DNA of 64,000 nucleotides from Gracilimonas sp. (GTDB lineage: Bacteria > Bacteroidota > Rhodothermia > Balneolales > Balneolaceae), in NCBI RefSeq assembly GCF_017641085.1, contig NZ_JAEPPI010000002.1, forward strand, positions 310,001 to 374,000. Direction: 5' to 3'. A program made the translations under genes and the position numbers. The notes beneath the pieces were generated by a model that saw nothing but the letters and a program-made list of their open reading frames with translations, made no database searches and was not told where the DNA came from. Below are positions 1 through 64,000 of the stretch, in pieces. The first letter of the stretch is position 1. Each line of letters opens with the position of its first letter.

Positions 1-926
1 TAGGCGGAATTGAAAGTATGGTACAAACCGATCACTCTCCGGTAAATGGTTTCCAGGAAGATGGAGCCACCGTCCGTAACATCACGAAAGTGGGAGACAG
101 TCTGTCGGTTCGCGTATTAAGAGACGAAGAGTATATAACCTATCGGGCACCCTTTGAAGAAGGCCTGCTTCCTTTCATCGATATGGTTCACTGGCCGTAT
201 GAGTTAGCCTTCAATAAAGCTGCTGAAGCAGATCAGGATACGATCATTCAGCCACTGTTGTCGGGTAACAGGATTATGGATTTCACCATTGCTCAAATTG
301 AGGGTGATTCCATGACCGTTCGTCACCCTTTCCGCGGAGTGATGGGAGTTCGGGTAAATTCGGACGGAGACATACAGCACCTGGATGCCGGACTTACCAC
401 CCGAAAGCTTAAAGTACACCGAACCGGACAGTTGGATATGAACGCACTGGCCAATCGATTTGGGAATGATCCCGTTGGTGAGCTTTCCGGAGCTGTAAGT
501 GCTGAGTATTCATTTAAAGGCGCCAATTTCCGCGTAGATTTCGGTTCCCCTAAAAAACGAGGGCGCGACTTATTTGGAAATATCGTCCCCTGGGGTGAGC
601 GCTGGAGAACAGGAGCCAACCGAGCTACTCACTTCTATACTTCTGAAGATTTAATGTTCGGCGATCTTGAAGTTCCTGCCGGAGAATACACGCTGTTCAC
701 AATCCCCCAGCCTGATGGCGGCACGCTCATCATCAATAAGCAAACCGGCCAGAACGGACGTTCTTATGATGAAAGCCGTGATTTAGGCCGCGTACCCATG
801 GAGATTTCAACCACGGTAGAAACCATTGAGGCGTTCACCATTTCGGTTGAAGAAACAGAAGAAGGCGGCGAGTTGAACCTGGCTTGGGGTAACACCGTTT
901 TTAAAGCAGACTTTACGATTCAATAA
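1..926 (+). CDS. DUF2911 domain protein, 5' end outside window
   Basis: The first ATG is at 18, but the frame stays open to the window edge (codons from position 3 read G-G-I-E-S before the Met). The gene therefore probably begins upstream and this is a C-terminal fragment of about 308 residues. The last ~140 residues (from about residue 165 counted from that Met) match DUF2911: an FGSPKKRGRDLFG segment, a PWGERWRTGANRATHF segment and PAGEYTLFTIP. DUF2911 proteins are usually secreted proteins of unknown function in Bacteroidota. The preceding ~160 residues are not recognised. A rho-independent terminator follows at 951. Confidence 0.8.
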   Translation, partial: GGIESMVQTDHSPVNGFQEDGATVRNITKVGDSLSVRVLRDEEYITYRAPFEEGLLPFIDMVHWPYELAFNKAAEADQDTIIQPLLSGNRIMDFTIAQIEGDSMTVRHPFRGVMGVRVNSDGDIQHLDAGLTTRKLKVHRTGQLDMNALANRFGNDPVGELSGAVSAEYSFKGANFRVDFGSPKKRGRDLFGNIVPWGERWRTGANRATHFYTSEDLMFGDLEVPAGEYTLFTIPQPDGGTLIINKQTGQNGRSYDESRDLGRVPMEISTTVETIEAFTISVEETEEGGELNLAWGNTVFKADFTIQ

Positions 927-950
927 ACTTAAGCATACTTGTTTTAAGAA

Positions 951-980
951 GGGCGCATCTTTAACGGTGCGCCCTTTTTT
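951..980 (+). terminator. Rho-independent terminator after DUF2911 gene
   Basis: A 7-bp perfect stem (GGGCGCA at 951-957, TGCGCCC at 968-974) with a 10-nt loop is followed by six T residues. It lies 25 bp after the stop of the DUF2911 gene and points the same way. Confidence 0.85.
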
Positions 981-1019
981 ATTTTCTCTCAGTAAATAGA
1001 AGGAGTTGTTTAAACTTTT

Positions 1020-2255
1020 TCAGGATAATTCTTTTGGGAAACGAAATGAAAGGTGATACATCCCGTCTGTTTTAAGTTGTGATTCTGCTTCAATTTGGGT
1101 TAACAGCGAATCTACTAATGTGATGCCCAAACCGGATAATTTTTCCGATTTATTAACAACAACCCCACTTCCATTATCCTGATAGATAATTTTATAGTGC
1201 TCATCTTCTTCAAAAGCAGAAATATGAATTTGGTAGCTTTCCTGAGCCTCATTAAAACCATGCTTCAGACTGTTTGTAATCAATTCATTTAAAATGATGC
1301 CGATCGGAACTCCATGATTTACATTTAAATATTGAATGTCGATATCTAACTTTAAATTTATTTCTAACCCGGTCTTATTAAAACTATCAAGAATGATACC
1401 CGCTAATTCTTTGATGTATTTTTTGAAATGAATCCTGCTTACATCTTCCGATTGGTATAGCAGTTCATGAACTTTTGAAATTGATAAAATTCTGTTGGTA
1501 CTCAATTTAAGAGCTGACCTTGAGAAATCATCAGGGGCCATTCCCGATTGCAAATCCAATAAGCCAGAAACCACTGCCAAGTTGTTTTTTACCCGGTGAT
1601 GTATCTCCTGCAGCAGCACCTTTTTCTCTTCTATATTTTGTTTCAGCTCCCGGTCTTGATGCTCGAGAACCTCATAGCTTTGATCCTGTTGCTCAATAAT
1701 CTGAATTATAGACTGTATGAAGATATGCACAAACATGGCAATGATAATGCCTACCAAAGACAGTATAACACCATTTACAGCCCATTTATAGGGTACGTTT
1801 AGTGCAGGGTCCATCAAGCCGGGTGGTATTTGACCAGTCAAATATCCATAGGCTATTATTGCATAGGTAAGAATGGATACTAAATAGATAAAAATGGCCC
1901 AACGAACTTTAAAAACCAGTATGCCCGTAAATGGGATAAATACAAATACCGGCTTTACCGTAGAACTGAGACCGTGCTGGTACAGGTCCATAACGAAAAA
2001 CAAATACACGATTACGATAATTATGAACCCTTTAAAAGGAAGTGAGAACTTATCCCTGTGATAGTAAAAAACAAAAACTGATATTATGACTGTAAGGTCG
2101 ATATAATTATATACATCGAGGTTCCCAGGTTTAAAAGGAATTTGAGGGATCAAAAAAGCCACCAATGCAACAATAGCCCCATACAGCCCTAAATTGTCAA
2201 TTAACTTAGTTTTGACGGAGTCTATTGAAATTCTTTTTTCCTGATTTATAGTCAT
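1020..2255 (-). CDS. Membrane sensor histidine kinase, HisKA_2 family
   Basis: This 411-residue protein has about six hydrophobic segments between residues 24 and 187, then a short coiled coil (~185-215) and a HisKA_2 dimerisation/phosphoacceptor box starting EIHHRVKNNLAVV (His 219/220). The HATPase domain shows NELITNSLKHGF (N box) and DNGSGV (G1 box). HisKA_2 kinases typically signal to receiver-only or LytTR-type regulators. None lies next to it, so it is an orphan kinase here. The N-terminal membrane region resembles no sensor domain I can name. It converges on the DUF2911 gene. Confidence 0.87.
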   Translation of the reverse strand: MTINQEKRISIDSVKTKLIDNLGLYGAIVALVAFLIPQIPFKPGNLDVYNYIDLTVIISVFVFYYHRDKFSLPFKGFIIIVIVYLFFVMDLYQHGLSSTVKPVFVFIPFTGILVFKVRWAIFIYLVSILTYAIIAYGYLTGQIPPGLMDPALNVPYKWAVNGVILSLVGIIIAMFVHIFIQSIIQIIEQQDQSYEVLEHQDRELKQNIEEKKVLLQEIHHRVKNNLAVVSGLLDLQSGMAPDDFSRSALKLSTNRILSISKVHELLYQSEDVSRIHFKKYIKELAGIILDSFNKTGLEINLKLDIDIQYLNVNHGVPIGIILNELITNSLKHGFNEAQESYQIHISAFEEDEHYKIIYQDNGSGVVVNKSEKLSGLGITLVDSLLTQIEAESQLKTDGMYHLSFRFPKELS

Positions 2256-2491
2256 TACTCACTTAGCTTACCTAAAATGCCGATTATTTTAATCGGGCTG
2301 GGGGCTTAATTAACTCAAAAAATGTGTAGATAATGTTTAGAATTAAGAAAACCCCTTCATGGTTTATCGGACAAACATGGGCAATCTTAATTTGTGACTG
2401 CGTACTAAGATTGGAACTCGGGAACTATGCTAAATATCATCAAGAAGCTACTGACTATGCTTCCAGAATGTTATGTTTTCTGAATCTCTTT

Positions 2492-3262
2492 TTAGCCAGA
2501 ATCATCATTCTTTCTGCTCATAAATTTTTCAACACGTTGTATATGTTCAGCATCAACCCAAAGCTCTGCAAAAGGTTCTACTTCTGCTTCCAGCGATTCT
2601 GTTCTTTGGTGGGAAAATCTTGATGCACCCGCTTTCAGCGTTTGTATAAACTTCCGGTCGTTTTTGGTGAGCTTTTCTGTCCACTCAAGTACTTCACTTT
2701 CTAAATCTTCACCCTTTAAAATATGTTCGATTAAACCATGAGCCAGTACGCTGCTGGCAGAAAGTACTTCGGCCTTTCCACACCACTGCAATGCTTTGGC
2801 CTTACCTATTTTTTCGACAAGCCTTGTCAAACCTCCCCAGCCGGGAACCAGATAAAAACGACCCTGTGTAAAGCCGAATTTGGCATCAGGCACCGACACC
2901 CGTAAGTCAAAAGCCAGCATCAGCTCAATGCCTCCTCCATACGCATCTCCATTTATGCAGGCGACCGTCCAGCAGGGCAGCCGTTCAATCCGGTTAAAGA
3001 TATCATGCATTCGCTTCGACATCTCCACTGCCTTTTCTTTGGATTGTATGGTGTGAAATTTTTTGAGATCACCACCCGCTACAAACGACTGCCTTCCGGC
3101 TCCGCTTAAAATGAAAACCCGGATCTCATCGTCCTTTTCAAGAGATTCAACCAGCTGCTCCAGCTCATCCATCACATCAAAGTCGATGGCATTTCGGGCT
3201 TCAGGTCGGTTTATCGTCGCCCATAAAATGTGGGAAGAAATACGTTGTTGGGTAATGCTCAT
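2492..3262 (-). CDS. Enoyl-CoA hydratase/isomerase (crotonase) family protein
   Basis: The 256-residue length is typical of crotonases. The oxyanion-hole segments are visible: SFVAGGDLKKF (residues 59-69) and AYGGGIEL (107-114), the latter with the first catalytic Glu (E113). The second catalytic Glu of hydratases, normally in a PE motif before the PGxGG segment, is Gln here (Q133 in FGFTQGRFY, before VPGWGG). That makes a classical hydratase activity doubtful; an isomerase, decarboxylase or thioesterase-type activity is possible. It is a single gene with no fatty-acid oxidation neighbours. Confidence 0.85.
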   Translation of the reverse strand: MSITQQRISSHILWATINRPEARNAIDFDVMDELEQLVESLEKDDEIRVFILSGAGRQSFVAGGDLKKFHTIQSKEKAVEMSKRMHDIFNRIERLPCWTVACINGDAYGGGIELMLAFDLRVSVPDAKFGFTQGRFYLVPGWGGLTRLVEKIGKAKALQWCGKAEVLSASSVLAHGLIEHILKGEDLESEVLEWTEKLTKNDRKFIQTLKAGASRFSHQRTESLEAEVEPFAELWVDAEHIQRVEKFMSRKNDDSG

Positions 3263-3494
3263 ATGCTGTTTTTTATTTCAAAATAGAAATTATTGTCGTT
3301 TAGAAAGGGAAGGATTTAAAAAAGATTAACTCTATCGCTTCACCCATTGCACAAAAAAAGGCGCGGGCTGCTGGGGTGAAACCGGTAAAACATAATGTTT
3401 ACTGCATGTATAGTTACGGGTATTTGAGCTCATTTTCATTTAGCTCCCGTAGGTAATGGTACACTATTCTTAAAAGTACCAACCATATAAAGAA

Positions 3495-5681
3495 ATGAGA
3501 ACCACCGCCAAAATCACTTATCGTTCTGCCCTCAGAATTTCTGCTTATTCTGCCATCATCCTGCTGTTGTTATCACCAGCTAAGCTATCTGCGCAAACCA
3601 CGGTGCTAAAAGACATAAACCCCGGCATCAGTGATGCGGATATTGAATACATGACTATGGTCGGAGACACCATGTACTTTGTGGCCGACAATCAGGAAGA
3701 TGAAGGCGAGCTGTATATAACAGACGGTACGGCGGAAGGAACCAAGAAAATTACAGACCTGGCTCCGGATGATGATTATCCTGATATCGAAGAACTAACT
3801 CCCTTAGGTAATAAACTCATATTTACAGCCGTAACCGAAGAACATTCTGATGAAGTGTATGTATCAGATGGAACATCTTCAGGCACATATTTACTAAAAG
3901 ATATTTACCCGGGCGATTACTCCTCGGATGCCGAGCATTTTGGAGTGATGAACGGCAAAGCCTACTTCCCTGCTGAAGACGGACGCTACCCCGATGCCGA
4001 TAACGGCGAAGAACTCTGGGTCACAGATGGTACTTCGTCAGGCACCTACATGCTTAAAGATTTAGATCCGGGTCAATATTTACAGTATTCCTGGAGTAAT
4101 GAAGAAACCAACCACAGCTCTCGTCCCGATAACTTTTTTGCACACAATGGTACCATGTATTTTTCAGCCCGCCATCATGAATATGGAGAAGAACTGTGGG
4201 CTACGGATGGAACCGCCGACGGCACTTATATGGTAAAGGACATTTTTCCGGGGTTGTATGAAGATTCTGACGATAACAAAAATGACAGCTCACCTACTAA
4301 TTTTTCATCTATCAATGGCACCGTATTGTTTAACGCCAAAAGTGACACCTCCTACAACTACTACTTATACACCACGGATGGTACAGAAGAAGGCACTATA
4401 AAGTTTTTAGATAAGGAAATACATATCAGGGATAAGCCCGTTGAGTACAAGGGAAGCTGGTACTTTTTTTCAGGTGCTGAATTATGGAAAAGTGACGGCA
4501 CCCCGGAGGGAACATCCCTTGTTATTGATATGGCGATCGATAATTATGTAATTGAGGACGGCTCTGATCTTAGCCCGAAAATTTTCAAGCTAAATAATCA
4601 GCTTTACTTTTTCAGCACCTATACGCTATGGAAAACCGATGGTACCAAAGCCGGAACTGAAAAAGCGGTAGAGTCTATTTTCAACCTGTTTGATTTTCAC
4701 CATACTGAATTTGCAGCGGTATATGACGGACGCATCTACTTTGTTGCATCGGATGATGGGTACGGGCAGGCCCATGTAGCCGGCCGTGAACTATGGATGA
4801 CCGACGGCACTCAAGAGGGTACTATGTATGTAGCCAACCTGCGTACCGGCATCGACCGTGGCGAACCCGATGGCTCTGACCCGGAAGAACTGCGTGTACT
4901 GAATGGAAAGTTATACTTCACCGCTGAAGGTGACTCTTTGGGAAGGGAAATCTGGATGACCAACGGCATCCCTCAGCGACAGGCTCAAATTGAAGACACT
5001 TTGAGACTGGCTGAATTTCCAAACTTTGGTGCAACAGTAAACTTTAATGAAATGACCCAGCCGTTTACCATCAACGCTACCATGAACCTTGGTGCTGAGG
5101 CAGAGCAGATTAACCTCCCCGATACGCTTTCTATGGTTTCAAATAAGCTGTGGGGTTTCCATACCGAAACGACCTCTGCGTTTAATGCTGAGGTCTGCTT
5201 TTCTCTGCAACAAATAGACCTCTCTAACATTGATACGGCATTGTTATCAATCGCGAAAAGAGAATCTGATCAATCCGAATGGAACTTGTTGTCCTCTTCC
5301 TTGACGGACAACCAAGAATCGATTTGTGCATCAGGAATTACCTCTTTCAGTGATTTCACTATTGTTGAACGCCCGCAGCAGAATACCAATGTTTCCACAG
5401 AAGATGAAAATCTACCGCATTCATTTACTCTTAAAAATGCCTACCCCAATCCCTTCAACCCCACTACAACCATCAGTTATTCAATTCCCGAGGCAGGAGA
5501 TGTCCGCCTGACCGTTTATAACCTGGTGGGGCAAAAAATTTCCACCTTGGTTAACGAAAGGCAATCTGCCGGATCGTATCAAATTGACTTTGATGCCGGT
5601 CAGTTATCAAGCGGAATCTATTTTTACCGGCTGGAAGCGGGAGGGCAGGTTCGTGTTAAAAAAATGACGCTGCTTAAATAA
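3495..5681 (+). CDS. Secreted ELWxxDGT-repeat protein with T9SS type A sorting domain
   Basis: This 728-residue protein starts with a signal peptide (hydrophobic AYSAIILLLLSPAKLSAQ, cleavage near residue 34). It carries about nine repeats of an ELWxTDGTxxGT unit (for example EELWVTDGTSSGTYMLKDL), expected to form a beta-propeller-like fold. The last unit is degenerate (EIWMTNGIP). A linker follows, then a C-terminal ~80-residue sorting domain with PNPFNPTTTISYSIP, LTVYNLVGQKI and SSGIYFYRLEAG, the T9SS type A signature. It is probably exported and anchored or released by T9SS. Its ligand is unknown. A PorQ-like protein in this window (15152-16129) supports an active T9SS. Confidence 0.93.
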   Translation: MRTTAKITYRSALRISAYSAIILLLLSPAKLSAQTTVLKDINPGISDADIEYMTMVGDTMYFVADNQEDEGELYITDGTAEGTKKITDLAPDDDYPDIEELTPLGNKLIFTAVTEEHSDEVYVSDGTSSGTYLLKDIYPGDYSSDAEHFGVMNGKAYFPAEDGRYPDADNGEELWVTDGTSSGTYMLKDLDPGQYLQYSWSNEETNHSSRPDNFFAHNGTMYFSARHHEYGEELWATDGTADGTYMVKDIFPGLYEDSDDNKNDSSPTNFSSINGTVLFNAKSDTSYNYYLYTTDGTEEGTIKFLDKEIHIRDKPVEYKGSWYFFSGAELWKSDGTPEGTSLVIDMAIDNYVIEDGSDLSPKIFKLNNQLYFFSTYTLWKTDGTKAGTEKAVESIFNLFDFHHTEFAAVYDGRIYFVASDDGYGQAHVAGRELWMTDGTQEGTMYVANLRTGIDRGEPDGSDPEELRVLNGKLYFTAEGDSLGREIWMTNGIPQRQAQIEDTLRLAEFPNFGATVNFNEMTQPFTINATMNLGAEAEQINLPDTLSMVSNKLWGFHTETTSAFNAEVCFSLQQIDLSNIDTALLSIAKRESDQSEWNLLSSSLTDNQESICASGITSFSDFTIVERPQQNTNVSTEDENLPHSFTLKNAYPNPFNPTTTISYSIPEAGDVRLTVYNLVGQKISTLVNERQSAGSYQIDFDAGQLSSGIYFYRLEAGGQVRVKKMTLLK

Positions 5682-5684
5682 TAG

Positions 5685-5701
5685 AATTGCTTTCAGCAAT
5701 T
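5685..5701. terminator. Weak hairpin between convergent genes
   Basis: A 7-bp inverted repeat (AATTGCT / AGCAATT) with a 3-nt loop sits in the 21-bp gap between the convergent ELWxxDGT gene and cutA. Neither side has a clear T run, so termination is only a possibility. Confidence 0.3.
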
Positions 5702-5702
5702 A

Positions 5703-6044
5703 TTAAAGCTCAAAGGGCTGTTTGGATGAGTCCTCCAGCCACTCCAGGTACTCCTGGTTACCTTCATCTTCGGTAATGGTAAAGGATACTACGGCCGGTA
5801 CTTCGTAGCTGTGCATTTCTATCACGCGGCGGGTAACTTTTTTAACCCGTGAGTAATGCGTTTTAACAATCAGCACGCACTCGTTTTCTTCCTGAATTTT
5901 ACCCTTCCATTTGTAAATGGAATTCATGCCATCAAAAATATTGGCACAGGCCGCAAGGTTTTCTTCAACCAGAGCTCGGCCTATTTTCTGAGCTTCTTCT
6001 TTATTTGGGGTAGTGATGTAGAGGAGACGTAGGTTTTTATACAT
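5703..6044 (-). CDS. cutA: Divalent-cation tolerance protein CutA
   Basis: This 113-residue protein covers the whole CutA1 family: an N-terminal LRLLYITTPNKEEAQKIG strand-helix, the LVEENLAACANI segment, YKWKGKIQEENECVLIVKT and a C-terminal YLEWLEDSS. CutA1 proteins are compact trimers that bind copper and other divalent ions; their physiological role is still poorly defined. It is a single gene converging on the ELWxxDGT gene. Start ATG at 6044. Confidence 0.93.
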   Translation of the reverse strand: MYKNLRLLYITTPNKEEAQKIGRALVEENLAACANIFDGMNSIYKWKGKIQEENECVLIVKTHYSRVKKVTRRVIEMHSYEVPAVVSFTITEDEGNQEYLEWLEDSSKQPFEL

Positions 6045-6152
6045 AGTGATTCAAAATTCAGTATTTCAAATTCCAATATCCAATGCTTTTTTACGCTAAA
6101 CATGTAAAAGCTTACGAAGTATGTTCGATGACCACTTTATATGGGTAAAGAG

Positions 6153-6183
6153 TTGAATTCAGAAATTGAAAACCTTATCTTTG
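6153..6183 (+). promoter_or_regulatory. Bacteroidota-type promoter for tRNA-Leu
   Basis: A TTG at 6153-6155 and TATCTTTG at 6176-6183, separated by 20 bp, match the Bacteroidota primary sigma consensus (TTTG, 17-23 bp, TAnnTTTG). The tRNA begins 15 bp downstream. The same TATCTTTG element occurs before the tRNA-Lys gene. Confidence 0.75.
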
Positions 6184-6198
6184 CAAGCTCTGAATTTT

Positions 6199-6282
6199 GC
6201 GAGAGTGGCGGAATTGGTAGACGCGCTAGATTTAGGATCTAGTATCTTAACCGATGTGGGGGTTCGAGTCCCCCCTCTCGTA
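6199..6282 (+). tRNA. tRNA-Leu (anticodon TAG)
   Basis: The acceptor stem GCGAGAG (6199-6205) pairs with CTCTCGT (6275-6281; first pair G-U), with discriminator A at 6282. The anticodon arm is CTAGA-TTTAGGA-TCTAG, giving anticodon TAG. There is an extended variable arm of the class II type expected for Leu and a T arm GGGGG-TTCGAGT-CCCCC. The 84-nt length fits tRNA-Leu. No CCA is encoded. Confidence 0.96.
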
Positions 6283-6349
6283 CTTCCTTCCTAATCATAA
6301 TTGTAATCCTGTTCATTTATTGAATAAAAGTAATTAAAGCGGAGAACAC

Positions 6350-7633
6350 GTGGATATTTCTGTAGAAGAGCTCACATCTGTAGATAAAGAAGTCACCCTG
6401 AAAGCAAAAAGAGAAGACCTTCAGGAAGATTTCGACAAAGCATACAAAAAATATAAAGACCAAATTCAGCTTCCGGGATTCCGTCCGGGCAAAGTACCAA
6501 TGGGACTGGTTAAAAAGCGGTTTGGCAAAGAGATTGAACAAGAGGAAATCAGTAACATCATCCAAAAGGTATTTGAAAAAGAAGTAGTACCTGAGTATGA
6601 GCCGGTTGGCGAAACGGAGATGGTTGATTTTACCTGGGAGAATGATGAGCTGGAAGTGAAATTCAAAATCGGTTCAAAACCGGAAATTGAAGTTGCTGAT
6701 CTTTCCAAAATTGAAGTGAACAAAATGGTTCACGATGTTACCGATGAAGAGGTTGAGGAAGAAGTTGAGAGAACCCTGGAGCGGGAAGGAAACTGGGAAG
6801 ATGTTGACGAAGCCGCTTCTGAAGAAACCCAGGTATTGGTGGATGTTGTTTCTAAAACCCACGGCGATGAAGACAAAGATCAGCGTATCGACCTCAGAAA
6901 AGATGATGCTTCCGAGTTTCTTGAAGCGCTCAAAGGTAAAAAAGCCGGTGATGTTGTTGAGATGACTATCCCGCATGGCGATCATGAAGATGAGCTCGAA
7001 ATTACCCTTAAGAAAGTGCAGAAAATGCACAAAGCTGAGCTTACTGATGACATCATCAAAGACCAAAGCAACGGCGAAGCGGAAAACCTGGATGAGTTCA
7101 AGAGTTACATCAAGAGCCGCATGCAACAGTATTACGATCAAACATCCGATGATTTATTCAAGAATGATGTAGCCGATGCTCTTGTTGAAGCACATGACTT
7201 TGAAGTACCGGAAACATTTGTGGCTCAAATTCAGGGGTCCTATGTGGATCAGCTGAAGCAGCAGCAAGGCGGAGAGTTGCCGGATCACTTTGATGCAGAA
7301 GAGTATAAGGCCGGCATGAAAGACCGTGCCGTGCGTGAAGCCAAGTGGTCGTTCATCAGCCAAAAACTGCAAGAAACATTTGAAGATATCGAAATAAAAC
7401 CCGAAGATATCGACGAGCATCTCGCAGGTCAGGCAGCCCAATACGGCATGCCTGTGGATCAACTGAAGCAGTATTATGCACAGCAACCACAGATGCTTGA
7501 GCAACTTCGCAGCAGCATCCGCGAAGAAAAAGTGTTCGATATTTTGCAAGACAAGGTGAAAACCAAAGAAATCAGCAAAGAGAAGTACCGCGAACAGCAG
7601 GAAAAGAAAGACGACAAGAAGAAGAAAAAATAA
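6350..7633 (+). CDS. tig: Trigger factor, ribosome-associated chaperone
   Basis: This 427-residue protein begins with the ribosome-binding domain and carries the GFRPGKVP signature (about residues 43-50) that contacts ribosomal protein L23. A reduced middle FKBP-like region follows (~150-230), then a long helical C-terminal chaperone domain and a Lys/Asp-rich tail ending in KKDDKKKKK. It binds nascent chains at the exit tunnel. The start is a GTG at 6350, supported by a GGAG at 6341-6344. It is followed after 18 bp by clpP and then clpX, the classic tig-clpP-clpX order. Confidence 0.95.
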   Translation: MDISVEELTSVDKEVTLKAKREDLQEDFDKAYKKYKDQIQLPGFRPGKVPMGLVKKRFGKEIEQEEISNIIQKVFEKEVVPEYEPVGETEMVDFTWENDELEVKFKIGSKPEIEVADLSKIEVNKMVHDVTDEEVEEEVERTLEREGNWEDVDEAASEETQVLVDVVSKTHGDEDKDQRIDLRKDDASEFLEALKGKKAGDVVEMTIPHGDHEDELEITLKKVQKMHKAELTDDIIKDQSNGEAENLDEFKSYIKSRMQQYYDQTSDDLFKNDVADALVEAHDFEVPETFVAQIQGSYVDQLKQQQGGELPDHFDAEEYKAGMKDRAVREAKWSFISQKLQETFEDIEIKPEDIDEHLAGQAAQYGMPVDQLKQYYAQQPQMLEQLRSSIREEKVFDILQDKVKTKEISKEKYREQQEKKDDKKKKK

Positions 7634-7651
7634 CCGATCATCCAGGACATT

Positions 7652-8305
7652 ATGATATCTGATCAACCGCTATTTGAAGACCCGAATTTAAATTCCGTTC
7701 AACCTGTACAGAACAACCTTGTACCAATGGTTGTGGAAACCACCAGCCGTGGCGAACGTGCTTATGATATTTATTCACGGCTGCTTAAAGACCGGATTGT
7801 GATTTTGGGTTCGCCGGTTAACGACACCGTGGCCAGTTCAATCATGGCTCAGCTGTTGTTCCTTGAGTCTGAAGATCCTGAGAAAGACATCAACTTTTAT
7901 ATAAATAGCCCGGGCGGAGTTGTTTCTGCGGGATTAGCAATCTACGACACCATTCAGCACATCAAGTGTGATGTTGCCACTACCTGTATGGGTATGGCCG
8001 CAAGTATGGGTGCCGTATTACTGACAGCAGGCACTACCGGAAAAAGAAGCTGCCTTCCACACTCCCGGGTCATGATTCACCAGCCTTTGGGTGGAACCCG
8101 CGGACAGGCCAGTGATATTGAGATTGAAGCCAAAGAGATTATCCGTGTTAAGAAGGAGTTAAGCCAGATTCTTGCCGACCACAGTGGAAAGTCTGTTGAG
8201 CAGGTTATGGAAGATTCTGACCGTAACAAGTGGATGACGGCTCAGGAAGCGAAAGACTACGGATTGGTCGATAATGTGTTGTCCAAGTCTGAAGATTCCA
8301 AATAA
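7652..8305 (+). CDS. clpP: ATP-dependent Clp protease proteolytic subunit
   Basis: This 217-residue serine peptidase has YINSPGG (84-89 region), the nucleophile in GMAASMGA (Ser118) and the His in [11 protein letters not shown] (His143). It forms the barrel that degrades substrates unfolded by ClpX. The third triad residue, normally Asp in the RDRF or RDxW segment near the C-terminus, reads Asn here (codon AAC in [10 protein letters not shown], Asn192). The Asn form is seen in a few ClpP proteins such as Listeria ClpP1. It lies between tig and clpX, 28 bp before clpX. Confidence 0.95.
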
Positions 8306-8333
8306 GCGGCATTTTCATTAAATTTAGCTTGTT

Positions 8334-9587
8334 ATGAGCGATAAAGAGAAAAATAGTGACATAGTACACTGCTCATTTTGCAGCCGTTCGAGCCTGGAAG
8401 TGAACAGTATGGTAGCCGGTCCCGGTGTTTATATTTGCGACCGTTGCGTGGAAGATGCATCCAGCATCATCCAAAGTGATTTAGCTTCTTTAGCCCGCCG
8501 ACGGGAAAAGAGCTATAAGCCTATGCTTAAGCCGGTCGAGATCAAGAACAAACTTGATGATTACGTAATCGGTCAGGAGCTTGCCAAAAAGACACTTTCA
8601 GTAGCGGTTTACAATCACTACAAGAGGATTTCTGCTGAAACAGCGGAAATTGATGATACTCAGATTGAGAAATCTAACATCATGTTGCTTGGGCCTACCG
8701 GTAGCGGTAAAACGCTTTTGGCCCGTACCCTAGCTCGCATTATCGATGTTCCCTTCACTATCGCCGATGCCACCGTATTAACGGAAGCCGGTTATGTTGG
8801 CGAAGATGTGGAAAGCATTTTAAGCAACCTTCTACAAGCCGCTGATTATGACGTAGAGCGCGCCAAGCGTGGAATCGTATATATCGATGAGGTGGACAAA
8901 GTAGCCCGCAAGAGTGATAACCCCTCTATTACCCGCGATGTAAGCGGAGAGGGCGTTCAACAGGCTTTATTGAAGATTTTAGAAGGAACAGTAGCCAATA
9001 TTCCGCCAAAAGGTGGAAGAAAGCATCCTGAGCAAAGCTTTATTCAACTGGACACGGCTAATATTCTGTTTATTTGCGGTGGTGCTTTTTCAGGGCTGGA
9101 AGAAATCATATCGCGTCGTCTTTCTACAACCGTGATGGGCTTCAATGCATCTGATCAGGTTAAGTTCAACAAAGAAGATCCAGAGATTTTTACGCACGTT
9201 GAACCGGAAGACCTTCAGCACTTTGGACTCATTCCCGAGCTGATTGGTCGATTGCCCGTCATCTGTGGATTGCACGAACTTTCTGATGACGCCATGCTCG
9301 ACATCCTTCAAACTCCAAAAAATGCGCTCGTTAAGCAGTATAAAAAGCTGTTTAACATGGAAGACGTTGAGCTGGAGATTGAAGAAGAAGCACTCAAAGC
9401 TATCGTCAAAAAAGCCAAGGCCCGCAAGACAGGAGCCCGTGGGTTACGTTCTATCATGGAGGCAGCCATGCTGGATATCATGTTTTCGCTTCCATCTATG
9501 AAGAATATAGCACGGTGTGTAATTACTGAGGAGACCATCGAGAAACAAGCTCCTCCGGTTTACGAGAAACAAAAAGCTTCTGCTTAA
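8334..9587 (+). CDS. clpX: ATP-dependent Clp protease ATP-binding subunit
   Basis: This 417-residue AAA+ unfoldase has an N-terminal C4 zinc finger (CSFCSRSS ... CDRCVE, residues ~13-42), Walker A GPTGSGKT, a pore-loop GYVGEDVES and Walker [10 protein letters not shown]. The C-terminal small domain includes [12 protein letters not shown]. It recognises substrates and feeds them to ClpP. It is the last gene of the tig-clpP-clpX run and is followed 5 bp later by a strong terminator. Confidence 0.96.
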
Positions 9588-9592
9588 CCATC

Positions 9593-9619
9593 AGCCTCTC
9601 TTTTCAGAGAGGCTTTTTT
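9593..9619 (+). terminator. Rho-independent terminator after clpX
   Basis: A perfect 8-bp stem (AGCCTCTC at 9593-9600, GAGAGGCT at 9607-9614), a 6-nt loop and a run of T ending at 9619 follow directly after the clpX stop. A TTG in this T tract is in frame with the next gene but is not a credible start. Confidence 0.9.
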
Positions 9620-9665
9620 GTTTCGGCTCCTTTCCTATATTCAGCCAAAGAATTATTCTTCATCT

Positions 9666-11003
9666 ATGAAACTCTTTGTTCCATCCAACAGGATTAAGCT
9701 TATACTTGTGCTGCTGCTCATATTTCTGGGCGTGGGATCTGTGGTTTACAACCAATACCTGGTAACAAAAATCCTGGAACAGGAACGTGCCAGTGTGGAG
9801 TTGTGGACGCGAGCTATTGAGTTTAACAGCCAGCCGGTTGATGAACAGGCAAGCACCATGCTGTTGAAAGCCATTAATATTCTGGAAGGCATTGAGGAGG
9901 TTCCCGACAGCGTCATCAGCCTGATTGAAGATGCGGAAACCACCCGTAATTCCTCTGATTTTGTTACGGAGGAAATTATTCTTGAAGACCGATTTAAAAT
10001 TCCCACCATTGTAATTGATTCGCAGGATGTTATTCTTCACCAGCGCAACATTGATTCCCTCACTATGGCTTCCGAACAAAAGCGGGAAGAGCTTGTCCGT
10101 GAGTTTAAAAGCCTGAATAACCCCATCGACTTTGTGATTGGTGATGAAAAACGGCAAATGACCCAGTTTGTGTATTATGGTGAAAGCCCGACGGTACAAA
10201 TGCTGAGATATTTCCCGTACATCCAGATTTTGTTGCTTGGGCTGTTGTTGGGAATCGGCTATACAACCTACCGGAGTATTACCCGGTCTGAGCAGTCCAA
10301 TTTATGGGTGGGAATGGCAAAAGAAGCAGCTCACCAGCTGGGAACGCCTATATCTAGCTTATATGGCTGGCTGCAACTGCTAAAGGATGAATACCGCTAC
10401 GAAGAAACTGCCACTAATATCGCCAACGAGATTGAAAAAGATATCCAGCGTTTACGGGGTGTTGCAGAACGATTTGGGAAGATCGGCTCGGAGCCGGAAC
10501 TCAAAACCATGGATATTCAGCCCATACTGGAGCAGGTGATGGTATATATGGAGCGCCGCCTCCCCCGTTTAGGGAAAGCCATTGAAGTGAAAAAAGAACT
10601 GAATGCCACCGCCAATGTGAAAACAAATCCGGAACTGCTACAATGGGCGATTGAGAACCTGGTTAAGAATGCCATGGATTCATTGAAAGGAATTGAAAAA
10701 GAGGCCTACATATCCGTTACTTCCAAAGTTCAGGAAGGAGAAGTGATTATTGATATTGAAGACTCCGGGAGCGGTATCGAGATTCAGAATGTGAAGAATA
10801 TCTTCAAGCCCGGGTTTAGTACCAAGAAAAGAGGATGGGGATTAGGCTTAAGCCTTACCAAACGCATTATTGAAGATTATCACAATGGAAGCGTGTTTGT
10901 GCTACGCTCAGAGCTTAATGAGGGAACCACCATGCGGGTTACGTTGAATATCGAGAAAAGTGAAGAAGAAGTGTATCCGCTGTTAGATCAGTCGCCGGTG
11001 TAA
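9666..11003 (+). CDS. Sensor histidine kinase with periplasmic domain
   Basis: The ATG at 9666 is chosen (445 residues) because the only longer in-frame start is a TTG inside the clpX terminator. The protein has a TM near residues 8-28, an extracytoplasmic region of ~145 residues and a second TM (QILLLGLLLGIGYTTY). There is no evident HAMP domain. The phosphoacceptor box is AKEAAHQLGTPISSL; the ATPase domain shows ENLVKNAMDSL, DSGSGI and GWGLGLSLTKRII. No partner regulator adjoins it. Its last 16 bp overlap, tail to tail, the sigma factor gene. Confidence 0.9.
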   Translation: MKLFVPSNRIKLILVLLLIFLGVGSVVYNQYLVTKILEQERASVELWTRAIEFNSQPVDEQASTMLLKAINILEGIEEVPDSVISLIEDAETTRNSSDFVTEEIILEDRFKIPTIVIDSQDVILHQRNIDSLTMASEQKREELVREFKSLNNPIDFVIGDEKRQMTQFVYYGESPTVQMLRYFPYIQILLLGLLLGIGYTTYRSITRSEQSNLWVGMAKEAAHQLGTPISSLYGWLQLLKDEYRYEETATNIANEIEKDIQRLRGVAERFGKIGSEPELKTMDIQPILEQVMVYMERRLPRLGKAIEVKKELNATANVKTNPELLQWAIENLVKNAMDSLKGIEKEAYISVTSKVQEGEVIIDIEDSGSGIEIQNVKNIFKPGFSTKKRGWGLGLSLTKRIIEDYHNGSVFVLRSELNEGTTMRVTLNIEKSEEEVYPLLDQSPV

Positions 11004-11563
11004 CCGCGCGTTTTAGCATATTCCAGCAATTCTGTTTTCAACAAATTACGACCACGATGCAACCTTGAACGAATAGTACCGATCGGTACATCCAGCATGT
11101 TGGCAATTTCTTCGTAGGTATATCCATCTACATCACATAGCAGAACGACCGTTCGAAAATCTTCCGGCAGCCTTTTCAGTGCATTAGACAAATCATCATC
11201 CATCATTTCCCGGAACATCAGGCTTTCTAAATCCGAAGTATCAGTTCGCTCGGCCCTTATGGACTCGTAGTAAGAAGAAACCTCATCATAATCTACTTGT
11301 GAGGGTTTTTTAGAGGTTTTCCGATAATTATTGATGAAGGAGTTTTTGAGAATGCGGAACATCCATGCTTTGGCGTTAGTCCCCTTCTCATAACTGCTAA
11401 AAAAACGATAGGCTTTGACAATGGTATCCTGAACGAGATCTTCAGCATCGTTGGGGTCAGTAGTCAGTCGAAGGGCAAAATTATACAACGCATCCATGTG
11501 AGGTATAATCTCTTCATCGAAATCCTTCTGCTTTTGCTTTTCATCTCTCGTCAACTGAGACAT
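10988..11563 (-). CDS. ECF-type RNA polymerase sigma factor
   Basis: This 191-residue sigma-70 family protein has region 2 (DAEDLVQDTIVKAYRFF and a WMFRILKNSFINNYRK segment) and region 4 (LPEDFRTVVLLCDVDGYTYEE with a DVPIGTIRSRLHRGR helix-turn-helix). It has no sigma 1.1 or 3 domain. The pattern fits ECF factors of the SigH/RpoE type. No anti-sigma gene is adjacent; the neighbours are a convergent kinase and a leftward operon 147 bp upstream of its start. What it regulates cannot be read from here. Confidence 0.92.
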   Translation of the reverse strand: MSQLTRDEKQKQKDFDEEIIPHMDALYNFALRLTTDPNDAEDLVQDTIVKAYRFFSSYEKGTNAKAWMFRILKNSFINNYRKTSKKPSQVDYDEVSSYYESIRAERTDTSDLESLMFREMMDDDLSNALKRLPEDFRTVVLLCDVDGYTYEEIANMLDVPIGTIRSRLHRGRNLLKTELLEYAKTRGYTGD

Positions 11564-11710
11564 TCATCCATCCCTTATTATTTCAATAACTATAAGCGCT
11601 TGTAATATTTTTATTACGCTTCTTTATCCTCATCGGATTGCCAATACTACCTAAAGAAAGATTTAATGTTAAATAGATTGTATTGATAGACCCATTAACT
11701 GTTACCTTTC

Positions 11711-12436
11711 TTACGATAAAAATGCTATTACCATGATATCGTAAAGAGCGTGAGTCCAGGCCGCCACGCCGAATCCTCTCCAAACATAAATTCCATTCAG
11801 TATTAAACCAAATAAAAAGCGATATAAAAAAGAGCCTAATGTAAAGGCATCACCCATTGAGCCAACATAATGTACCGCAGAGAATAACAGCGCTGAAAGA
11901 ACAACGGCTGCTGTTACCCCCGCCCATTTTTTTCCTAAAATTTTTGTAAAAAGGAGTATAAATAGCGTAACAAGAATTACCCTGAAAAACAGCTCCTCAT
12001 ACAAACCCGCCCCTAATGAGAGCGCTAACTGCTGCGTTAAAGACAAGCTGCTAATCGGATCGGAAGCAGCCATATTCAGCATAAGAGAAACCAACGATTG
12101 GCTGATAAATGCTACAACAATAGCATAAATCGTCGATTCCAGAATCAAAACCGGAAAGTATGAAAAGCGAATGGTTTTGAGACGTTCACGCTCTTTATAT
12201 ACGATAAAAAGCCCGATAAAAACGACAATCAACAATGAAAACGAGACTGCATTTACACCGAGGTAGGTAAATAAGCTTTTAATCCATACATCCACACTAA
12301 TACGAACTATGGAATCGCCCACCGGCTGTGAAATTACAATCAGCAGCTCATAGAGAAGAAACAGCGGCAAGCTTACAAGAAAGCTATACAGTAAGGTATT
12401 GGTGTTCTCGAAATATGATTTAACAGGATTAGTCAT
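11711..12436 (-). CDS. CPBP family intramembrane glutamic endopeptidase
   Basis: This 241-residue protein has about six to seven hydrophobic segments. The CPBP (Abi/CAAX Rce1-like) motifs are present: EELFFRV (EExxxR), FSAVHYVG (FxxxH) and a C-terminal WTHALYD. Members cleave or process prenylated or membrane substrates; the substrate is unknown here. It is the last gene of the aroC-TPR-LysM operon and overlaps the LysM gene by 8 bp, which suggests translational coupling and an envelope role. Confidence 0.88.
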   Translation of the reverse strand: MTNPVKSYFENTNTLLYSFLVSLPLFLLYELLIVISQPVGDSIVRISVDVWIKSLFTYLGVNAVSFSLLIVVFIGLFIVYKERERLKTIRFSYFPVLILESTIYAIVVAFISQSLVSLMLNMAASDPISSLSLTQQLALSLGAGLYEELFFRVILVTLFILLFTKILGKKWAGVTAAVVLSALLFSAVHYVGSMGDAFTLGSFLYRFLFGLILNGIYVWRGFGVAAWTHALYDIMVIAFLS

Positions 12437-13424
12437 TTATTTCTGTGTAAATAGTTACAGCAGGACGGCTGGATTCATCGAGCCTGAGTGTACTAAATGC
12501 ATTCCCGGAAAGTTTCAATCCCGCCCCGGTTATACGATCGTTGATGCGCACGTACAATCCATTTCCCGTTTGGGTGTTTTCCACAAAGATGATGCTTCCC
12601 AATGCAATATTAGAATGCGCAGCTGTTAAGGATTCCGGATCATAGAGCTCTCCATTTGTGGTAGTTTCCCCAATCTCAGACTCCTCATATTTCATCACAT
12701 TCACCTCGCCAAGGTCCTGCAGGTTTGCCTTCTGCAAGTAGGGGTTCTCATACTTTCGGGATGGGGGGAGCAACACCGTTACTTCTTGTCCTTCAGCCAA
12801 TAAATTGGGTTGAAGTTCGGGATTCAGGGACTGAAACTCCTGCCCCGTCATCTTGAATTTCGAAAGCAGGTCTGATAAATCTTCCCCTTGCTGCACTTCA
12901 TAAATTGAAAAGACTCCCTGTGGCGATGACTCCTCGGAGAATTCAGAAACCGAAGGAGCCGCGCTTACTTTCTTTTTCACCGCCAGTCGCTGACCAATAC
13001 TCAGGTTTGAACCGGAAATGTTATTCAACTCTCTGAGTTGGGCCACCGTCATATTATGATTCCTGGCAATCTGATACAGCGTATCTCCGCTTTTCACGAT
13101 ATAAAAAACATTTTGTGACTCGGAAGACTGGTTAACCAGCGGGTCAGAATTTTCTTCATCAGCCGGAGGCTCGGTTTGGATTTCTTCCTCTTCCGGAATG
13201 AAATAAACCAGCTCCTGCCCAAGTTCAATTTCATTTCCTGTCAGCTCATTCCACTGCTTTAACTCAGCAATGGTGACGTTCAGCTTCTTTGAGATTCCGT
13301 AGAGAGTGTCACCTTGTTTAACCTGGTAGGTTGCTCTTTCCTGTGCAAGCAGTCCCGCGCCGGTGAAAAGCATAATAACAATAAGGGCAGATAGTATTCT
13401 CAGAAAACCAGGTGTATTCTTCAT
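12429..13424 (-). CDS. LysM-repeat protein with C-terminal RlpA-like domain
   Basis: This 331-residue secreted protein has a signal peptide (LSALIVIMLFTGAGLLAQ) and three LysM domains beginning at YQVKQGDTLYGISKKL, FYIVKSGDTLYQIARNH and the divergent YEVQQGEDLSDLLSKF. The C-terminal ~85 residues resemble the RlpA double-psi beta-barrel (NGELYDPESLTAAHSNIALG, then YVRINDR). LysM binds peptidoglycan glycan strands; RlpA-like domains act on naked glycans in some bacteria, though activity is unproven here. It overlaps the TPR gene by 4 bp (ATGA) and the CPBP gene by 8 bp. Confidence 0.87.
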   Translation of the reverse strand: MKNTPGFLRILSALIVIMLFTGAGLLAQERATYQVKQGDTLYGISKKLNVTIAELKQWNELTGNEIELGQELVYFIPEEEEIQTEPPADEENSDPLVNQSSESQNVFYIVKSGDTLYQIARNHNMTVAQLRELNNISGSNLSIGQRLAVKKKVSAAPSVSEFSEESSPQGVFSIYEVQQGEDLSDLLSKFKMTGQEFQSLNPELQPNLLAEGQEVTVLLPPSRKYENPYLQKANLQDLGEVNVMKYEESEIGETTTNGELYDPESLTAAHSNIALGSIIFVENTQTGNGLYVRINDRITGAGLKLSGNAFSTLRLDESSRPAVTIYTEIND

Positions 13425-13753
13425 GACTGTTCGTCCATTTCAATTTCAAGATTCAATAATGCCCCGGACAGCTCAGACTTTGTGTGATTGTCATTTTGAG
13501 CCTCGGCTACTTTTATACCCTCTTTATAGGTGTCGAGCGCTTTTTTGTTCTCATCCATTGCTTCATATAACTTTGCCAGGTGATAATACACCCCCACATA
13601 ATCCGGGTCACTGTTTCGGATGGCTTCAAACAACACCCTCGCTTTTGAAGTCTCCTCTATTTTCAGCATTTCCAGCGCCAGGGCAAACTTGTAGAAAGAG
13701 TCATCCGGATGATCTTTCACTTTTTGTGCCAACGTGGAAATTCGCGAACTCAT
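13421..13753 (-). CDS. Small TPR-repeat protein
   Basis: This 110-residue soluble protein consists of about two and a half TPR-like helical hairpins: SFYKFALALEMLKIEETSKAR, then YVGVYYHLAKLYEAMDENKK and ALDTYKEGIKVAEAQ. There is no signal peptide. Such small TPR proteins usually serve as scaffolds; no partner is identifiable beyond the operon. It overlaps both aroC and the LysM gene by 4 bp (ATGA), which suggests translational coupling. Confidence 0.82.
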   Translation of the reverse strand: MSSRISTLAQKVKDHPDDSFYKFALALEMLKIEETSKARVLFEAIRNSDPDYVGVYYHLAKLYEAMDENKKALDTYKEGIKVAEAQNDNHTKSELSGALLNLEIEMDEQS

Positions 13754-14934
13754 TGTGTAGCAGCCTTTACATTTGCTTCTATGTCTTCAATGGAATCGCC
13801 GCCAAACTTTTCCAGGAATGCATTGGCAAGCACAGGAGCAAGCACGCTCTCTGCAACTACAACCGCTCTGGGCAGCGCACACACATCCGACCGCTCGTAC
13901 CGCGTCTCCGTTTCTTCTTTGGTTTTCATGTCCACAGTACTCAACGGGTTCAGCATGGTGGGAATGGGCTTCATCACACCGCGGAGAATAATCGGCATTC
14001 CGGTACTCATGCCGCCCTCGATACCGCCCATACGGTTGGTGCGACGCTTAAAGTCATTTTCTTCGTACGTAATTTCATCATGAACTTCATGGCCGGGACG
14101 GTGTCCGGCCTCAAACCCAAGCCCGATTTCCACACCTTTCATCGCCTGGGTTGACATGATGGCCTGGGCAAGCTGACCATCCAGTTTACGATCCCAGTGT
14201 ACATAACTGCCCAAACCAACGGGCAAGCCGGTAATCACAATTTCATAAATACCGCCAAGAGACGAACCCTCCTTCCGCCGGACTTTAATTTCTTCCCTCA
14301 TCTGTTCGGATAACTCTTCATTGAGGCAGCGCACATCCGACTTATCGGCCGCTTTGTAAATGGCTTCGGCTCCATTTTCTGCCAGCGGGTCAGCAATAGA
14401 TCTAACCTCTTCCCATCCCTCAAAACCCACAGAACCGATCCGTAACACATGGCCTCCAATCTCGATACCGAAGTGTTTTAAAAACTTGCGGGCAATACTG
14501 CAGCAAGCCACACGCATGGCTGTTTCACGCGCACTCGACCGTTCTATTACCGGGCGAATGTCGTCAAACTTATACTTCTGAGCACCCACTAAATCGGCAT
14601 GCCCGGGGCGGGGAAGCGTTATTTTCTCAATTCCCTCTGCCTCTTCCTTCTTGTTCATCACGGTAGGCCAGCCGGCATCATCTTTTTCAAAAGCGCGGTT
14701 GGGCATGCTCATGGCTATGGGGCCACCCATGGTTTTTCCGAACCTGAGACCTGAGCTTATCGTGGCAAAATCTTTTTCAAAGGCCATTCGTCCGCCACGC
14801 CCGTATCCCTGTTGGCGACGTACCAGATGGGTGGCAATTTCTTCTTCGGTGAGAGGCAATCCTGCCGGCACCCCTTCTACAATTCCCGTTAGTGACGGCC
14901 CGTGTGATTCTCCGGCTGTAATGTATCTGATCAT
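13750..14934 (-). CDS. aroC: Chorismate synthase
   Basis: This 394-residue enzyme has AGESHGPSLTGIVEGVPAG at the N-terminus, RRQQGYGRGGRM and RPVIERSSARETAMRVA, all conserved chorismate synthase segments that bind FMN and EPSP. It converts 5-enolpyruvylshikimate-3-phosphate to chorismate, the last step of the shikimate pathway. It is the first gene of a four-gene leftward operon whose other members look envelope-related. aroQ lies elsewhere in the window (29608). Confidence 0.96.
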   Translation of the reverse strand: MIRYITAGESHGPSLTGIVEGVPAGLPLTEEEIATHLVRRQQGYGRGGRMAFEKDFATISSGLRFGKTMGGPIAMSMPNRAFEKDDAGWPTVMNKKEEAEGIEKITLPRPGHADLVGAQKYKFDDIRPVIERSSARETAMRVACCSIARKFLKHFGIEIGGHVLRIGSVGFEGWEEVRSIADPLAENGAEAIYKAADKSDVRCLNEELSEQMREEIKVRRKEGSSLGGIYEIVITGLPVGLGSYVHWDRKLDGQLAQAIMSTQAMKGVEIGLGFEAGHRPGHEVHDEITYEENDFKRRTNRMGGIEGGMSTGMPIILRGVMKPIPTMLNPLSTVDMKTKEETETRYERSDVCALPRAVVVAESVLAPVLANAFLEKFGGDSIEDIEANVKAATQ

Positions 14935-15151
14935 TCGTTTTATGTAACCTATTGAATTTGTTCTGCTCGTTCCGAAAGCGTGCGATTATCTTTACATACT
15001 TCCGTTCTGAATTTTATCTGGATCTCTTAAGATAACCACATTACTACTACAAAATAACGCTAATGGTGGTTCAAAAATCACCCATTTAAACTTTAATCTG
15101 AAATAAGCCCGGTTTCTCTAAACTGCAGGAATAGAACCTTATATAATTCGC

Positions 15152-16129
15152 TTAATCTAAGTCGGTCTTCAAACTAATTCTTGTTACACCACCCAGCCGG
15201 GAATAAGAATTTCGGCTCAGGTCAATCACAATAGATTTAATATTGATTCCCACTCCAAAAGCGATGCCGGCCAAGTCAAAATCTTGCCCGGTCTGGGTCT
15301 GCTCATGTAAATAATGATCGTACCCCAGCCTGACGGTTACATTTTCCCCAAAATAGGTTTCACCACCAAAAATCACGTGACGGAATACATTATCAACAAA
15401 AGAGGGCTGCCCGGTTTCTCCGAATACACGTAAATCCCAATCGTTCAATTTTTTAAGGGTGAGGCTAAGCTGAAATGGGAAGGCTTCCGGTTTTTTGGTG
15501 AAACCCACGGATACATCGAGCGGCAAAGGCTCCCGGTCATTTGCGTATGCGGTTAGCTGCCCACCTAAATTACGAATTGAGATCCCGGCACTGAAATGGC
15601 TGGCGGTATCCTGGTAGAAAAACCCACCGGAAAAAGCCACTGCACTTGATTTATAAGAAGCATAGGAAGAGTGAATAAAATCGACACCCGCCCCGGCGGT
15701 TATGTTCTTCCCAATCGGGATACTATATGCTCCGGTAAGGGCTATATCGTTTGCGTTGAAATTGCCGATGTCATTACCGTCCTCATCCAGCCGGTCAAAT
15801 TCACCATAACCGACAAACCGAATTCCGGCCGCAATAGTCCCGATCTTTTCAAACTTGTAAGCTCCACTTGTAAAGCCCATATTGGCATCCGAAAAAAAAT
15901 TGAGATAGGATACTGAAATTGATCCGGATGCATCGCTATTCAGGTATGCCGGATTTATGTGGATCAGGCTGAAGTCGGCGTTGAATAATCCTGCATGATT
16001 TCCACCAAGAGCGGCCGTGCGGGCGGTTGGGGGCACATCCAAAAAACGAAATACACTTGATGTATTCGACTGTGCCACCGTACTTTGGGCACCAACTAAA
16101 AACACCAAAACGGTTAATATGAATCGCAC
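15152..16129 (-). CDS. porQ: PorQ-like type IX secretion system protein
   Basis: This 325-residue protein has a signal peptide (ILTVLVFLVGAQSTVAQ) and a PorV/PorQ-type outer-membrane beta-barrel pattern: FLDVPPTARTAALGGNHAGL near the mature N-terminus, FSLIHINPAYL and many alternating beta strands to the C-terminus. PorQ helps attach T9SS cargo to the cell surface in other Bacteroidota. The assignment to PorQ rather than another PorV/UPF0164 family member rests on the N-terminal motif and length only. It is divergent from mlaE across 91 bp. Confidence 0.78.
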   Translation of the reverse strand: MRFILTVLVFLVGAQSTVAQSNTSSVFRFLDVPPTARTAALGGNHAGLFNADFSLIHINPAYLNSDASGSISVSYLNFFSDANMGFTSGAYKFEKIGTIAAGIRFVGYGEFDRLDEDGNDIGNFNANDIALTGAYSIPIGKNITAGAGVDFIHSSYASYKSSAVAFSGGFFYQDTASHFSAGISIRNLGGQLTAYANDREPLPLDVSVGFTKKPEAFPFQLSLTLKKLNDWDLRVFGETGQPSFVDNVFRHVIFGGETYFGENVTVRLGYDHYLHEQTQTGQDFDLAGIAFGVGINIKSIVIDLSRNSYSRLGGVTRISLKTDLD

Positions 16130-16220
16130 GTTATTTAACTATTTATAAATCACAATTGGCAAAAATCTTTTGTAATATAATCAAATGCTTCGGCAATACG
16201 TCAAGATTATTGATTAAGAA

Positions 16221-16979
16221 ATGATTTCCAACTTCCCAGGCGCGGCCGGTTTAAAACAATTTGGCCAGTACGCCAAGCTTTTATACCAGGCATTACGTTC
16301 ATCCACCGAGTTTAGTACTTATCGCAACAACCTGTTCCAGGAATTTGTGAAGGTTGGCTATGAGTCTATCCCCATCATTTTTTTGGTGGGTATTTTTACA
16401 GGTGCCGTACTTACCCTTCAAACGGCTTACCAGCTGGATACCGACATTTATCCCAGCTCCATCATTGGCTCAATTGTGGCCCAGTCTATTGTTATTGAAT
16501 TAGCGGCTGTAATCAGTGCACTGGTTTTGGCCGGGAAAGTAGGCGCCCGAATTTCCACGGAATTGGGAACCATGCGTGTAAGCGAGCAGATAGATGCATT
16601 GGAATCGATGGGCTTTAACTCCGTCTCTTTTTTAGTAGTGCCGCGCATTTTAGCCGGCCTGCTGATGTTTCCTGTGCTTTATGTTACCGCGGCCGTTTTT
16701 GGAATTATCGGGGGTGTCACAGCCGGAGCGTTGGATGGCATTCTGCCCGCAGCTGAATTCATGGAAGGCGCCCGCGCTTTCTTTTTTGAATCGGATATTA
16801 TTTTCGGGCTTTTAAAGTCCGTTGTTTTTGGCTTTGTGATTACATCCATTTCCTGTTTTAAAGGATATTTTGCTTTTGGCGGAGCCGAAGGGGTGGGAAC
16901 CGCAACTACACAAGCAACAGTTTTAAGTTGTATCTTTGTACTGCTGGCCGATTTTGCACTGGCCGCAATATTATTGTAG
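16221..16979 (+). CDS. mlaE: MlaE-type ABC transporter permease
   Basis: This 252-residue integral membrane protein of the MlaE/permease family has the conserved core AAVISALVLAGKVGARISTELGTM (read in two parts), EQIDALESMGFNS and a PRILAGLLMFPVL segment, with about five to six hydrophobic stretches. It forms the inner-membrane channel of the phospholipid (Mla/Yrb/TGD-type) transporter. It is the first gene of the mlaE-mlaF-mlaD operon, 3 bp before mlaF. Confidence 0.93.
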   Translation: MISNFPGAAGLKQFGQYAKLLYQALRSSTEFSTYRNNLFQEFVKVGYESIPIIFLVGIFTGAVLTLQTAYQLDTDIYPSSIIGSIVAQSIVIELAAVISALVLAGKVGARISTELGTMRVSEQIDALESMGFNSVSFLVVPRILAGLLMFPVLYVTAAVFGIIGGVTAGALDGILPAAEFMEGARAFFFESDIIFGLLKSVVFGFVITSISCFKGYFAFGGAEGVGTATTQATVLSCIFVLLADFALAAILL

Positions 16980-16982
16980 ATC

Positions 16983-17732
16983 ATGATTGAGATTAAAAAT
17001 CTTACGAAAAGTTTTGGTGACAACCTGGTTTGGAGTGATGTTTCATTCAAAATCGAGGATGGAGAAACTACGGCTGTGATCGGGAAATCCGGTTGCGGAA
17101 AATCAGTGTTACTGAAACACCTGAACGCCCTTTTATACCCGGATGAGGGAGAGGTTTTAATCGACGGAAAGTGCGTTTTTGAGCTGAGTTATTCTCAACT
17201 CCGAAAAGTCCGCCAGCGTTTTGGGATTCTGTTTCAGGGAGGCGCTTTATTCGACTCTATAAGTACCTATGAGAATGTGGCATTTCCCCTTCGCTATTTT
17301 ACCGAACAAAACGATGAAGAGATTGAGCATAATGTAATGGAAGCCCTGGGAATGGTGAACCTGGAACATGCCGGGGAAAAATCGACCTCAGAGCTTTCCG
17401 GAGGGATGAGAAAACGAGTGGGCCTGGCGCGCGCTATTATCCTGAAGCCGGATTATTTATTGTATGATGAGCCAACCTCCGGCCTCGACCCGCGCACATC
17501 AGAAGAAATTAACGAGCTGATTAATACCATGGCCGACAACCTGGACATCACCTCCATTGTTATCACTCACGATATGCATAGCGTGTTGGAAGTAGCAGAG
17601 AAAGTGGCTTTCCTGGACGAACAAAAACTAAGCTGGTTCGGTAAAACGGAAGACATGAAGCACAGCGACAATAAAAATTTGATTGATTTCATTTCAGCAA
17701 GTGAATATCAAATAACTAAAAAAACTGCATAG
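16983..17732 (+). CDS. mlaF: MlaF-type ABC transporter ATP-binding protein
   Basis: This 249-residue ATPase has Walker A GKSGCGKSVLLKHL, a Q-loop in GILFQGGALFDS, the signature ELSGGMRKRVGLARAI, Walker B YLLYDEPTSGLDP and a switch His in VITHDM. The GMRKR variant of the signature is typical of MlaF. It powers lipid transfer by the MlaE permease. It follows mlaE by 3 bp and precedes mlaD by 11 bp. Confidence 0.94.
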   Translation: MIEIKNLTKSFGDNLVWSDVSFKIEDGETTAVIGKSGCGKSVLLKHLNALLYPDEGEVLIDGKCVFELSYSQLRKVRQRFGILFQGGALFDSISTYENVAFPLRYFTEQNDEEIEHNVMEALGMVNLEHAGEKSTSELSGGMRKRVGLARAIILKPDYLLYDEPTSGLDPRTSEEINELINTMADNLDITSIVITHDMHSVLEVAEKVAFLDEQKLSWFGKTEDMKHSDNKNLIDFISASEYQITKKTA

Positions 17733-17743
17733 GAGAACTTGTT

Positions 17744-18676
17744 TTGGCAAAAGTGTCCAACGAACTAAAAATTGGGATCACGGTAGTAGTGGCTATTATT
17801 GTAGCCTTTATCGGCTACCGGGTAATGAAAGATATCCCCCTGTTCCGTACTTCCACTACTATCTATACTAAGTTTGATCAGGTATATGGGCTCATTCCCG
17901 GAAATGTGGTGAATGTGAAAGGCTTTAAAATTGGAAGTGTGAAACAAATGGAGTTGTTAATTTCAGACTCTACCCTGGTCACCATGAATATTGAGGAAGG
18001 GTATCAGATACCTAAAGGATCCATTGCGGTATTGAAGTCAAGCGGGGTGCTTGGTGGTAAGTTTATCGAAATAAAGAAATCCGACTCGACTGAAATGGTT
18101 CCGCACCAAGGATCGATTGAAGGCGTTTTTGAACAGGGTATGATGGATACCTTTGCTGAAGAAGGCGCCAAACTCAGTAATGACATTTCTGCCTCCATCC
18201 GTGGAGTCGAAAAACTGGTTACCAGCCTCAATGAAACACTGGATGATGAAAACAAAGAGAATATTACCGGGATCATCCGAAACCTTCAGTCCAGCACCGG
18301 ATCTTTAAATCAGCTGATCCAGAGTAAGCAATCGGATCTGGATGCAATGATTACTTCAGCAAAACAGACCATGCAAAACATGGATGATCTTAGCTCCGAA
18401 AACAAAGATAAGCTGAACTCACTCATCACCAACCTGGAAGCCACCAGTGTTGAACTGGAAACGCTGAGCTCTGGTTTAAACGAGACCAATCTTACGCTGA
18501 ATGAGGTGTTAACCAAGATTAATAACGGAGAAGGAACCCTTGGAAAAATGGTCAACGACCCTTCTCTATACAATAATGTGGACAGCTTATCCTTTAATTT
18601 AAACCGGCTGATCAAAAATATGAACGATGAGCCCGGAAAATATTTGAAGCATATGAGACTCATTGAGGTATTTTAA
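17744..18676 (+). CDS. mlaD: MlaD/MCE family lipid-binding protein
   Basis: This 310-residue protein has one N-terminal TM (LKIGITVVVAIIVAFIGY), then a single MCE domain (residues ~40-115: YTKFDQVYGLIPGNVVNVKGFKIG and the KGSIAVLKSSGVLGG strand region). A long helical C-terminus with Leu/Asn-rich heptads (~150-300) follows. The MCE domain forms a ring that receives lipids between the membranes. The start is a TTG at 17744, chosen because of the strong AGGAG at 17731-17735, 8 bp upstream. No mlaA/B/C is adjacent. Confidence 0.92.
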   Translation: MAKVSNELKIGITVVVAIIVAFIGYRVMKDIPLFRTSTTIYTKFDQVYGLIPGNVVNVKGFKIGSVKQMELLISDSTLVTMNIEEGYQIPKGSIAVLKSSGVLGGKFIEIKKSDSTEMVPHQGSIEGVFEQGMMDTFAEEGAKLSNDISASIRGVEKLVTSLNETLDDENKENITGIIRNLQSSTGSLNQLIQSKQSDLDAMITSAKQTMQNMDDLSSENKDKLNSLITNLEATSVELETLSSGLNETNLTLNEVLTKINNGEGTLGKMVNDPSLYNNVDSLSFNLNRLIKNMNDEPGKYLKHMRLIEVF

Positions 18677-18812
18677 CCCCAACCTTATTGTTTAATTTGC
18701 TTTCAATTCCTTGGGTATTCACTTATATTTCCAAGCTTACTGCCAGAGGTTAAAAAGACACCTGCAGTAATCAAATCGCAATTTAATTAATGTTTTTTAG
18801 AGGTAACCTTTT

Positions 18813-20588
18813 ATGGGTGTAATGGAAAAAATGAGAAACAGCACCGGTGTCATCTTGTGGGTGCTGATTGGATCTTTTGGCCTTTTGTGGGTTTTGTCTG
18901 ATGTAAACTTTTTTGAAGCCATGCAGGCCGGACCAAGTTCATTAGGTAGTGTGAATGGTGATAAGATCTCCAATGAAGAATATCAAAGCCGTATCCAGTA
19001 TTATTCTAATGCATACAGCCAGCAAACCGGAAATTCAATGACACCGGAAATGCGTGCATATTATGAAACTCAGGCCTGGAATGAGCTGGTTAACTCCCGC
19101 TTACTCCGCCAAAAAATGGACGACTTAGGCATCACCGTTTCCGACCAGGAAGTGCTGGACATGGTATATGGAGAGAATCCTGCCCCTGTAATTCGTCAAA
19201 ACTTTACCCGCGAAGACGGCACCATTGACCGAGCAGCCGTTCAGCAGGTTCTTTCTTCCAGTGAGTTTTCTCAACAAGCTGTTGCCCTTGAGATGCAACT
19301 CCGCGAACAGCGTCGTCAGCAAAAGCTGAACAACTATATTTCGGCCGGACTCCAGGTAACTGAGGGAGAAGTGGAAAGAGAGTTTGTAAAGAATAACAGC
19401 ACGGCAAACGTAAATTACATTCGCTTTCCCTACAGTGAAGTAACCGAGCAACAGCTGGAAGTTTCTGATGCAGAGCTTCGCGAATTCTACAACAAAAACA
19501 GAGAGCGCTACAGCCGCGACGAAAGCTACCGTATTCAGTATGTTACGTTCAGTAAGCTTCCAACCGCCAGCGATACGGCTCAAATTGTGGAAGATGTTCG
19601 TGAACTGATAACACCTTTTGAGAATTCTGAAAACGACTCATTGTTTCTGGCTCGCCAGGGTTCCTCTAATCAGTATCAAAATGCTTTTGTGTCTGAAGAT
19701 GACATCCGGGAAGAATACACCCCCGTTCTGGATCTTGAAATTGGAGAAGTGTCTGACGTAATCCTGACTTCTAACCAGGCCGCTATTCTTAAGAAAACAG
19801 CCGAGCAGGGTAATGAAGTTAAGTTTCAAATCATGAGCTATAACATTCAGGCGTTGCCATCTACCATAGATGAAGCTAACGAAGCTGCCGCCGACTTTGA
19901 ATTCTTTGCCTCTGAGGAATCCTCATTCGATGAAGAAGCTGAAACCCGCGGACTTGAAGTGAAAGAAGCGTTTGCAACCAAGGGGAATGATTTTATCTCC
20001 GGCCTTGGAAGCAGTAAGCAAATTATGAATTTCCTGGAAACAGCTGATGAAGGCGACATTTCCAACGCATTGGAGCTAAGCTCCGATTTTGTTGTGCTTC
20101 GGGTTGAAGAGATTACCCCGGAAGGCTATCGTCCTTTTGAGGAAGTGAAGTCACAGGTAGAAACCCTGGTAAAGGTTGAGCGACGCAAAGAACTGACCGT
20201 TGAGAAAGTGGAAAATCTTTTAGCTCAGAACCAAACACTTTCTGCTTTAGCTGAAAGCACCGATAAAGAAATTCGCAACGAAGACAACCTCCGCGCCAGC
20301 GCAACGGTACTTCCCGGAGCTGGCCGAGAACCTCGAGTAGTAGGTGCCATTTTTGCCCTCGATGAAGGCGAAACGTCCGGAGTTATTGCCGGAAACAGCG
20401 CAGCTTTTGTAGTTCAGTTAATCAGCAAAATGGACGCTGATTTAGCCAACTTAACTCCCGACCAGCGACAAACTATTCGTCAGCGTCTGGAGCAGCAAAA
20501 AACTCAGGAGTTTACCTCCATTTGGTTAGAACAACTTCGCGAAGCCGCTAACATCGTGGACAACCGCGACCGACTGCTTCAGCAATAG
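18813..20588 (+). CDS. PpiD/SurA-like periplasmic peptidyl-prolyl isomerase
   Basis: This 591-residue protein has one N-terminal membrane anchor (STGVILWVLIGSFGLLWVLS) and a SurA_N-type helical region (VNGDKISNEEYQSRIQYY, then ELVNSRLLRQKMDDLGI). A parvulin-like middle region follows (~245-440), then a second chaperone-like C-terminal part. The architecture fits PpiD, the inner-membrane foldase for exported proteins. Whether the parvulin domain is catalytic cannot be judged by eye. It precedes a strong terminator and ribD; the envelope genes mlaEFD lie upstream. Confidence 0.85.
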   Translation: MGVMEKMRNSTGVILWVLIGSFGLLWVLSDVNFFEAMQAGPSSLGSVNGDKISNEEYQSRIQYYSNAYSQQTGNSMTPEMRAYYETQAWNELVNSRLLRQKMDDLGITVSDQEVLDMVYGENPAPVIRQNFTREDGTIDRAAVQQVLSSSEFSQQAVALEMQLREQRRQQKLNNYISAGLQVTEGEVEREFVKNNSTANVNYIRFPYSEVTEQQLEVSDAELREFYNKNRERYSRDESYRIQYVTFSKLPTASDTAQIVEDVRELITPFENSENDSLFLARQGSSNQYQNAFVSEDDIREEYTPVLDLEIGEVSDVILTSNQAAILKKTAEQGNEVKFQIMSYNIQALPSTIDEANEAAADFEFFASEESSFDEEAETRGLEVKEAFATKGNDFISGLGSSKQIMNFLETADEGDISNALELSSDFVVLRVEEITPEGYRPFEEVKSQVETLVKVERRKELTVEKVENLLAQNQTLSALAESTDKEIRNEDNLRASATVLPGAGREPRVVGAIFALDEGETSGVIAGNSAAFVVQLISKMDADLANLTPDQRQTIRQRLEQQKTQEFTSIWLEQLREAANIVDNRDRLLQQ

Positions 20589-20612
20589 TCTGAACCACAT
20601 TTTTATTTTTTG

Positions 20613-20642
20613 GGGTGAGAAGTTTCTTCTCACCCTTTTTTG
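20613..20642 (+). terminator. Rho-independent terminator after ppiD-like gene
   Basis: A perfect 10-bp stem (GGGTGAGAAG at 20613-20622, CTTCTCACCC at 20626-20635) with a TTT loop is followed by a T run to about 20641. A TTG start for ribD at 20640 would lie inside this T tract and is rejected. Confidence 0.92.
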
Positions 20643-20684
20643 TTTAGCTCATATTCGATTCACACAAATCTGTTACATTTCTAC

Positions 20685-21812
20685 ATGCCCGAACAAGCTC
20701 CGCATAGCGATGAATACTGGATGCAACAAGCTCTGGATTTGGCTGAACAGGCTAAAGGACACGTTGCCCCGAATCCACTGGTGGGGTGCGTAGTTGTATC
20801 ATCGGATGGGAAACCCGTTGGGCATGGCTATCACAAAAAATTTGGGGAAGCTCATGCGGAAGTAAATGCGGTAGAGTCGGTTAAGGATAAGAAACAGCTC
20901 AAAGACGCCACGGTTTACGTAACCCTTGAACCATGCTCTCATAAAGGTAAAACCCCACCTTGCGCCCCCATGCTGGCAAAGCTTCCCATAAAAAGAGTAG
21001 TGGTTGCCATGAAGGATCCCAATCCGGAGGTGGACGGAAAAGGAATTCTGCATCTCCGTAACAATGGAATTGAAGTTGAAACGGGCGTGCTTAAGAGAGA
21101 GGCAGAAAAACTGAATGAGTTTTTTATCCACCATCAAGCTTTCGGGCGGCCTTTTATCACGCTGAAGGTAGCCCAGACTGCCGATGGTTTTATCGCAGCT
21201 GCCGACGGGGAATCGCAGTGGATTACCGGAGATCAATCCCGGAAGCTGGTTCACAAATGGCGCTCTGAGTATGATGCCGTTTTGGTTGGCAGAACAACAG
21301 CCATGGTCGATAATCCAAGCCTAACCGTTCGTCATGTTTCCGGTCGTCAGCCCAAGCGCATCGTGATTGACGGCCCCTATGAACTGCCCAAAGATCTGAA
21401 TCTTTTTTCAGATAAGTTTGAGGAAAAGACCACCATCATCACCTGGAATAAAGAAGCCTCTGCCACCGATGCCGACCCCATGCTGAAAGTTATGCAGCAG
21501 AACTATTTTCGCGGAGAAGTGCTGCAGGTTTCCAAAGTAGATGGACATGTAGATTTACGGCAGTCGTTTAAGCTGCTTGGCGAAAAGGGAATTTCTTCGG
21601 TTTTAGTGGAAGGTGGTCAGCAGCTCTCTTCCGCCTTAATCCGACAGGGCCTTGTGGATAAACTCGAACTATTTATAGCCCCGAAGTTGTTGGGAGCCGG
21701 AACCCGATCGCTAATTAACATTGGCATCAACAAAATGAAAGAAATTGCCGAACTGAAGGAGGTCAGCTGGACCCGGGTCGGTGATGATATATTATTAACC
21801 GGATATTTTTAA
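20685..21812 (+). CDS. ribD: Bifunctional riboflavin deaminase-reductase RibD
   Basis: The ATG at 20685 is chosen (375 residues); the longer TTG form would begin in the preceding terminator. The N-terminal deaminase domain has the zinc ligands in HAEVNAV and PCSHKGKTPPCAPM. The C-terminal reductase domain includes TLKVAQTADGFIAAADGESQW and a VLVEGGQQLSSALI segment. It catalyses the second and third steps of riboflavin synthesis. The next gene, ribE, starts 4 bp after its stop, forming a ribDE operon; no FMN riboswitch was recognised. Confidence 0.95.
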   Translation: MPEQAPHSDEYWMQQALDLAEQAKGHVAPNPLVGCVVVSSDGKPVGHGYHKKFGEAHAEVNAVESVKDKKQLKDATVYVTLEPCSHKGKTPPCAPMLAKLPIKRVVVAMKDPNPEVDGKGILHLRNNGIEVETGVLKREAEKLNEFFIHHQAFGRPFITLKVAQTADGFIAAADGESQWITGDQSRKLVHKWRSEYDAVLVGRTTAMVDNPSLTVRHVSGRQPKRIVIDGPYELPKDLNLFSDKFEEKTTIITWNKEASATDADPMLKVMQQNYFRGEVLQVSKVDGHVDLRQSFKLLGEKGISSVLVEGGQQLSSALIRQGLVDKLELFIAPKLLGAGTRSLINIGINKMKEIAELKEVSWTRVGDDILLTGYF

Positions 21813-21816
21813 AATC

Positions 21817-22422
21817 ATGTTTACCGGAATCGTACAAGAAGTTGGAAAAGTAGCTGCCGTCAAATCCCTGAACGGCGGTGGCAAGGAATTGAAAATTGCA
21901 TGCTCTTTTGCAGGTAGCTGCCATGAGGATGAAAGTATCGCTGTGAATGGAGTGTGCCTCACTGTCACTGCTTTTGATGAGGAAACCTTCACCGTTCAGG
22001 CCGTGGAAGAAACCCTGCGCAAAACCTCTACCGGTGAGCTGGGAAAAGGCAACCCGGTAAATTTGGAACGATCACTTACACTTCAAAAAGGCATCGAAGG
22101 GCATTTGGTGCAGGGCCATGTAGATACCACCGGCACCATCACGGAAATTGAAAAAGAAGAAACCGGCTGGCTGATTACTGTAGAATACCCCGATAAGTTC
22201 ACCGACATGATTGTAGGTCGTGGCAGCATCACCATGGAGGGCATCAGCCTCACCGTTGCACGTGAATCGGATAACAAGTTCACCGTTGCCATTATCCCTT
22301 ACACCTGGGAACACACCAACCTTAAAGAAAAATCTGCAGGCGATTCTGTTAACCTCGAGTTTGACGTGATTGGGAAATACGTGGTTAAATACCTGGCTAA
22401 AATAGGCCGGGATTCTCTTTAA
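21817..22422 (+). CDS. ribE: Riboflavin synthase alpha subunit
   Basis: This 201-residue protein has the two tandem lumazine-binding barrels of riboflavin synthase: MFTGIVQEVGKV ... ESIAVNGVCLTV and GHLVQGHVDTTG ... SITMEGISLTV. It dismutates two 6,7-dimethyl-8-ribityllumazine molecules to riboflavin. It is coupled to ribD (4-bp gap). Its last 4 bp overlap the 3' end of the convergent lptD-like gene. Confidence 0.96.
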   Translation: MFTGIVQEVGKVAAVKSLNGGGKELKIACSFAGSCHEDESIAVNGVCLTVTAFDEETFTVQAVEETLRKTSTGELGKGNPVNLERSLTLQKGIEGHLVQGHVDTTGTITEIEKEETGWLITVEYPDKFTDMIVGRGSITMEGISLTVARESDNKFTVAIIPYTWEHTNLKEKSAGDSVNLEFDVIGKYVVKYLAKIGRDSL

Positions 22423-25091
22423 CGTCCATATCCTGCGCCCGTAGGACTTGAACTTCTTTCCAAATTCTTGAGTACCGGAAGCTTCTGGAACAGGCTCTGT
22501 ATCTGCGAACTATTTACACTCAACCGGAAGAAGTAGTATTGAAATTCTCCAAACGGATTGATCTGAAAGGATAGGTTCCAGCACTCCAGGTTTCGGGTTA
22601 AAGAAAACTGAGACGGAGTAAATTCCTTCGCAATAAAATCATATCCCACATTGGTGTTGAATTTCCATTTCGGCGTTAAGTTGAACGAAATGCTGCTTGC
22701 ACGTATGGTTGCCCTTTTCCGTGGGCTTTGATTAAAGCGATAATTCCAGCTGTAACTGAAATTCAGGGATACACTCCATGGCGACCTGAAATCCGGAACC
22801 GGCTCCAAACCGAACCGGGAATCGACAGGGTTGAATATGGATTGGTTATAAGGATCATAGCGGCGGCGATATTCCGGAGTGTACACTTCAACCCCGTTCC
22901 CTCCCCGAAAAGAGGTACTCGCACTCAGTGAGAATGACTGAAGCTGAGCAAGTTTGTCACCGTCTTCAATGTAGTAGCGGTCTATTTCGTGACCCAAAGA
23001 ATCTGTCTGATAAAATGAAAAACTGGCGTTCGCGCTCAGGTTCAGTCCCGAAATAGCATTCGAACTAATGGATGTACTCAGCGGACTCAGGTTCAAGCTG
23101 TCGGCCGCAAAGTTATAGGAAGTGCTTAGTGATAGGTTATCAATAAAGCGCAGATTCTTCTCGGTGACCTCTCCGGTGCTGTCACGTTTTACGATTTTCG
23201 TTTCAAATACATTTCCGAGCGAGAAGTTAATAGATCGCTGCTCTCCTCTGCCCGGTCCGGAAAAAATTTCATCTTCAAAAATGGAATACTTCCGTGTATT
23301 CCCGAGGCTATCGGTCTGTACTGTTCGGTAATAACCCCATCTTTCCGAACTAAAATCCGGCCGGTAGCTAAAACCAATCCTCGGTCGTGCGGTATGCCTG
23401 AATCCCTGCAGGTTCCCGATCCGCATGTTGGAAATTCCATATACCGTAGTACTGAAATTCAGGTTGGTGCTGAAATCGCGGGCCGCTTCAAAACCATACA
23501 TTTTATCCGTTTCCACCCGGTTGGAATCAGCATTGTATGATTTCCGAATGGAAGAAGGGTACCAGTATTCATTTCCGCTTATGCCGGCAGATATATTTAA
23601 AAACTGGCTGGGTACGAGTTGCCCGATTTGTATACTTGCCGACTGCTGGAACCCTGCCTGAATATAGTTTTGATTGCCGGTCGCCTCTTCGTACAAGTCC
23701 CGGTCGGTCAGTGCTTCAAAAAACGTGACATCGGCACTATCGGCGTCAATAGGGTTATAATTGAATCTTGATCGGAGTGTGTTGTCGTAGTTTATGTTTA
23801 TGGTTTCGTACCATCGCTGCTGACCACTGCCGGATGAACTGTTTTGAAAAGGAGAAAATGTTTGAAATCTGAAATTCGCAGATGGACCGCTTAGCTGTGT
23901 TGAGTAATTGCTAAAGTTCTGGTTCAGCTGAGCGTTAGTGCTGAAGGTAAACAGGTTCTCCGGGTGTTTGTAATTGTACGCCATTGTTGACCTTGAGTTC
24001 GTCTCGGCCCGGTCGTTAATGTCATAGGAATTTCTTCTCAGATAATCTTCTGTCCGAAGGTTTACGTTTGCAGATACCGACGCATATGGTGAAATCGTTT
24101 GGTTATGCTGAATGCCAATCGACTTTTGCACCCGTTGTTCAAAATCAGGGTCTGTAGGTTCCAGACCCCGGTCTTTTGAATACCCGATATCTAACGATCC
24201 GTTGTACCAGTTGGTTTTCCGGTACTGCATCCGCCCATTCAGGTAAAAGGTGCCGGAGGTGTAAATATCCCCATCCACTTGCCCGGTCAGGTAATCATTG
24301 AAATACTGAAACCACCCCACATTCTGAAGTCCCAATCCACGGTTGTTCTGATTTTGGAATGCATAGGTTGGCGTTAACAACCCCGACCTTTTCTTTTCAA
24401 TATCTGTAGGCACGTAGCCAAATGGAAAAATCAGTGGATAGGGAATATCCAGTATATACAGCCGGGCATTGCTAAAAAACAGCTCATCCTGATCTACCAC
24501 TTTCATCTTTTTGGCTTTGATGTAGTAGTAGAGATATTCAGGCGGACAGGTTGAGTATATCCCGTCTTCTATAAAAACCTCGCTCTCACTTACATTTTTG
24601 ATTTTGGAGCCGATTAAGTGCCCTTCTGAAACCTGCACCTGCGCCGCTTCAAATTTCCCTTTTTTGGTTTTATAGTTAAAGAGAATGCGCGTGCTTTTTA
24701 TTTCATCATTATCGCGGATTAATATCGGGCGGGAAAGCGTGTCTTCCGGGGTTTCCGTGGTTGCCTCTACGGTAGAGTTTTCGATATCCATATTAATCTC
24801 GCCGGCATTTAGCTCCCCGGATGTATGCTTTACTTTAGCTGATCCGAACAGAAAAGCCTTCTTCCCTTTAGAAAAATCGATGATTAGAGAATCAGAAGAT
24901 TGAAACTGTACGGCATCATCAGGAACGGGGCTACTTCCCCCGGGAGCTGAGGAAGCCGGCTGTACCTGCGAGGTATCAGCAGCCGTAGATGTCGTATCTG
25001 TCTGTTGAGCAAACACAGGAGCTGTCATCAAAAAAAACAGGCAAATACCCGCCGCGTATTTGCCCATATGTGTCTTAATGACGGTAAGCAT
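22419..25091 (-). CDS. lptD: LptD-like LPS assembly outer-membrane protein
   Basis: This 890-residue protein has a signal peptide (GICLFFLMTAPVFAQ), a Ser/Thr/Pro-rich linker and an OstA-like beta-jellyroll (residues ~60-200: AFLFGSAKVKHTSGELNAG and DDTLSRPIL-like strands). A large C-terminal beta-barrel follows, rich in aromatic alternating strands (from PYPLIFPFGYVPTD on). It is expected to insert lipopolysaccharide into the outer leaflet. The barrel sequence is divergent from proteobacterial LptD, as usual in Bacteroidota. The ROK kinase gene lies 12 bp upstream, so the two are probably co-transcribed. Confidence 0.85.
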   Translation of the reverse strand: MLTVIKTHMGKYAAGICLFFLMTAPVFAQQTDTTSTAADTSQVQPASSAPGGSSPVPDDAVQFQSSDSLIIDFSKGKKAFLFGSAKVKHTSGELNAGEINMDIENSTVEATTETPEDTLSRPILIRDNDEIKSTRILFNYKTKKGKFEAAQVQVSEGHLIGSKIKNVSESEVFIEDGIYSTCPPEYLYYYIKAKKMKVVDQDELFFSNARLYILDIPYPLIFPFGYVPTDIEKKRSGLLTPTYAFQNQNNRGLGLQNVGWFQYFNDYLTGQVDGDIYTSGTFYLNGRMQYRKTNWYNGSLDIGYSKDRGLEPTDPDFEQRVQKSIGIQHNQTISPYASVSANVNLRTEDYLRRNSYDINDRAETNSRSTMAYNYKHPENLFTFSTNAQLNQNFSNYSTQLSGPSANFRFQTFSPFQNSSSGSGQQRWYETININYDNTLRSRFNYNPIDADSADVTFFEALTDRDLYEEATGNQNYIQAGFQQSASIQIGQLVPSQFLNISAGISGNEYWYPSSIRKSYNADSNRVETDKMYGFEAARDFSTNLNFSTTVYGISNMRIGNLQGFRHTARPRIGFSYRPDFSSERWGYYRTVQTDSLGNTRKYSIFEDEIFSGPGRGEQRSINFSLGNVFETKIVKRDSTGEVTEKNLRFIDNLSLSTSYNFAADSLNLSPLSTSISSNAISGLNLSANASFSFYQTDSLGHEIDRYYIEDGDKLAQLQSFSLSASTSFRGGNGVEVYTPEYRRRYDPYNQSIFNPVDSRFGLEPVPDFRSPWSVSLNFSYSWNYRFNQSPRKRATIRASSISFNLTPKWKFNTNVGYDFIAKEFTPSQFSLTRNLECWNLSFQINPFGEFQYYFFRLSVNSSQIQSLFQKLPVLKNLERSSSPTGAGYGR

Positions 25092-25103
25092 GTTTTTCTT
25101 TGA

Positions 25104-26048
25104 TTAGGAAAAAGAGTCGAAAGCCAGCCCTGCAGCTCCAAGTAACGCACTGTCGTTACCAAGATCTTCATAAACCAGCTCAAATCCTTCTTTGAACGGC
25201 TCCATCATGTGTTTTCGTACAATGTCTCTTGCAGGCTCAAACAGAAAATCACCCGCTTTGGATACGCCGCCGCTTACCACGATTTTACGAATATCCATCA
25301 TATGTACGTAGTTGATGATGGCATATCCCAGCCGCTGACCACTTTTGGCTAATATCTCTATCGCCAGCTCATTGCCTTCTTTTGCGGCATTAGTCAGGTC
25401 TATCGGTTCCAGTTTTTCGAAATCGTTGGAGAATTTTTCATACAACTCATTAGAAGGATTTTGAGTGATCAAATCAGTGGCAAACCGGCTTAAAAAACGC
25501 TGGCCAAGATAGGCTTCAACCGTCCCGCGGGTAACGCTGTTGGATAGCGGTCCATGATAATCGATAATCACATGGCCAAGCTCTCCGGCCATTCCTTGCG
25601 TGCCTTTATAAATATTCCGGTCGATGATAATTCCACCGCCTACCCCCGTTCCAAGGGTGATCATGATAAAGCTGTCGAAGTTTCTTCCAACACCAAAGTG
25701 TAATGAGCCAATAGCAGCTATGTTGGCATCATTCTCTATTTTGCAGGGAATGCCTGTTCGTTGAGTGATTTCCTCAGCGGCGTTTACGACTGTCCATCCT
25801 GGTAAATTCGGTGGGTGCTTAACCGTAGTCTGATCTTTCGAAACCATTCCTGGTAAACCCATACCAATCCCGATAATTTCATACTTCCTGTTCAGGTCCC
25901 CGATGGTTTCTGCAATGCGGTTCAGGATATGATCTTTTCCAAGTTTTGCCTGCGTGGGGGTTGTTACCTGCTCTACAATTCCTTTTTCATCATCAACAAC
26001 GGCGGCTTTAATGTTGGTACCACCAAGATCAACACCAATGGCTTTCAT
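25104..26048 (-). CDS. ROK family sugar kinase (glucokinase-like), zinc motif lost
   Basis: This 314-residue protein has the ASKHA phosphate loop GVDLGGTNIKAAVVD, the catalytic Asp in KIENDANIAAIG (Asp107), ITLGTGVGGGI, and GELGH (His159) ahead of the zinc region. The ROK zinc signature CxCGxxGCxE is replaced by SNSVTRGTVE (residues 169-178), so all three cysteines are missing while the Glu is kept. A sugar kinase role, probably on glucose, is likely but the substrate is not certain. It sits between a FtsB-like gene and lptD. Confidence 0.87.
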   Translation of the reverse strand: MKAIGVDLGGTNIKAAVVDDEKGIVEQVTTPTQAKLGKDHILNRIAETIGDLNRKYEIIGIGMGLPGMVSKDQTTVKHPPNLPGWTVVNAAEEITQRTGIPCKIENDANIAAIGSLHFGVGRNFDSFIMITLGTGVGGGIIIDRNIYKGTQGMAGELGHVIIDYHGPLSNSVTRGTVEAYLGQRFLSRFATDLITQNPSNELYEKFSNDFEKLEPIDLTNAAKEGNELAIEILAKSGQRLGYAIINYVHMMDIRKIVVSGGVSKAGDFLFEPARDIVRKHMMEPFKEGFELVYEDLGNDSALLGAAGLAFDSFS

Positions 26049-26123
26049 TCAATTACATTTAGAATCTTACGGTTCCGGTATTTTCGAGAAGATAACAGGC
26101 TAACTTCCCTAAGCCAAACGGCA

Positions 26124-26429
26124 CTATTTCTCACGTTTCACTTTATAGACAGTTTCTCCGGGCTTTCTCATCCCATATTCTTCCCGGGCAATTTTTTCGA
26201 GGAGAGCAGGATCGTTATCCAAGTTTTCAATTTTGGTTTTAAGCTCTTCGGATCGCTCGTTCAGTTCAGCTGTACGTTCTTTGAGCTCTTGCTTTTCACT
26301 ATATAAATCCCACCTTGTCTTCAGGCTGTATGAATCAATAAAAGCAAACCAAGCCACTACAAACGCTGTCAGCAAAAGTGCAAGAAAGGACTTTTTCCAG
26401 CGTAATGGATTTAAAAATTGTAGGTTCAT
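26124..26429 (-). CDS. FtsB/DivIC-like septum formation initiator protein
   Basis: The ATG at 26429 gives 101 residues: a short cytoplasmic N-terminus, one TM (SFLALLLTAFVVAWFAF), a coiled coil (~35-65, LKERTAELNERSEELKTKI) and a C-terminal EKIAREEYGMRKPGETVYKV tail (19-residue core) typical of FtsB/DivIC. These proteins link FtsL and FtsQ in the divisome. A start 33 bp upstream is also open (112 residues) but adds a polar stretch with no benefit. It lies 75 bp upstream of the ROK gene on the same strand. Confidence 0.85.
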   Translation of the reverse strand: MNLQFLNPLRWKKSFLALLLTAFVVAWFAFIDSYSLKTRWDLYSEKQELKERTAELNERSEELKTKIENLDNDPALLEKIAREEYGMRKPGETVYKVKREK

Positions 26430-26508
26430 ATATAAGCCTGTAGATTTTCGTTGGCATGTCAAAATACATTAATTTGGCTATTAAGTACAATCCAGTGTTT
26501 TGTATTCT

Positions 26509-28434
26509 ATGAAAAAGCTGACTGTTTTGATTGGATCCTTTACGTTGATGTTTTCAACCCTCTCGGCCTATGCTCAGAGTGATGAATGGATTCAGGTGTA
26601 CTTTAATATGCCAGCCGATCACAACGTTGCTGCCGGCAATAACCTCAGCAACAGTAACCAGGACCTGATCGGATCCCTTGAGCAACTTATTGATTCAGCT
26701 ACAACCAGCATCGATTTCTGTATTTATGATTTTGAACATCCGCGCATAGCTCATGCCTTGGTTCGAGCCAAAAACCGGGGGGTTCGCATCCGCGTGGTTA
26801 CCGACGATCACAACCGAACTGACGGCGGTGATTACGACCTTGAAATCTGGACTATACTAGCTACAGGTGGCATCCTTTCGATGGATGATGACGGCGATAT
26901 CTATAACCCCGACGGAACCATTACCGACAATGACCTGGTGAACGACGGCTCTGACATGCATAATAAGTTTGCCGTTATTGATTACCTGAGTCCTTCCCCG
27001 GATGATGATTACGTGTGGACAGGTTCAACCAACATGACTCTCACCGGGGCGTACAACACCAATCACACCCTTGTTATAAAAGATACGGAGGTGGCCAAAG
27101 CCTATACCGAAGAGTTTGAACAAATGTGGGGCGACTCCGATGAAACGCCGGAAGCTAACCGGGCTGTATTTCATAAAGACAAAAGAAATGTAAGTCAGAA
27201 TGTTTTTGATGTAGGCGGAACCCGGGTTGAAGTCTATTTTGCGCCGGTGAACCGGGATCGCTCCAAACCCAGTGTAAGCGAACGTCTGGTTTCCCTGATT
27301 CGGGATGAAGCCCAGCACGACATTAACTTTCAGGCTTTCGCCATCACCCCGGACATCCCCATCAGCCGCCAAATGTGGGAGCAGTCATCCACCGGAGAAG
27401 TGCTGCTTCGCGGAGCCATAGACCGCAGCTTTTACAGCCGGTATCAAAGTGCCGGTGAGATATGGGGAATAGATTCCGCCCGAATGAACAACCGGATGAT
27501 TTTACCGGCCAACGAACTCCGAAAACTTCACCATAAAGTCATATTACTTGATGCTGAACATCCCGATTCTGCCGACATCGGTGTTACCGTTGCCGGTTCC
27601 TACAACTTTTCCATGAATGCGGAAATGAACAATGACGAGAATACCGTCATTATTTTTTCTGATGAAATTACCAACCAGTTTTACCAGGATTTTATGGGCG
27701 TGATGAAACGAGCCAAAGAGGAGGCCTACCCTCCGGCCCCTCCTCTGGAAACCGACCGGTGGTATGAAGTCTTTTCCATTACCGATGGCAGCCGCTTTGA
27801 AATTGAGATAGCTCCCGGTTTTGGTTACGGTGTTCGATTTCTTGGCGTGGATGTACCAACCATCTATGCCGGGCAGGATTCGGCAGAGTTTTATTCCGGA
27901 GCAGCAGCCGATTACCTGCACAATCTGCTGGAAGGGCGGAAGGTGCGGCTTAAAGGGTTTGACGGAGGAAAACCCGAGGCCAGGTATAATGCCTTTCAGG
28001 CCTATGTAGAAATGCAATACGATGATGGGCCGGTCAGCTTAAATAAAATGCTTCTGGAAAAAGGATTCGGAACAACCTCGGTGTACTATCGCCAAAATGA
28101 TGATTCTGTTGCCGCCTTTAAACGCTACCAGGAATCGGCCAAAGCTAAAGAAGAGGGTCTTTGGAAACATTCTGAAAAAATAGGCTCGAAAACGCTGCGA
28201 GCCGAGGAAGTTGATACCGGAAGCCCGACAAATGTTATGTATCCCATCAATATTAACACAGCTGATGAAGCAACCCTGCAGCTGCTGCCCGGCATCGGCC
28301 CCGCTTACTCAAAACGCATCGTTCAGTATCGGTTGGAGAACGGAAGTTTTAAAAGTGTGGATGAGATTACAAACATTCGGGGCATCGGTCCTAAAACACT
28401 GCAGAAGCTACGGCCAATTATTACGCTGGAATAG
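26509..28434 (+). CDS. Secreted phospholipase D-like / SNase-like / helix-hairpin-helix fusion
   Basis: This 641-residue protein (ATG at 26509; a TTG 9 bp upstream adds three residues) has a signal peptide (LIGSFTLMFSTLSAYAQ). A PLD region (~40-410) has two HKD-type motifs, HNKFAVID and HHKVILLD, each followed by a GS-N motif (TGSTNMT, AGSYNFS). A staphylococcal-nuclease-like domain (~415-560) has VRFLGVD, but the catalytic Glu and second Arg of SNase appear substituted. A C-terminal ComEA-type helix-hairpin-helix pair (INTADEATLQLLPGIGPAYS, then IRGIGPKTL) ends the protein. It is probably an extracellular or periplasmic DNA-binding nuclease. It is a single gene. Confidence 0.9.
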   Translation: MKKLTVLIGSFTLMFSTLSAYAQSDEWIQVYFNMPADHNVAAGNNLSNSNQDLIGSLEQLIDSATTSIDFCIYDFEHPRIAHALVRAKNRGVRIRVVTDDHNRTDGGDYDLEIWTILATGGILSMDDDGDIYNPDGTITDNDLVNDGSDMHNKFAVIDYLSPSPDDDYVWTGSTNMTLTGAYNTNHTLVIKDTEVAKAYTEEFEQMWGDSDETPEANRAVFHKDKRNVSQNVFDVGGTRVEVYFAPVNRDRSKPSVSERLVSLIRDEAQHDINFQAFAITPDIPISRQMWEQSSTGEVLLRGAIDRSFYSRYQSAGEIWGIDSARMNNRMILPANELRKLHHKVILLDAEHPDSADIGVTVAGSYNFSMNAEMNNDENTVIIFSDEITNQFYQDFMGVMKRAKEEAYPPAPPLETDRWYEVFSITDGSRFEIEIAPGFGYGVRFLGVDVPTIYAGQDSAEFYSGAAADYLHNLLEGRKVRLKGFDGGKPEARYNAFQAYVEMQYDDGPVSLNKMLLEKGFGTTSVYYRQNDDSVAAFKRYQESAKAKEEGLWKHSEKIGSKTLRAEEVDTGSPTNVMYPININTADEATLQLLPGIGPAYSKRIVQYRLENGSFKSVDEITNIRGIGPKTLQKLRPIITLE

Positions 28435-28441
28435 TTGCCAT

Positions 28442-28474
28442 AAAAAAACCCCATCCGAGATCAATCGTATGGGG
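28442..28474 (-). terminator. Rho-independent terminator for tRNA-Lys
   Basis: Read on the minus strand, CCCCAT pairs with ATGGGG (28474-28469 and 28454-28449) around a 14-nt loop and is followed by seven T residues (28448-28442). It lies about 45 bp after the tRNA-Lys 3' end and just beyond the stop of the convergent PLD fusion gene. Confidence 0.8.
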
Positions 28475-28516
28475 CTGGTCAAGAGAGAGTCATTAAAAAA
28501 ATTCCATAAAATTGTG

Positions 28517-28589
28517 TGAATCGGGAGGGGCTCGAACCCTCGACCCACGGCTTAAAAGGCCGTTGCTCTACCAACTGAGCTACCGATTC
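28517..28589 (-). tRNA. tRNA-Lys (anticodon TTT)
   Basis: On the minus strand the gene begins GAATCGG and ends CCGATTC plus discriminator A. The D arm is GCTCAGTTGGTAGAGC. The anticodon loop CTTTTAA gives anticodon TTT, and the T arm contains GGTTCGAGC. Its 73 nt form a complete cloverleaf with no encoded CCA. Confidence 0.97.
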
Positions 28590-28601
28590 TCAAGTAGATT
28601 C

Positions 28602-28633
28602 CAAAGATAAGGCATTTATCAATTAGAGTACAA
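28602..28633 (-). promoter_or_regulatory. Bacteroidota-type promoter for tRNA-Lys
   Basis: On the minus strand, TTG (28633-28631) and TATCTTTG (28609-28602) are separated by 21 bp, and the tRNA starts 12 bp further on. The -7 element is identical to the one before tRNA-Leu at 6176-6183. Confidence 0.75.
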
Positions 28634-28649
28634 GGAAAAAATGAATTTT

Positions 28650-29153
28650 CTACTCCTTTTTTTCATTGCCTGCATCCAGAATCTGAACTAAATCAGTTTC
28701 GATCAGTCGGTGTGGTTTTTCTTCTATTCGTCCTACCTCTGTAGTGCCTTTTAAAACCAACACGCTGGGAATATATTTGATATCAAACTTATTTAAAAAT
28801 GATTTGGGAAGTTTTTTTTGGCGGTCCACAGCAATGTATTGAATGTCGATACTACCACTCTCCACAAGCTCCAGTGTTTTCATAAGTCCGGGGATGTATT
28901 TCTTGGATTCACGGCACCAGCTCCCCACAAATACCATCAATTGCACCGAATCGCGGTAAGCTGAAAGATACTCAATCGCCTCCTGGTCCGGTTCATACCG
29001 GTCGATATATATTTTGTAGATGCGGTCGTTCGCCAGAATTTCTTCTTTTGTAACCGGACCTGTTAAATCTTGTTGCTGTGCTTTTGAGGCAGCGGGCCAC
29101 ATCAACCCGAAGCCAAGGAGTACAGCAAATACAAACCACCTTGCAGAGTTCAT
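28650..29153 (-). CDS. Exported thioredoxin-like protein with CxxS motif
   Basis: The ATG at 29153 gives 167 residues with a clean signal peptide (FVFAVLLGFGLMWPAASKAQ); in-frame starts at 29204 and 29210 would bury it. A thioredoxin fold follows: MVFVGSWCRESKKYIPG (Cys80, Ser83), DIQYIAVDR, and the cis-Pro segment YIPSVLVLKG. The resolving cysteine of CxxC is Ser, so disulfide exchange would need a monothiol mechanism or the protein may act in binding. It is divergent from the HIT gene across about 60 bp. Confidence 0.85.
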   Translation of the reverse strand: MNSARWFVFAVLLGFGLMWPAASKAQQQDLTGPVTKEEILANDRIYKIYIDRYEPDQEAIEYLSAYRDSVQLMVFVGSWCRESKKYIPGLMKTLELVESGSIDIQYIAVDRQKKLPKSFLNKFDIKYIPSVLVLKGTTEVGRIEEKPHRLIETDLVQILDAGNEKKE

Positions 29154-29212
29154 AAGGATTTCTGTTTTTTGGATAGTATCTTCAGTCAAATTACCATCTT
29201 TCATAGTCAATT

Positions 29213-29611
29213 ATGCCAAGCATTTTCACCAAAATTATTGAAGGAGATATTCCAAGTTATAAAATAGCAGAGGATGACAAGCATTACGCTTTTCTGGACA
29301 TCAATCCTTCTGCGGAAGGCCACACTTTGTGTATCCCTAAAAAAGATGTGGACTATATTTTTGACCTGGAGCCTTCGGAACTCTCGGAGTTGAATCTCTT
29401 TGCCCAAAAAGTGGCCAGGGGAATTGATGAGGCTCTCCAGCCCATCCGAACCGGAATTATCGTGGAGGGAATGGAGGTGCCTCATGCTCACATCCACCTG
29501 ATTCCCATTTATAAAGAAACGCAACGATTTAGCCTGGGCATGCAGGTAGGGGTAAGCCAGGACCGAATGATGGAGCTTGCTAAAATCATCAGCGAAAAGG
29601 TAAACGTATGA
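29213..29611 (+). CDS. HIT family nucleotide-binding hydrolase
   Basis: This 132-residue histidine-triad protein begins SIFTKIIEGDIPSYKIAED and has the triad HAHIHLI near residue 95. HINT/HIT members hydrolyse nucleoside phosphoramidates or related adenylated compounds. It overlaps aroQ by 4 bp (ATGA), suggesting co-translation; the pairing has no evident metabolic reason. Confidence 0.93.
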   Translation: MPSIFTKIIEGDIPSYKIAEDDKHYAFLDINPSAEGHTLCIPKKDVDYIFDLEPSELSELNLFAQKVARGIDEALQPIRTGIIVEGMEVPHAHIHLIPIYKETQRFSLGMQVGVSQDRMMELAKIISEKVNV

Positions 29612-30036
29612 ACATCCTGATTATAAACGGCCCTAACCTGAACCTGCTTGGAAAACGTAATCCCGGAATTTACGGAGCAAAAAGCCTGAAAGATCTGGAA
29701 TACTTTCTGATTGATGAATTTCCAAAACACAACCTGGATTTTTTCCAGAGTAATATTGAAGGAGAGCTGATTGATCAGGTGCAGCAAGCTATGGAAAGCG
29801 ATTTGCATGGAATCGTGATTAATCCCGGTGGATATTCCCACACCTCCGTTGCCCTGCGTGATGCACTGGAACCGCTGGGTATTCCCAAAGTAGAAGTTCA
29901 TATATCCAACATTCATGCCCGCGAAGAATTTCGGGAGAAGTCTATAACCGGGGGCGTGATGGATGGCATTATCACAGGATTTGGAAAGTACAGCTACGTG
30001 CTTGGCATTCAGGCTCTTGAGAACATGACTGAATGA
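29608..30036 (+). CDS. aroQ: 3-dehydroquinate dehydratase, type II
   Basis: This 142-residue enzyme has ILIINGPNLNLLGKRNPGIYG (catalytic Tyr in the lid), a NPGGYSHTSVALRDAL segment and VEVHISNIHAREEFR. It is a dodecameric dehydratase acting in the shikimate pathway, which ends with AroC (13750-14934 here). It is coupled to the HIT gene and followed after 36 bp by the flippase gene. Confidence 0.95.
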   Translation: MNILIINGPNLNLLGKRNPGIYGAKSLKDLEYFLIDEFPKHNLDFFQSNIEGELIDQVQQAMESDLHGIVINPGGYSHTSVALRDALEPLGIPKVEVHISNIHAREEFREKSITGGVMDGIITGFGKYSYVLGIQALENMTE

Positions 30037-30072
30037 GCCTATCGCTACTTTCTTTCAACTTAACCGCTCGCA

Positions 30073-31536
30073 TTGACTAAACTTAAAGAACTCTTTTCCG
30101 ACACGTTGGTTTACGGGATAAGCAGTGTGGTTGCCCGGTTTATCGGGTACCTGCTGGTTCCGCTGCATACGGGTGTATTCAGTGAAGATCAGTACGGAAT
30201 TATCAGCCTGATTTTTGCGGCCATTGCATTATTCAATGTGGTTTTTACAATGGGTATGGAATCGGCCTACATTCGGTACGCCAAAGACCGCGACAAGGCG
30301 AAGGATATTTTCAAAACGGTACAGCTTTTCCTATTGACAACCTCCGGCATCTTGGCACTCATCATTTGGGGAGCTGAACCCGTTGTGGCCCCAATCATAG
30401 GACTGGAGCCCGGCGACCCTATTCTCTGGATTATGCTGGGGATTCTCTTTTTTGATACTCTGGCTGTCGTCCCTTTTGCTGAACTCCGGCTCGTTCGCCG
30501 ATCTGTGCTATTTGCAGTACTAAAAACAGGGAATGTAATTGTGAACCTCGGGCTGAATTTTTATCTCATCCTGGGACTGGATTATGGCATCGAGGCTGTG
30601 TTTATCAGTAACCTGGTGGCCTCGCTTCTTACCGCATTGGCAATTTGGGTGTTTACCATTCCTATGTTCATGGGAAGCTGGAACACCTCTTTACTTAAAA
30701 AAGCCTTGCTGTTCGGGCTTCCCTTTATCCCGGCTGGTTTCGGTCATGCCATCAACGAACTGGTTGACCGTTTTTTCCTGAAAGCCATGGACCAATCTAC
30801 CATAGACGCTTTATACGGTGCCGATTACAGCTCTGATGATATTGTGGGGATTTACAGCGCCTGTTATAAGCTGGCAGTTTTCATGCTTTTGATTGTGCAG
30901 ATGTTCAGGATGGCCTGGCAGCCATTTTTTATGCGGCAGTCGGAAGAAGAGTCTGCCCCTCAAACCTTCTCTCAAACCTTCACCTTATTTAACGCAGCCG
31001 CCTCCGCTGTTTTCCTGACTGTGGCTCTATTTGCCGAGCAGATTGTTTCTATCAAAGTGCCCATTCTGGGTTTTTACCTGGTGGATGAAAAGTTCTGGGA
31101 GGGCCTCACTATTGTCCCTGTTCTGCTTTTGGCTTACTGGTTTCAGGGATGGTACATCAACTTTTCGGCGGGAATTTTTATTAGTGAATCCACCAAACGC
31201 CTTCCACAGATCACCCTGATCGGTGCCGGAATAACCATTATCGCCAATCTTATTATGATTCCCTTCTTCGGCATGATGGGCTCGGCCCTGGCTACCCTTG
31301 CAAGCTATGCCGTTATGGCGTTGCTGATTTATTACTACTCAACCAATGCCTTTGAAGTGCCCTATAAATTGGTGCGCGGTTTTGCCGTGATGGGTATCTC
31401 TGCGGCCTTGTTTTACTTGAAACCAACTATAATATCAATCGGGCTTTCAGAACTTGCAGCTTCTTTTCTGTTACTTCTTGCCGGCTTATTAAGCATCGGG
31501 TTTATCACTTACACTACTGTTTTTTCGAATGAATAG
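30073..31536 (+). CDS. Polysaccharide/oligosaccharide flippase-like membrane protein
   Basis: This 487-residue protein has about 12 to 14 hydrophobic segments and the RfbX/MVF-like N-terminus DTLVYGISSVVARFIGYLLV. It resembles lipid-linked O-antigen or capsule repeat-unit flippases and related lipopolysaccharide biosynthesis proteins. No glycosyltransferases are nearby, so the substrate is open. The start is a TTG at 30073 with no clear Shine-Dalgarno sequence. It may be transcribed with HIT-aroQ. Confidence 0.85.
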   Translation: MTKLKELFSDTLVYGISSVVARFIGYLLVPLHTGVFSEDQYGIISLIFAAIALFNVVFTMGMESAYIRYAKDRDKAKDIFKTVQLFLLTTSGILALIIWGAEPVVAPIIGLEPGDPILWIMLGILFFDTLAVVPFAELRLVRRSVLFAVLKTGNVIVNLGLNFYLILGLDYGIEAVFISNLVASLLTALAIWVFTIPMFMGSWNTSLLKKALLFGLPFIPAGFGHAINELVDRFFLKAMDQSTIDALYGADYSSDDIVGIYSACYKLAVFMLLIVQMFRMAWQPFFMRQSEEESAPQTFSQTFTLFNAAASAVFLTVALFAEQIVSIKVPILGFYLVDEKFWEGLTIVPVLLLAYWFQGWYINFSAGIFISESTKRLPQITLIGAGITIIANLIMIPFFGMMGSALATLASYAVMALLIYYYSTNAFEVPYKLVRGFAVMGISAALFYLKPTIISIGLSELAASFLLLLAGLLSIGFITYTTVFSNE

Positions 31537-31672
31537 CGCTACATATTTTCCATTTGATTCTATCCCAAAAAAATGAGTTAATTCTTTGGTGGAGTTGAAG
31601 TTAACCAAAAACGGTTTCCGGCTCCCGCTTCAGATATTATTAATTAATTGGATAGCGTACCGGGATATTATT

Positions 31673-32488
31673 ATGAATACAAAAGAACGAGTCGGGATAT
31701 ATGTAGATGCCGTTAACGTAACAATGAATGGAGGGTACGGGCTGCGCTACGATACCCTGCGAATGTTTGCCTGCCGGGGCGGGGGAATTGCTTCACGACT
31801 GAATGTGTATCTTTGTTATGATTCAGATCGCCTCAAAGAAGACCATGAGTATCGCCAGAAAACCCAGCGCTTTTGTGAGGTCCTTCGTGATTTCGAATAT
31901 AAAGTGACGGAGAAGCCGGTTCAAACCTACACCAATCACGAGACCGGCGAAAAGATTTCAAAATCTACCATTGATATGGATATGGCCGTGGATATGTTGG
32001 TTCAGGCCGATCACCTCGACAAAATTGTGTTACTCAGCAGCAGCGGGAGTTATGTAAGCGTGGTGAATGCCATTCAAAATAAAGGCTGCCGGGTGGAGTT
32101 GGTCGGTTTCGACAATGTTTCCTCATCCCTGAAACGAGCCGTAGACTCATCGGTATCCGGTTACCTTATTCCCGGATTATTACCTATCGAATCTCCGTAT
32201 GAGTGGGGGGAAAATGGGTCTCGTGTTCGCGGGGTTTGCTATGATTTCTCTCAGGATGAAGGCTATGGGTTCCTCCGCTTCCTAACCCGGAAAAATGATT
32301 GCCTCTGGATTACAGATTCCCGCGATGAAAACTCTCCTTATAAAACCGTATTTGCTCATGTATCACAGTTCGAGGAGGACTTTGACACGCATTACCTCCC
32401 CAGCCGGGAACTCATTTTCGAGTTTGATGTAACGGAAAATGATAAGGGGCTGATAGCTGAAAGTATCGTGCTGGTAAGTGCTCCGTGA
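31673..32488 (+). CDS. NYN-domain protein with C-terminal cold-shock-like domain
   Basis: The ATG at 31673 gives 271 residues starting directly at the domain; a frame extension to 31586 adds 29 residues with no recognisable content. Residues ~5-160 match the NYN/LabA (PIN-like) fold: GIYVDAVNV (Asp12, Asn15) and STIDMDMAVDML (Asp101/103/107). The usual SGDSDF acidic motif reads SSSGSY (122-127), so part of the metal site is missing. Residues ~183-268 look like an OB cold-shock domain (VRGVCYDFSQDEGYGFLRFL, VFAHVSQF). RNA binding or cleavage is inferred. Confidence 0.82.
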   Translation: MNTKERVGIYVDAVNVTMNGGYGLRYDTLRMFACRGGGIASRLNVYLCYDSDRLKEDHEYRQKTQRFCEVLRDFEYKVTEKPVQTYTNHETGEKISKSTIDMDMAVDMLVQADHLDKIVLLSSSGSYVSVVNAIQNKGCRVELVGFDNVSSSLKRAVDSSVSGYLIPGLLPIESPYEWGENGSRVRGVCYDFSQDEGYGFLRFLTRKNDCLWITDSRDENSPYKTVFAHVSQFEEDFDTHYLPSRELIFEFDVTENDKGLIAESIVLVSAP

Positions 32489-32568
32489 TTTCGTTGATTC
32501 GTTGAATGGTTATCAATACTCGCAAATCGGTCCTTCGGTCACTCGGTTAATTGAAAATCAAAAAAACC

Positions 32569-33054
32569 CTATTCGATGGTTACACTATCATCATCAAAAC
32601 CATCGTCTTTGCTGCTTTTCCAGGCTTTGTAGAAGCTCACCAGATTTGAAACCGAGTAAGTCAGCATAAAAAAGGCGATCAGATATGCTACTGAATCGGG
32701 GTTCATAATAATCAGCACCGCGGTGATGATTGTAATCACCCCAAGAATGGAGAGCTGCATAGCAAATAACATCAGCAGGCCGAATAGCCCCAGAAAAGAA
32801 GCAAAGGTAATGGGAATAAGTTCGGGGAAGATAAAAATCAGGACTCCGGTAACGATCGGTAGTGCAATCATCGGGGATGGCAACCGAAACGCCAGGAACA
32901 TCAGCCCCAGAGAAAGCAGATAGGCACCGGCAATCAGGTAGAGAAAGTTTGGGAAAACAAGCGTTAAAACGCCCGTAGCCAATGTGAGCACCGCGTTAAA
33001 AACCTGTCGTTGCCGCGATTTATTTTGTAAGCGATTCTGATAGTTTTCAAACAT
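32569..33054 (-). CDS. DUF308/HdeD-like small membrane protein
   Basis: This 161-residue protein has about six short hydrophobic segments arranged as hairpins (VFNAVLTLATGVLTLVFP, FLYLIAGAYLLSLGLMFLAF and so on) and a polar acidic C-terminus. The pattern of repeated hairpins with internal P-x-L turns fits DUF308 (HdeD-like). Function is not known. It is convergent with the NYN gene. Confidence 0.78.
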   Translation of the reverse strand: MFENYQNRLQNKSRQRQVFNAVLTLATGVLTLVFPNFLYLIAGAYLLSLGLMFLAFRLPSPMIALPIVTGVLIFIFPELIPITFASFLGLFGLLMLFAMQLSILGVITIITAVLIIMNPDSVAYLIAFFMLTYSVSNLVSFYKAWKSSKDDGFDDDSVTIE

Positions 33055-33135
33055 AATTGTCTAATAAATTTTCTTTAATTGCACGGAGGGTTCTGAAACC
33101 ATTCCGCAATGACATTGAAGCCTTGGCAAATTGCA

Positions 33136-33624
33136 TTAATCCAGCTCCACGAATTCTACATTTCTGCTCTCGGTATCCAAAAAAGCGATGGATGCTTTTC
33201 CATCAAAGCCGTTTGCCGTGCCGGGATTTATAACGATGGTTTTTCCGGATTCTTTATACACCATTTCGTGAGTGTGTCCTGTGATTACAACGTCATATCT
33301 GCCTGATTCGATCAGAGCGTCCGTAATTTCAGCATAGGTACCATGATATACGGCTATGGTTAAGCCATCCTGTTCCGTTCTCAAAAAATCGCCGGCCAAC
33401 TCGGCTCCAATCTCCCGAAATTTCGACATCAGAAGATATTTGTCGCCATCATTATTGCCGAAAATCCCTTTCAGGTTCAGCCCTTCAAAATGCGGAATCA
33501 TAAACGGACTGCAATAGTCTCCGGCATGTAAAACCAACTCTGCCTTTCGATCTTTGAAGATCCTGATGGCTTTTTGCAAGTTAGGGATATGATCGTGCGT
33601 GTCAGATATGATTCCAATCAGCAT
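33136..33624 (-). CDS. YfcE/MJ0936-type metallophosphoesterase
   Basis: This 162-residue protein has the complete metallophosphoesterase motif set: GIISDTHDHI, LHAGDYC, GNNDGD and ITGHTHEMV with a VINPGT segment. Small members of this family are manganese-dependent phosphodiesterases acting on cyclic or non-cyclic phosphodiesters. The natural substrate here is not predictable. It lies 81 bp upstream of the DUF308 gene on the same strand. Confidence 0.92.
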   Translation of the reverse strand: MLIGIISDTHDHIPNLQKAIRIFKDRKAELVLHAGDYCSPFMIPHFEGLNLKGIFGNNDGDKYLLMSKFREIGAELAGDFLRTEQDGLTIAVYHGTYAEITDALIESGRYDVVITGHTHEMVYKESGKTIVINPGTANGFDGKASIAFLDTESRNVEFVELD

Positions 33625-33797
33625 GGTTTCATTTTTCGTTATTCATTGATTTGGTTTTATAACACCTCACTACAAATAACTAAAATATATCCAAAGCTGA
33701 AATATTATGGATTTGCTGTGTGGGTCTTTCGAGGTTTTCTCACTTTATATTTCAGGTTTCTTTGAACGATCTTACGGCTTTACTAATTTTAGGGCAT

Positions 33798-34364
33798 ATG
33801 GATGAAAAACATTTTCACATAAAAAATATGGTGTGCAGTCACTGCGCGGAAGTTCTGGAAGAAAAGCTGCTGGCTGCTGATTTTGAGATTCAGAAAATCG
33901 AACTCGGACAGCTGACCTTATCACACCCGGTTACCGCAGATGAATACGAACGCCTGATTCAGGTAGTGCGCAACAACGGGTTTGAGCTGATTAACGACAA
34001 AGGCAGCCGGATTGTAGAGCAAATTAAACAGCTTATCATTCAGTTGATCCGCACCGACAAGGAGCTGGAGGGTAACCTATCTGCCTATCTTTCCAAAAAA
34101 ATTAATAAAGATTATCAGCAGCTCAGTCGGTTATTTTCCAATGTGGAGGGGAAATCCATTGAGCGGTATTACATCCTGCAGAAAATTGAGCGGGCCAAAG
34201 AGCTTATTGTTTATGGCGAACAAAGCCTCACTGAAATCGCCTATGAGCTTGGATATAGCAGTCAGCAGCACTTCTCCCGACAGTTCAAGAAAGAAACCGG
34301 ACTGTCACCCTCTCACTTTAAGGACGTGAAGGAGAACAAACGCATCTCCATCGACAAGCTCTGA
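33798..34364 (+). CDS. HMA-like metal-binding domain fused to AraC-type regulator (copy 1)
   Basis: The ATG at 33798, with AGGG at 33791-33794, gives 188 residues; a longer frame (33720) adds an unlikely hydrophobic leader. The N-terminal ~70 residues look like an HMA metal-binding domain (HFHIKNMVCSHC, Cys13 and Cys16 in CxxC). The C-terminal ~85 residues are an AraC/XylS double helix-turn-helix (ERAKELIVYGEQSLTEIA, then SQQHFSRQFKKETGLSP). It is probably a metal-responsive activator of the ATPase gene 84 bp downstream. A paralogue lies at 37028-37600. Confidence 0.88.
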   Translation: MDEKHFHIKNMVCSHCAEVLEEKLLAADFEIQKIELGQLTLSHPVTADEYERLIQVVRNNGFELINDKGSRIVEQIKQLIIQLIRTDKELEGNLSAYLSKKINKDYQQLSRLFSNVEGKSIERYYILQKIERAKELIVYGEQSLTEIAYELGYSSQQHFSRQFKKETGLSPSHFKDVKENKRISIDKL

Positions 34365-34448
34365 CAAAATCCTGCACAAGAATTACACAATACTGCAATC
34401 CACCCGATGCAGATACCGCTATCTTGAGATCAAATTAACAGATATGCT

Positions 34449-36398
34449 ATGATCTCGTTCCTAAAAAAATACCGGGAGGTTGCTATTGCCTCCGTTTTCC
34501 TTATTGCCGCACTGATTGCCCAGCACGCTTTTACTTTTACCGGACAGGAATATGTATTCATATCCCTCTTTGTTATTTCATACCTGTTTGTAGGCGGGCC
34601 CGTTTGGATGAAAGCTTATCGGTCCATAAAAAAAGGAACCCTGTTCAGTGAGTTTTTCCTGATGGGTATTGCCACCGTTGGAGCTTTTGCTTTGGGAGAA
34701 TACGCAGAAGGCGTGGCGGTCATGCTCTTTTACATGATTGGAGAATATGCACAACACGGTGCGGTTACCAAGGCCCGCCATTCCATCCAAAAGCTGATTG
34801 AGCAGCAGCCTGATATTGCAACGGTAGAGCGGAATGGAGCAACCATCATGGTTCATCCCGGTCAGGTTGAAGTTGGGGATATCATTCAGGTGCGGCCCGG
34901 AGAAAAAGTACCGCTGGATGGTGAATTGCTCACCGAGAAGGCATCCTTTAACACTGCAGCCCTTACCGGAGAATCCAAACCTGTAAACCGAACTTCTGGC
35001 GAAGAAGTCTGGGCCGGCTCCATTAATCAGGACAGGCTTGTTCGCATCCGGGTAAACAGTGTATTTGAGGACACCAAGCTCTCCCACATTCTTGAAATGG
35101 TACAGGAGGCCGCCCAGCGAAAAGCCCCCACTCAGCGCTTTATGACAAAATTCGCCAAAGTGTACACCCCTATCGTTGTATGGCTGGCAGTTGCCGTCAC
35201 CTTTGTCCCTTATTTATTTGTGGAACAGTATGTATTTCAGGAGTGGTTCTATAAAGCCCTCGTTTTTCTAGTGGTTTCTTGCCCTTGTGGACTCGTAATC
35301 TCTATACCGCTCGGTTATTTCGGGGGAATCGGGGCCGCCTCCAGAAACGGTATTTTGCTGAAAGGCTCGGATTACCTGGACCAACTTCGAAAAATGAATA
35401 TCCTGTTTATGGATAAAACCGGAACGCTCACTGAAGGAACTTTTGAAGTGCAATCGGTGACCACCCATAATGGATTAACTGAAGCAGAGGTCGTTGCCTA
35501 TGCCGCCTCGCTTGAACAACATTCCACACACCCGATTGGCAAGGCCATTCTCGCATTTAAAAACGGGCAGGAACTGTTTGAAGTTGAGCAGCAACAAGAG
35601 ATTTCCGGAAAGGGACTTAAGGGGTTCATTAAACAGAAAGAGGTTTTAGTCGGAAATGCAGAATTGCTGAAAGAACGGGGAGTAATGGTAACTCAAGACA
35701 ACCTTTCTGAGCCTTATACCTTTGTCCATGTAGCGGTGGACGGAGAACATGCGGGAACCATCCGGATTTCCGATAGAATTAAGGAGGACAGTAAACAGGC
35801 TATTCAGGAGCTCAGGGAAAGGGGAATTCAGCGACTGGTGATGCTATCCGGTGATAATCCGGATGTTGTTTCGTTTATTGCTAACGAGCTGGGGCTTGAT
35901 GAATCCCACGGCGGATTGCTTCCCGATGAAAAATACAGCCTTGTTGAGCAGGCTCTGGGCAAAGGGAATACCGTCGGCTTTATAGGTGACGGGGTGAATG
36001 ATGCGCCGGTAATTACCCTGGCTGATGTAGGTATTGCCATGGGAGGAATCGGATCAGATGCAACCGTTGACACTGCCGATATCGTTATTCAAACCGATCA
36101 GCCTTCCAAAGTTGCCAAAGCTATCGACATCTCCCGGTTCACCCACAAGGTGGTCTGGCAAAATATCGTGTTTGCGCTGGGTATTAAAGTGCTGGTGATG
36201 GGACTTGCCGCCATAGGCCTGGCCTCTATGTGGGAAGCCATTTTTGCTGATGTGGGTGTGGCCCTTATTGCTATAGCCAATGCCATTCGTATTCAAAACA
36301 CTTTTTCTGAAGGGGGCTCCATTTTAGATTTGTTCAGGAAAAGCGATGAGGTGTCGGAACCAAAGATGGCTGCCGCTTCCTGTTGTGATGCCTGCTAA
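34449..36398 (+). CDS. Heavy-metal P1B-type ATPase, Zn/Cd/Pb-like, without N-terminal metal-binding domain
   Basis: This 649-residue pump has TGES (~174), the CPC motif (VVSCPCGLVIS, ~278-280), the phosphorylated Asp in MDKTGTLTEG (Asp322), STHPIGKAI (the P1B HP dipeptide) and GDGVNDAPV. Transmembrane segments near the C-terminus keep a Lys (GIKVLVMG) and an Asp (FADVGVALIAIANAIR) characteristic of the Zn/Cd/Pb (P1B-2, ZntA) class. No HMA domain precedes the first TM; the C-terminus ends in a Cys-rich AAASCCDAC. It is flanked by two HMA-AraC regulators. Confidence 0.93.
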   Translation: MISFLKKYREVAIASVFLIAALIAQHAFTFTGQEYVFISLFVISYLFVGGPVWMKAYRSIKKGTLFSEFFLMGIATVGAFALGEYAEGVAVMLFYMIGEYAQHGAVTKARHSIQKLIEQQPDIATVERNGATIMVHPGQVEVGDIIQVRPGEKVPLDGELLTEKASFNTAALTGESKPVNRTSGEEVWAGSINQDRLVRIRVNSVFEDTKLSHILEMVQEAAQRKAPTQRFMTKFAKVYTPIVVWLAVAVTFVPYLFVEQYVFQEWFYKALVFLVVSCPCGLVISIPLGYFGGIGAASRNGILLKGSDYLDQLRKMNILFMDKTGTLTEGTFEVQSVTTHNGLTEAEVVAYAASLEQHSTHPIGKAILAFKNGQELFEVEQQQEISGKGLKGFIKQKEVLVGNAELLKERGVMVTQDNLSEPYTFVHVAVDGEHAGTIRISDRIKEDSKQAIQELRERGIQRLVMLSGDNPDVVSFIANELGLDESHGGLLPDEKYSLVEQALGKGNTVGFIGDGVNDAPVITLADVGIAMGGIGSDATVDTADIVIQTDQPSKVAKAIDISRFTHKVVWQNIVFALGIKVLVMGLAAIGLASMWEAIFADVGVALIAIANAIRIQNTFSEGGSILDLFRKSDEVSEPKMAAASCCDAC

Positions 36399-36444
36399 AA
36401 TCTGGCTATAACGACCATGCCCTGGTTCATCTTTAAATTCATAT

Positions 36445-36522
36445 CTGGTTCAAGCGTCCGCTTGGACCAGAATGAAACCACACTTCATTTTTAAAATCAT
36501 ACATCTTACAAGCGGACGCTTG
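36445..36522. repeat. Two inverted palindromic sites between zinc ATPase and methyltransferase-like genes
   Basis: CAAGCGTCCGCTTG (36451-36464) and its exact reverse complement CAAGCGGACGCTTG (36509-36522) lie 44 bp apart in a 160-bp gap between convergent genes. Each is itself a near-palindrome with 6-bp arms. The first extends to a 26-bp imperfect dyad (36445-36470, with outer CTGGT and ACCAG arms). There is no T run, so a terminator role is weak. Operator sites or a folded RNA element are alternatives. Confidence 0.75.
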
Positions 36523-36558
36523 CACTATTTTATGAAGCTTGCACAATTTCAGATTTCA

Positions 36559-37020
36559 TCACACCCAGCGCCGTACTTTCTTCTTGTAATCCAGAAACTC
36601 ATCCCCAAACTTTTGCTCCATTACCTCTTCTTCAGACTTTATCTGAAACTCGTTCATATACCAGATGAAGCATGGAATGAACAGCACTGTAAGTAAATTC
36701 CCTAATTTAAACACAGCCGCACAAAGAATAAGAACCATCCCCAGATACATCGGGTTTCTTGTAAGGCGATAGATCCCTGACTTCACAAATGCAGAAGTAT
36801 CCTGTGGTTTATGCGGGTTTACGGTGGTTGATTTTTTACTAAACTCAATCACCCCCAAAAGAACTACCAGACCACCTGAAGAAATGAGCAAGCCATACAC
36901 CCATTCCGGAGTTTTTAGAACTAATGGCTCAAGAGTAAGCCAGCGATCTGTCAACCACATCAATACCACACACAGCAGGAACAGAAGAGCCGGGGGGATT
37001 TTCAGTTTTAACCCATTCAT
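36559..37020 (-). CDS. Isoprenylcysteine-methyltransferase-like (ICMT/PEMT-type) membrane protein
   Basis: The ATG at 37020 gives 153 residues; a longer form would run into the neighbouring regulator. The protein has about four hydrophobic segments, and the C-terminal half matches the ICMT/phospholipid methyltransferase SAM-binding pattern: GIYRLTRNPMYLGMVLIL and EEEVMEQKFGDEFLDYKKKV. It methylates an unknown, probably lipid-like, substrate. It starts 7 bp after the stop of the HMA-AraC copy 2 gene on the same strand, so the two form a probable operon in the metal module. Confidence 0.87.
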   Translation of the reverse strand: MNGLKLKIPPALLFLLCVVLMWLTDRWLTLEPLVLKTPEWVYGLLISSGGLVVLLGVIEFSKKSTTVNPHKPQDTSAFVKSGIYRLTRNPMYLGMVLILCAAVFKLGNLLTVLFIPCFIWYMNEFQIKSEEEVMEQKFGDEFLDYKKKVRRWV

Positions 37021-37027
37021 GGTAGTT

Positions 37028-37600
37028 CTAAATTTTATCAAGCGATTTGCGCTCCGGGTTTTGCAGTTTTTGGTATTCACTCATGCTCATCCCGGTTATT
37101 TCTTTAAACTGTCGCGATAAGTGTTGAAGGTTCTTATATCCTAACTGATACGCAATTTCGCTGAAGCTGAGATTCTCATACTCCACCAGTTCTTTGGCCT
37201 TTTCAATCTTCAGGCGGATAAAATATTTTTCGATCGTAATTTCTTCTTTCCGGGAAAAAACGCGGGATATGCTTGCATAGCTTTTGGTGAGTTTCTTAGC
37301 CAGGTAGTCTGATAATGAAGTCTCATCCGTTTTCAGCTCTCCCGAATCTACCCATTGAATCAGTGTTGTTTTCACCTTTTCCACTAAAATGGAATCTTCA
37401 TCCTTAATCAGGCCAAAGTTGAAGCGCTCCAGTTCTTTTTCAATCTCTTTAAGGGTGGGATGATCGCCCTGACGGGTTACTTCAGCCTTTCCAAGCTGAA
37501 CATGATCTACTTTAAGCCCCAGTGCCGTAAGCGCGGTTTCTATGACCATCTCGCAGCGGTCGCAAACCATGTTTTTTATATGCAGCGTCATTTTTTCCAT
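37028..37600 (-). CDS. HMA-like metal-binding domain fused to AraC-type regulator (copy 2)
   Basis: This 190-residue paralogue of the 33798 regulator has a nearly identical N-terminal motif (LHIKNMVCDRC, again Cys13 and Cys16) and the same layout. A middle connecting segment (SLSDYLAKKLTKSYASISRVF) precedes the AraC helices (KAKELVEYENLSFSEIAYQL and LQHLSRQFKEITGMSMSEYQ). Its final LDKI resembles the IDKL end of copy 1. It is on the opposite strand from the ATPase and precedes the methyltransferase-like gene. A metal-responsive activator role is inferred from domain content and location. Confidence 0.87.
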   Translation of the reverse strand: MEKMTLHIKNMVCDRCEMVIETALTALGLKVDHVQLGKAEVTRQGDHPTLKEIEKELERFNFGLIKDEDSILVEKVKTTLIQWVDSGELKTDETSLSDYLAKKLTKSYASISRVFSRKEEITIEKYFIRLKIEKAKELVEYENLSFSEIAYQLGYKNLQHLSRQFKEITGMSMSEYQKLQNPERKSLDKI

Positions 37601-37621
37601 AGCATCAAGGTAAATTTAAAA

Positions 37622-37684
37622 CCTCAAGTACCAAGCACCAAATTCCAAGCTCAAGGATATTGGTCATTGAGATTTGGTGCGAGG
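37622..37684. repeat. Intergenic inverted repeat
   Basis: GCACCAAAT (37635-37643) is complementary to ATTTGGTGC (37672-37680), with outer CCTC / GAGG arms at 37622-37625 and 37681-37684. It fills the 93-bp gap between two leftward genes. There is no T run. It may be a short dispersed intergenic repeat, given similar low-complexity AAATTCCAA tracts elsewhere (for example near 6070). Confidence 0.5.
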
Positions 37685-37693
37685 TCATTAATC

Positions 37694-38047
37694 CTATTTA
37701 TCTGACCACACCGCGAACTCGTTGCCACTGGGTTCGGTAAAATGAAAGCGCCGGCCGCCGGGAAAGGGAAAGGTGTCTTTTACAATTTCTGCCCCTGCAT
37801 TTTTGACTTTTTCCAATGTGGCTTCCAAATCTTCGCTATAAAAAATAACCAGGGCTGCACCGGTTTCCGTTGTTGATTTCATTTCCGACTTATAAAACCC
37901 TCCGTTAATCCCCTCGTTCGAAAAATCACAGTACTCCGGGCCATAATCCGTGAACTCCCAGCCAAAGACATTCCTGAAAAAGGTTTTAGTAGCTTCAAGA
38001 TCCGCAGATGGGAATTCTACATAATCTATTTTCTCGTGTTTGCTCAT
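37694..38047 (-). CDS. VOC (glyoxalase/bleomycin-resistance fold) family protein
   Basis: This 117-residue protein has two beta-alpha-beta units of the VOC fold: YVEFPSADLEATKTFFRNVF and ALVIFYSEDLEATLEKVK, ending with HFTEPSGNEFAVWSDK. The SGNxFAVW ending with a Glu-containing metal side is typical of the short VOC subgroup. The substrate is unknown; family names from bleomycin or glyoxalase chemistry should not be taken as function. Confidence 0.9.
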   Translation of the reverse strand: MSKHEKIDYVEFPSADLEATKTFFRNVFGWEFTDYGPEYCDFSNEGINGGFYKSEMKSTTETGAALVIFYSEDLEATLEKVKNAGAEIVKDTFPFPGGRRFHFTEPSGNEFAVWSDK

Positions 38048-38180
38048 ATCATCTTGATTCGTTCAATTGTGGTTGAGGGCATTTTAAGCCGTCTCCATTA
38101 ATATATTCCACCACAGATAAGTATCAAATATTGATGCTTTTTTTAGGTACAATAAAGAGAAACTTTAAGTAATTGTTTCT

Positions 38181-39023
38181 ATGAAATCATTTGATGTTAT
38201 AAAGTCGACCGGGGAGCGAGAAAAATTTAAGTTGTCCAAGTTAAAGCAGTCGTTGGGTAACGCCGGTGCTCAGCCGCCGGTTATTAAAGCTGTAGTGAAT
38301 CATTTAGAAGAAACCGGTTACTTTCGGGATAATATCACTACAAAAGAAATTTACCGCGAGGCTTACCGTCTTCTCAAAAAGAACTCGAAGCGAGTGGCAC
38401 GCAGATATAAGCTGAAAGAATCGTTGCTCGAACTGGGTCCTTCAGGATACCCTTTTGAAGTTTTGATATCTGAAGTATTCAGGAGCTTAGGGTACAAAAC
38501 TGAGGTTGGGGAAACCGTTCAGGGTAAGTGTGTTTCTCATGAAATAGACGTAATTGCACAAGATGAACAGGAGATTTTCATGATTGAATGCAAGTTCCAC
38601 AACCGGAAAGATCATCATTGTAATGTCACTATACCTTTATATGTGCAGTCCCGTTTTTTGGATGTTTCAGAAAACTGGAAGACTGACTCAAACCTAAAAA
38701 ACAAAAAACCTTGTGGTTATATCGCAACCAACACCCGGTTTACTCAGGACGCTATTGATTACGCGGTATGCTCCGGAATGAAATTACTGAGCTGGAATTA
38801 CCCAAAAGAACAGGGTTTGCGCAGTTTGATTGAAGAGGCACAAATCCACCCGATTACAGCTTTATTAAGCTTGACCAGGAAAGAGAAACAGTCATTATTA
38901 AATGAGGATATCGTTCATTGCAAGCAGCTGCTGGATCAGCAAGAGGTCTTGAATCAACTGCAATTCAGCCATAGTAAAAGATCAAAAATTATAAAGGAAG
39001 CAGAGGAAGTGTGTACCGTTTAA
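38181..39023 (+). CDS. ATP-cone / Mrr-type restriction endonuclease-like protein
   Basis: This 280-residue protein begins with an ATP-cone (residues ~1-95: VIKSTGEREKFKLSKLKQSL, and ITTKEIYREAYRLLKK). A Mrr-like PD-(D/E)xK nuclease domain follows (~90-185: YPFEVLISEVFRSLGYKT, HEIDVIA, then FMIECKFHN with the ExK). The C-terminal third is helical and charged. No methylase or other restriction subunit is adjacent, so a nucleotide-controlled nuclease of unknown target (DNA repair or defence) is inferred. Start ATG at 38181. Confidence 0.85.
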   Translation: MKSFDVIKSTGEREKFKLSKLKQSLGNAGAQPPVIKAVVNHLEETGYFRDNITTKEIYREAYRLLKKNSKRVARRYKLKESLLELGPSGYPFEVLISEVFRSLGYKTEVGETVQGKCVSHEIDVIAQDEQEIFMIECKFHNRKDHHCNVTIPLYVQSRFLDVSENWKTDSNLKNKKPCGYIATNTRFTQDAIDYAVCSGMKLLSWNYPKEQGLRSLIEEAQIHPITALLSLTRKEKQSLLNEDIVHCKQLLDQQEVLNQLQFSHSKRSKIIKEAEEVCTV

Positions 39024-39085
39024 CAAACTTGGTTTGGTGAAGCTGCTTCATTATCATCTGATAATCTTAAACCCGGACATTCATC

Positions 39086-39745
39086 ATGAAAGAGAAAATA
39101 TTTTCCTACGAAAACGAAGACATCAAAGTCACCTGGGACCTGAAGCGATGTATCCACGCTGAAGAGTGTGTGCACGGGCTGCCCGATGTATTTGACCCCA
39201 ACCAAAAGCCCTGGATACAACCTGAGCAAGCCGAAGCCGGGGATCTGACAGAAGTGATTGAGCGATGCCCTACAGGAGCCTTACATTATGAATTAAAGAA
39301 ATCCGCTGAAAAGGAAGAGGCGCCGGAACAGAATGTCATCACCATTGAGAAAGACGGGCCCATTTATATACACGGCGAAGTGGTGATTCGGGATATGGAT
39401 GAAAACGTCGTGCTCAAAGATACCCGCGTAGCCATGTGCCGCTGCGGCAAATCCAAGAATAAACCTCTTTGCGATAACTCACATATTGAGGCTGAGTTCA
39501 AAGCCGATACCTCCTACAACCCGGAACGACTGCGCACTGAACCGGTAAACGGAAAGGGTGGAGAGCTTTCCATCAAACTGTTTGATAACGCGCCCTTTCT
39601 GGTACAAGGTAATTACGACCTGGTAGGTGAAGAAACGGGGAGGGAAACTTGCAGCAAGAAAATGAGTTTTTGTCGCTGTGGGGGATCCCATACCAAACCC
39701 TTTTGCGACGGCACTCACAAGAAAGTCGGATTTGTTTCTGACTAA
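39086..39745 (+). CDS. Ferredoxin-like domain plus two CDGSH iron-sulfur domains
   Basis: This 219-residue protein has an N-terminal Fer4_19-type [4Fe-4S] domain (KRCIHAEECVHGLPDVF ... ERCPTGALHYE). Two CDGSH-type zinc-finger-like motifs that normally ligate [2Fe-2S] clusters follow: CRCGKSKNKPLCDNSH (~115) and CRCGGSHTKPFCDGTH (~195), each with three Cys and one His. It is likely a cytoplasmic redox or iron-sulfur transfer protein. It is a single gene upstream of DUF423. Confidence 0.9.
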   Translation: MKEKIFSYENEDIKVTWDLKRCIHAEECVHGLPDVFDPNQKPWIQPEQAEAGDLTEVIERCPTGALHYELKKSAEKEEAPEQNVITIEKDGPIYIHGEVVIRDMDENVVLKDTRVAMCRCGKSKNKPLCDNSHIEAEFKADTSYNPERLRTEPVNGKGGELSIKLFDNAPFLVQGNYDLVGEETGRETCSKKMSFCRCGGSHTKPFCDGTHKKVGFVSD

Positions 39746-39818
39746 AGATCATTCGTGTAATTATTAACTTATGAGGGATATTGACCTATTCTCAAAATAA
39801 CGAATAACAGTTATCAAG

Positions 39819-40199
39819 ATGTCCAATCCTAAAATCATACTTGCTGTTGCGGCTTTCTTGCTCGCCATTGCTGTTGCAGCCGGTGCTTTCGGCGCCCATG
39901 CTTTAAAAAATACTCTGAGTGCAGAGCGACTCGAAACCTGGCAAACAGCTGTTCAATATCATGCCTGGCATGCGCTGGGACTGATGCTGATTGCCCTAAT
40001 CGGAGCTCAGTTTCAGATGGTTGTAACCTTGCCGGCTTCACTGATTCTGTCAGGAATCCTTATTTTTTCCGGCAGCCTGTATATACTGTGCCTGTCCGGA
40101 GCAAGCTGGCTCGGAGCTATCACCCCCATTGGTGGTGTCGCTTTTATTGCCGGATGGGTACTCCTTGGAGTGCAGGTTTTGAGAAATGGTTTTCAATGA
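39819..40199 (+). CDS. DUF423 family membrane protein
   Basis: This 126-residue protein is made of four hydrophobic segments and starts with FLLAIAVAAGAFGAHALKN, whose GAFGAHAL motif defines DUF423 (YgdD). YHAWHALGLMLIAL is the other conserved segment. Function is not established. Confidence 0.92.
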   Translation: MSNPKIILAVAAFLLAIAVAAGAFGAHALKNTLSAERLETWQTAVQYHAWHALGLMLIALIGAQFQMVVTLPASLILSGILIFSGSLYILCLSGASWLGAITPIGGVAFIAGWVLLGVQVLRNGFQ

Positions 40200-40246
40200 A
40201 ATAAATCCATAATATTTGCTTCAGGAGTTCACTAACCGTTATACTC

Positions 40247-40585
40247 ATGAAGACTTTCTTACCGTTCTTATTGGTTTCTTTATTTCTTTTTGGATGCGAT
40301 TCTGAAACCCCCGGTTTTGTCTCTGCCACCACAAACCCTCCGGTTATAGAAATTTATAATGGCACGGAGAAACCCATTTTTTATTTTCTGATTGAATCCA
40401 ACACTTTAGCTTTTGTTGATTTAGCTGATCCATGCGAAAACTTCCAGCCCAACTTGCCAGTTGGAAGCACACTCACCCTCCCTTATGAGCAAATACTCGG
40501 TTTTAATAAAGACGCTGAAACGGCCTGGTTTATGTGGACCGACTGTCAGGGTAATGGAGATTCAGAGACTATCGATTTGTTTTAG
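40247..40585 (+). CDS. Hypothetical small lipoprotein
   Basis: This 112-residue protein has a lipoprotein signal (FLPFLLVSLFLFGC, lipobox Cys16) followed by an acidic, beta-rich mature part of about 95 residues with two further Cys (DPCENF and WTDCQ) that could form a disulfide. No family recognised. It lies between DUF423 and the MmcQ gene on the same strand. Confidence 0.7.
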   Translation: MKTFLPFLLVSLFLFGCDSETPGFVSATTNPPVIEIYNGTEKPIFYFLIESNTLAFVDLADPCENFQPNLPVGSTLTLPYEQILGFNKDAETAWFMWTDCQGNGDSETIDLF

Positions 40586-40624
40586 TTTTTGGAATGCCGA
40601 AAACCTTCACTTAGATAATCCGAT

Positions 40625-40975
40625 ATGCATATTGAGGCTTTCTACGATTATTGCCTGTCATTGCCCGGGGTTTCCGAGGACTTTCCTTTCGGAGAACAAA
40701 CCCTGGTTTTTAAAGTCATGGGCAAGATGTTTGCCCTTACCGACATTGAGAGCTTTGAAAGCATTAACCTTAAGTGTGACCCGGTGAGAGCACTCGAACT
40801 TCGAGCATCCTATAAAGAGGTTAAGCCCGGTTATCATATGAACAAAAAGCACTGGAACACGGTGAGTACTACCGGTGCTTTAGGAGATGAGCTACTGTTT
40901 GAGCTGATTAAACATTCTTATGACTTAGTAGTAGCCAGGCTTCCCAAAAAAGATCGTGAAGCTCTATCCCCCTGA
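40625..40975 (+). CDS. MmcQ/YjbR family protein
   Basis: This 116-residue protein fits the MmcQ/YjbR (cyaY-like fold) family: an FYDYCLSLPGVSEDFPFGE start, FKVMGKMFAL, LKCDPVRALEL and GYHMNKKHWNTV. These are described as DNA-binding proteins but their role is poorly known. Its last 12 bp overlap the 3' end of the convergent DUF6787 gene. Confidence 0.92.
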   Translation: MHIEAFYDYCLSLPGVSEDFPFGEQTLVFKVMGKMFALTDIESFESINLKCDPVRALELRASYKEVKPGYHMNKKHWNTVSTTGALGDELLFELIKHSYDLVVARLPKKDREALSP

Positions 40976-41278
40976 GCCCGATTTACCTGGCACCATGCGG
41001 CTCATCATCTTCTTAAAGAAAGCCCAGAAAAATTCAAATTGGCCAAACAAGGCTCCATAGATCAGCAGGAAAATATTGTACAGCGGAAGGATAGTTACCA
41101 GCCAAACAACCGCCTTAAGCCAGAACGGATCCGTGTCGATAATCCCTATCAGGTTAAAAACGAAACGTCTGGCGTAAAGTGCCGTAAAGCCGGTGCAAGC
41201 AAAAACGATGAGTATCACCAGCACTTGCCAGTTGCTGGTTATTCCCCACCGGGATTTTAATTGTTGAAGTATTTTCAT
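40964..41278 (-). CDS. DUF6787-like small membrane protein
   Basis: The ATG at 41278 gives 104 residues; a TTG 21 bp upstream is also open. The N-terminal RWGITSNWQVLVILIVFAC, a second hydrophobic segment (VVWLVTILPLYNIFLLIY) and a GQFEFFWAFFKKMMSRM ending resemble the Bacteroidota DUF6787 family, with two to three TMs. Function unknown. Confidence 0.75.
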   Translation of the reverse strand: MKILQQLKSRWGITSNWQVLVILIVFACTGFTALYARRFVFNLIGIIDTDPFWLKAVVWLVTILPLYNIFLLIYGALFGQFEFFWAFFKKMMSRMVPGKSGSGG

Positions 41279-41464
41279 CACAAAAGTTTTATTTGTCAAA
41301 AAATATCCTTTTTCTAAACCTATATGAAGTTAAATAGTTAGATTTATTTGTAGGAAATTTTTACAAAAATACTAATGTGCTTTCTTGCAATTCCTTCTTC
41401 CGGCAGGTAGTTTCAGCTGAAAGGAAGGACACTCGGAGTTTATTTGAAGACTTACAATCAGGGT

Positions 41465-42085
41465 ATGCATTCATATGTAATGGAGGCGATTGGTGCCTTT
41501 TTTCTTGTATTGGTTTTTGGCTTTACAGGAGATCCGCTCGCTATCGGCTTAACCTTAATGGCTTTGGTTTATATTGGTTCCCGCGTTTCGGGAGCTCACT
41601 ATAACCCTGCCGTTTCCCTCGCATTTTTTTTGAAAAGAAGGCTTTCCGGAGCTGAATTGGCAGGCTACCTGATCGCACAGCTTTTCGGAGCATTTCTGGC
41701 AGCAGCAGCTATTTTCTTTCTCTCCACTTCTGTTTTTTACATTGAACCTCCGTCAACTACTAATTTATATCAACAGGTATTTGCCGAAGTTGTATTCACC
41801 TTCATTTTTGTACTGGTGATGCTTACCCTCACATTCACTAAAAGCTTCCGTAAAAACTCCCTATCCGGTTTAGCTGTTGGACTTACTTTTGGCGGAATGC
41901 TGATGGTGGCTACCCCCGTTTCAGGCGGTATTTTAAATCCGGCAACCTCCATAGGCACAGCCAGCTTCGATCTTATCAATGGAGGAAATTCTATTATTCA
42001 CTCTCTGCTTTATACACTGGCTCCATTAACCGGCGGAGCATTGGCTGCTTTTGCGTTCAGCTATTTTCATAGATCGGAATTCTGA
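41465..42085 (+). CDS. Aquaporin/MIP family channel with non-canonical second NPA region
   Basis: The ATG at 41465 gives 206 residues; a TTG at 41444 is an alternative. The protein has six hydrophobic segments and two half-helix motifs, VSGAHYNPAVSLAF (NPA at 47-49) and VSGGILNPATSIGT (NPA at 158-160). The Arg that normally follows the second NPA and lines the selectivity filter is Thr (161). Permeation by water, small solutes or ions cannot be predicted. Its 3' end overlaps the convergent kinase gene by 29 bp. Confidence 0.87.
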   Translation: MHSYVMEAIGAFFLVLVFGFTGDPLAIGLTLMALVYIGSRVSGAHYNPAVSLAFFLKRRLSGAELAGYLIAQLFGAFLAAAAIFFLSTSVFYIEPPSTTNLYQQVFAEVVFTFIFVLVMLTLTFTKSFRKNSLSGLAVGLTFGGMLMVATPVSGGILNPATSIGTASFDLINGGNSIIHSLLYTLAPLTGGALAAFAFSYFHRSEF

Positions 42086-43463
42086 AATAGAACCGGCTTC
42101 CAACTCCTTCTTCACTCTCTACCTTGATATCACTTTGATGTGCATTGAGGATTCCCTTAACAACCGATAAGCCTAAACCTGTCCCGCCTTTATCCCTTGA
42201 CCGCGCCTTATCCGTGCGATAAAAGCGATCGAATAAACGATCCAGGTGCTCCTTGCCAATTCCGGGTCCGGTATCTTTTACGTACACTTCTACCCGCTCA
42301 TCCATTTGCTTCAGTCCCACTTCCACCTCGCCTTCCTGGGTGTATTTGATGGCATTCGAAATCAGGTTATCTACCACCTGCTCCATTTTATTTGGGTCGG
42401 CATTTACCATAAATGACTGCAGGTTAGCTGCTTTTAGCTGAAGTCCTTTTTCCTGTGCAATCGGCTCATACACCATCATCACTTCGTCAATAATTTCCTT
42501 TAAATCAAAAACCTCACGGTTGATAAAGTTTTCGTCAAAATCATACCGCTGCAGCGTTTTGATATCCTCGAATAATCGTGCGACTCTTTTTATCTGTTTC
42601 TGAGCCGTCACCATATACTGCTTTTTCTTTTCAGGCTGAAGGTTTTTCAGCTCTAACATCTCTAGTGCTCCGGAAATGGTGTGCAGAGGATTTCTGACTT
42701 CGTGAGTTATATCCGCGAAAAACTGGCTCTGCTTTTCGTTGAGCATTTTCAGCTTCTCATTATCTGCCCGAAGGGTGCGAGCCATATGGTTTAGTGAATC
42801 AGCCAATGTGCCGAACTCATCATTTCTGTTCAGATCAATTTTGCGGTCCAGGTTTCCTTTTGCAATATCAAGTGCTGCCTCATTCAACCGCTGAATGGGT
42901 GCCGCCATGTACCGCGCAAATAAAATACTAACAACGATCACAGCCGCTATGGAGAAGAACATCCCCGCATAAATAATATGACGAATACTGGCCACTGCAG
43001 CATAATACTGCTTTTTATTCTGACTGATTCTGAGGTACTGAGCGGCGTTATCCGACTGCCCCAGATCTACATAAGCGATAAGCTTTTCCGGGTTCTCGTC
43101 AGACCGGACGATAGGGTCACCATCTTCACGCTCCAGCTCGGTTAATAAATCTTCGTTCAAATACGGTTCTACATCCTCAAAAGCAGAATCAGGAAAGGTT
43201 AAAAAGCGAACCCCGCCTCTGTCATAAACCGCCATTTCGTATTTAGAAAGTCGGGCCTGCCGCTGAATTTTATCATCAAACAGAGCATTATCTTTAAAAC
43301 TGCCGGCCGCAAGAGCCAGGGAAAGTGCATCCCTCTCAAACTGTTCCACGCCTTCATCCAACAAAAAACTGCGGATGGTTAATATGGAATAAGCACTTAT
43401 TGTGATGATCCCGATGATAAGCAGGATGATGTAGGTCCACGCTAATTTGGATCTTATTTTCAT
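42057..43463 (-). CDS. HAMP-containing sensor histidine kinase
   Basis: This 468-residue protein has TM1 (TYIILLIIGIITISAYSIL), an extracytoplasmic sensor region (~30-165) and TM2 (AGMFFSIAAVIVVSILF). HAMP (~185-238) is followed by the phosphoacceptor box FFADITHEVRNPLHT and an ATPase domain (DNLISNAIKYT, DTGPGIG, GGTGLGLSVVKGIL). It overlaps the upstream response-regulator gene by 4 bp, so the two form a cotranslated pair. Confidence 0.94.
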   Translation of the reverse strand: MKIRSKLAWTYIILLIIGIITISAYSILTIRSFLLDEGVEQFERDALSLALAAGSFKDNALFDDKIQRQARLSKYEMAVYDRGGVRFLTFPDSAFEDVEPYLNEDLLTELEREDGDPIVRSDENPEKLIAYVDLGQSDNAAQYLRISQNKKQYYAAVASIRHIIYAGMFFSIAAVIVVSILFARYMAAPIQRLNEAALDIAKGNLDRKIDLNRNDEFGTLADSLNHMARTLRADNEKLKMLNEKQSQFFADITHEVRNPLHTISGALEMLELKNLQPEKKKQYMVTAQKQIKRVARLFEDIKTLQRYDFDENFINREVFDLKEIIDEVMMVYEPIAQEKGLQLKAANLQSFMVNADPNKMEQVVDNLISNAIKYTQEGEVEVGLKQMDERVEVYVKDTGPGIGKEHLDRLFDRFYRTDKARSRDKGGTGLGLSVVKGILNAHQSDIKVESEEGVGSRFYFRIPIYENS

Positions 43464-44161
43464 GAATGCAGAAACTCTTTGTTGAACCCATAGCCTACGC
43501 CACGGTATGTTTTTATGAGCTTGCCTTCATCACCCATTTTTAAGCGCAGATTTTTGACATGTACATCAACGGTTCGGTCAAATACATACTTTTCCTCATC
43601 GGAGATCTTTTCCAGAATCTGCTGTCGGCTATACACCAGTTTGGGGTTCTGCATTATCATTTCCGCGATGGTATATTCGGTGTGCGTCAAATCGATCAAC
43701 TCTTCGTTGATATAAAGCTCCTTAGAATCCAGGTCCAAATAAACGTGACCATACTGTATCCAGTTACTTTTTTCAGGTGAACGGCGGCGCAGTTGTGTTT
43801 CAACATGGGCTTTTACCAGATTCAGGCTTGCCGGCTTTTTGATGTAATCATCCGCCCCAAGCTCAAGTCCCTCAATTTCGTCTTTCTCTTCATCCCGAGC
43901 TGTCAGAAAAAGCACCGGAATTTCGTACACCACCGGATGTTTGCGAATGTGTCTGCATATTTCTTTCCCATCGTGATGGGGAACCATGATATCTAGAATT
44001 GCCAGGTGTAGATCATTGGCGTTATCATCAATTAGCTCAATGGCTTTTTTGCCGTCTTTTGCCCACAAGACATCATAGTCATTAAGTTCCAGAAAGTTTG
44101 CCAGCATTTCGCCGGATTCTTCCTCGTCTTCCACCAACAGGATTGTATGTTTGTTGCTCAT
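43460..44161 (-). CDS. OmpR/PhoB-type response regulator
   Basis: This 233-residue regulator has a receiver domain with LLVEDEEESGEML, the phosphorylated Asp in LAILDIMVPHHDG and a Lys in DYIKKP. An OmpR-type winged helix follows (LTHTEYTIAEMIMQNPK, VDVHVKNLRLKMGDEGK, RGVGYGF). It is the first gene of the pair with the HAMP kinase. Upstream lies a 127-bp gap with a long inverted repeat. Confidence 0.95.
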   Translation of the reverse strand: MSNKHTILLVEDEEESGEMLANFLELNDYDVLWAKDGKKAIELIDDNANDLHLAILDIMVPHHDGKEICRHIRKHPVVYEIPVLFLTARDEEKDEIEGLELGADDYIKKPASLNLVKAHVETQLRRRSPEKSNWIQYGHVYLDLDSKELYINEELIDLTHTEYTIAEMIMQNPKLVYSRQQILEKISDEEKYVFDRTVDVHVKNLRLKMGDEGKLIKTYRGVGYGFNKEFLHS

Positions 44162-44190
44162 TTATTCACTTTTTATGTATAAACGTGTTT

Positions 44191-44245
44191 AAGTGTTCGG
44201 GTGTTAAAGTACGTTTTTTAGCATTACTTTAACACTCCAACACTT
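44191..44245. repeat. Imperfect long inverted repeat upstream of response-regulator gene
   Basis: Two 21-nt arms (44191-44211 and 44225-44245) match as inverted copies in 18 of 21 positions, with the perfect inner core GTGTTAAAGTA / TACTTTAACAC and a 13-nt loop. A third TAACACT copy follows near 44255. The element is AT-rich and lies between divergent genes; an extra promoter-region operator or a dispersed intergenic repeat are both possible. Confidence 0.6.
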
Positions 44246-44288
44246 TCATACTGTAACACTTATTACTGCAAAAAATCAGAATTTAAGC

Positions 44289-45086
44289 ATGAATTACCAA
44301 GGAAAAACCATCTGGATTACCGGAGCTTCATCAGGAATCGGAGAGGCCTTCACCAGGGCATTCTACAAAGAAGGGGCCAACCTGATTCTATCTTCGCGCA
44401 GACAAGAGGTTTTGGAGGACGTAAAGAACAGTTTGGGAGAAGACACTTCCAATGTGAAGATTATCACTCTCGATTTGATGGATGGGGACTCTTTTCCCGA
44501 AAAAACCAGGGAAGCGCTGGCTGCCTTTGGTCAGATTGATGTACTGATTAATAACGGAGGGGTGAGTCAGCGTTCAACCGTGATGGAGTCTGAAATGAGC
44601 ACGTTTCGACGACTGATGGAGATCAATTATTTCGGGGCTGTTGGGTTGACTAAAGAAGTACTCCCGCATATGGTGGATCGGAAATCGGGGCATATCATCG
44701 TAACCAGCAGCGTGGCGGGTAAAATTGGCACTAAATTTCGGTCAGGTTATGCAGGCAGTAAACATGCGGTTCAGGGATTTTTCAACTCACTTCGGCAGGA
44801 AATGTATGAGCATAATGTAGCCGTGACCTTACTTTGCCCGGGATTCATCAAAACCGATATCTCCAAAAATGCCTTAACCGGAGACGGTTCCAAATTCGAC
44901 AAGATGGGAGACGCTCACTCCAATGCCATGACGGCCGATGAAATGGTGGCCAAGGTAATGCCAAAGATTAAGTCTCAAAAAGAAGAAATTTATGTGACTG
45001 GCTTCAAAGAACGCTTAGCCCTTTGGGTGCAGCGGTTCTCCCCAACGTTATTAAACAAGATTTTGAAAAACCAGAAAGTTACGTAG
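44289..45086 (+). CDS. SDR family oxidoreductase
   Basis: This 265-residue short-chain dehydrogenase/reductase has the nucleotide loop WITGASSGIGEAF, a variant NNGG motif (normally NNAG) in VLINNGGVS, catalytic Ser in VTSSVAG and YAGSKHA (Tyr/Lys). The C-terminal region includes LLCPGFIKTDIS. The substrate is unknown, but the layout is typical of acetoin/DHRS-like dehydrogenases. It is a single gene. Confidence 0.94.
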   Translation: MNYQGKTIWITGASSGIGEAFTRAFYKEGANLILSSRRQEVLEDVKNSLGEDTSNVKIITLDLMDGDSFPEKTREALAAFGQIDVLINNGGVSQRSTVMESEMSTFRRLMEINYFGAVGLTKEVLPHMVDRKSGHIIVTSSVAGKIGTKFRSGYAGSKHAVQGFFNSLRQEMYEHNVAVTLLCPGFIKTDISKNALTGDGSKFDKMGDAHSNAMTADEMVAKVMPKIKSQKEEIYVTGFKERLALWVQRFSPTLLNKILKNQKVT

Positions 45087-45096
45087 TTCATTATTG

Positions 45097-45145
45097 GTTA
45101 ATCGTTATTCGTTATTAGTAGCCGATTACACGAATAATGATTAAC
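45097..45145. repeat. Intergenic inverted repeat after SDR gene
   Basis: GTTAATCGTTATTCG (45097-45111) pairs with CGAATAATGATTAAC (45131-45145) with one mismatch and a 19-nt loop in the 63-bp gap between the convergent SDR and DUF58 genes. There is no T run for classical termination. Confidence 0.6.
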
Positions 45146-45149
45146 GAAC

Positions 45150-46070
45150 TCACCCTAACCGCTTCCGTTTTATAAGATAAGCCAGCAAGGATTGATCAAA
45201 CTGCCCTTGCGTATCCATTTCGGCAAAGTCGATTTCAAACTCACTGCAGGCCATGCGAAATTTCTTGGTGTACTCTTCCACTTTCTTCCGGTAATCTTCC
45301 CGAACCTGAGCAGGTAGCACTTCCACTTCCTCATCAACTTCCATGTCTTCAAAAACAAAGCGCCGGTCGGGGAAATCCAGATCGCGTTCACTTTTCTTTT
45401 CCAGCACGTTGAATAACAGCACTTCATGCTTTCGGTGGCGAAGGTGTTTCAGGGCAGAAATAATCTCTTCATGCTCATCGATATTTTCAAAGAGGTCGGT
45501 GATGATGACCACCAGGCTACGGTGATTTAACCGTTCGGCCACTTCGTGTATAGCCTGGGCTGAGGCTGTCTTACGCTTTTCGGGGTCGTTCTTTTCCTCA
45601 CGGATCAGTTCCCGCTCCAGCTCGGTATAAATCTGGCGAAGATGGGCATAGGTTGATTTTGCGGGTATAAACGCATCGATTTTTGAATTAAAAGGAATGA
45701 GTCCGCAGGCATCCCGCTGACGGTGCATCATATACATAAGCGAGGCGGCGTAATGAATTCCATACCTAAGCTTTGTCCATTCCCCAAAATGCTTAAACAG
45801 CATGGACGAGCTTGTATCCAGCATCACATAAGAGCGCAGATTTGTCTCTTCCTCATACTGCTTCACATAAAACCGCTCTTTCTTGGCATATACTTTCCAG
45901 TCGATATGCTTGAAGTCATCGCCGGGATTGTACGGCCGGTGTTCCGCAAATTCCACACTGAACCCATGAAACGGACTTTTATGCAGCCCGGAAATAAATC
46001 CCTCTACAATCTTCTTTGCCCGCAGTTCAAGCGAGGATAATTTCGACAGTATGCTCGGTTCTAAAATCAT
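45150..46070 (-). CDS. DUF58 (vWA-like) family protein
   Basis: This 306-residue protein has the DUF58 signature segment FAEHRPYNPGDDFKHIDWKV, then a vWA-like domain with the MIDAS motif in MLDTSSSM and a VVIITDLFEN strand. DUF58 proteins usually sit beside MoxR ATPases and assist metal- or complex-assembly. No moxR is adjacent here, which is unusual. It is a single gene on its strand, convergent with SDR. Confidence 0.9.
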   Translation of the reverse strand: MILEPSILSKLSSLELRAKKIVEGFISGLHKSPFHGFSVEFAEHRPYNPGDDFKHIDWKVYAKKERFYVKQYEEETNLRSYVMLDTSSSMLFKHFGEWTKLRYGIHYAASLMYMMHRQRDACGLIPFNSKIDAFIPAKSTYAHLRQIYTELERELIREEKNDPEKRKTASAQAIHEVAERLNHRSLVVIITDLFENIDEHEEIISALKHLRHRKHEVLLFNVLEKKSERDLDFPDRRFVFEDMEVDEEVEVLPAQVREDYRKKVEEYTKKFRMACSEFEIDFAEMDTQGQFDQSLLAYLIKRKRLG

Positions 46071-46184
46071 GATTTATGGTACTATTAATAATCTTTTTTT
46101 GAAAGGCGGATTCTTTACTTCTGAGCTAATTTCTTCACAATTACTTCGCATAGAACCGGTAACATACCGGCACTCACTCACTAC

Positions 46185-47597
46185 ATGCTTTCTTTCATGA
46201 ATGCTACCTATAAACAACTCACTTCGATAATTATTGGCCTTGTCGGTTTCCTGGTTCCGTTCTTCATTGAGATCCCCGGACTTTCGGAAGCCGGACATGT
46301 GGCCCTGAGCATTTTTTGTATTGCCGCCATCTTCTGGATGCTGGAACCTGTTCCCATCTACGCTACTTCCATGCTGGTGATTTTACTCCAGGTGTTTTTC
46401 CTCAGCAAGCAAGGGGTTCTTTTTCCGGAAGTCTCGGCCGAATACACTCCCAACTCGTACACTGAATTCATTGGCACCTTGGCAAACCCGATTATCATTT
46501 TATTTTTGGGGGGATTTGTGCTGGCTGATGCCGCCGTAAAATTCGATCTGGATAAAAACCTTACCCGGGTTTTGCTAAAACCTTTTGGAGCCAACCCAAA
46601 GTTCATCATTCTTGGGTTGATGGTGGTTACTGCTCTGCTTTCAGCATTTATGAGTAACACCGCTACCACCGCCATGATGATGACCGTCATTCTGCCCATT
46701 ATAGCCCGAACCAAGCCCGGCGACCCGCTTCGAATTGGTCTCGCTTTGAGCATCCCTTTTGCAGCTAACATCGGGGGGATTGCAACCCCCATCGGAACCC
46801 CGCCCAATGCCGTTGTAATTGGTGCTCTAACCACACAGGGCATTCATATTGCTTTTACTGAATGGATGCTGCTCGCTGCTCCTCTTGTCATCGTTGTTTT
46901 AATGGCCAGCTGGGTTATTATACTTTGGATATACAAACCGGCATCCAAAATAATTGAGCTCGACATGAGCGGCTCATTCCAGAAAAATAAGGAAGCAATC
47001 TTTGTATATCTCATTTTCGGAATTACCGTTGTGCTTTGGATAACAGAGTCGCTGCACGGAGTTGGCAGCAGCATCGTAGCCCTTCTTCCGGTAGCGGCTC
47101 TTTCTTTAACGGGCATTCTGGATCAGGAGCGCATTCGCAAGCTTCCATGGGAGGTTTTATGGCTGGTTGCCGGCGGTATTTCATTGGGAATTTCCATGGA
47201 AAGCACCGGGCTGGCCGAATGGATTATTACCAGTATCAGCTGGAATATGTTTACTTCCATTTTCCTGATTATCGCATTCAGCCTGGTGGCTATTGTCATG
47301 TCTAACTTTTTATCCAACACCGTTTCAGCCACATTACTGATCCCGTTAGCCGTGAGCCTTGCCACTTCCGGGGCGGCCGGTGAAGGATTTAGCCTGGTGC
47401 TGATCAGCTTGGTGATTGGGGTGAGTGCCAGCCTCGCAATGATGCTGCCTATATCAACCCCGCCAAATGCCATTGCTATGAGTACCGGAACTATAAAAAC
47501 AAATCAAATGACCAAAGCCGGTTTTGCCATAGGAATTTTCGGGCTGATGATGGTGACGCTTTATGCCCTGTTTTATTGGCCATTAATCTTAAATTGA
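46185..47597 (+). CDS. SLC13/DASS-type sodium-coupled anion transporter
   Basis: This 470-residue membrane protein has about 11-12 hydrophobic segments and the twin DASS signatures: MSNTATTAMMMTVILP with GTPPNAVVIG, and FLSNTVSATLLIPLA with STPPNAIAMSTG. It imports dicarboxylates or a related anion (possibly sulfate or phosphate) with Na+. The next gene, a receiver protein, starts 14 bp after its stop, suggesting an operon with the two-component pair. Confidence 0.92.
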   Translation: MLSFMNATYKQLTSIIIGLVGFLVPFFIEIPGLSEAGHVALSIFCIAAIFWMLEPVPIYATSMLVILLQVFFLSKQGVLFPEVSAEYTPNSYTEFIGTLANPIIILFLGGFVLADAAVKFDLDKNLTRVLLKPFGANPKFIILGLMVVTALLSAFMSNTATTAMMMTVILPIIARTKPGDPLRIGLALSIPFAANIGGIATPIGTPPNAVVIGALTTQGIHIAFTEWMLLAAPLVIVVLMASWVIILWIYKPASKIIELDMSGSFQKNKEAIFVYLIFGITVVLWITESLHGVGSSIVALLPVAALSLTGILDQERIRKLPWEVLWLVAGGISLGISMESTGLAEWIITSISWNMFTSIFLIIAFSLVAIVMSNFLSNTVSATLLIPLAVSLATSGAAGEGFSLVLISLVIGVSASLAMMLPISTPPNAIAMSTGTIKTNQMTKAGFAIGIFGLMMVTLYALFYWPLILN

Positions 47598-47610
47598 TGA
47601 GGACTCTGCC

Positions 47611-48108
47611 ATGGATGAAAAAATTTACATATTGATTGTTGAAGATGAGCTTGAAGTGATGGACGCCCTCATTAAAGACCTTGAAAAGTTCGAGGAATTC
47701 TTTCCCGTTGAAGCAGCCAATAACGCTGACGAAGCCCGGGACGTCATAGACTACATTCTGGATCATGGCCACAAAGTCGGGTTAATTTTATGTGACCATG
47801 TATTACCCGGACAAAATGGAGTGGATTTGTTGATTGAACTTCAGCAACTGCCGGAATCCGCCAAAAGCCGCAAGGTGTTGGTTACCGGTCAGGCCGGACA
47901 TGAGGATACCATACTCGCCATCAACAAAGCTGACCTTGACCATTATATTGCAAAACCATGGACGAAAGAGCAGCTGGAAGAAGTAGTTTTAGCCGAACTA
48001 ACGGACTACGTGATCGCCAACAAAAAGAACCTTCTTCCATTCATGCAGATTCTGGATGCCGAAAAACTTTCAGCAGCCATGCGTAATAACCAAATGACCG
48101 ACCACTAA
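47611..48108 (+). CDS. Receiver-domain response regulator
   Basis: This 165-residue protein is essentially one receiver domain: LIVEDELEVMDALIKDL, the phosphoacceptor Asp in LILCDHVLPGQNG, VTGQAGHEDT and AKPW (Lys). About 35 further residues form a helical tail with no DNA-binding domain. It may act as a phosphorelay or protein-interaction output. It lies in an operon with the transporter and the kinase (14-bp and 6-bp gaps). Confidence 0.93.
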   Translation: MDEKIYILIVEDELEVMDALIKDLEKFEEFFPVEAANNADEARDVIDYILDHGHKVGLILCDHVLPGQNGVDLLIELQQLPESAKSRKVLVTGQAGHEDTILAINKADLDHYIAKPWTKEQLEEVVLAELTDYVIANKKNLLPFMQILDAEKLSAAMRNNQMTDH

Positions 48109-48114
48109 CCGTAT

Positions 48115-49548
48115 ATGGAATTTCAACAGGGCATATCGTGGCTTAATGATACCGAGACTATTCTCCGGTTCATACAGCGGCTTGTTCATGAGCTGGATGA
48201 ATTGAAAGAACATCTTTTGGTATTGGAAGAGGGAGAGGTTCTTTTCAGCCAGGGAGATCCCCTCGAAGACGTCTATCTGTTGCTTGAAGGGCAGGTTAAG
48301 CTGACCCGAACGCAGGCTGATGACAGTGACATCACATTAACCACGTTGAATCCCGGAAGTTTTGTGGGATTGATTGCATTTACAACCGGTGAACCTACGC
48401 TTACGACGGCTAAAATCATCCAAAAAGGGATGGCCCTTAAGATGAAACCCCAGCAGTTTGAGCAGTATCTCAGCGACCACCCACGGTTAAAGCATCCGCT
48501 CCAGCAGCTGATGCTGAACAACATGATTCAGCGATATAAAAGTAACATTCGGCTTCACACCCGAACGCACCTTTTAAACAAAGAACTTGGAAAAGAACGG
48601 GATGACCTGAAAAACGCCTACAAGCGTCTGGAAGAAACCCATCAACAGCTGATTCATCAGGAAAAAATGGCTACGCTTGGTGAGTTGGTGGCGGGTTTTG
48701 CCCATGAAGTAAACAACCCGGCCTCGGCGCTGATGCGGTCGGCAGAAAACCTGATCGAAATTTACTCCACCTTCGAGGAATCAGATGCAACCTATCAACT
48801 TTTCAAACTGGGATTACAAAGCGAACCACTGGATAGTACTGAACTGCGTAAGCAAATGCTTCAAATCGAGAAACAGTTTCCCTGGGTTCATGACCGGGCT
48901 TCGGTACGTAAACTGGCTCAAATGCCCGGCAATGCCCTTCAAATCATTAAAGAACAGCGAAAAAAACAGGATATCGAAAACCTGATCAATCACTTTGAAG
49001 CCGGCCGCATGATCCACAACATCCGTATTGCCAGTAACCGGATTGCCAACCTGGTGAAAAGCCTGAAAAGCTATAGCCGCCAGGATCGCAATAAAGAAGA
49101 GTTTACCGATATCAGAGACGGTATAAAGGATACGGTTTTGGTATTAAGTAATCGGCTCAAATATATAAACCTGAACCTCGATCTGGACGACATTCCCAAA
49201 ACCTGTATTCAGGTGGGCGACTTAAATCAGGTATGGACTAATATTCTGTTAAACGCCTGTGACGCCCTCAACGACTCCGGTGAAATCACCATTTCCACCA
49301 ACCATGTGGCTGCCAACATTGTGGTAGAAATTTCAGATAACGGCCCCGGCATCCCCGAGGATATTATTCATCGTATTTTTGAAGCCAACTTCACCACTAA
49401 AAATCAGGGCGCCAAGTTTGGCCTTGGCCTCGGCTTACCCATCTCCAACGAAATCATAAAACGCTCGGGCGGTAACATTGAAGCTGAAAACCTTGATCAG
49501 GGTGGAGCCAGATTCAAAATCACACTTCCTGTTAAAGACGACTGTTAG
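48115..49548 (+). CDS. Sensor kinase with N-terminal cyclic-nucleotide-binding domain
   Basis: This 477-residue protein has no TM. Residues ~30-125 are a cNMP-binding (CAP_ED) barrel (GEVLFSQGDPLEDVYLLLEG). A helical region leads into the phosphoacceptor box ELVAGFAHEVNNPASAL (~190), then a long coiled stretch and an ATPase domain (DLNQVWTNILLNACDAL, DNGPGIP, FGLGLGLPISNEIIK). It probably pairs with the receiver protein 6 bp upstream. The cNMP domain suggests control by a cyclic nucleotide or a redox/other ligand; canonical binding residues were not checked. Confidence 0.93.
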   Translation: MEFQQGISWLNDTETILRFIQRLVHELDELKEHLLVLEEGEVLFSQGDPLEDVYLLLEGQVKLTRTQADDSDITLTTLNPGSFVGLIAFTTGEPTLTTAKIIQKGMALKMKPQQFEQYLSDHPRLKHPLQQLMLNNMIQRYKSNIRLHTRTHLLNKELGKERDDLKNAYKRLEETHQQLIHQEKMATLGELVAGFAHEVNNPASALMRSAENLIEIYSTFEESDATYQLFKLGLQSEPLDSTELRKQMLQIEKQFPWVHDRASVRKLAQMPGNALQIIKEQRKKQDIENLINHFEAGRMIHNIRIASNRIANLVKSLKSYSRQDRNKEEFTDIRDGIKDTVLVLSNRLKYINLNLDLDDIPKTCIQVGDLNQVWTNILLNACDALNDSGEITISTNHVAANIVVEISDNGPGIPEDIIHRIFEANFTTKNQGAKFGLGLGLPISNEIIKRSGGNIEAENLDQGGARFKITLPVKDDC

Positions 49549-51729
49549 TTAGCCATTCTTTTCGTTGGCCATGTAATACAGCTGCATTATGCGAATTTGG
49601 TCGTAGCCGATTTTTTTGTTCATCCGGTCGTAAACCACCTTCAGCATATGAGATCCCTTTTCGTCAAAGATTTTAATGATTTCATCCTGCTGCCGTAGTG
49701 AAAGTGATGTAGCTTCCGTGATTCCATCGAGCCGAAGATCGTGGCCTTCATTCAGATAATCCTTCAGATGGTTGAGGATGGTAACTTCCTTCACACCATG
49801 CTCTTCAGCCAGGTGTTCAATCCGCTGCCCGTCGTTGAAAGCCTTTCCGATTTTCTGGTGCAGCTCCACATTTTCCAGCTCTTCGGCTTTCTCCTGCAGC
49901 GTTTCCTCTTTGGCTTCAATACCGTGTTCAGAGGTGTACTTCTTGATAATCCCAATAAAAGCCGAGCCGTATTTTTTGAGTTTTACATCACCCACACCAT
50001 AAAGTGGCAGCAAATGCTCTTTATCTTTCGGGAAGTAATAAGCCATTTCCATCAGTGTGGTATCCGGAAAGATAGTATAGGGAGGTATTCCTTTCTCATC
50101 TGCCATTTTCTTCCGCTCTTTGCGAAGAATCTCGAACAGGTTTTCATCGTAGGATGCTTCCACTTCCGTAGCCACACGCGATGCTTCCTCGTCACTGAGC
50201 ATAGTGCTGGTTCGGTCTAAGGTTCCGTACACATTTTCATCTCCTTTCAGAACCGCATCGGCTTTATCCTCCAGCTGCAGAACCGCGTATTCTCCTTTGG
50301 ATAGATAGTCCTGACGAACCAGCATTCTGGAAAGTTGCTCCCATTGATCTTTCGACCACTCCTTTCCGGAGCCGTAGGAATCCAGTTTATCATGCTCCAG
50401 CTCAAGAACTTTTTTAGCTTTAGACCCACGCAACACATTAATCACCTGCGTTTTTCCGTAGCCTTCTTCAAGCTCTTTCACACAGGTAAGCAGCTTCTTA
50501 GCCTGCAGGGTGAAGTCTTCCACATCTTCATCTTTAGACAGGCAGTTATCACACATGCCACATTCATCCTTCGGATATTCTTCTCCGAAATATTTCATCA
50601 GCGGCACACGGCGACACTTTTTAGACTCGATAAATTTGAGCAGGTCATCAAGGTGCTTTTCTGCAATTTCTTTTTCCTGCCCTTCTTTTTTGTTGATGAA
50701 GTATTTAATCTTCTGCGTGTCCGCATAACTGAATAGCATCACACAATCGGAGCGGAGGCCGTCTCGTCCTGCCCGGCCAATTTGCTGGTAATACTGCTCG
50801 ATGTTCTGCGGCATATCGTAATGCATCACAAAACGGACGTTCGGCTTGTTGATCCCCATCCCAAAAGCGATGGTTGCCACGATAATCTGTATATCATCGC
50901 GGATAAACTTACGCTGGTTGATAGCGCGGTCGCGGTCGGATAAGCCCGCATGGTAGGGTTTCACCGAATAGCCTTCATCTTCAAGCTCCTGATACAGTTC
51001 ATCTACCTGCCGGCGGGAAGTACAGTATATAATGCCGGACTGATTTTTTCGTGTATAAAGGAAATCTAAAACCTGGTTCGTTGGATCGTCTTTATCGGCA
51101 ATTTTCAGGAACAGGTTGGGGCGGTCAAAACTGGCTATAAATTCTTCAGACTCCCCAAACTCCAGCGTTCGCATAATATCTTTTCGTACACGCGGAGTAG
51201 CCGTAGCGGTCAGAGCCATGCAGGTAGCATCAGGGAATAATTCCTTTCGAACCTCTGCCAGCTGGCGGTAATCCGGCCGAAAATCATGCCCCCACTCTGA
51301 AATACAGTGCGCTTCATCTACTGCGAACAATTCTACCTTGATATCCTTTAGCAGGTCTTTAGTCTTATCCATAAGCAGCGTTTCCGGAGCGATGTACAGC
51401 AGCTTGGCTTTTCCCTGCAGCACCTGCCGGCGGTTGTATCCATAAGCTTCCGGTGATAGCGAGCTGTTCAAATGCACCGCATTAATATCATATTCACGGA
51501 GCTGCTCTACCTGGTCTTTCATTAGTGAAATAAGAGGAGACACTACCACGGTCAATCCATCAAACAACAGCGCCGGAATTTGGTAGCATAGTGATTTACC
51601 GCCACCGGTGGGCATTATTACAAGTGCGTCTTTTCTCTTGAGGGCCTGGTCGATGATGTCTTCCTGTAGCGGGCGGAAGGTGTCGTAGCCAAATGTTTCC
51701 TTTAGGGTAGCTTTTGCTTCTTTGATCAC
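49549..51729 (-). CDS. recQ: ATP-dependent DNA helicase RecQ
   Basis: This 726-residue superfamily 2 helicase has the QxxR-type DTFRPLQEDII start, Walker A MPTGGGKSLCYQIP, DEAH (FAVDEAHCISEWGHDFRP) and QIGRAGRDG (motif VI). The zinc cysteines of the RQC region lie around CGMCDNC, with an HRDC-type domain (GIPPYTIFPDTTLMEMA) and a C-terminal HTH_40-type helical tail. It unwinds DNA during recombinational repair. It abuts the kinase gene's 3' end (tail to tail, 0 bp). Confidence 0.96.
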   Translation of the reverse strand: MIKEAKATLKETFGYDTFRPLQEDIIDQALKRKDALVIMPTGGGKSLCYQIPALLFDGLTVVVSPLISLMKDQVEQLREYDINAVHLNSSLSPEAYGYNRRQVLQGKAKLLYIAPETLLMDKTKDLLKDIKVELFAVDEAHCISEWGHDFRPDYRQLAEVRKELFPDATCMALTATATPRVRKDIMRTLEFGESEEFIASFDRPNLFLKIADKDDPTNQVLDFLYTRKNQSGIIYCTSRRQVDELYQELEDEGYSVKPYHAGLSDRDRAINQRKFIRDDIQIIVATIAFGMGINKPNVRFVMHYDMPQNIEQYYQQIGRAGRDGLRSDCVMLFSYADTQKIKYFINKKEGQEKEIAEKHLDDLLKFIESKKCRRVPLMKYFGEEYPKDECGMCDNCLSKDEDVEDFTLQAKKLLTCVKELEEGYGKTQVINVLRGSKAKKVLELEHDKLDSYGSGKEWSKDQWEQLSRMLVRQDYLSKGEYAVLQLEDKADAVLKGDENVYGTLDRTSTMLSDEEASRVATEVEASYDENLFEILRKERKKMADEKGIPPYTIFPDTTLMEMAYYFPKDKEHLLPLYGVGDVKLKKYGSAFIGIIKKYTSEHGIEAKEETLQEKAEELENVELHQKIGKAFNDGQRIEHLAEEHGVKEVTILNHLKDYLNEGHDLRLDGITEATSLSLRQQDEIIKIFDEKGSHMLKVVYDRMNKKIGYDQIRIMQLYYMANEKNG

Positions 51730-51784
51730 AGATTATTTTGATTTTTGGATTTCACAGATTTATAATTTGCTGTGAATTCACTCT

Positions 51785-52189
51785 TTAATTCTTATAGTTT
51801 TTTAGTTTTGCGATACGCTTAAAGTTAAGGCTGTTTTCACCAAAATTTAAGAGTAATGCTACTTCAAGCTTATAGGCCTTCAGATAATTCAATACCTGAG
51901 ATATGTGTTGGTCATTAATTTCGCCCACCGCTTTTAGCTCAACAAGGATTTTTTCCTCCACAAGTAAGTCAACCCTTCTAGCTCCAACTTTTGCATCTCG
52001 ATAATACAAAGGCATGGTTAATTCACTTTTATAATTCAATCCCTGGTGAGATAATTCATGTTCCATTGATCGATGATAAACAATTTCTCGAAAGCCATTT
52101 CCCAATTCGGAATGCACCTGCATTGCAGCTCCAATGATCTTACCCGTCAATTGCTTGTACTTAAAATTTGGTGTTTTGGTTTGATTCAT
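51785..52189 (-). CDS. GxxExxY family protein
   Basis: This 134-residue protein matches the GxxExxY family: GAAMQVHSELGNGFREIVYH (GxxExxY at FREIVY), then DLLVEEKILVELKAV and INDQHISQVLNYLKAYKLEVALLLNFG. The ELKAV core resembles PD-(D/E)xK nuclease-like folds. The family's function is unknown. It lies 55 bp upstream of recQ on the same strand. Confidence 0.9.
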   Translation of the reverse strand: MNQTKTPNFKYKQLTGKIIGAAMQVHSELGNGFREIVYHRSMEHELSHQGLNYKSELTMPLYYRDAKVGARRVDLLVEEKILVELKAVGEINDQHISQVLNYLKAYKLEVALLLNFGENSLNFKRIAKLKNYKN

Positions 52190-52334
52190 TTTCTACCACT
52201 TTATTCTCATTCAATGGTTAGAGCTACTTCAAACCAATTCCTTACACCCGGAACAAAGATTTAATGAGATTTTTGGACATGATAAATTTCATATGAAATC
52301 CCACAATCGATAAATCTACCAAATCTGTGATTCC

Positions 52335-55163
52335 TTACTTCGAGAGATACAAGCTCTTGAACTCATACGGTTTCTTGAAGTGATCGTCGTTGAAGTCTTT
52401 GGCGAAGTAGATGCTTTCGCCGGTGGATTTCATCTCCGGCCCCAGCTCCTTCTTCACTTCCGGGAATTTGTCGAATGGGAATACCGGCTCTTTGATCGCC
52501 CAGTTTTCCAGTTTCGATTCCAGATCGAATTCCTTCAGCTTTGCTCCAAGCATCACCTTGACACCGATGGCTGCTTCCGGGCGTTGTGTTGCCTTAGCCA
52601 GGAACGGGATGGTGCGCGTGGTTCTTGGATTTGCCTCCAGCACATACACCTTATCATCTTTGACGGCATACTGCACGTTCAGGAATCCGAGAATCTCCAT
52701 GTTTTCCGCTATCTTCTCCTGGTATTCTTCGATCGTTTTGATGACTTCATCACTCAATGAGTAAGGCGGAAGGACAGCGGTGGAGTCACCTGAGTGTACA
52801 CCTGCCGGCTCTATATGCTGCATGATCCCGGCTATGTGAAGCTGGTCGCCATCATAAACCGAATCCACATCTACCTCAACAGCCTGCTCCAGGTACTTAT
52901 CAATCAGAAAGGCGTTCTCGGGATGTGTTTTCAGGATGTTGGCTACATATTTGCGCAGCTCTTCTTCTTTTACAGCGATCCGCATTCCCTGTCCTCCCAG
53001 TACATAGCTCGGGCGGATCAGAACCGGGTAGCCAATTCTTCCGGCAATCTTAACTGCTTCCTCAACCTCTCGAGCCGTTCCGTACTCGGGAAACGGAATG
53101 TCGAGTTTCTTCAGGAATTTGGAGAACTCGCCTCGGTCTTCGGCAAAGTCAATCATGCCGAAGTCGGTTCCGAAGATCTTAATGCCTTCTTCCACAAATC
53201 GTTTTCCAAGCTTAAGGGCTGTTTGTCCGCCCACCTGTAGGATCACTCCCTCTGGTTTTTCATGGTCGATGATATCCAGCACACGTTCCCAATACACTGG
53301 CTCAAAGTACAGTTTGTCGGCAAAGTCGAAATCGGTGGATACCGTTTCGGGGTTACAGTTAACCATTATGGCTTCGTAGCCCATTTCCTTCGCAGCCAGC
53401 ACAGCATGGGTGCAGGAGTAATCAAACTCAATCCCTTGTCCGATTCGGTTCGGGCCACTGCCCAATATTAGCACTTTCTTCTTGTCGGTTACTTCACTTT
53501 CGTTTTCACCTTCATAGGCAGAATAGTAGTATGGTGTTTGTGCCGGGAATTCAGCCGCGCAGGTATCAACCATCTTGAATGACGGGGTAATTCCGAGTTC
53601 TTTACGACGGTCGCGCACTTTTTTGTCATCTACTTTCTCTCCGCTTTTACTTAGCAGGAAAGCAATTTGAGAGTCGGAAAAACCGGCTTGCTTCAGCTCA
53701 AAGAAATCGTCTTTTGAAATCTCTTTCAGTGCTTGGCCTTCCGTGCGGTTTTCAAGCGAAACCATGTATCGGATTTGCTGCAGGAACCACGGATCTACTT
53801 TAGTGATATCCGCAATTTCTTCCACAGAAGCTCCCATCTTGAACGCATTCCGTATCTGCATGGAGCGATCCCAGTAGGGCTTCAGTAATCGCTCGCGGAC
53901 CGTTTTTCGATCAAATTCTTCGTAGCCATCGGCGCCTAAGCCATCGCGGCCAACTTCCAGCGATTGCCAGGCTTTGTTCAAAGCTTCCGGGAAATTCCGG
54001 CCGATCGACATCACCTCACCTACGGCTTTCATCTGTGTGGTGAGCTCTTCATCCACACCCGGGAATTTGTCAAAGTTGAAGCGTGGAATTTTGCAGACTA
54101 CATAGTCAATGCTTGGCTCAAAGCAGGCAGATGTGGTTCCGGTGATCTGATTTTTCAGCTCATCCAGCGTATATCCCACAGCCAGCTTGGTGGCTACTTT
54201 AGCGATCGGATACCCGGTAGCTTTAGAAGCCAGTGCGGAAGACCGACTCACGCGGGGGTTAATTTCAATGGCAACAAGCCGGTCGGAGCCGGGCTCCATG
54301 GCAAACTGCACATTACATCCCCCTGCAAAGGTTCCAATCGAACGCATCATCTTGATGGCCGAATCCCGCATGTGCTGTAATTGCTTGTCGGTGAGCGTTT
54401 GTGTCGGGGCCACCGTTACGGAATCTCCGGTGTGAACACCCATTGGATCCATATTCTCGATGGAACAAATGATAATCACGTTGTCGTTGGCATCGCGTAG
54501 CAGCTCCAGCTCGTATTCCTTCCACCCGAAAATTGATTCCTCAATAAGCACCTGGTGAACCGGGCTCAGCTCGAGGCCACGCAGTACTTTTCGTTCAAAC
54601 TCATCTTCATTCCAAACGATACCGCCACCGGCTCCACCCATGGTGAAGGAAGGTCGAATAACAATCGGCAAGCCGCCCAGCTCTTCAACAATTTCTTTTG
54701 CATCCAGCAGCGATTGGGCAGTCCGGCTGCGACACTGCTCAATCCCAATCTCTTCCATTTTATCCCTAAACAGCTGCCTGTCTTCGGTCAGCTCAACCGC
54801 ATCAATATCCACACCAATAATATGGATGTTATTATCTTTCCAGAAGTTCTCTTTTTCCAGATCACGGCACAGGTTCAACCCGGTTTGCCCACCCATAGTT
54901 GGAAGTACCGCATCGGGTTTTTCCTTGGCTACAATTTCCCGGATGGAATCGGTAGTCATCGGCAGCATATAAACCGCATCGGCCATAATCGGGTCGGTCA
55001 TAATGGTAGCCGGGTTCGAGTTGATAAGTACAATCTCGTAGCCTTCTTCCTGCAGCGAACGGCAAGCTTGAGATCCGGAATAATCAAATTCGCAGGCCTG
55101 ACCAATTACAATGGGTCCGGAGCCGATAATCAGAATTTTGTTGATGTCGTCGCGTCTTGGCAT
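52335..55163 (-). CDS. carB: Carbamoyl-phosphate synthase large subunit (short form)
   Basis: This 942-residue enzyme has the two ATP-grasp halves: [19 protein letters not shown] and a second [19 protein letters not shown], both with matching GGxxx strands. Each catalyses one ATP-dependent step to carbamoyl phosphate for pyrimidine and arginine synthesis. The usual ~1070 residues include a C-terminal MGS-like allosteric domain; this protein ends right after the second half ([15 protein letters not shown]), so UMP/ornithine control through that domain is missing, as in other Bacteroidota. It lies 92 bp downstream of carA. Confidence 0.95.
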
Positions 55164-55255
55164 GAGTTTCGTCGTAATTATTTGTTAGTGGTAAATAGAT
55201 TGTTGGTGATAGATGGTTTTTGACGAAGGACGATTGACCGCCGACCGTCATTTGC

Positions 55256-56359
55256 TCACTTCTGTTCTTTCATCATGTCGATGAACTGATCGAACAGGTA
55301 GGCTGAGTCATGAGGGCCGGGGGATGCTTCGGGGTGATATTGCACCGAGAAGCCGGGGAAGTTTTTGAATTTCAGACCTTCAATCGTCCCGTCATTCAGG
55401 TTTACATGGGTAACCTCGGCGATCTTGTCATCCAGGGAGTCTTCATCTACCGCAAAGCCATGATTCTGGGTTGATATTTCAACCAGTCCGGTACTCAGGT
55501 TTTTTACGGGTTGATTAGCCCCGCGGTGACCGACAAACATTTTCTTGGTTTTCAGCCCTTCATTCAGCGCCATCAGCTGGTGGCCTAGGCAAATCCCAAA
55601 GACCGGTTTTCCGCTTTTTTTGGCAAAGTCAACCACTTCAAGAGCATACTCCGCTGTTGCGGTAGGGTCTCCCGGGCCATTCGAAAAAAAGTAACCGTCT
55701 GCTTCCCACGCTTCTACTTCCTCAACCGGGGTTTTGGCCGGAAACACCCGGAGTGTGCATCCTCGCTCATTGAGATTGTTAATAATGTTTTGTTTGATGC
55801 CGTAATCAAATGCAGCTACGCGGTATTCGTCTTCTCCGTTTACCGTTTGGGCTTCCGACCGGGTTACTTTTGAAGCCAGCTCCAGGCCTTCCATATCGTC
55901 CCAGTCTTTTGCCATTTGAACTAATTTATCCTCATCAAGCTCAGTACTGGAGATCACAGCGTTCATCACTCCTTTTTCGCGGATATGTCGAACCAGTTTT
56001 CGGGTGTCCACACCTGATATTCCGGTAATTTCATTGTCTTCGAGGTATTCCTGGAGGCTTCGGTCGGCCATAGGATTACTGTACTCCCATGAAAAGGCTC
56101 GGGTGATAACACCGGCCACCATCACCCTGCGGGCTTCATCATCCCGTGGCATGGTTCCGTAATTTCCAATGTGCGGGTAGGTCATCATCATAAGCTGACC
56201 GTAGTAACTCGGGTCGGTGAAAATTTCCTGGTAGCCGGTCATGCTGGTATTAAAGCACAACTCGCCGCCGGTTATTCCTTCGTGTCCAACGGCCTGGCCG
56301 TGAACAACGGTACCATCGCTGAGTGCAAGTATGGCTTTTTTCTGTGGGCGTAGTGACAT
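55256..56359 (-). CDS. carA: Carbamoyl-phosphate synthase small subunit
   Basis: This 367-residue glutaminase subunit has an N-terminal domain (LALSDGTVVHGQAVGHEG, GELCFNTSMTGYQEI) and a class I glutamine amidotransferase domain with the nucleophile Cys in VFGICLGHQLMAL and the His/Glu pair in QYHPEASPGPHDS. It supplies ammonia to CarB. Start ATG at 56359; the preceding 380 bp hold an attenuator-like structure. First gene of carAB. Confidence 0.96.
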   Translation of the reverse strand: MSLRPQKKAILALSDGTVVHGQAVGHEGITGGELCFNTSMTGYQEIFTDPSYYGQLMMMTYPHIGNYGTMPRDDEARRVMVAGVITRAFSWEYSNPMADRSLQEYLEDNEITGISGVDTRKLVRHIREKGVMNAVISSTELDEDKLVQMAKDWDDMEGLELASKVTRSEAQTVNGEDEYRVAAFDYGIKQNIINNLNERGCTLRVFPAKTPVEEVEAWEADGYFFSNGPGDPTATAEYALEVVDFAKKSGKPVFGICLGHQLMALNEGLKTKKMFVGHRGANQPVKNLSTGLVEISTQNHGFAVDEDSLDDKIAEVTHVNLNDGTIEGLKFKNFPGFSVQYHPEASPGPHDSAYLFDQFIDMMKEQK

Positions 56360-56362
56360 GGA

Positions 56363-56539
56363 TTAGATGTATTTCGGGTTTAGTGAGTTTGGTTGATAAG
56401 AGGTCACAAACACGGTGTTTGCAACGGGAAAGGCGTTCGGTAAAATTTTCAGATCAAAAAAAATCCGACTGCGAATACCGCGCCGGATTTTGAAAATGAT
56501 ATTGAGAAATGGAAAAGCCATCAATCGCGCGACCTCCAT
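56363..56539 (-). other. Possible 58-codon leader open frame ahead of carA
   Basis: An ATG at 56539 opens a frame of 58 codons that runs through the attenuator hairpin and stops (TAA at 56363-56365) 3 nt before the carA ATG. It has no Shine-Dalgarno sequence and no recognisable homology, and may be chance. If translated, ribosomes would keep the terminator from forming. Confidence 0.25.
56456..56491 (-). promoter_or_regulatory. Terminator-like attenuator in carA leader
   Basis: Read toward carA, AAAATCCG and CGGATTTT pair (56491-56484 with 56467-56460) around a loop containing an extra GCG/CGC pairing, and eight T residues end the structure at 56456. It lies about 100 nt before the carA start, where no upstream gene on this strand would need a terminator. 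Transcriptional attenuation of carAB is inferred. Confidence 0.6.
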
Positions 56540-56740
56540 TTTTGGGTGCGCGGTGGCAGTGCTTCGAAACTATGGATTGCTAAAATGGTAATGTGAGTCA
56601 AAGCTTGTTTGAAGTTTTCCTAAGATACGCAGTGCAAAGATTGGATTCAATTTTGATTCTGTGTTTTAATCAATATTTCGTTGGCTAGAGCAAGTTTCCG
56701 GTTTTTTGGGTTTATTAATTAGAAACATGGGTGCACATAC

Positions 56741-57553
56741 ATGCTTCACTACTTTCGACAAATTCGCCAGAAACTCATCCTGCAAGAAAAAGCCCGGAAA
56801 TATCTTCTTTATGCTATGGGTGAGATCATTTTAGTCGTTATTGGAATCTTAATTGCCTTGCAAATTAATAATTGGAATCAGGATCGTATAAATCGTGCCA
56901 ACGAAGAGTTTTACCTCGTTAATTTAATCAATGATATCAATTTACAGATCGACGAGCTCAACAGCACTATTCAGGCGGAAGATACTGTAGCATTAAAACT
57001 CAGAGCAGTCGGAGACCTTTTAAAGGAAGGGTTGACGCCCGAAGACATGCCAACATTGAATCTTAACCTCTCCTACCTGCTTGCCAATCGATCCGTAAAT
57101 ATTTTTGATGCTACTTTTGAGGATTTGAAATCTACTGGAAACTTAAAACTTATTGATGATGAGCATTTAAGACAGAAATTAACAGCGTTCTATCAGTCAA
57201 TGGAGCGTGCAGACCGCGTGCTTTTAAAAAATGAAGGGTTTAAGAATCAAATCAGAGAAGAAATGATCAGATATTCACTGGTTAATTTTAACCTGGACTA
57301 TGACATCGGACTTACAACTTTTCTTAAAACATCCGGCATTCCGGTGTATAACCCAATACAGGATATTAAAAATCAAAATAAGTTTGACCGGATTGCAATG
57401 GAAAACATTTTCAGTGACGATGGCATAATGAGACTGAACAACCTGTTAACCAGCAGATACCTTTCAAGCCTGGTATCTGTTGCAACTTTAAAAGTCGTAA
57501 GGAATCAAGCCGAAGAACTAATAATTGATATTAGAATAAATTTGGGCGATTAA
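56741..57553 (+). CDS. DUF6090 family membrane-anchored protein
   Basis: This 270-residue protein starts with the DUF6090 hallmark: a basic helix (YFRQIRQKLILQEKARKYLL), then a TM (GEIILVVIGILIALQINNW) and a long soluble helical domain. These are common and often multicopy in Bacteroidota; function unknown. It is a single gene, divergent from carA. Confidence 0.9.
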   Translation: MLHYFRQIRQKLILQEKARKYLLYAMGEIILVVIGILIALQINNWNQDRINRANEEFYLVNLINDINLQIDELNSTIQAEDTVALKLRAVGDLLKEGLTPEDMPTLNLNLSYLLANRSVNIFDATFEDLKSTGNLKLIDDEHLRQKLTAFYQSMERADRVLLKNEGFKNQIREEMIRYSLVNFNLDYDIGLTTFLKTSGIPVYNPIQDIKNQNKFDRIAMENIFSDDGIMRLNNLLTSRYLSSLVSVATLKVVRNQAEELIIDIRINLGD

Positions 57554-57586
57554 TGATTCACCTTTTTTTATTTCATATCTAAATTT

Positions 57587-58765
57587 TTAATCCTTTTTGT
57601 ATTTACTAATCGCCCAATATCCCATCAACGGGCCGAATACCATGAACCAAAAAACATACGGGTTATCGGTAGCCGACCAGCTCAGGTTTACCAGTTGAAT
57701 ACTAACGATAGTAATGGCAAACCCCAGGCTGTTTACAATCGTCAAGCCTGTTGCTACATAGGAGGACTCTGAAGACCGGGCCACCATCGTTGAGAACTGG
57801 GGGCTGTCAGGAATCACCAGTACTCCCCATGTGATGAGTACCACCAGGAATAAAGCGAGGGGAAGGTTGAAAGAGAAAGGAATGAGCAGACAACACAGCC
57901 CCGAGCCGGCTAATGAAATTTTTGATACCCACTTACTGCTTTTCTTCAGCGACCAATATCCGCCTATGGCACAGCTGATTCCTCCAACACCAATAATCAC
58001 AAAGCTCCAGAATGAAACAGACAGGCCCGGCTGATTATTTTGTAAGGCATACCAGGCAAGCATTACCGGTACAAACGCCCAGAAAGTATATAGCTCCCAC
58101 ATGTGACCAAAATACCCGAAAGCGGCCGACCTGAAATTCGTATTCCTGAACAGTTTCAGGATGGCCCCAGCATCAAATTTAAATCCGGCCGATGGCGTTC
58201 TGTTTGGCCCATCGGGCACGGTAAAGAACAAAAGCAATCCACCGCCTGAAGCTATAACTGAGGTGCCCGTAATCACATAGCGCCAGGGTAGTTCGCCGCC
58301 CATAAATTTAAGAAAATGAGGAAATGCTGTTCCCACAACCAATGCTCCGACGAGATAACCCAGCGCCTTCCCCAACCCCTCTTTATGCCAATCAGAAGCT
58401 ATTTTCATCCCCACCGGATAGATGCCGGCTAAAAAGAAGCCAGTTACAAAACGGGCAGCTATGATGCCTAAGCCCGATGCTGATCCCATCACCAACAGGT
58501 TAGCGGCAGATCCCCCCAATGCACAAAATAAAAACACCCTCACCGGCGAAAACCGGTCGGCAATATTTAAGAAAGCAAAGAGCAGTGTTCCGGCAATAAA
58601 CCCCGCCTGTACCGCCATGGTTATATATCCCACAAATAATTCCGGAAGGGCTAGCGTAAGGATCAACTCATCCACCACGGCATTACCTGCAAACCAGAGT
58701 GAAGTGCCGGCAAACTGGGCCAGTACAATTACAGGAAGTATGTGGGCAGGGATCTTTTTATCCAT
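57587..58765 (-). CDS. MFS transporter
   Basis: The ATG at 58765 gives 392 residues beginning just before TM1 (ILPVIVLAQFAGTSLWFAG); a start at 58825 adds 20 mainly hydrophobic residues. There are about 12 TMs, with the RFSPVRVFLFCALGG loop and ARFVTGFFLAGIYPVGMKIA typical of the major facilitator superfamily. No substrate-specific motif is clear. It is convergent with the DUF6090 gene. Confidence 0.9.
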   Translation of the reverse strand: MDKKIPAHILPVIVLAQFAGTSLWFAGNAVVDELILTLALPELFVGYITMAVQAGFIAGTLLFAFLNIADRFSPVRVFLFCALGGSAANLLVMGSASGLGIIAARFVTGFFLAGIYPVGMKIASDWHKEGLGKALGYLVGALVVGTAFPHFLKFMGGELPWRYVITGTSVIASGGGLLLFFTVPDGPNRTPSAGFKFDAGAILKLFRNTNFRSAAFGYFGHMWELYTFWAFVPVMLAWYALQNNQPGLSVSFWSFVIIGVGGISCAIGGYWSLKKSSKWVSKISLAGSGLCCLLIPFSFNLPLALFLVVLITWGVLVIPDSPQFSTMVARSSESSYVATGLTIVNSLGFAITIVSIQLVNLSWSATDNPYVFWFMVFGPLMGYWAISKYKKD

Positions 58766-58939
58766 GGCTGCAAAGAAACGAAAGGCGGCTGAAATTGACA
58801 AAAGGTATTTTATAAAGAGCATCATGATTAGTATTTCTACAAAATCCCCTCCTCACCAACCCGAAACCAATAATGTCTCTGTCCGTAGGTCGTTCTTGAT
58901 GTAAAGATTTATCTAATCATGTACTAACCTCAATTCGCC

Positions 58940-59368
58940 ATGAAAAAACTTAGCCTGTTATTAATCTGCTTATTTATCAGCTTTACAGCTTTCGCTCAAA
59001 CAGAATTAGAACTCATCCAGGAAACCCTAACCGATTATATAGAAGGAACCGCCAACGGAGAACCGGACCGCTTGCATAAAGCTTTTCATCCCGACTTTAA
59101 TTTATATACCGTGATTGGTGACGACAGTCTCAGGGTTTGGGATGGCCAGGATTATATTTCGGGATTCCGGGAGGGACGAAAAAGCACCCGCATTGGCCGG
59201 ATTATTTCTATCGATCATGAGAACAATGCAGCAACTGCCAAAGTGGAAATTGTAATGCCGAATCGTGGTGTATATACCGATTATTTCCTGCTCCTGAAGT
59301 TGAAAGAGGGCTGGAAAATCATCCATAAAACTTATACCGGGCGGGATTTTTATGGTGACAAGGAATAA
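58940..59368 (+). CDS. Exported NTF2-like (lumazine-binding-like) protein
   Basis: This 142-residue protein has a signal peptide (LLLICLFISFTAFAQ) and a small cone-shaped NTF2 fold: LIQETLTDYIEGTANGEPDR, LHKAFHPDFNLYTV, and a KVEIVMPNRGVYTDYFLL strand. It fits the putative lumazine-binding (nuclear transport factor 2-like) family; ligand unknown. It is a single gene. Confidence 0.87.
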   Translation: MKKLSLLLICLFISFTAFAQTELELIQETLTDYIEGTANGEPDRLHKAFHPDFNLYTVIGDDSLRVWDGQDYISGFREGRKSTRIGRIISIDHENNAATAKVEIVMPNRGVYTDYFLLLKLKEGWKIIHKTYTGRDFYGDKE

Positions 59369-59379
59369 TCTTCTGACGA

Positions 59380-59796
59380 TTAATCCCGAAGGTAAATACC
59401 GGCATTAATTGCTTTTTGGCGTCCCTCGGAACTTATATCCTTTTCGTGAGCCATGTAGATCTGGACGGATTTCGTAAACGATTCGCTGTGATTGTACTCT
59501 TCCGAAATTTCGCTGTGTGAGATCTCAGATTTTTTATCCGAGTCTTTGTCCAGAATAAAAAAATAGCTGTAGCCATTCTGTATGGTTAGTTCTGCACAAC
59601 GCCGGAGTAACATATGCTGCACATCGGTTGGCGAAGTGCGGGAGTTTCCGCTAAAGGAAACCAAATAGCTTTGCTCTGTAAGCTGCTTCTCGGTAAAACC
59701 ATGGCCTCGCCAGTTTTCAGGGTGATAAGATGTTGCACATCCGGCTATAAATAAAGTGGTCAGAAAAAGGGATAGGGAAATTAATCGTAATTGCAT
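59380..59796 (-). CDS. CC0125/CC1285-type lipoprotein
   Basis: The ATG at 59796, preceded by a GAGGTG Shine-Dalgarno sequence, gives 138 residues with a lipobox (SLFLTTLFIAGC). A mature domain follows with GHGFTEKQLTEQSYLVSFSG and LLRRCAELTIQNGYSYF, features of the CC0125/CC1285 lipoprotein family. A longer frame to 59838 is open but is not needed. The role is unknown. It converges on the NTF2-like gene. Confidence 0.87.
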   Translation of the reverse strand: MQLRLISLSLFLTTLFIAGCATSYHPENWRGHGFTEKQLTEQSYLVSFSGNSRTSPTDVQHMLLRRCAELTIQNGYSYFFILDKDSDKKSEISHSEISEEYNHSESFTKSVQIYMAHEKDISSEGRQKAINAGIYLRD

Positions 59797-59862
59797 CGGG
59801 CACCTCTTTTTTATGAAGAGATATCGCTTTTCGGGCATTGATGAAATTACATGTACATGCGA

Positions 59863-60210
59863 TCAGGAATTGAATTGCCGGGGTTTATTCTGAACCAAAG
59901 CACCAGTCAAGGTTGCCAAGCCACTTACCAATCCTCCTAACATCCCGGTAATCAGAACCACCAGCAATGGCGAGCCGACCTGGAGCATTTCGGCAATACG
60001 GGTTGAAAGTATGGCATCGTTGGCAAAGTGAATATACAGAGCCTGCCCGCCCCAAAGGATGAACAGCGCCAGGAAACCAAATACAAAAGACGGACCTGCT
60101 TTCTCATTAAACCACCAACCAAATACAAGCCCTGGTATGGCGATACTCCACCAGGGCAAAAAGAGATTCAGCAAAAAAGCCGTAATTAGAATAAAAATCA
60201 TCAACAACAT
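59863..60210 (-). CDS. Small membrane protein of unknown function
   Basis: This 115-residue protein has four hydrophobic segments (IFILITAFLLNLFLPWWSIA, FVFGFLALFILWGG, LLVVLITGMLGGLVSGLATL). I recognise no family. It lies 67 bp upstream of the lipoprotein gene on the same strand. Confidence 0.7.
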   Translation of the reverse strand: MLLMIFILITAFLLNLFLPWWSIAIPGLVFGWWFNEKAGPSFVFGFLALFILWGGQALYIHFANDAILSTRIAEMLQVGSPLLVVLITGMLGGLVSGLATLTGALVQNKPRQFNS

Positions 60211-60435
60211 AAGGATCCGGTTATATCAAAAAATGACTGTGGGAGTGTAGTAATTATTTCTGAAAACTTTCACTTTTTTCAGCTACTCTCAAGATCCTCC
60301 AAGCGGCCGGATGACCTTGGAGCGTTCGATGGCTAATTAAGCTCTCTATCCCTTTGCAAACACCGCAACGCTTCCAGGACCTACGGACGCTGAAAGGTTG
60401 CTTTGAATTCACCCCTCTTTTTGCTTCATTCCTTC

Positions 60436-61368
60436 ATGATCAGATATTTACTTTTATCCCTGCTTTTTATTTCCGGGTGCACCGAAAAGTCCACTCCAGA
60501 TGAAACTGAACAGACTGGACAGTTCATCACCATTTTGGGCATTGCACAGGATGCCGGTTTCCCGCAGGCTGATTGCCAAAAAGAGCATTGCCAACAATTT
60601 TGGAAAGGAGAGGTAAAGAAGCGGCTTGTTGTAAGTCTTGGATTAACCGATCAATCCACCGGCCAAAACTGGATGTTTGAGGCCACTCCTGATTTCACCG
60701 CTCAGCTGCATCAGCTTAAAAAAACTAGCGCCAATGAAGATCTTTCCGGTGTGTTTTTAACTCATGCGCACATTGGTCACTATACCGGGTTGATGTATCT
60801 CGGTCATGAGGTGATGGGTGCATCAGAAGTGCCGGTTTATACTATGCCACGGATGAAATCCTACCTGCAAGCCAACGGACCTTGGAGCCAACTGGTTACC
60901 ATGGATAATATCTCATTCCAACAACTTCGCTCTGATTCTACCATCCGACTAACTCCAAACCTGTCCGTAACTCCGTTTTTAGTTCCTCACCGGGATGAGT
61001 ACTCTGAAACAGTTGGCTATAGAATCAGTTCCCCAAATAAGGATGTGCTATTCATTCCGGATATTAATAAATGGCATATTTGGGAAAAGAACATCATCGA
61101 AGAAATTGCCGATGTGGATCTCGCTCTACTTGATGGTACTTTCTATGATTCTGCAGAACTACCTGGCCGGGATATGAGTGAAATCCCGCACCCTTATGTA
61201 GAGGAAAGCATTGAGCTTTTCAAAGACCTGCCCGAATCCGAAAAAGCCAAAGTGATGTTCATTCATTTTAATCATACAAATCCGCTTATTCTGGATAGCC
61301 CCGAGCGCAGGAAAGTAGAAAAGCTGGGATTCAAAGTTGCTTCAGAAGGATTAACCCTCCGGCTATGA
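60436..61368 (+). CDS. PqqB-like metallo-beta-lactamase-fold lipoprotein
   Basis: The ATG at 60436 gives 310 residues with a lipobox (LLLSLLFISGC). The mature part is a metallo-beta-lactamase fold most like PqqB: ILGIAQDAGFPQADC near the N-terminus, the metal motif LTHAHIGHYTG (Ile where HxHxDH would have Asp), FLVPHRDEYSETVGYRI and MFIHFNHTNPL. No other pqq genes are present in the window, so a PQQ role is not implied. It overlaps the next gene by 4 bp (ATGA). Confidence 0.87.
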   Translation: MIRYLLLSLLFISGCTEKSTPDETEQTGQFITILGIAQDAGFPQADCQKEHCQQFWKGEVKKRLVVSLGLTDQSTGQNWMFEATPDFTAQLHQLKKTSANEDLSGVFLTHAHIGHYTGLMYLGHEVMGASEVPVYTMPRMKSYLQANGPWSQLVTMDNISFQQLRSDSTIRLTPNLSVTPFLVPHRDEYSETVGYRISSPNKDVLFIPDINKWHIWEKNIIEEIADVDLALLDGTFYDSAELPGRDMSEIPHPYVEESIELFKDLPESEKAKVMFIHFNHTNPLILDSPERRKVEKLGFKVASEGLTLRL

Positions 61369-61736
61369 AAAACTTTCTGAATATATCTCCGGTTCTTCCT
61401 GCCAATGACGTGAAAGCTGAAATTGAATTTTTTGAGCGGCTGGGATTTAAAAACGTTTACGATTCTCTGAATTATTCCGACAAATTAGACTATGCCGTTC
61501 TTCACCGGGATGGGCAGAATGTCCATCTTCAGTTTCAATTTGAAAAGGACATGCCCGCGAAAGATGCCGCCCAACAAATCAAAATTTGGGTAAATGATTT
61601 AGATGCCCTGGAGTCAGAGTTCAGAGAACAAGGTTTCGACATCAAGCGAAGAGATAACACTCCATGGGGAACCAATGAATTTGGCTTCTACTCCCCGGCT
61701 CATAATGCAATTATCTTTGTTCAGGACCTGGATTAA
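61365..61736 (+). CDS. VOC/bleomycin-resistance family protein
   Basis: This 123-residue protein has two VOC half-folds (SPVLPANDVKAEIEFFERLG, then KIWVNDLDALESEFREQGF) and ends YSPAHNAIIFVQDLD. It is probably a small dimeric binding protein or metalloenzyme of the bleomycin-resistance type; its substrate is unknown. Translationally coupled to the PqqB-like gene (4-bp overlap). Confidence 0.88.
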   Translation: MKNFLNISPVLPANDVKAEIEFFERLGFKNVYDSLNYSDKLDYAVLHRDGQNVHLQFQFEKDMPAKDAAQQIKIWVNDLDALESEFREQGFDIKRRDNTPWGTNEFGFYSPAHNAIIFVQDLD

Positions 61737-61781
61737 TTACCAGTCACCAACCTGAGGATTTAAAACCGACTTTAATTTTGT

Positions 61782-61825
61782 GTAATTTATAAGTTACATA
61801 TATATTAAAGTAACTTTTGAGTTAC
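61782..61825. promoter_or_regulatory. Twin dyad operators upstream of ArsR-type gene
   Basis: Two 16-bp sites, GTAATTTATAAGTTAC (61782-61797) and GTAACTTTTGAGTTAC (61810-61825), share a GTAA-N8-TTAC dyad and agree in 13 of 16 positions. Their centres are 28 bp apart. They end 31 bp before the ArsR start, as expected for autoregulation by a dimeric winged-helix repressor. Confidence 0.75.
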
Positions 61826-61856
61826 CTGTTATTCCATAAACAGCCTTTAACACCCA

Positions 61857-62162
61857 ATGGGGATACTTATGAATATTCCGGATTTAGATGTTTTCCAGGT
61901 AATAGCCGACCCAAGTCGAAGAAAAATTCTTGAAATGCTAACCCGGGAAACACATACGATAAACTCTTTAGCCGAAAATTTTGACATCAGCAGACCCGCC
62001 ATTTCCAAGCATGTAAATATCCTTCACGATAACGGCTTTATCACTATCACAAATAAGGGAAGGGAACGTCACTGTTCTTTACACACCGATGGATTTCTGG
62101 AAGTACAGCGATGGCTTAGCTTCTTTACCGACTTCTGGAGAAAGAAGATCAGCGACTCATAG
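61857..62162 (+). CDS. ArsR/SmtB-type winged-helix repressor
   Basis: This 101-residue regulator has the ArsR winged helix: DVFQVIADPSRRKILEML, LAENFDISRPAISKHVNILH (recognition helix) and a RERHCSLH wing. A metal-binding CxC/ELCVCDL motif is absent, so it is closer to the non-metal (SdpR-like) subgroup. A second ATG at 61869 gives 97 residues. No SRPBCC partner gene follows; the next gene downstream is a serine hydrolase after 93 bp. Confidence 0.91.
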   Translation: MGILMNIPDLDVFQVIADPSRRKILEMLTRETHTINSLAENFDISRPAISKHVNILHDNGFITITNKGRERHCSLHTDGFLEVQRWLSFFTDFWRKKISDS

Positions 62163-62255
62163 CCATAATTGACTTTCCCCGCTGCAAACAGACTTTAACT
62201 TGGGATTAGAAATCATTTTTGTAGATTCGATCATTATCTAACTCAATAGAAATCT

Positions 62256-63464
62256 ATGCGCCGGTTATTACTGTTTGTCCTGTTCTTTGTCTCCACTTCA
62301 ACCCTGCAAGCCCAAAGCTATTATCCCGGAAGCTGGGGTGATTGGGAGAAAAAATCACCGGAAGAAGTGGGCATGAATGCTGAAAAAATTCAGGCAGCCA
62401 TTGAATATGCCCTGGCCGAAGAGACCGATAATCCCCGCAGCATGGAAGAAAACCATTACGGCACTTTTGGTCGTGAGCCGTTTGGGGATGGAATCGGGCC
62501 GTTTAAAGACCGCGGCGAACAAACCGGTATTATTGTAAAAGACGGGTACATCATTGCAGAATGGGGTGAACCGTTCCGGGTTGATATGACGCACAGCGTC
62601 ACCAAAAGCTTCTTAACCACCACCGTTGGGGTTGCCTATGATCGCGGCTTAATCCGGGATGTAAACGACAAAGTAGAGGCTTACATGGCTCCGATTTATT
62701 TCATGGAGTGGGATAACAACCAAAACAAAGCCGACCGGCTTAAAGAGCCAAAAGTGTTTGAACCATTCAAAGGAGAACATAACTCCAAAATCACCTGGAA
62801 CCACCTGTTACGTCAAACTTCTGATTGGGAAGGAACCCTGTGGGGCAAACCTGACTGGGCCGACCGACCATCCGGCGATCGATCGGAGTGGATGACCCGC
62901 GAGCGGCATGAACCCGGAACCGAATGGGAATACAATGATGATCGCGTGAACCTGCTGGCTCTTGCCGCAATGAATGTGCTAAGAGAGCCGCTACCTAAAG
63001 TGCTTCGTGAAGAGGTTATGGATAAAATCGGAGCATCTCCTACCTGGCGCTGGATGGGATATGAAAACTCATGGGTAATTATAGACGGACAACAAATGCA
63101 AGCCGTAAGCGGTGGAGGGCATTGGGGCGGAGGCATGTTTATCAGCGCCCGAGACCAGGCCCGGTTTGGACTGTTAACATTAAGGAACGGCCGATGGAAA
63201 GATGAACAGATTATTTCTGAAGAATGGAATAAAATGGCCCAAACTCCTACCGAAGCCAATTCTAATTATGGCTTTATGAACTGGTTCTTAAATGTGAATA
63301 AAGACCGGCTTCCAAGTGCCCCAACTACCGCTTTCTTTCACCTTGGCGCCGGCACAAACATGGTCTATGTAGATCAGGAAAATGATCTGGTTATTGTCGC
63401 ACGATGGATTAAAGGAAGCGCTATGGATGGGGTTGTAAAACGTGTGTTAGAAGCTGTTGAATGA
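62256..63464 (+). CDS. Exported serine hydrolase, beta-lactamase class C family
   Basis: This 402-residue protein has a signal peptide (LLLFVLFFVSTSTLQAQ). The nucleophile motif SxxK is visible in HSVTKSFLT; a YxN-like motif is in WEYNDDRVN; and HLGAGTNM may be the third motif. Class C-type folds include beta-lactamases, DD-peptidases and esterases; activity cannot be predicted. It follows the ArsR gene in the same direction. Confidence 0.88.
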   Translation: MRRLLLFVLFFVSTSTLQAQSYYPGSWGDWEKKSPEEVGMNAEKIQAAIEYALAEETDNPRSMEENHYGTFGREPFGDGIGPFKDRGEQTGIIVKDGYIIAEWGEPFRVDMTHSVTKSFLTTTVGVAYDRGLIRDVNDKVEAYMAPIYFMEWDNNQNKADRLKEPKVFEPFKGEHNSKITWNHLLRQTSDWEGTLWGKPDWADRPSGDRSEWMTRERHEPGTEWEYNDDRVNLLALAAMNVLREPLPKVLREEVMDKIGASPTWRWMGYENSWVIIDGQQMQAVSGGGHWGGGMFISARDQARFGLLTLRNGRWKDEQIISEEWNKMAQTPTEANSNYGFMNWFLNVNKDRLPSAPTTAFFHLGAGTNMVYVDQENDLVIVARWIKGSAMDGVVKRVLEAVE

Positions 63465-63548
63465 TTAATCTTAATTAGCACTACCTTCTTATTTTTAAAT
63501 TAATTACCCTACTCAGGTAAATTTTAATAAGATCATTTAATTGTACCC

Positions 63549-64000
63549 ATGCCTGCATCCAAGTTCAGCGGTTTAGTTCTCCTTTTTTTTGCGCTTACCT
63601 TTTCCAATGTCTTCGCTCAATATGCGGACTTGCCTATTACCATCGAAGTGGAGTATAACGATGAAGGTGAGCCCACTTTTTATGCTAAGAACAAGTCGCT
63701 GACTCCATATACCGTAAGCCTTGATTTCTCGTCGGTAAGTAACGCCATGCCTCCCAATCCAAATCCCTATAAAAAAACAGCGCGCTTTGGAAAGACACGC
63801 CTTCTTGAGATCAAAAAATCAGGATTGTCTGATTCTTATGTAAGGTTTTCATACACCTACTCTTATAATATCGGATGCCTGGATACAGAACCGGATGAGC
63901 TGGAGTATTTACTCCCCGTTGCTACAGGAAAAGCCACTGAAATATTCGGACTCAGCCATATTGGTGAATTGTTTGATAAAGAAACTCCCGATGATTTCTA
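63549..64000 (+). CDS. Exported protein of unknown function, 3' end outside window
   Basis: An ATG at 63549 opens a frame that remains open to the window edge (about 150 codons). It has a signal peptide (LVLLFFALTFSNVFAQ), then a beta-rich extracellular-like region (LPITIEVEYNDEGEPTFYAK; YVRFSYTYSYNIGC). Some Bacteroidota M23 peptidases begin this way, but no catalytic motif is in the window, so no family can be assigned. Confidence 0.75.
   Translation, partial: MPASKFSGLVLLFFALTFSNVFAQYADLPITIEVEYNDEGEPTFYAKNKSLTPYTVSLDFSSVSNAMPPNPNPYKKTARFGKTRLLEIKKSGLSDSYVRFSYTYSYNIGCLDTEPDELEYLLPVATGKATEIFGLSHIGELFDKETPDDF

Follow-up and report, generated by a model that had tools for sequence, protein, structure and literature searches.

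The gene at positions 26509 to 28434 of the window, the whole stretch of 64,000 nucleotides from Gracilimonas sp. analysed here, raises the question of how labour is divided in a protein that joins a PLD part, a SNase domain and a helix-hairpin-helix (HhH) domain on one exported chain. A first-pass annotation of the sequence proposed that the PLD part cleaves DNA while the SNase part, its active site degenerate, may only bind it. Overall, we believe that the protein is probably a Sec-exported phosphodiesterase, most likely a cell-envelope nuclease, in which the PLD part cuts, the HhH domain holds DNA and the SNase domain is a dead module.

The fusion and its family

The open reading frame starts with an ATG at 26509 and stops at 28434, with a TTG upstream at 26500. 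Its parts and nearest neighbours are as follows.

26509..28434, + strand: gene of the PLD-SNase-HhH protein, 641 aa (open reading frame, Pfam, relatives)
26509..26574, + strand: hydrophobic export leader, residues 1-22 (sequence; cleavage site between SAYA and Q placed by eye)
26578..27153, + strand: PLD lobe 1, residues 24-215 (Pfam PLDc_2; PLD3/PLD4 fold match)
26959..26982, + strand: HKD motif 1, HNKFAVID, residues 151-158 (H, K and D in 40/40)
27202..27723, + strand: PLD lobe 2, residues 232-405 (second Pfam PLDc_2 stretch; fold match)
27529..27552, + strand: HKD motif 2, HHKVILLD, residues 341-348 (H, K and D in 40/40)
27751..28188, + strand: SNase-fold domain, best read as a pseudonuclease, residues 415-560 (Pfam; AF2; VIA fold match)
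27790..27792, + strand: S428, the place of Asp21 (D in 2/40)
27859..27861, + strand: T451, the place of the catalytic Glu43 (E in 0/40)
27991..27993, + strand: A495, the place of Arg87 (R in 16/40)
28240..28431, + strand: ComEA-like (HhH)2 domain, residues 578-641 (Pfam HHH_3; PDB ComEA 8dss, E 4e-13)
26124..26420, - strand: divIC-like gene, divergent neighbour and conserved locus marker (Pfam and synteny)
28516..28589, - strand: tRNA-Lys(ttt), downstream locus marker (synteny)

The three-domain architecture that the first-pass annotation described is confirmed by Pfam, where all calls exceed the curated cut-offs: PLDc_2 in two stretches (E 5e-33), a SNase domain over residues 442-553 (E 1.8e-11, 44.9 bits against a cut-off of 21) and HHH_3 over residues 580-638 (E 6e-20, 71.5 bits against 27). 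The AF2 model of the whole protein has a pLDDT of 89.1 and a pTM of 0.81, and no SNase match other than the fusion occurs in its genome. All three domains recur in each of the 40 members of the family alignment (A2), from which one locus, L050, was excluded for its broken reading frame. The protein is a real, conserved and well-bounded fusion with a SNase active site that is dead family-wide.

The first-pass annotation had also suggested a search for the same domain order. Of 57 relative genomes, 26 carry it as an uninterrupted full-length frame; 25 of these copies are complete, and the remaining one (L026) runs off its contig. Scanning 84,980 species genomes yielded 528 relatives, and among the best 79 at least 40 loci (L031-L070) carry the fusion while the other 39 (L071-L109) align over the PLD part only. 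Of the latter, 37 are PLD-only frames of about 340-420 aa; the exceptions are L077, a 1113 aa protein with a PLD part and a secretion tail bearing a T9SS sorting domain, and L108, whose frame was not resolved. Since the PLD relatives listed are the best 80 of 528, other architectures may exist. As a separate observation, L027-L030 hold frames of more than 1,000 aa from the same order whose match to the query lies over the PLD pair; they may be exported relatives of that part.

Among these best-scoring relatives the fusion family is nearly confined to Balneolota. Ten of the 40 loci belong to Bacteroidota (Brumimicrobium, Lishizhenia, Fluviicola, a Crocinitomicaceae MAG and one Flavobacteriales MAG), and the remainder are Balneolota by name or by locus. 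In a PLD tree with 15 PLD-only outgroups the ten form one clade (100/100) nested in Balneolota, and they do so again in a SNase-HhH tree (99/97), there adjoining a Balneolales sequence; a divergent divIC-like gene flanks the fusion upstream in 30 of the 40 loci, the ten from Bacteroidota all lacking it there. The trees and the fixed locus together point to vertical descent in Balneolota plus, as the sequences suggest, one transfer of the whole gene into the Crocinitomicaceae clade. A mobile or plasmid origin was considered and rejected, none of 72,556 plasmid records having a place that covers at least 80% of the query. Two further observations concern the locus itself: L039, L040, L042 and L043, all Balneola-type, have the fusion gene set apart from tRNA-Lys by roughly 1.2-1.5 kb of additional sequence, and L050, titled Chitinophagaceae bacterium T5-Br10_B2g13, has a Balneolota-type locus (divIC, ROK, tRNA-Lys) around the gene, so its record name looks wrong.

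The gene stands alone, with divIC divergent and the tRNA downstream. Operon logic was discarded as a clue to function; because the conserved neighbours are housekeeping genes, the synteny is a sign of vertical descent and not of function. Ten genomes lacking a full copy were compared. In five of them (G007, G015, G010, G012 and G020) tRNA-Lys lies about 190-330 bases from divIC and the gene has left no trace; one of the five is of the same genus (G007, L170; about 330 bases). One (G014) retains gene remnants only, with most of the middle missing (L176, G014:C3:212204-212624), another (G017) has a weak match to the leader where its contig breaks off, and in the last three no tRNA-Lys is seen within the stretch examined. 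Absence or decay at a conserved locus in relatives indicates that the gene is dispensable. Elsewhere in the window, 31586-32488 (+) encodes a NYN-domain RNase-like protein with a weak C-terminal cold-shock match, in a block shared with aroQ, HIT and flippase genes.

A SNase domain with a lost active site

The first-pass annotation had read, by eye, a change of Glu43 to threonine and of Arg87 to alanine. Both replacements hold in phmmer and hhalign alignments, and both sites are affected family-wide. The phmmer alignment with staphylococcal nuclease pairs R443 with Arg35, D448 with Asp40, T451 with Glu43 and A495 with Arg87, so that Arg35 and Asp40 are retained in the window copy, as is the equivalent of Asp19. 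Aligning the 40 fusion SNase segments with 28 lone SNases in hhalign (probability 99.7, 130 columns) gave the same register and revealed a degenerate site larger than had been claimed: DGDT has become DGSR, placing S428 where Asp21 should be.

Across the 40 members of A2, the place of Asp21 holds D in 2, that of Arg35 R in 16, that of Asp40 D in 11, that of Glu43 E in none, and that of Arg87 R in 16 and K in 4. The lone SNases of the same phylum keep these residues in 25, 25, 27, 28 and 25 of 28 cases, respectively, a comparison in which the lone set (28 of 30 loci, L143 and L168 having been dropped for giving no hit) was picked from the best-scoring rows and so favours canonical members. The fusion family thus lacks the residue set of an active SNase (Asp21, Arg35, Asp40, Glu43, Arg87), and since lone SNases of the same phylum keep their catalytic residues, the loss belongs to the fusion.

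It might still be argued that the SNase part cuts through a changed site, which would make this a two-nuclease protein. The window copy does carry equivalents of Asp19, Arg35 and Asp40, and Tudor-SN is described as cleaving RNA despite the loss of most SNase catalytic residues, with one retained Asp needed in each of SN1 and SN3 (PMC5900569), so degenerate SNase folds can still cut. In the fusion, however, not one acidic or basic catalytic position is kept family-wide, as the counts for Asp40, Arg35 and Glu43 attest, and we regard a catalytic SNase part as very unlikely.

The first-pass annotation had proposed superposition on SNase folds as a check. Run as a fold match and a profile alignment, it gave Z scores of 17-18 over 132 residues with the register unchanged. 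The AF2 model of the isolated domain (pLDDT 93.9) matches staphylococcal nuclease over chain residues 7 to 141 by Foldseek and VIA (VIA Z 18.1, rmsd 2.5, 132 aligned), and the SNase OB-fold is present. The supply of a Glu or Arg to the site from other positions is unlikely, because the sequence alignments are gapless around the catalytic positions.

The domain is not a relic: 20 of its 146 positions are conserved in 90% or more of the family members, and dN/dS is low at 0.088 (window and L002), 0.157 (L008 and L009), 0.075 (window and L008) and 0.044 (L024 and L025), these being the values from 12 pairs of which the other 8 were saturated in the SNase domain. Several of the best-kept positions (G455, D457, S458, Q529, D532 and S533) differ from the catalytic positions of the nuclease, and a new conserved set, E433, G455-x-D457-S458, N512 and Q529-xx-D532-S533, is kept in 37-39 of the 40 members. 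Judged by these sequence measures, we favour reading the SNase domain as a pseudonuclease module that has been retained.

The proposal that this module serves as the DNA binder gained no support from a comparison of charge. The fusion SNase domains are near-neutral to acidic, their median charge per 100 aa being -1.7, whereas that of lone SNases is +3.3 (p 2e-6). This argues against simple DNA binding, and we rejected the proposal as unsupported; the HhH domain is the better candidate.

Catalysis, DNA binding and location

Both HKD motifs named in the first-pass annotation are intact, with H, K and D invariant in all 40 members of A2, and the protein has the hallmarks of a two-HKD member of the PLD superfamily, namely two HxKxxxxD motifs and a PLD fold (Pfam; Z 33.2 to PLD3). 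A PLD active site is not known to need a metal. The two motifs would form one such metal-independent site, working by a phospho-histidine mechanism; the use of two histidines in the chemistry of this superfamily is established knowledge and is described in PMC10783504. This site would cleave nucleic acid.

The fold by itself leaves the substrate unfixed. Among the 50 matches listed for the whole model, the best are PLD3/PLD4 (Z 31.6-33.2; top match Z 33.2, rmsd 3.1, 328 aligned), and none is a single-HKD nuclease; the Serratia PLD 7e0m (Z 31.9) and vaccinia F13 (Z 31.6) score about as high, within about 1-2 units, while Streptomyces lipid PLDs reach only about 23. One might therefore consider an envelope PLD that acts on lipids, as a phospholipase or transphosphatidylase, and happens to carry nucleic-acid-type modules. 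Consistent with this, 7e0m is described as a phospholipase (PMC8004604), and two HKD motifs per chain, as here, are typical of lipid PLDs, with PLD3/4 given as exceptions (PMC10783504). Against it, two fused domains come from nucleic-acid families, and a sequence profile places three nucleases, Nuc, MitoPLD/Zucchini and NucT, closest among PLD structures. We consider a lipid-acting enzyme unlikely.

With a net charge of -8.4 per 100 aa in the window copy, the PLD part is acidic, a property unfavourable to DNA binding by this part. The acidity was examined as a salt adaptation specific to the fusion and rejected on that count, as 37 PLD-only relatives (L077 and L108 left out) are equally acidic, with a median of -5.7 against -4.7 in the fusion (p 0.17). 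In 30 of the 40 relatives the HhH domain is more positive than the PLD part, and in some it is acidic, down to -9.4 net charge per 100 aa. By sequence profile against the PDB it is most like ComEA, although it scores 70.8 bits against a cut-off of 152.35 for the NCBIfam ComEA model TIGR01259, and 49.6 against 53.1 for TIGR00426. By analogy with known DNA-anchoring domains, the HhH domain would probably be the part that anchors DNA.

The resemblance to ComEA invites a different explanation, in which a competence nuclease processes incoming DNA for ComEC and its HhH domain acts like ComEA. A PLD nuclease, NucT, is described as modestly affecting transformation in H. pylori (PMC5714352). Yet ComEC (PF03772) shows no association with the fusion, being present in 24 of 26 fusion-bearing genomes and in 28 of the 31 that lack it, and we rejected a competence link by co-occurrence; moreover, genome G000 encodes a ComEA-like HhH protein of 180 aa in a frame of its own, and the neighbours tested include no competence gene. 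A competence role is quite unlikely.

The export signal claimed at first pass is there, as the hydrophobic leader of residues 1-22, modelled by AF2 as a helix over residues 2-20 at low confidence. Similar leaders are visible by eye in nearly all 40 members of A2, a few chosen starts (L038, L066) lacking one, and lipobox patterns match in 2 of 40. Sec export is likely on these sequence features. Because Pfam finds no T9SS sorting domain in the protein, the periplasm or outer membrane is as likely a destination as the outside, which the first-pass annotation had suggested. The window does encode a T9SS cargo, a 728 aa protein at 3495-5681 (+) whose one Pfam match is a C-terminal T9SS sorting domain.

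The general working of the probable envelope nuclease can be sketched. Its architecture, its intact HKD motifs, its degenerate SNase site and the upkeep of that domain throughout the family are seen in the sequences; the substrate, the location beyond the inner membrane and the role that we infer are as follows: the PLD site would cut nucleic acid while the C-terminal ComEA-like (HhH)2 domain holds DNA, and the middle SNase domain, its fold kept and its active site lost, would serve as a structural or recognition module. The protein would degrade extracellular DNA that arrives at the envelope of these bacteria of saline waters, be it as a source of nutrients or as biofilm DNA. A bolder version, which has a small chance of being right, would have the new conserved surface of the pseudonuclease serve a PLD3/4-like exonuclease by positioning DNA ends or sensing a nucleotide; the result would be a salt-proof, metal-independent DNA-degrading machine on one chain, passed whole from Balneolota to Crocinitomicaceae.

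Comparison with known systems

The individual parts of the fusion are all known. PLD3 and PLD4, lysosomal exonucleases (PMC10783504), share the single-chain, two-HKD PLD fold and are the best structural match among the 50 listed, but identity is about 16%, the second motif of PLD3 is HKE, and the account in PMC10783504 describes no SNase or HhH fusion partner. The PLD endonucleases NucT, Nuc and MitoPLD are nearest by sequence, but have one HKD per chain and are active as dimers; NucT is described as periplasmic (PMC5714352), and the fusion scores 37.7 against a cut-off of 297 for the NCBIfam NucT model. Tudor-SN (SND1) likewise retains degenerate-site SNase folds within a multidomain protein, but it is eukaryotic, carries tandem SN domains and, as described, keeps RNase activity (PMC5900569). 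Our literature search found no paper on a PLD-SNase-HhH protein by title or abstract.

We take the fusion-bearing organisms, from record titles and general knowledge, to live in saline water. The closest functional precedent is DNaseTA of Thioalkalivibrio sp. K90mix, which resembles the fusion as an exported DNase-type protein with an acidic catalytic part, a saline habitat and a C-terminal ComEA-related (HhH)2 of the type present here. By experiment, DNaseTA has DNase activity up to 4 M NaCl (PMC4486849, PMC4777378), its (HhH)2 serves as a DNA anchor (PMC4486849), and (HhH)2-type domains have been grafted on bovine DNaseI (PMC4777378). It differs in having no intervening SNase domain and in its catalytic domain, which is DNaseI/EEP where that of the fusion is PLD; Pfam finds no DNaseI/EEP domain in the fusion protein, which has PLDc_2 and SNase instead. 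The pairing of PLD with HhH is itself already on record, as PLDc_SF is among the domains found with HhH in the Figure 2 legend of PMC4777378. Salt tolerance of the fusion would follow by analogy, and it stays an analogy because the habitats come from record titles and general knowledge and the comparison of charge did not set the fusion apart. A DNase that is metal-independent and salt-tolerant would have practical value if activity were confirmed.

In this context, the fusion offers a clearly delimited example of a bacterial SNase domain whose catalysis has been lost family-wide and which is still constrained inside what is probably another nuclease. It is an unusual variant of the exported, HhH-anchored nucleases, and it suggests that the HhH-anchor solution of a salt-tolerant DNaseI-type enzyme has been adopted by PLD enzymes too.

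Follow-up and report, generated by a model that had tools for sequence, protein, structure and literature searches.

In a 64,000 nt stretch of DNA from Gracilimonas sp. (hereafter the window), two genes encode regulators in which a metallochaperone-like HMA fold is fused to an AraC DNA-binding domain. We consider it quite probable that the first of these, RegA, responds to Zn/Cd/Pb and activates the adjacent P1B-2 ATPase gene in class II fashion, and that the second, RegB, represents a separate, copper-associated type with the motif CDRC; this reading explains the observations best. RegA is encoded at 33798–34364 on the plus strand (188 aa; HMA fold at residues 1–66, linker helix at 68–85, AraC DNA-binding domain at approx. 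90–180) and is followed on the same strand by the ATPase (34449–36398, 649 aa). The RegB gene (37028–37600, 190 aa) and a gene for a PEMT/ICMT-like membrane methyltransferase (36559–37020, 153 aa, ATG at 37020), which stands between ATPase and RegB, are located on the minus strand. Both regulator genes are intact and of the lengths given in the preliminary description, which had missed the methyltransferase gene as well as the operator and promoter between RegA and the ATPase. A strong hairpin at 36438–36476 (plus strand; z −4.5), in the convergent gap 3′ of the ATPase, is a probable bidirectional terminator. The palindrome CAAGCGnnCGCTTG occurs twice in this gap (36399–36560): the copy at 36451 is part of the terminator-like hairpin, and the copy at 36509 is unexplained.

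The domain structure of the two regulators was assessed using profile searches and structural models. A C-terminal AraC domain was detected by Pfam (HTH_18, E 4e-20 in RegA and 1e-16 in RegB); the HTH_18/HTH_AraC domain is above cut-off in both proteins, all 44 homologues match it, and the MerR family is absent among the Pfam and NCBIfam rows shown for RegA and RegB. The HMA model PF00403, however, scored below its gathering cut-off of 24.8 bits (RegB 18.5, RegA 13.4), which is a threshold on sequence and not on fold, and was matched by only 4 of the 44 homologues at E 0.01. Since the Pfam HMA model stays under its cut-off, RegA and RegB are annotated merely as “AraC family”; plasmid records give homologues no label beyond AraC family or helix-turn-helix protein. 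A search of the PDB with the RegA sequence retrieved AraC domains plus some weak rows that look like chance matches, and no HMA protein.

The HMA-like start of both regulators is evident in AlphaFold2 models (mean pLDDT 90), where residues 1–66 form a ferredoxin-like beta-alpha-beta-beta-alpha-beta fold with the CxxC motif at the start of helix 1 (Cys13 and Cys16; helix at 14–26). In the RegA model, this part aligns with CopZ, Atx1, GolB and HAH1 (Z approx. 7, rmsd approx. 2 to 3 Å over 60–66 residues), and the remainder matches DNA-binding domains of the AraC type (Z up to 12). The refuting outcome named in the preliminary description, a fold other than HMA in the first 70 residues, is thus not what the models show. 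The motif reads CSHC in RegA (33834–33845, plus strand; CxHC type) and CDRC in RegB (37553–37564, minus strand), at residues 13–16 of each protein, and N10, M11, V12, C13 and C16 are invariant among the 44 homologues. Fold and position of the cysteines are therefore those of the HMA metallochaperones (CopZ, Atx1, HAH1; PF00403). Unlike these, RegA and RegB are fused to a DNA-binding domain, carry NMVCxxC in place of GMTCxxC and fall under the Pfam cut-off.

The ATPase passed the cut-offs of TIGR01512 (503 bits, cut-off 313.5) and TIGR01525. Reading its sequence, we found the catalytic motifs CPC (TM6), DKTGT and GDGVNDAP, the P1B-2 markers K in TM7 (GIKVLV) and DVG in TM8 (FADVGVA), and a C-terminal SCCDAC. 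It is a P1B-2 ATPase and is predicted to export Zn, Cd or Pb. No HMA match was found in a Pfam and NCBIfam search of the 649 aa protein, in agreement with the preliminary description of a flanked P1B-2 pump lacking an N-terminal HMA domain. It had also been suggested that the HMA domain of the sensor replaces the one missing from the pump. This was not supported, as 16 P1B-2 ATPases of Bacteroidota without an adjacent HMA-AraC gene look alike in having no HMA domain, and CopA-type ATPases beside HMA-AraC genes retain their own; a loss of the HMA domain from the ATPase due to its presence in the regulator was consequently rejected. The same pumps bear on a reading in which the HMA domain serves to relay metal, i.e., the regulator exchanges metal with the HMA-less ATPase as a chaperone would, with transcription control being secondary. 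As HMA-less P1B-2 pumps exist without such a regulator, and most family members adjoin CopA pumps with an HMA domain, often plus a separate CopZ-like gene, we judge a relay to be very improbable despite the CopZ/Atx1-like fold and the neighboring ATPase without this domain.

The HMA-AraC architecture is common in Bacteroidota and neighboring phyla. We sampled 148 genomes of the phylum and found a match at E 1e-10 in 94, the weaker of these matches being other AraC proteins. The co-occurrence with P1B ATPases raised earlier was found to be strong: in 44 genomes with full-length copies, a P1B ATPase is encoded within 4 kb of 41 of 85 HMA-AraC copies, where approx. 0.7% would be expected. The ATPase is on the 3′ side in 40 of these 41 cases and on the same strand in 37. 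Many other copies adjoin RND efflux genes. The genome to which the window belongs is Balneolaceae-like, with Balneola, Fodinibius and Gracilimonas as its nearest named relatives. It has four HMA-AraC genes, every one beside metal-export genes: besides RegA and RegB, one follows a CzcCBA-type operon (L097) and one a CusCBA-type operon (L096). At both of the latter loci a P-II-like gene (L097:7887-8207 and L096:10157-10552) is positioned after the CusA/CzcA-type pump gene and before the HMA-AraC gene, and a P-II-like gene in this RND context is also present in relatives.

The CxxC motif was lost in 19 family members, in which the sequence often reads IKYMVSLRC; the first cysteine is often serine, or the whole motif is replaced. 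Metal-export genes are found within 5 kb of 104 of 128 copies with CxxC compared to 1 of 19 without (raw p 1e-10). However, the loss requires approx. five changes on the tree (at least three when counted by supported branches), which leaves 2–4 independent comparisons, too few for significance. The link between the loss of CxxC and the loss of metal neighbors is therefore suggestive, and it supports a metal role of the motif short of proof. CxxC-less members away from metal genes (L132, L135, L149, L153, L155, L157, L158, L169, L182, L187 and others) apparently are regulators turned to another signal.

Next to the regulator genes, we detected a putative operator that recurs across the family and is new here. 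It consists of two AATnnTRYA half-sites 21 bp apart and is usually located just 3′ of the regulator gene. In the window it covers 34366–34400 (plus strand), with the half-sites AATCCTGCA from 34368 and AATACTGCA from 34389. The 84 bp gap between RegA and the ATPase contains CAAAATCCTGCACAAGAATTACACAATACTGCAATC, an element present between the CxHC regulator and the ATPase in nearly all Balneolaceae loci and retained even where this gap has expanded to hundreds of bp. For CxRC regulators, AATnnTRYA pairs at exactly 21 bp were found on the 3′ side in 19 cases, compared to 0.05 expected. A matrix trained on the loci and then used to score them gave sites above threshold in 76 of 167 family members, a rate inflated by scoring the training loci themselves; about half of the members show none. 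The 64 kb window holds one site (score 30.0; next best 10.1), and elsewhere in this genome good sites are found 5′ of a P1B-4 ATPase (32.5) and of a czcCBA-type operon (19.7). A CopZ-CopA-DUF411 locus of this genome (L099:3959-6988) has neither an adjacent HMA-AraC gene nor an operator above score 9. Before the 16 regulator-less P1B-2 ATPases no comparable site was found (best 8.7); the operator thus follows the regulator and not the pump, which argues against a general P1B-2 promoter element. Operators 5′ of the regulators were rejected as well, as an alignment of RegA upstream regions revealed no clear site and the sites are enriched 3′ of the genes.

The −7 element TATCTTGA (TATCTTG; TAnnTTTG-like) of the ATPase promoter is located at 34420–34427 (plus strand), 19 nt past the operator. 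In Bacteroidetes, a TAnnTTTG box is known at −7; a TTTG near −33 was described in B. fragilis and not found in F. johnsoniae (PMC9723704, PMC7366714). Across the family, TAnnTTTG starts 19 or 20 nt past the site in 28 of the 76 cases, with at most 0.2 per position in shuffled sequences, and the box played no part in finding the operators. Given this spacing, the promoter-proximal half-site is predicted to cover the −33 region, an arrangement expected for class II activators. Known AraC/XylS activators have the same AraC domain with two HTH motifs and the same direct half-sites two helical turns apart, the promoter-proximal one at the −33/−35 region; for RegA, binding is predicted. Unlike those activators, RegA and RegB have an HMA fold of approx. 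66 residues as sensor instead of a cupin or other ligand pocket, and the predicted ligand is a metal.

An operator adjoining a promoter would also suit a metal-responsive repressor or dual regulator, where apo-RegA silences the ATPase promoter until metal releases it, and many efflux regulators, such as ArsR, CsoR and CopY, are derepressors. Nevertheless, the site stops 19 nt short of the −7 box, so the two do not overlap, the fixed spacing between site and box is expected of an activator touching the polymerase, and the −33 region of the promoter in the window shows no TTTG. In addition, most AraC-family proteins activate. Taken together, repression by RegA is quite unlikely.

Activation by RegA most likely proceeds as follows. 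RegA would be cytosolic, and its N-terminal HMA domain would bind a soft divalent metal (Zn, Cd or Pb) via Cys13 and Cys16. Metal loading would stabilize a RegA dimer; in the simplest case the metal would bridge two HMA domains, as it does in dimers of the Atx1 type. The dimer would set its two AraC domains on the half-sites 21 bp apart. Because the promoter-proximal half-site is at the −33 region, RegA would recruit RNA polymerase in the manner of a class II activator, and the metal would then be exported by the P1B-2 ATPase. The fold, the invariant CxxC, the linkage and the operator 5′ of the ATPase, all established computationally, support the earlier proposal of a sensing HMA domain within a transcription activator of this pump.

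The residue before the second cysteine differs between groups of regulators with different neighbors. CxHC regulators (His) are encoded beside HMA-less P1B-2 ATPases or else beside RND and P1B-4 genes, and CxRC regulators (Arg) beside P1B-1 copper ATPases; we counted 20 His regulators with P1B-2 and 54 Arg regulators with P1B-1, and RegB orthologues are the only Arg regulators with P1B-2. In a tree with the motif columns omitted, RegA falls within a CxHC clade of 30 rows (support 99). As the CxHC group is one clade, its association with P1B-2 ATPases counts as one evolutionary event and not as repeated co-variation. RegB, which is 39% identical to RegA, groups with CDRC regulators of other Balneolaceae, of which one (L143) shares its operon with genes for PEMT, a cation transporter, CopZ, CopA and a DUF411 protein, and another (L141) adjoins an RND gene. 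By this grouping, RegB most likely is a copper-type regulator sitting beside a Zn/Cd module and not a duplicate of RegA, and the metals sensed by RegA and RegB are probably different. The preliminary description had suggested that the pair may have arisen by duplication; the tree, which places RegA in the CxHC clade and RegB with the CDRC group, lends no support to a local duplication.

RegB probably governs its own operon with the PEMT/ICMT-like gene, which begins 7 bp after the RegB stop and is, therefore, probably co-transcribed with it. A PEMT gene is also encoded 3′ of RegB in L129, L130 and L143; in the first two, which are congeners of the strain analyzed here, a TauE/SafE-like permease gene is located between RegB and PEMT (L129:4316-5571, L130:4391-5607) and is absent from the window. 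No clear operator for RegB was detected in the window, and in the two congeners a site is located 5′ of RegB itself (scores 16.8 and 18.5). The latter position argues against a two-input switch, suggested by the flanking positions of RegA and RegB, in which both would control the ATPase in response to two metals, as do the single operator in the window and the RegB orthologues, which head an operon with PEMT and CopZ-CopA or adjoin an RND pump. On the other hand, the arrangement with two regulators is kept in both other genomes of the genus examined, and L207 has two HMA-AraC genes in tandem before a CopA gene; all in all, such a switch appears unlikely, and separate functions of RegA and RegB remain our preferred reading. 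The tandem pair (L207:5059-6312) is directly 5′ of the CopA gene.

CueR/ZntR (MerR family), CsoR, CopY and ArsR/SmtB are cytosolic regulators of P1B ATPases as well; these work-alikes have another metal site and another DNA-binding domain, and no sequence relationship to RegA or RegB was seen. Metal regulators of the MerR, ArsR and CueR-like types are usual in model bacteria. The archaeal regulators CopR and CopT, which control a copper ATPase, also join a small metal-binding domain to a DNA-binding domain, but these are TRASH and Lrp-type HTH domains, compared to HMA and AraC in RegA and RegB. CopR of Pyrococcus is described in PMC7830388. Copper genes of the flavobacterium Bizionia argentinensis (Bacteroidota) were surveyed in 2024; in that study, MerR and CopY homologues were rejected as copper sensors due to a missing binding site and two ArsR-SmtB proteins were kept as candidates; the CopA genes are not arranged beside chaperone and regulator, unlike in other Gram-negatives, and AraC is unmentioned in the text (PMC11213822). 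We found no published account of the HMA-AraC architecture in an open-access library, and an earlier description may exist. In our estimate, there is about an even chance that HMA-AraC proteins are an undescribed family of metalloregulators and main cytosolic Cu and Zn/Cd sensors of Bacteroidota, that they act on a conserved operator of 21 bp spacing, and that His or Arg ahead of the second cysteine distinguishes Zn/Cd from Cu types, respectively. If so, a classical transcription activator acquired a metallochaperone fold as its sensor, and Bacteroidota would gain a readable metal regulon and a candidate metal-sensing switch missed by standard annotation. The putative operator permits direct target prediction in any family member.

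Finally, related His/Met-rich, secreted-looking proteins of approx. 150 aa are encoded at L211:1577-2032, L096:14516-14968 and L141:5982-6548, near metal genes or operator-like sites.
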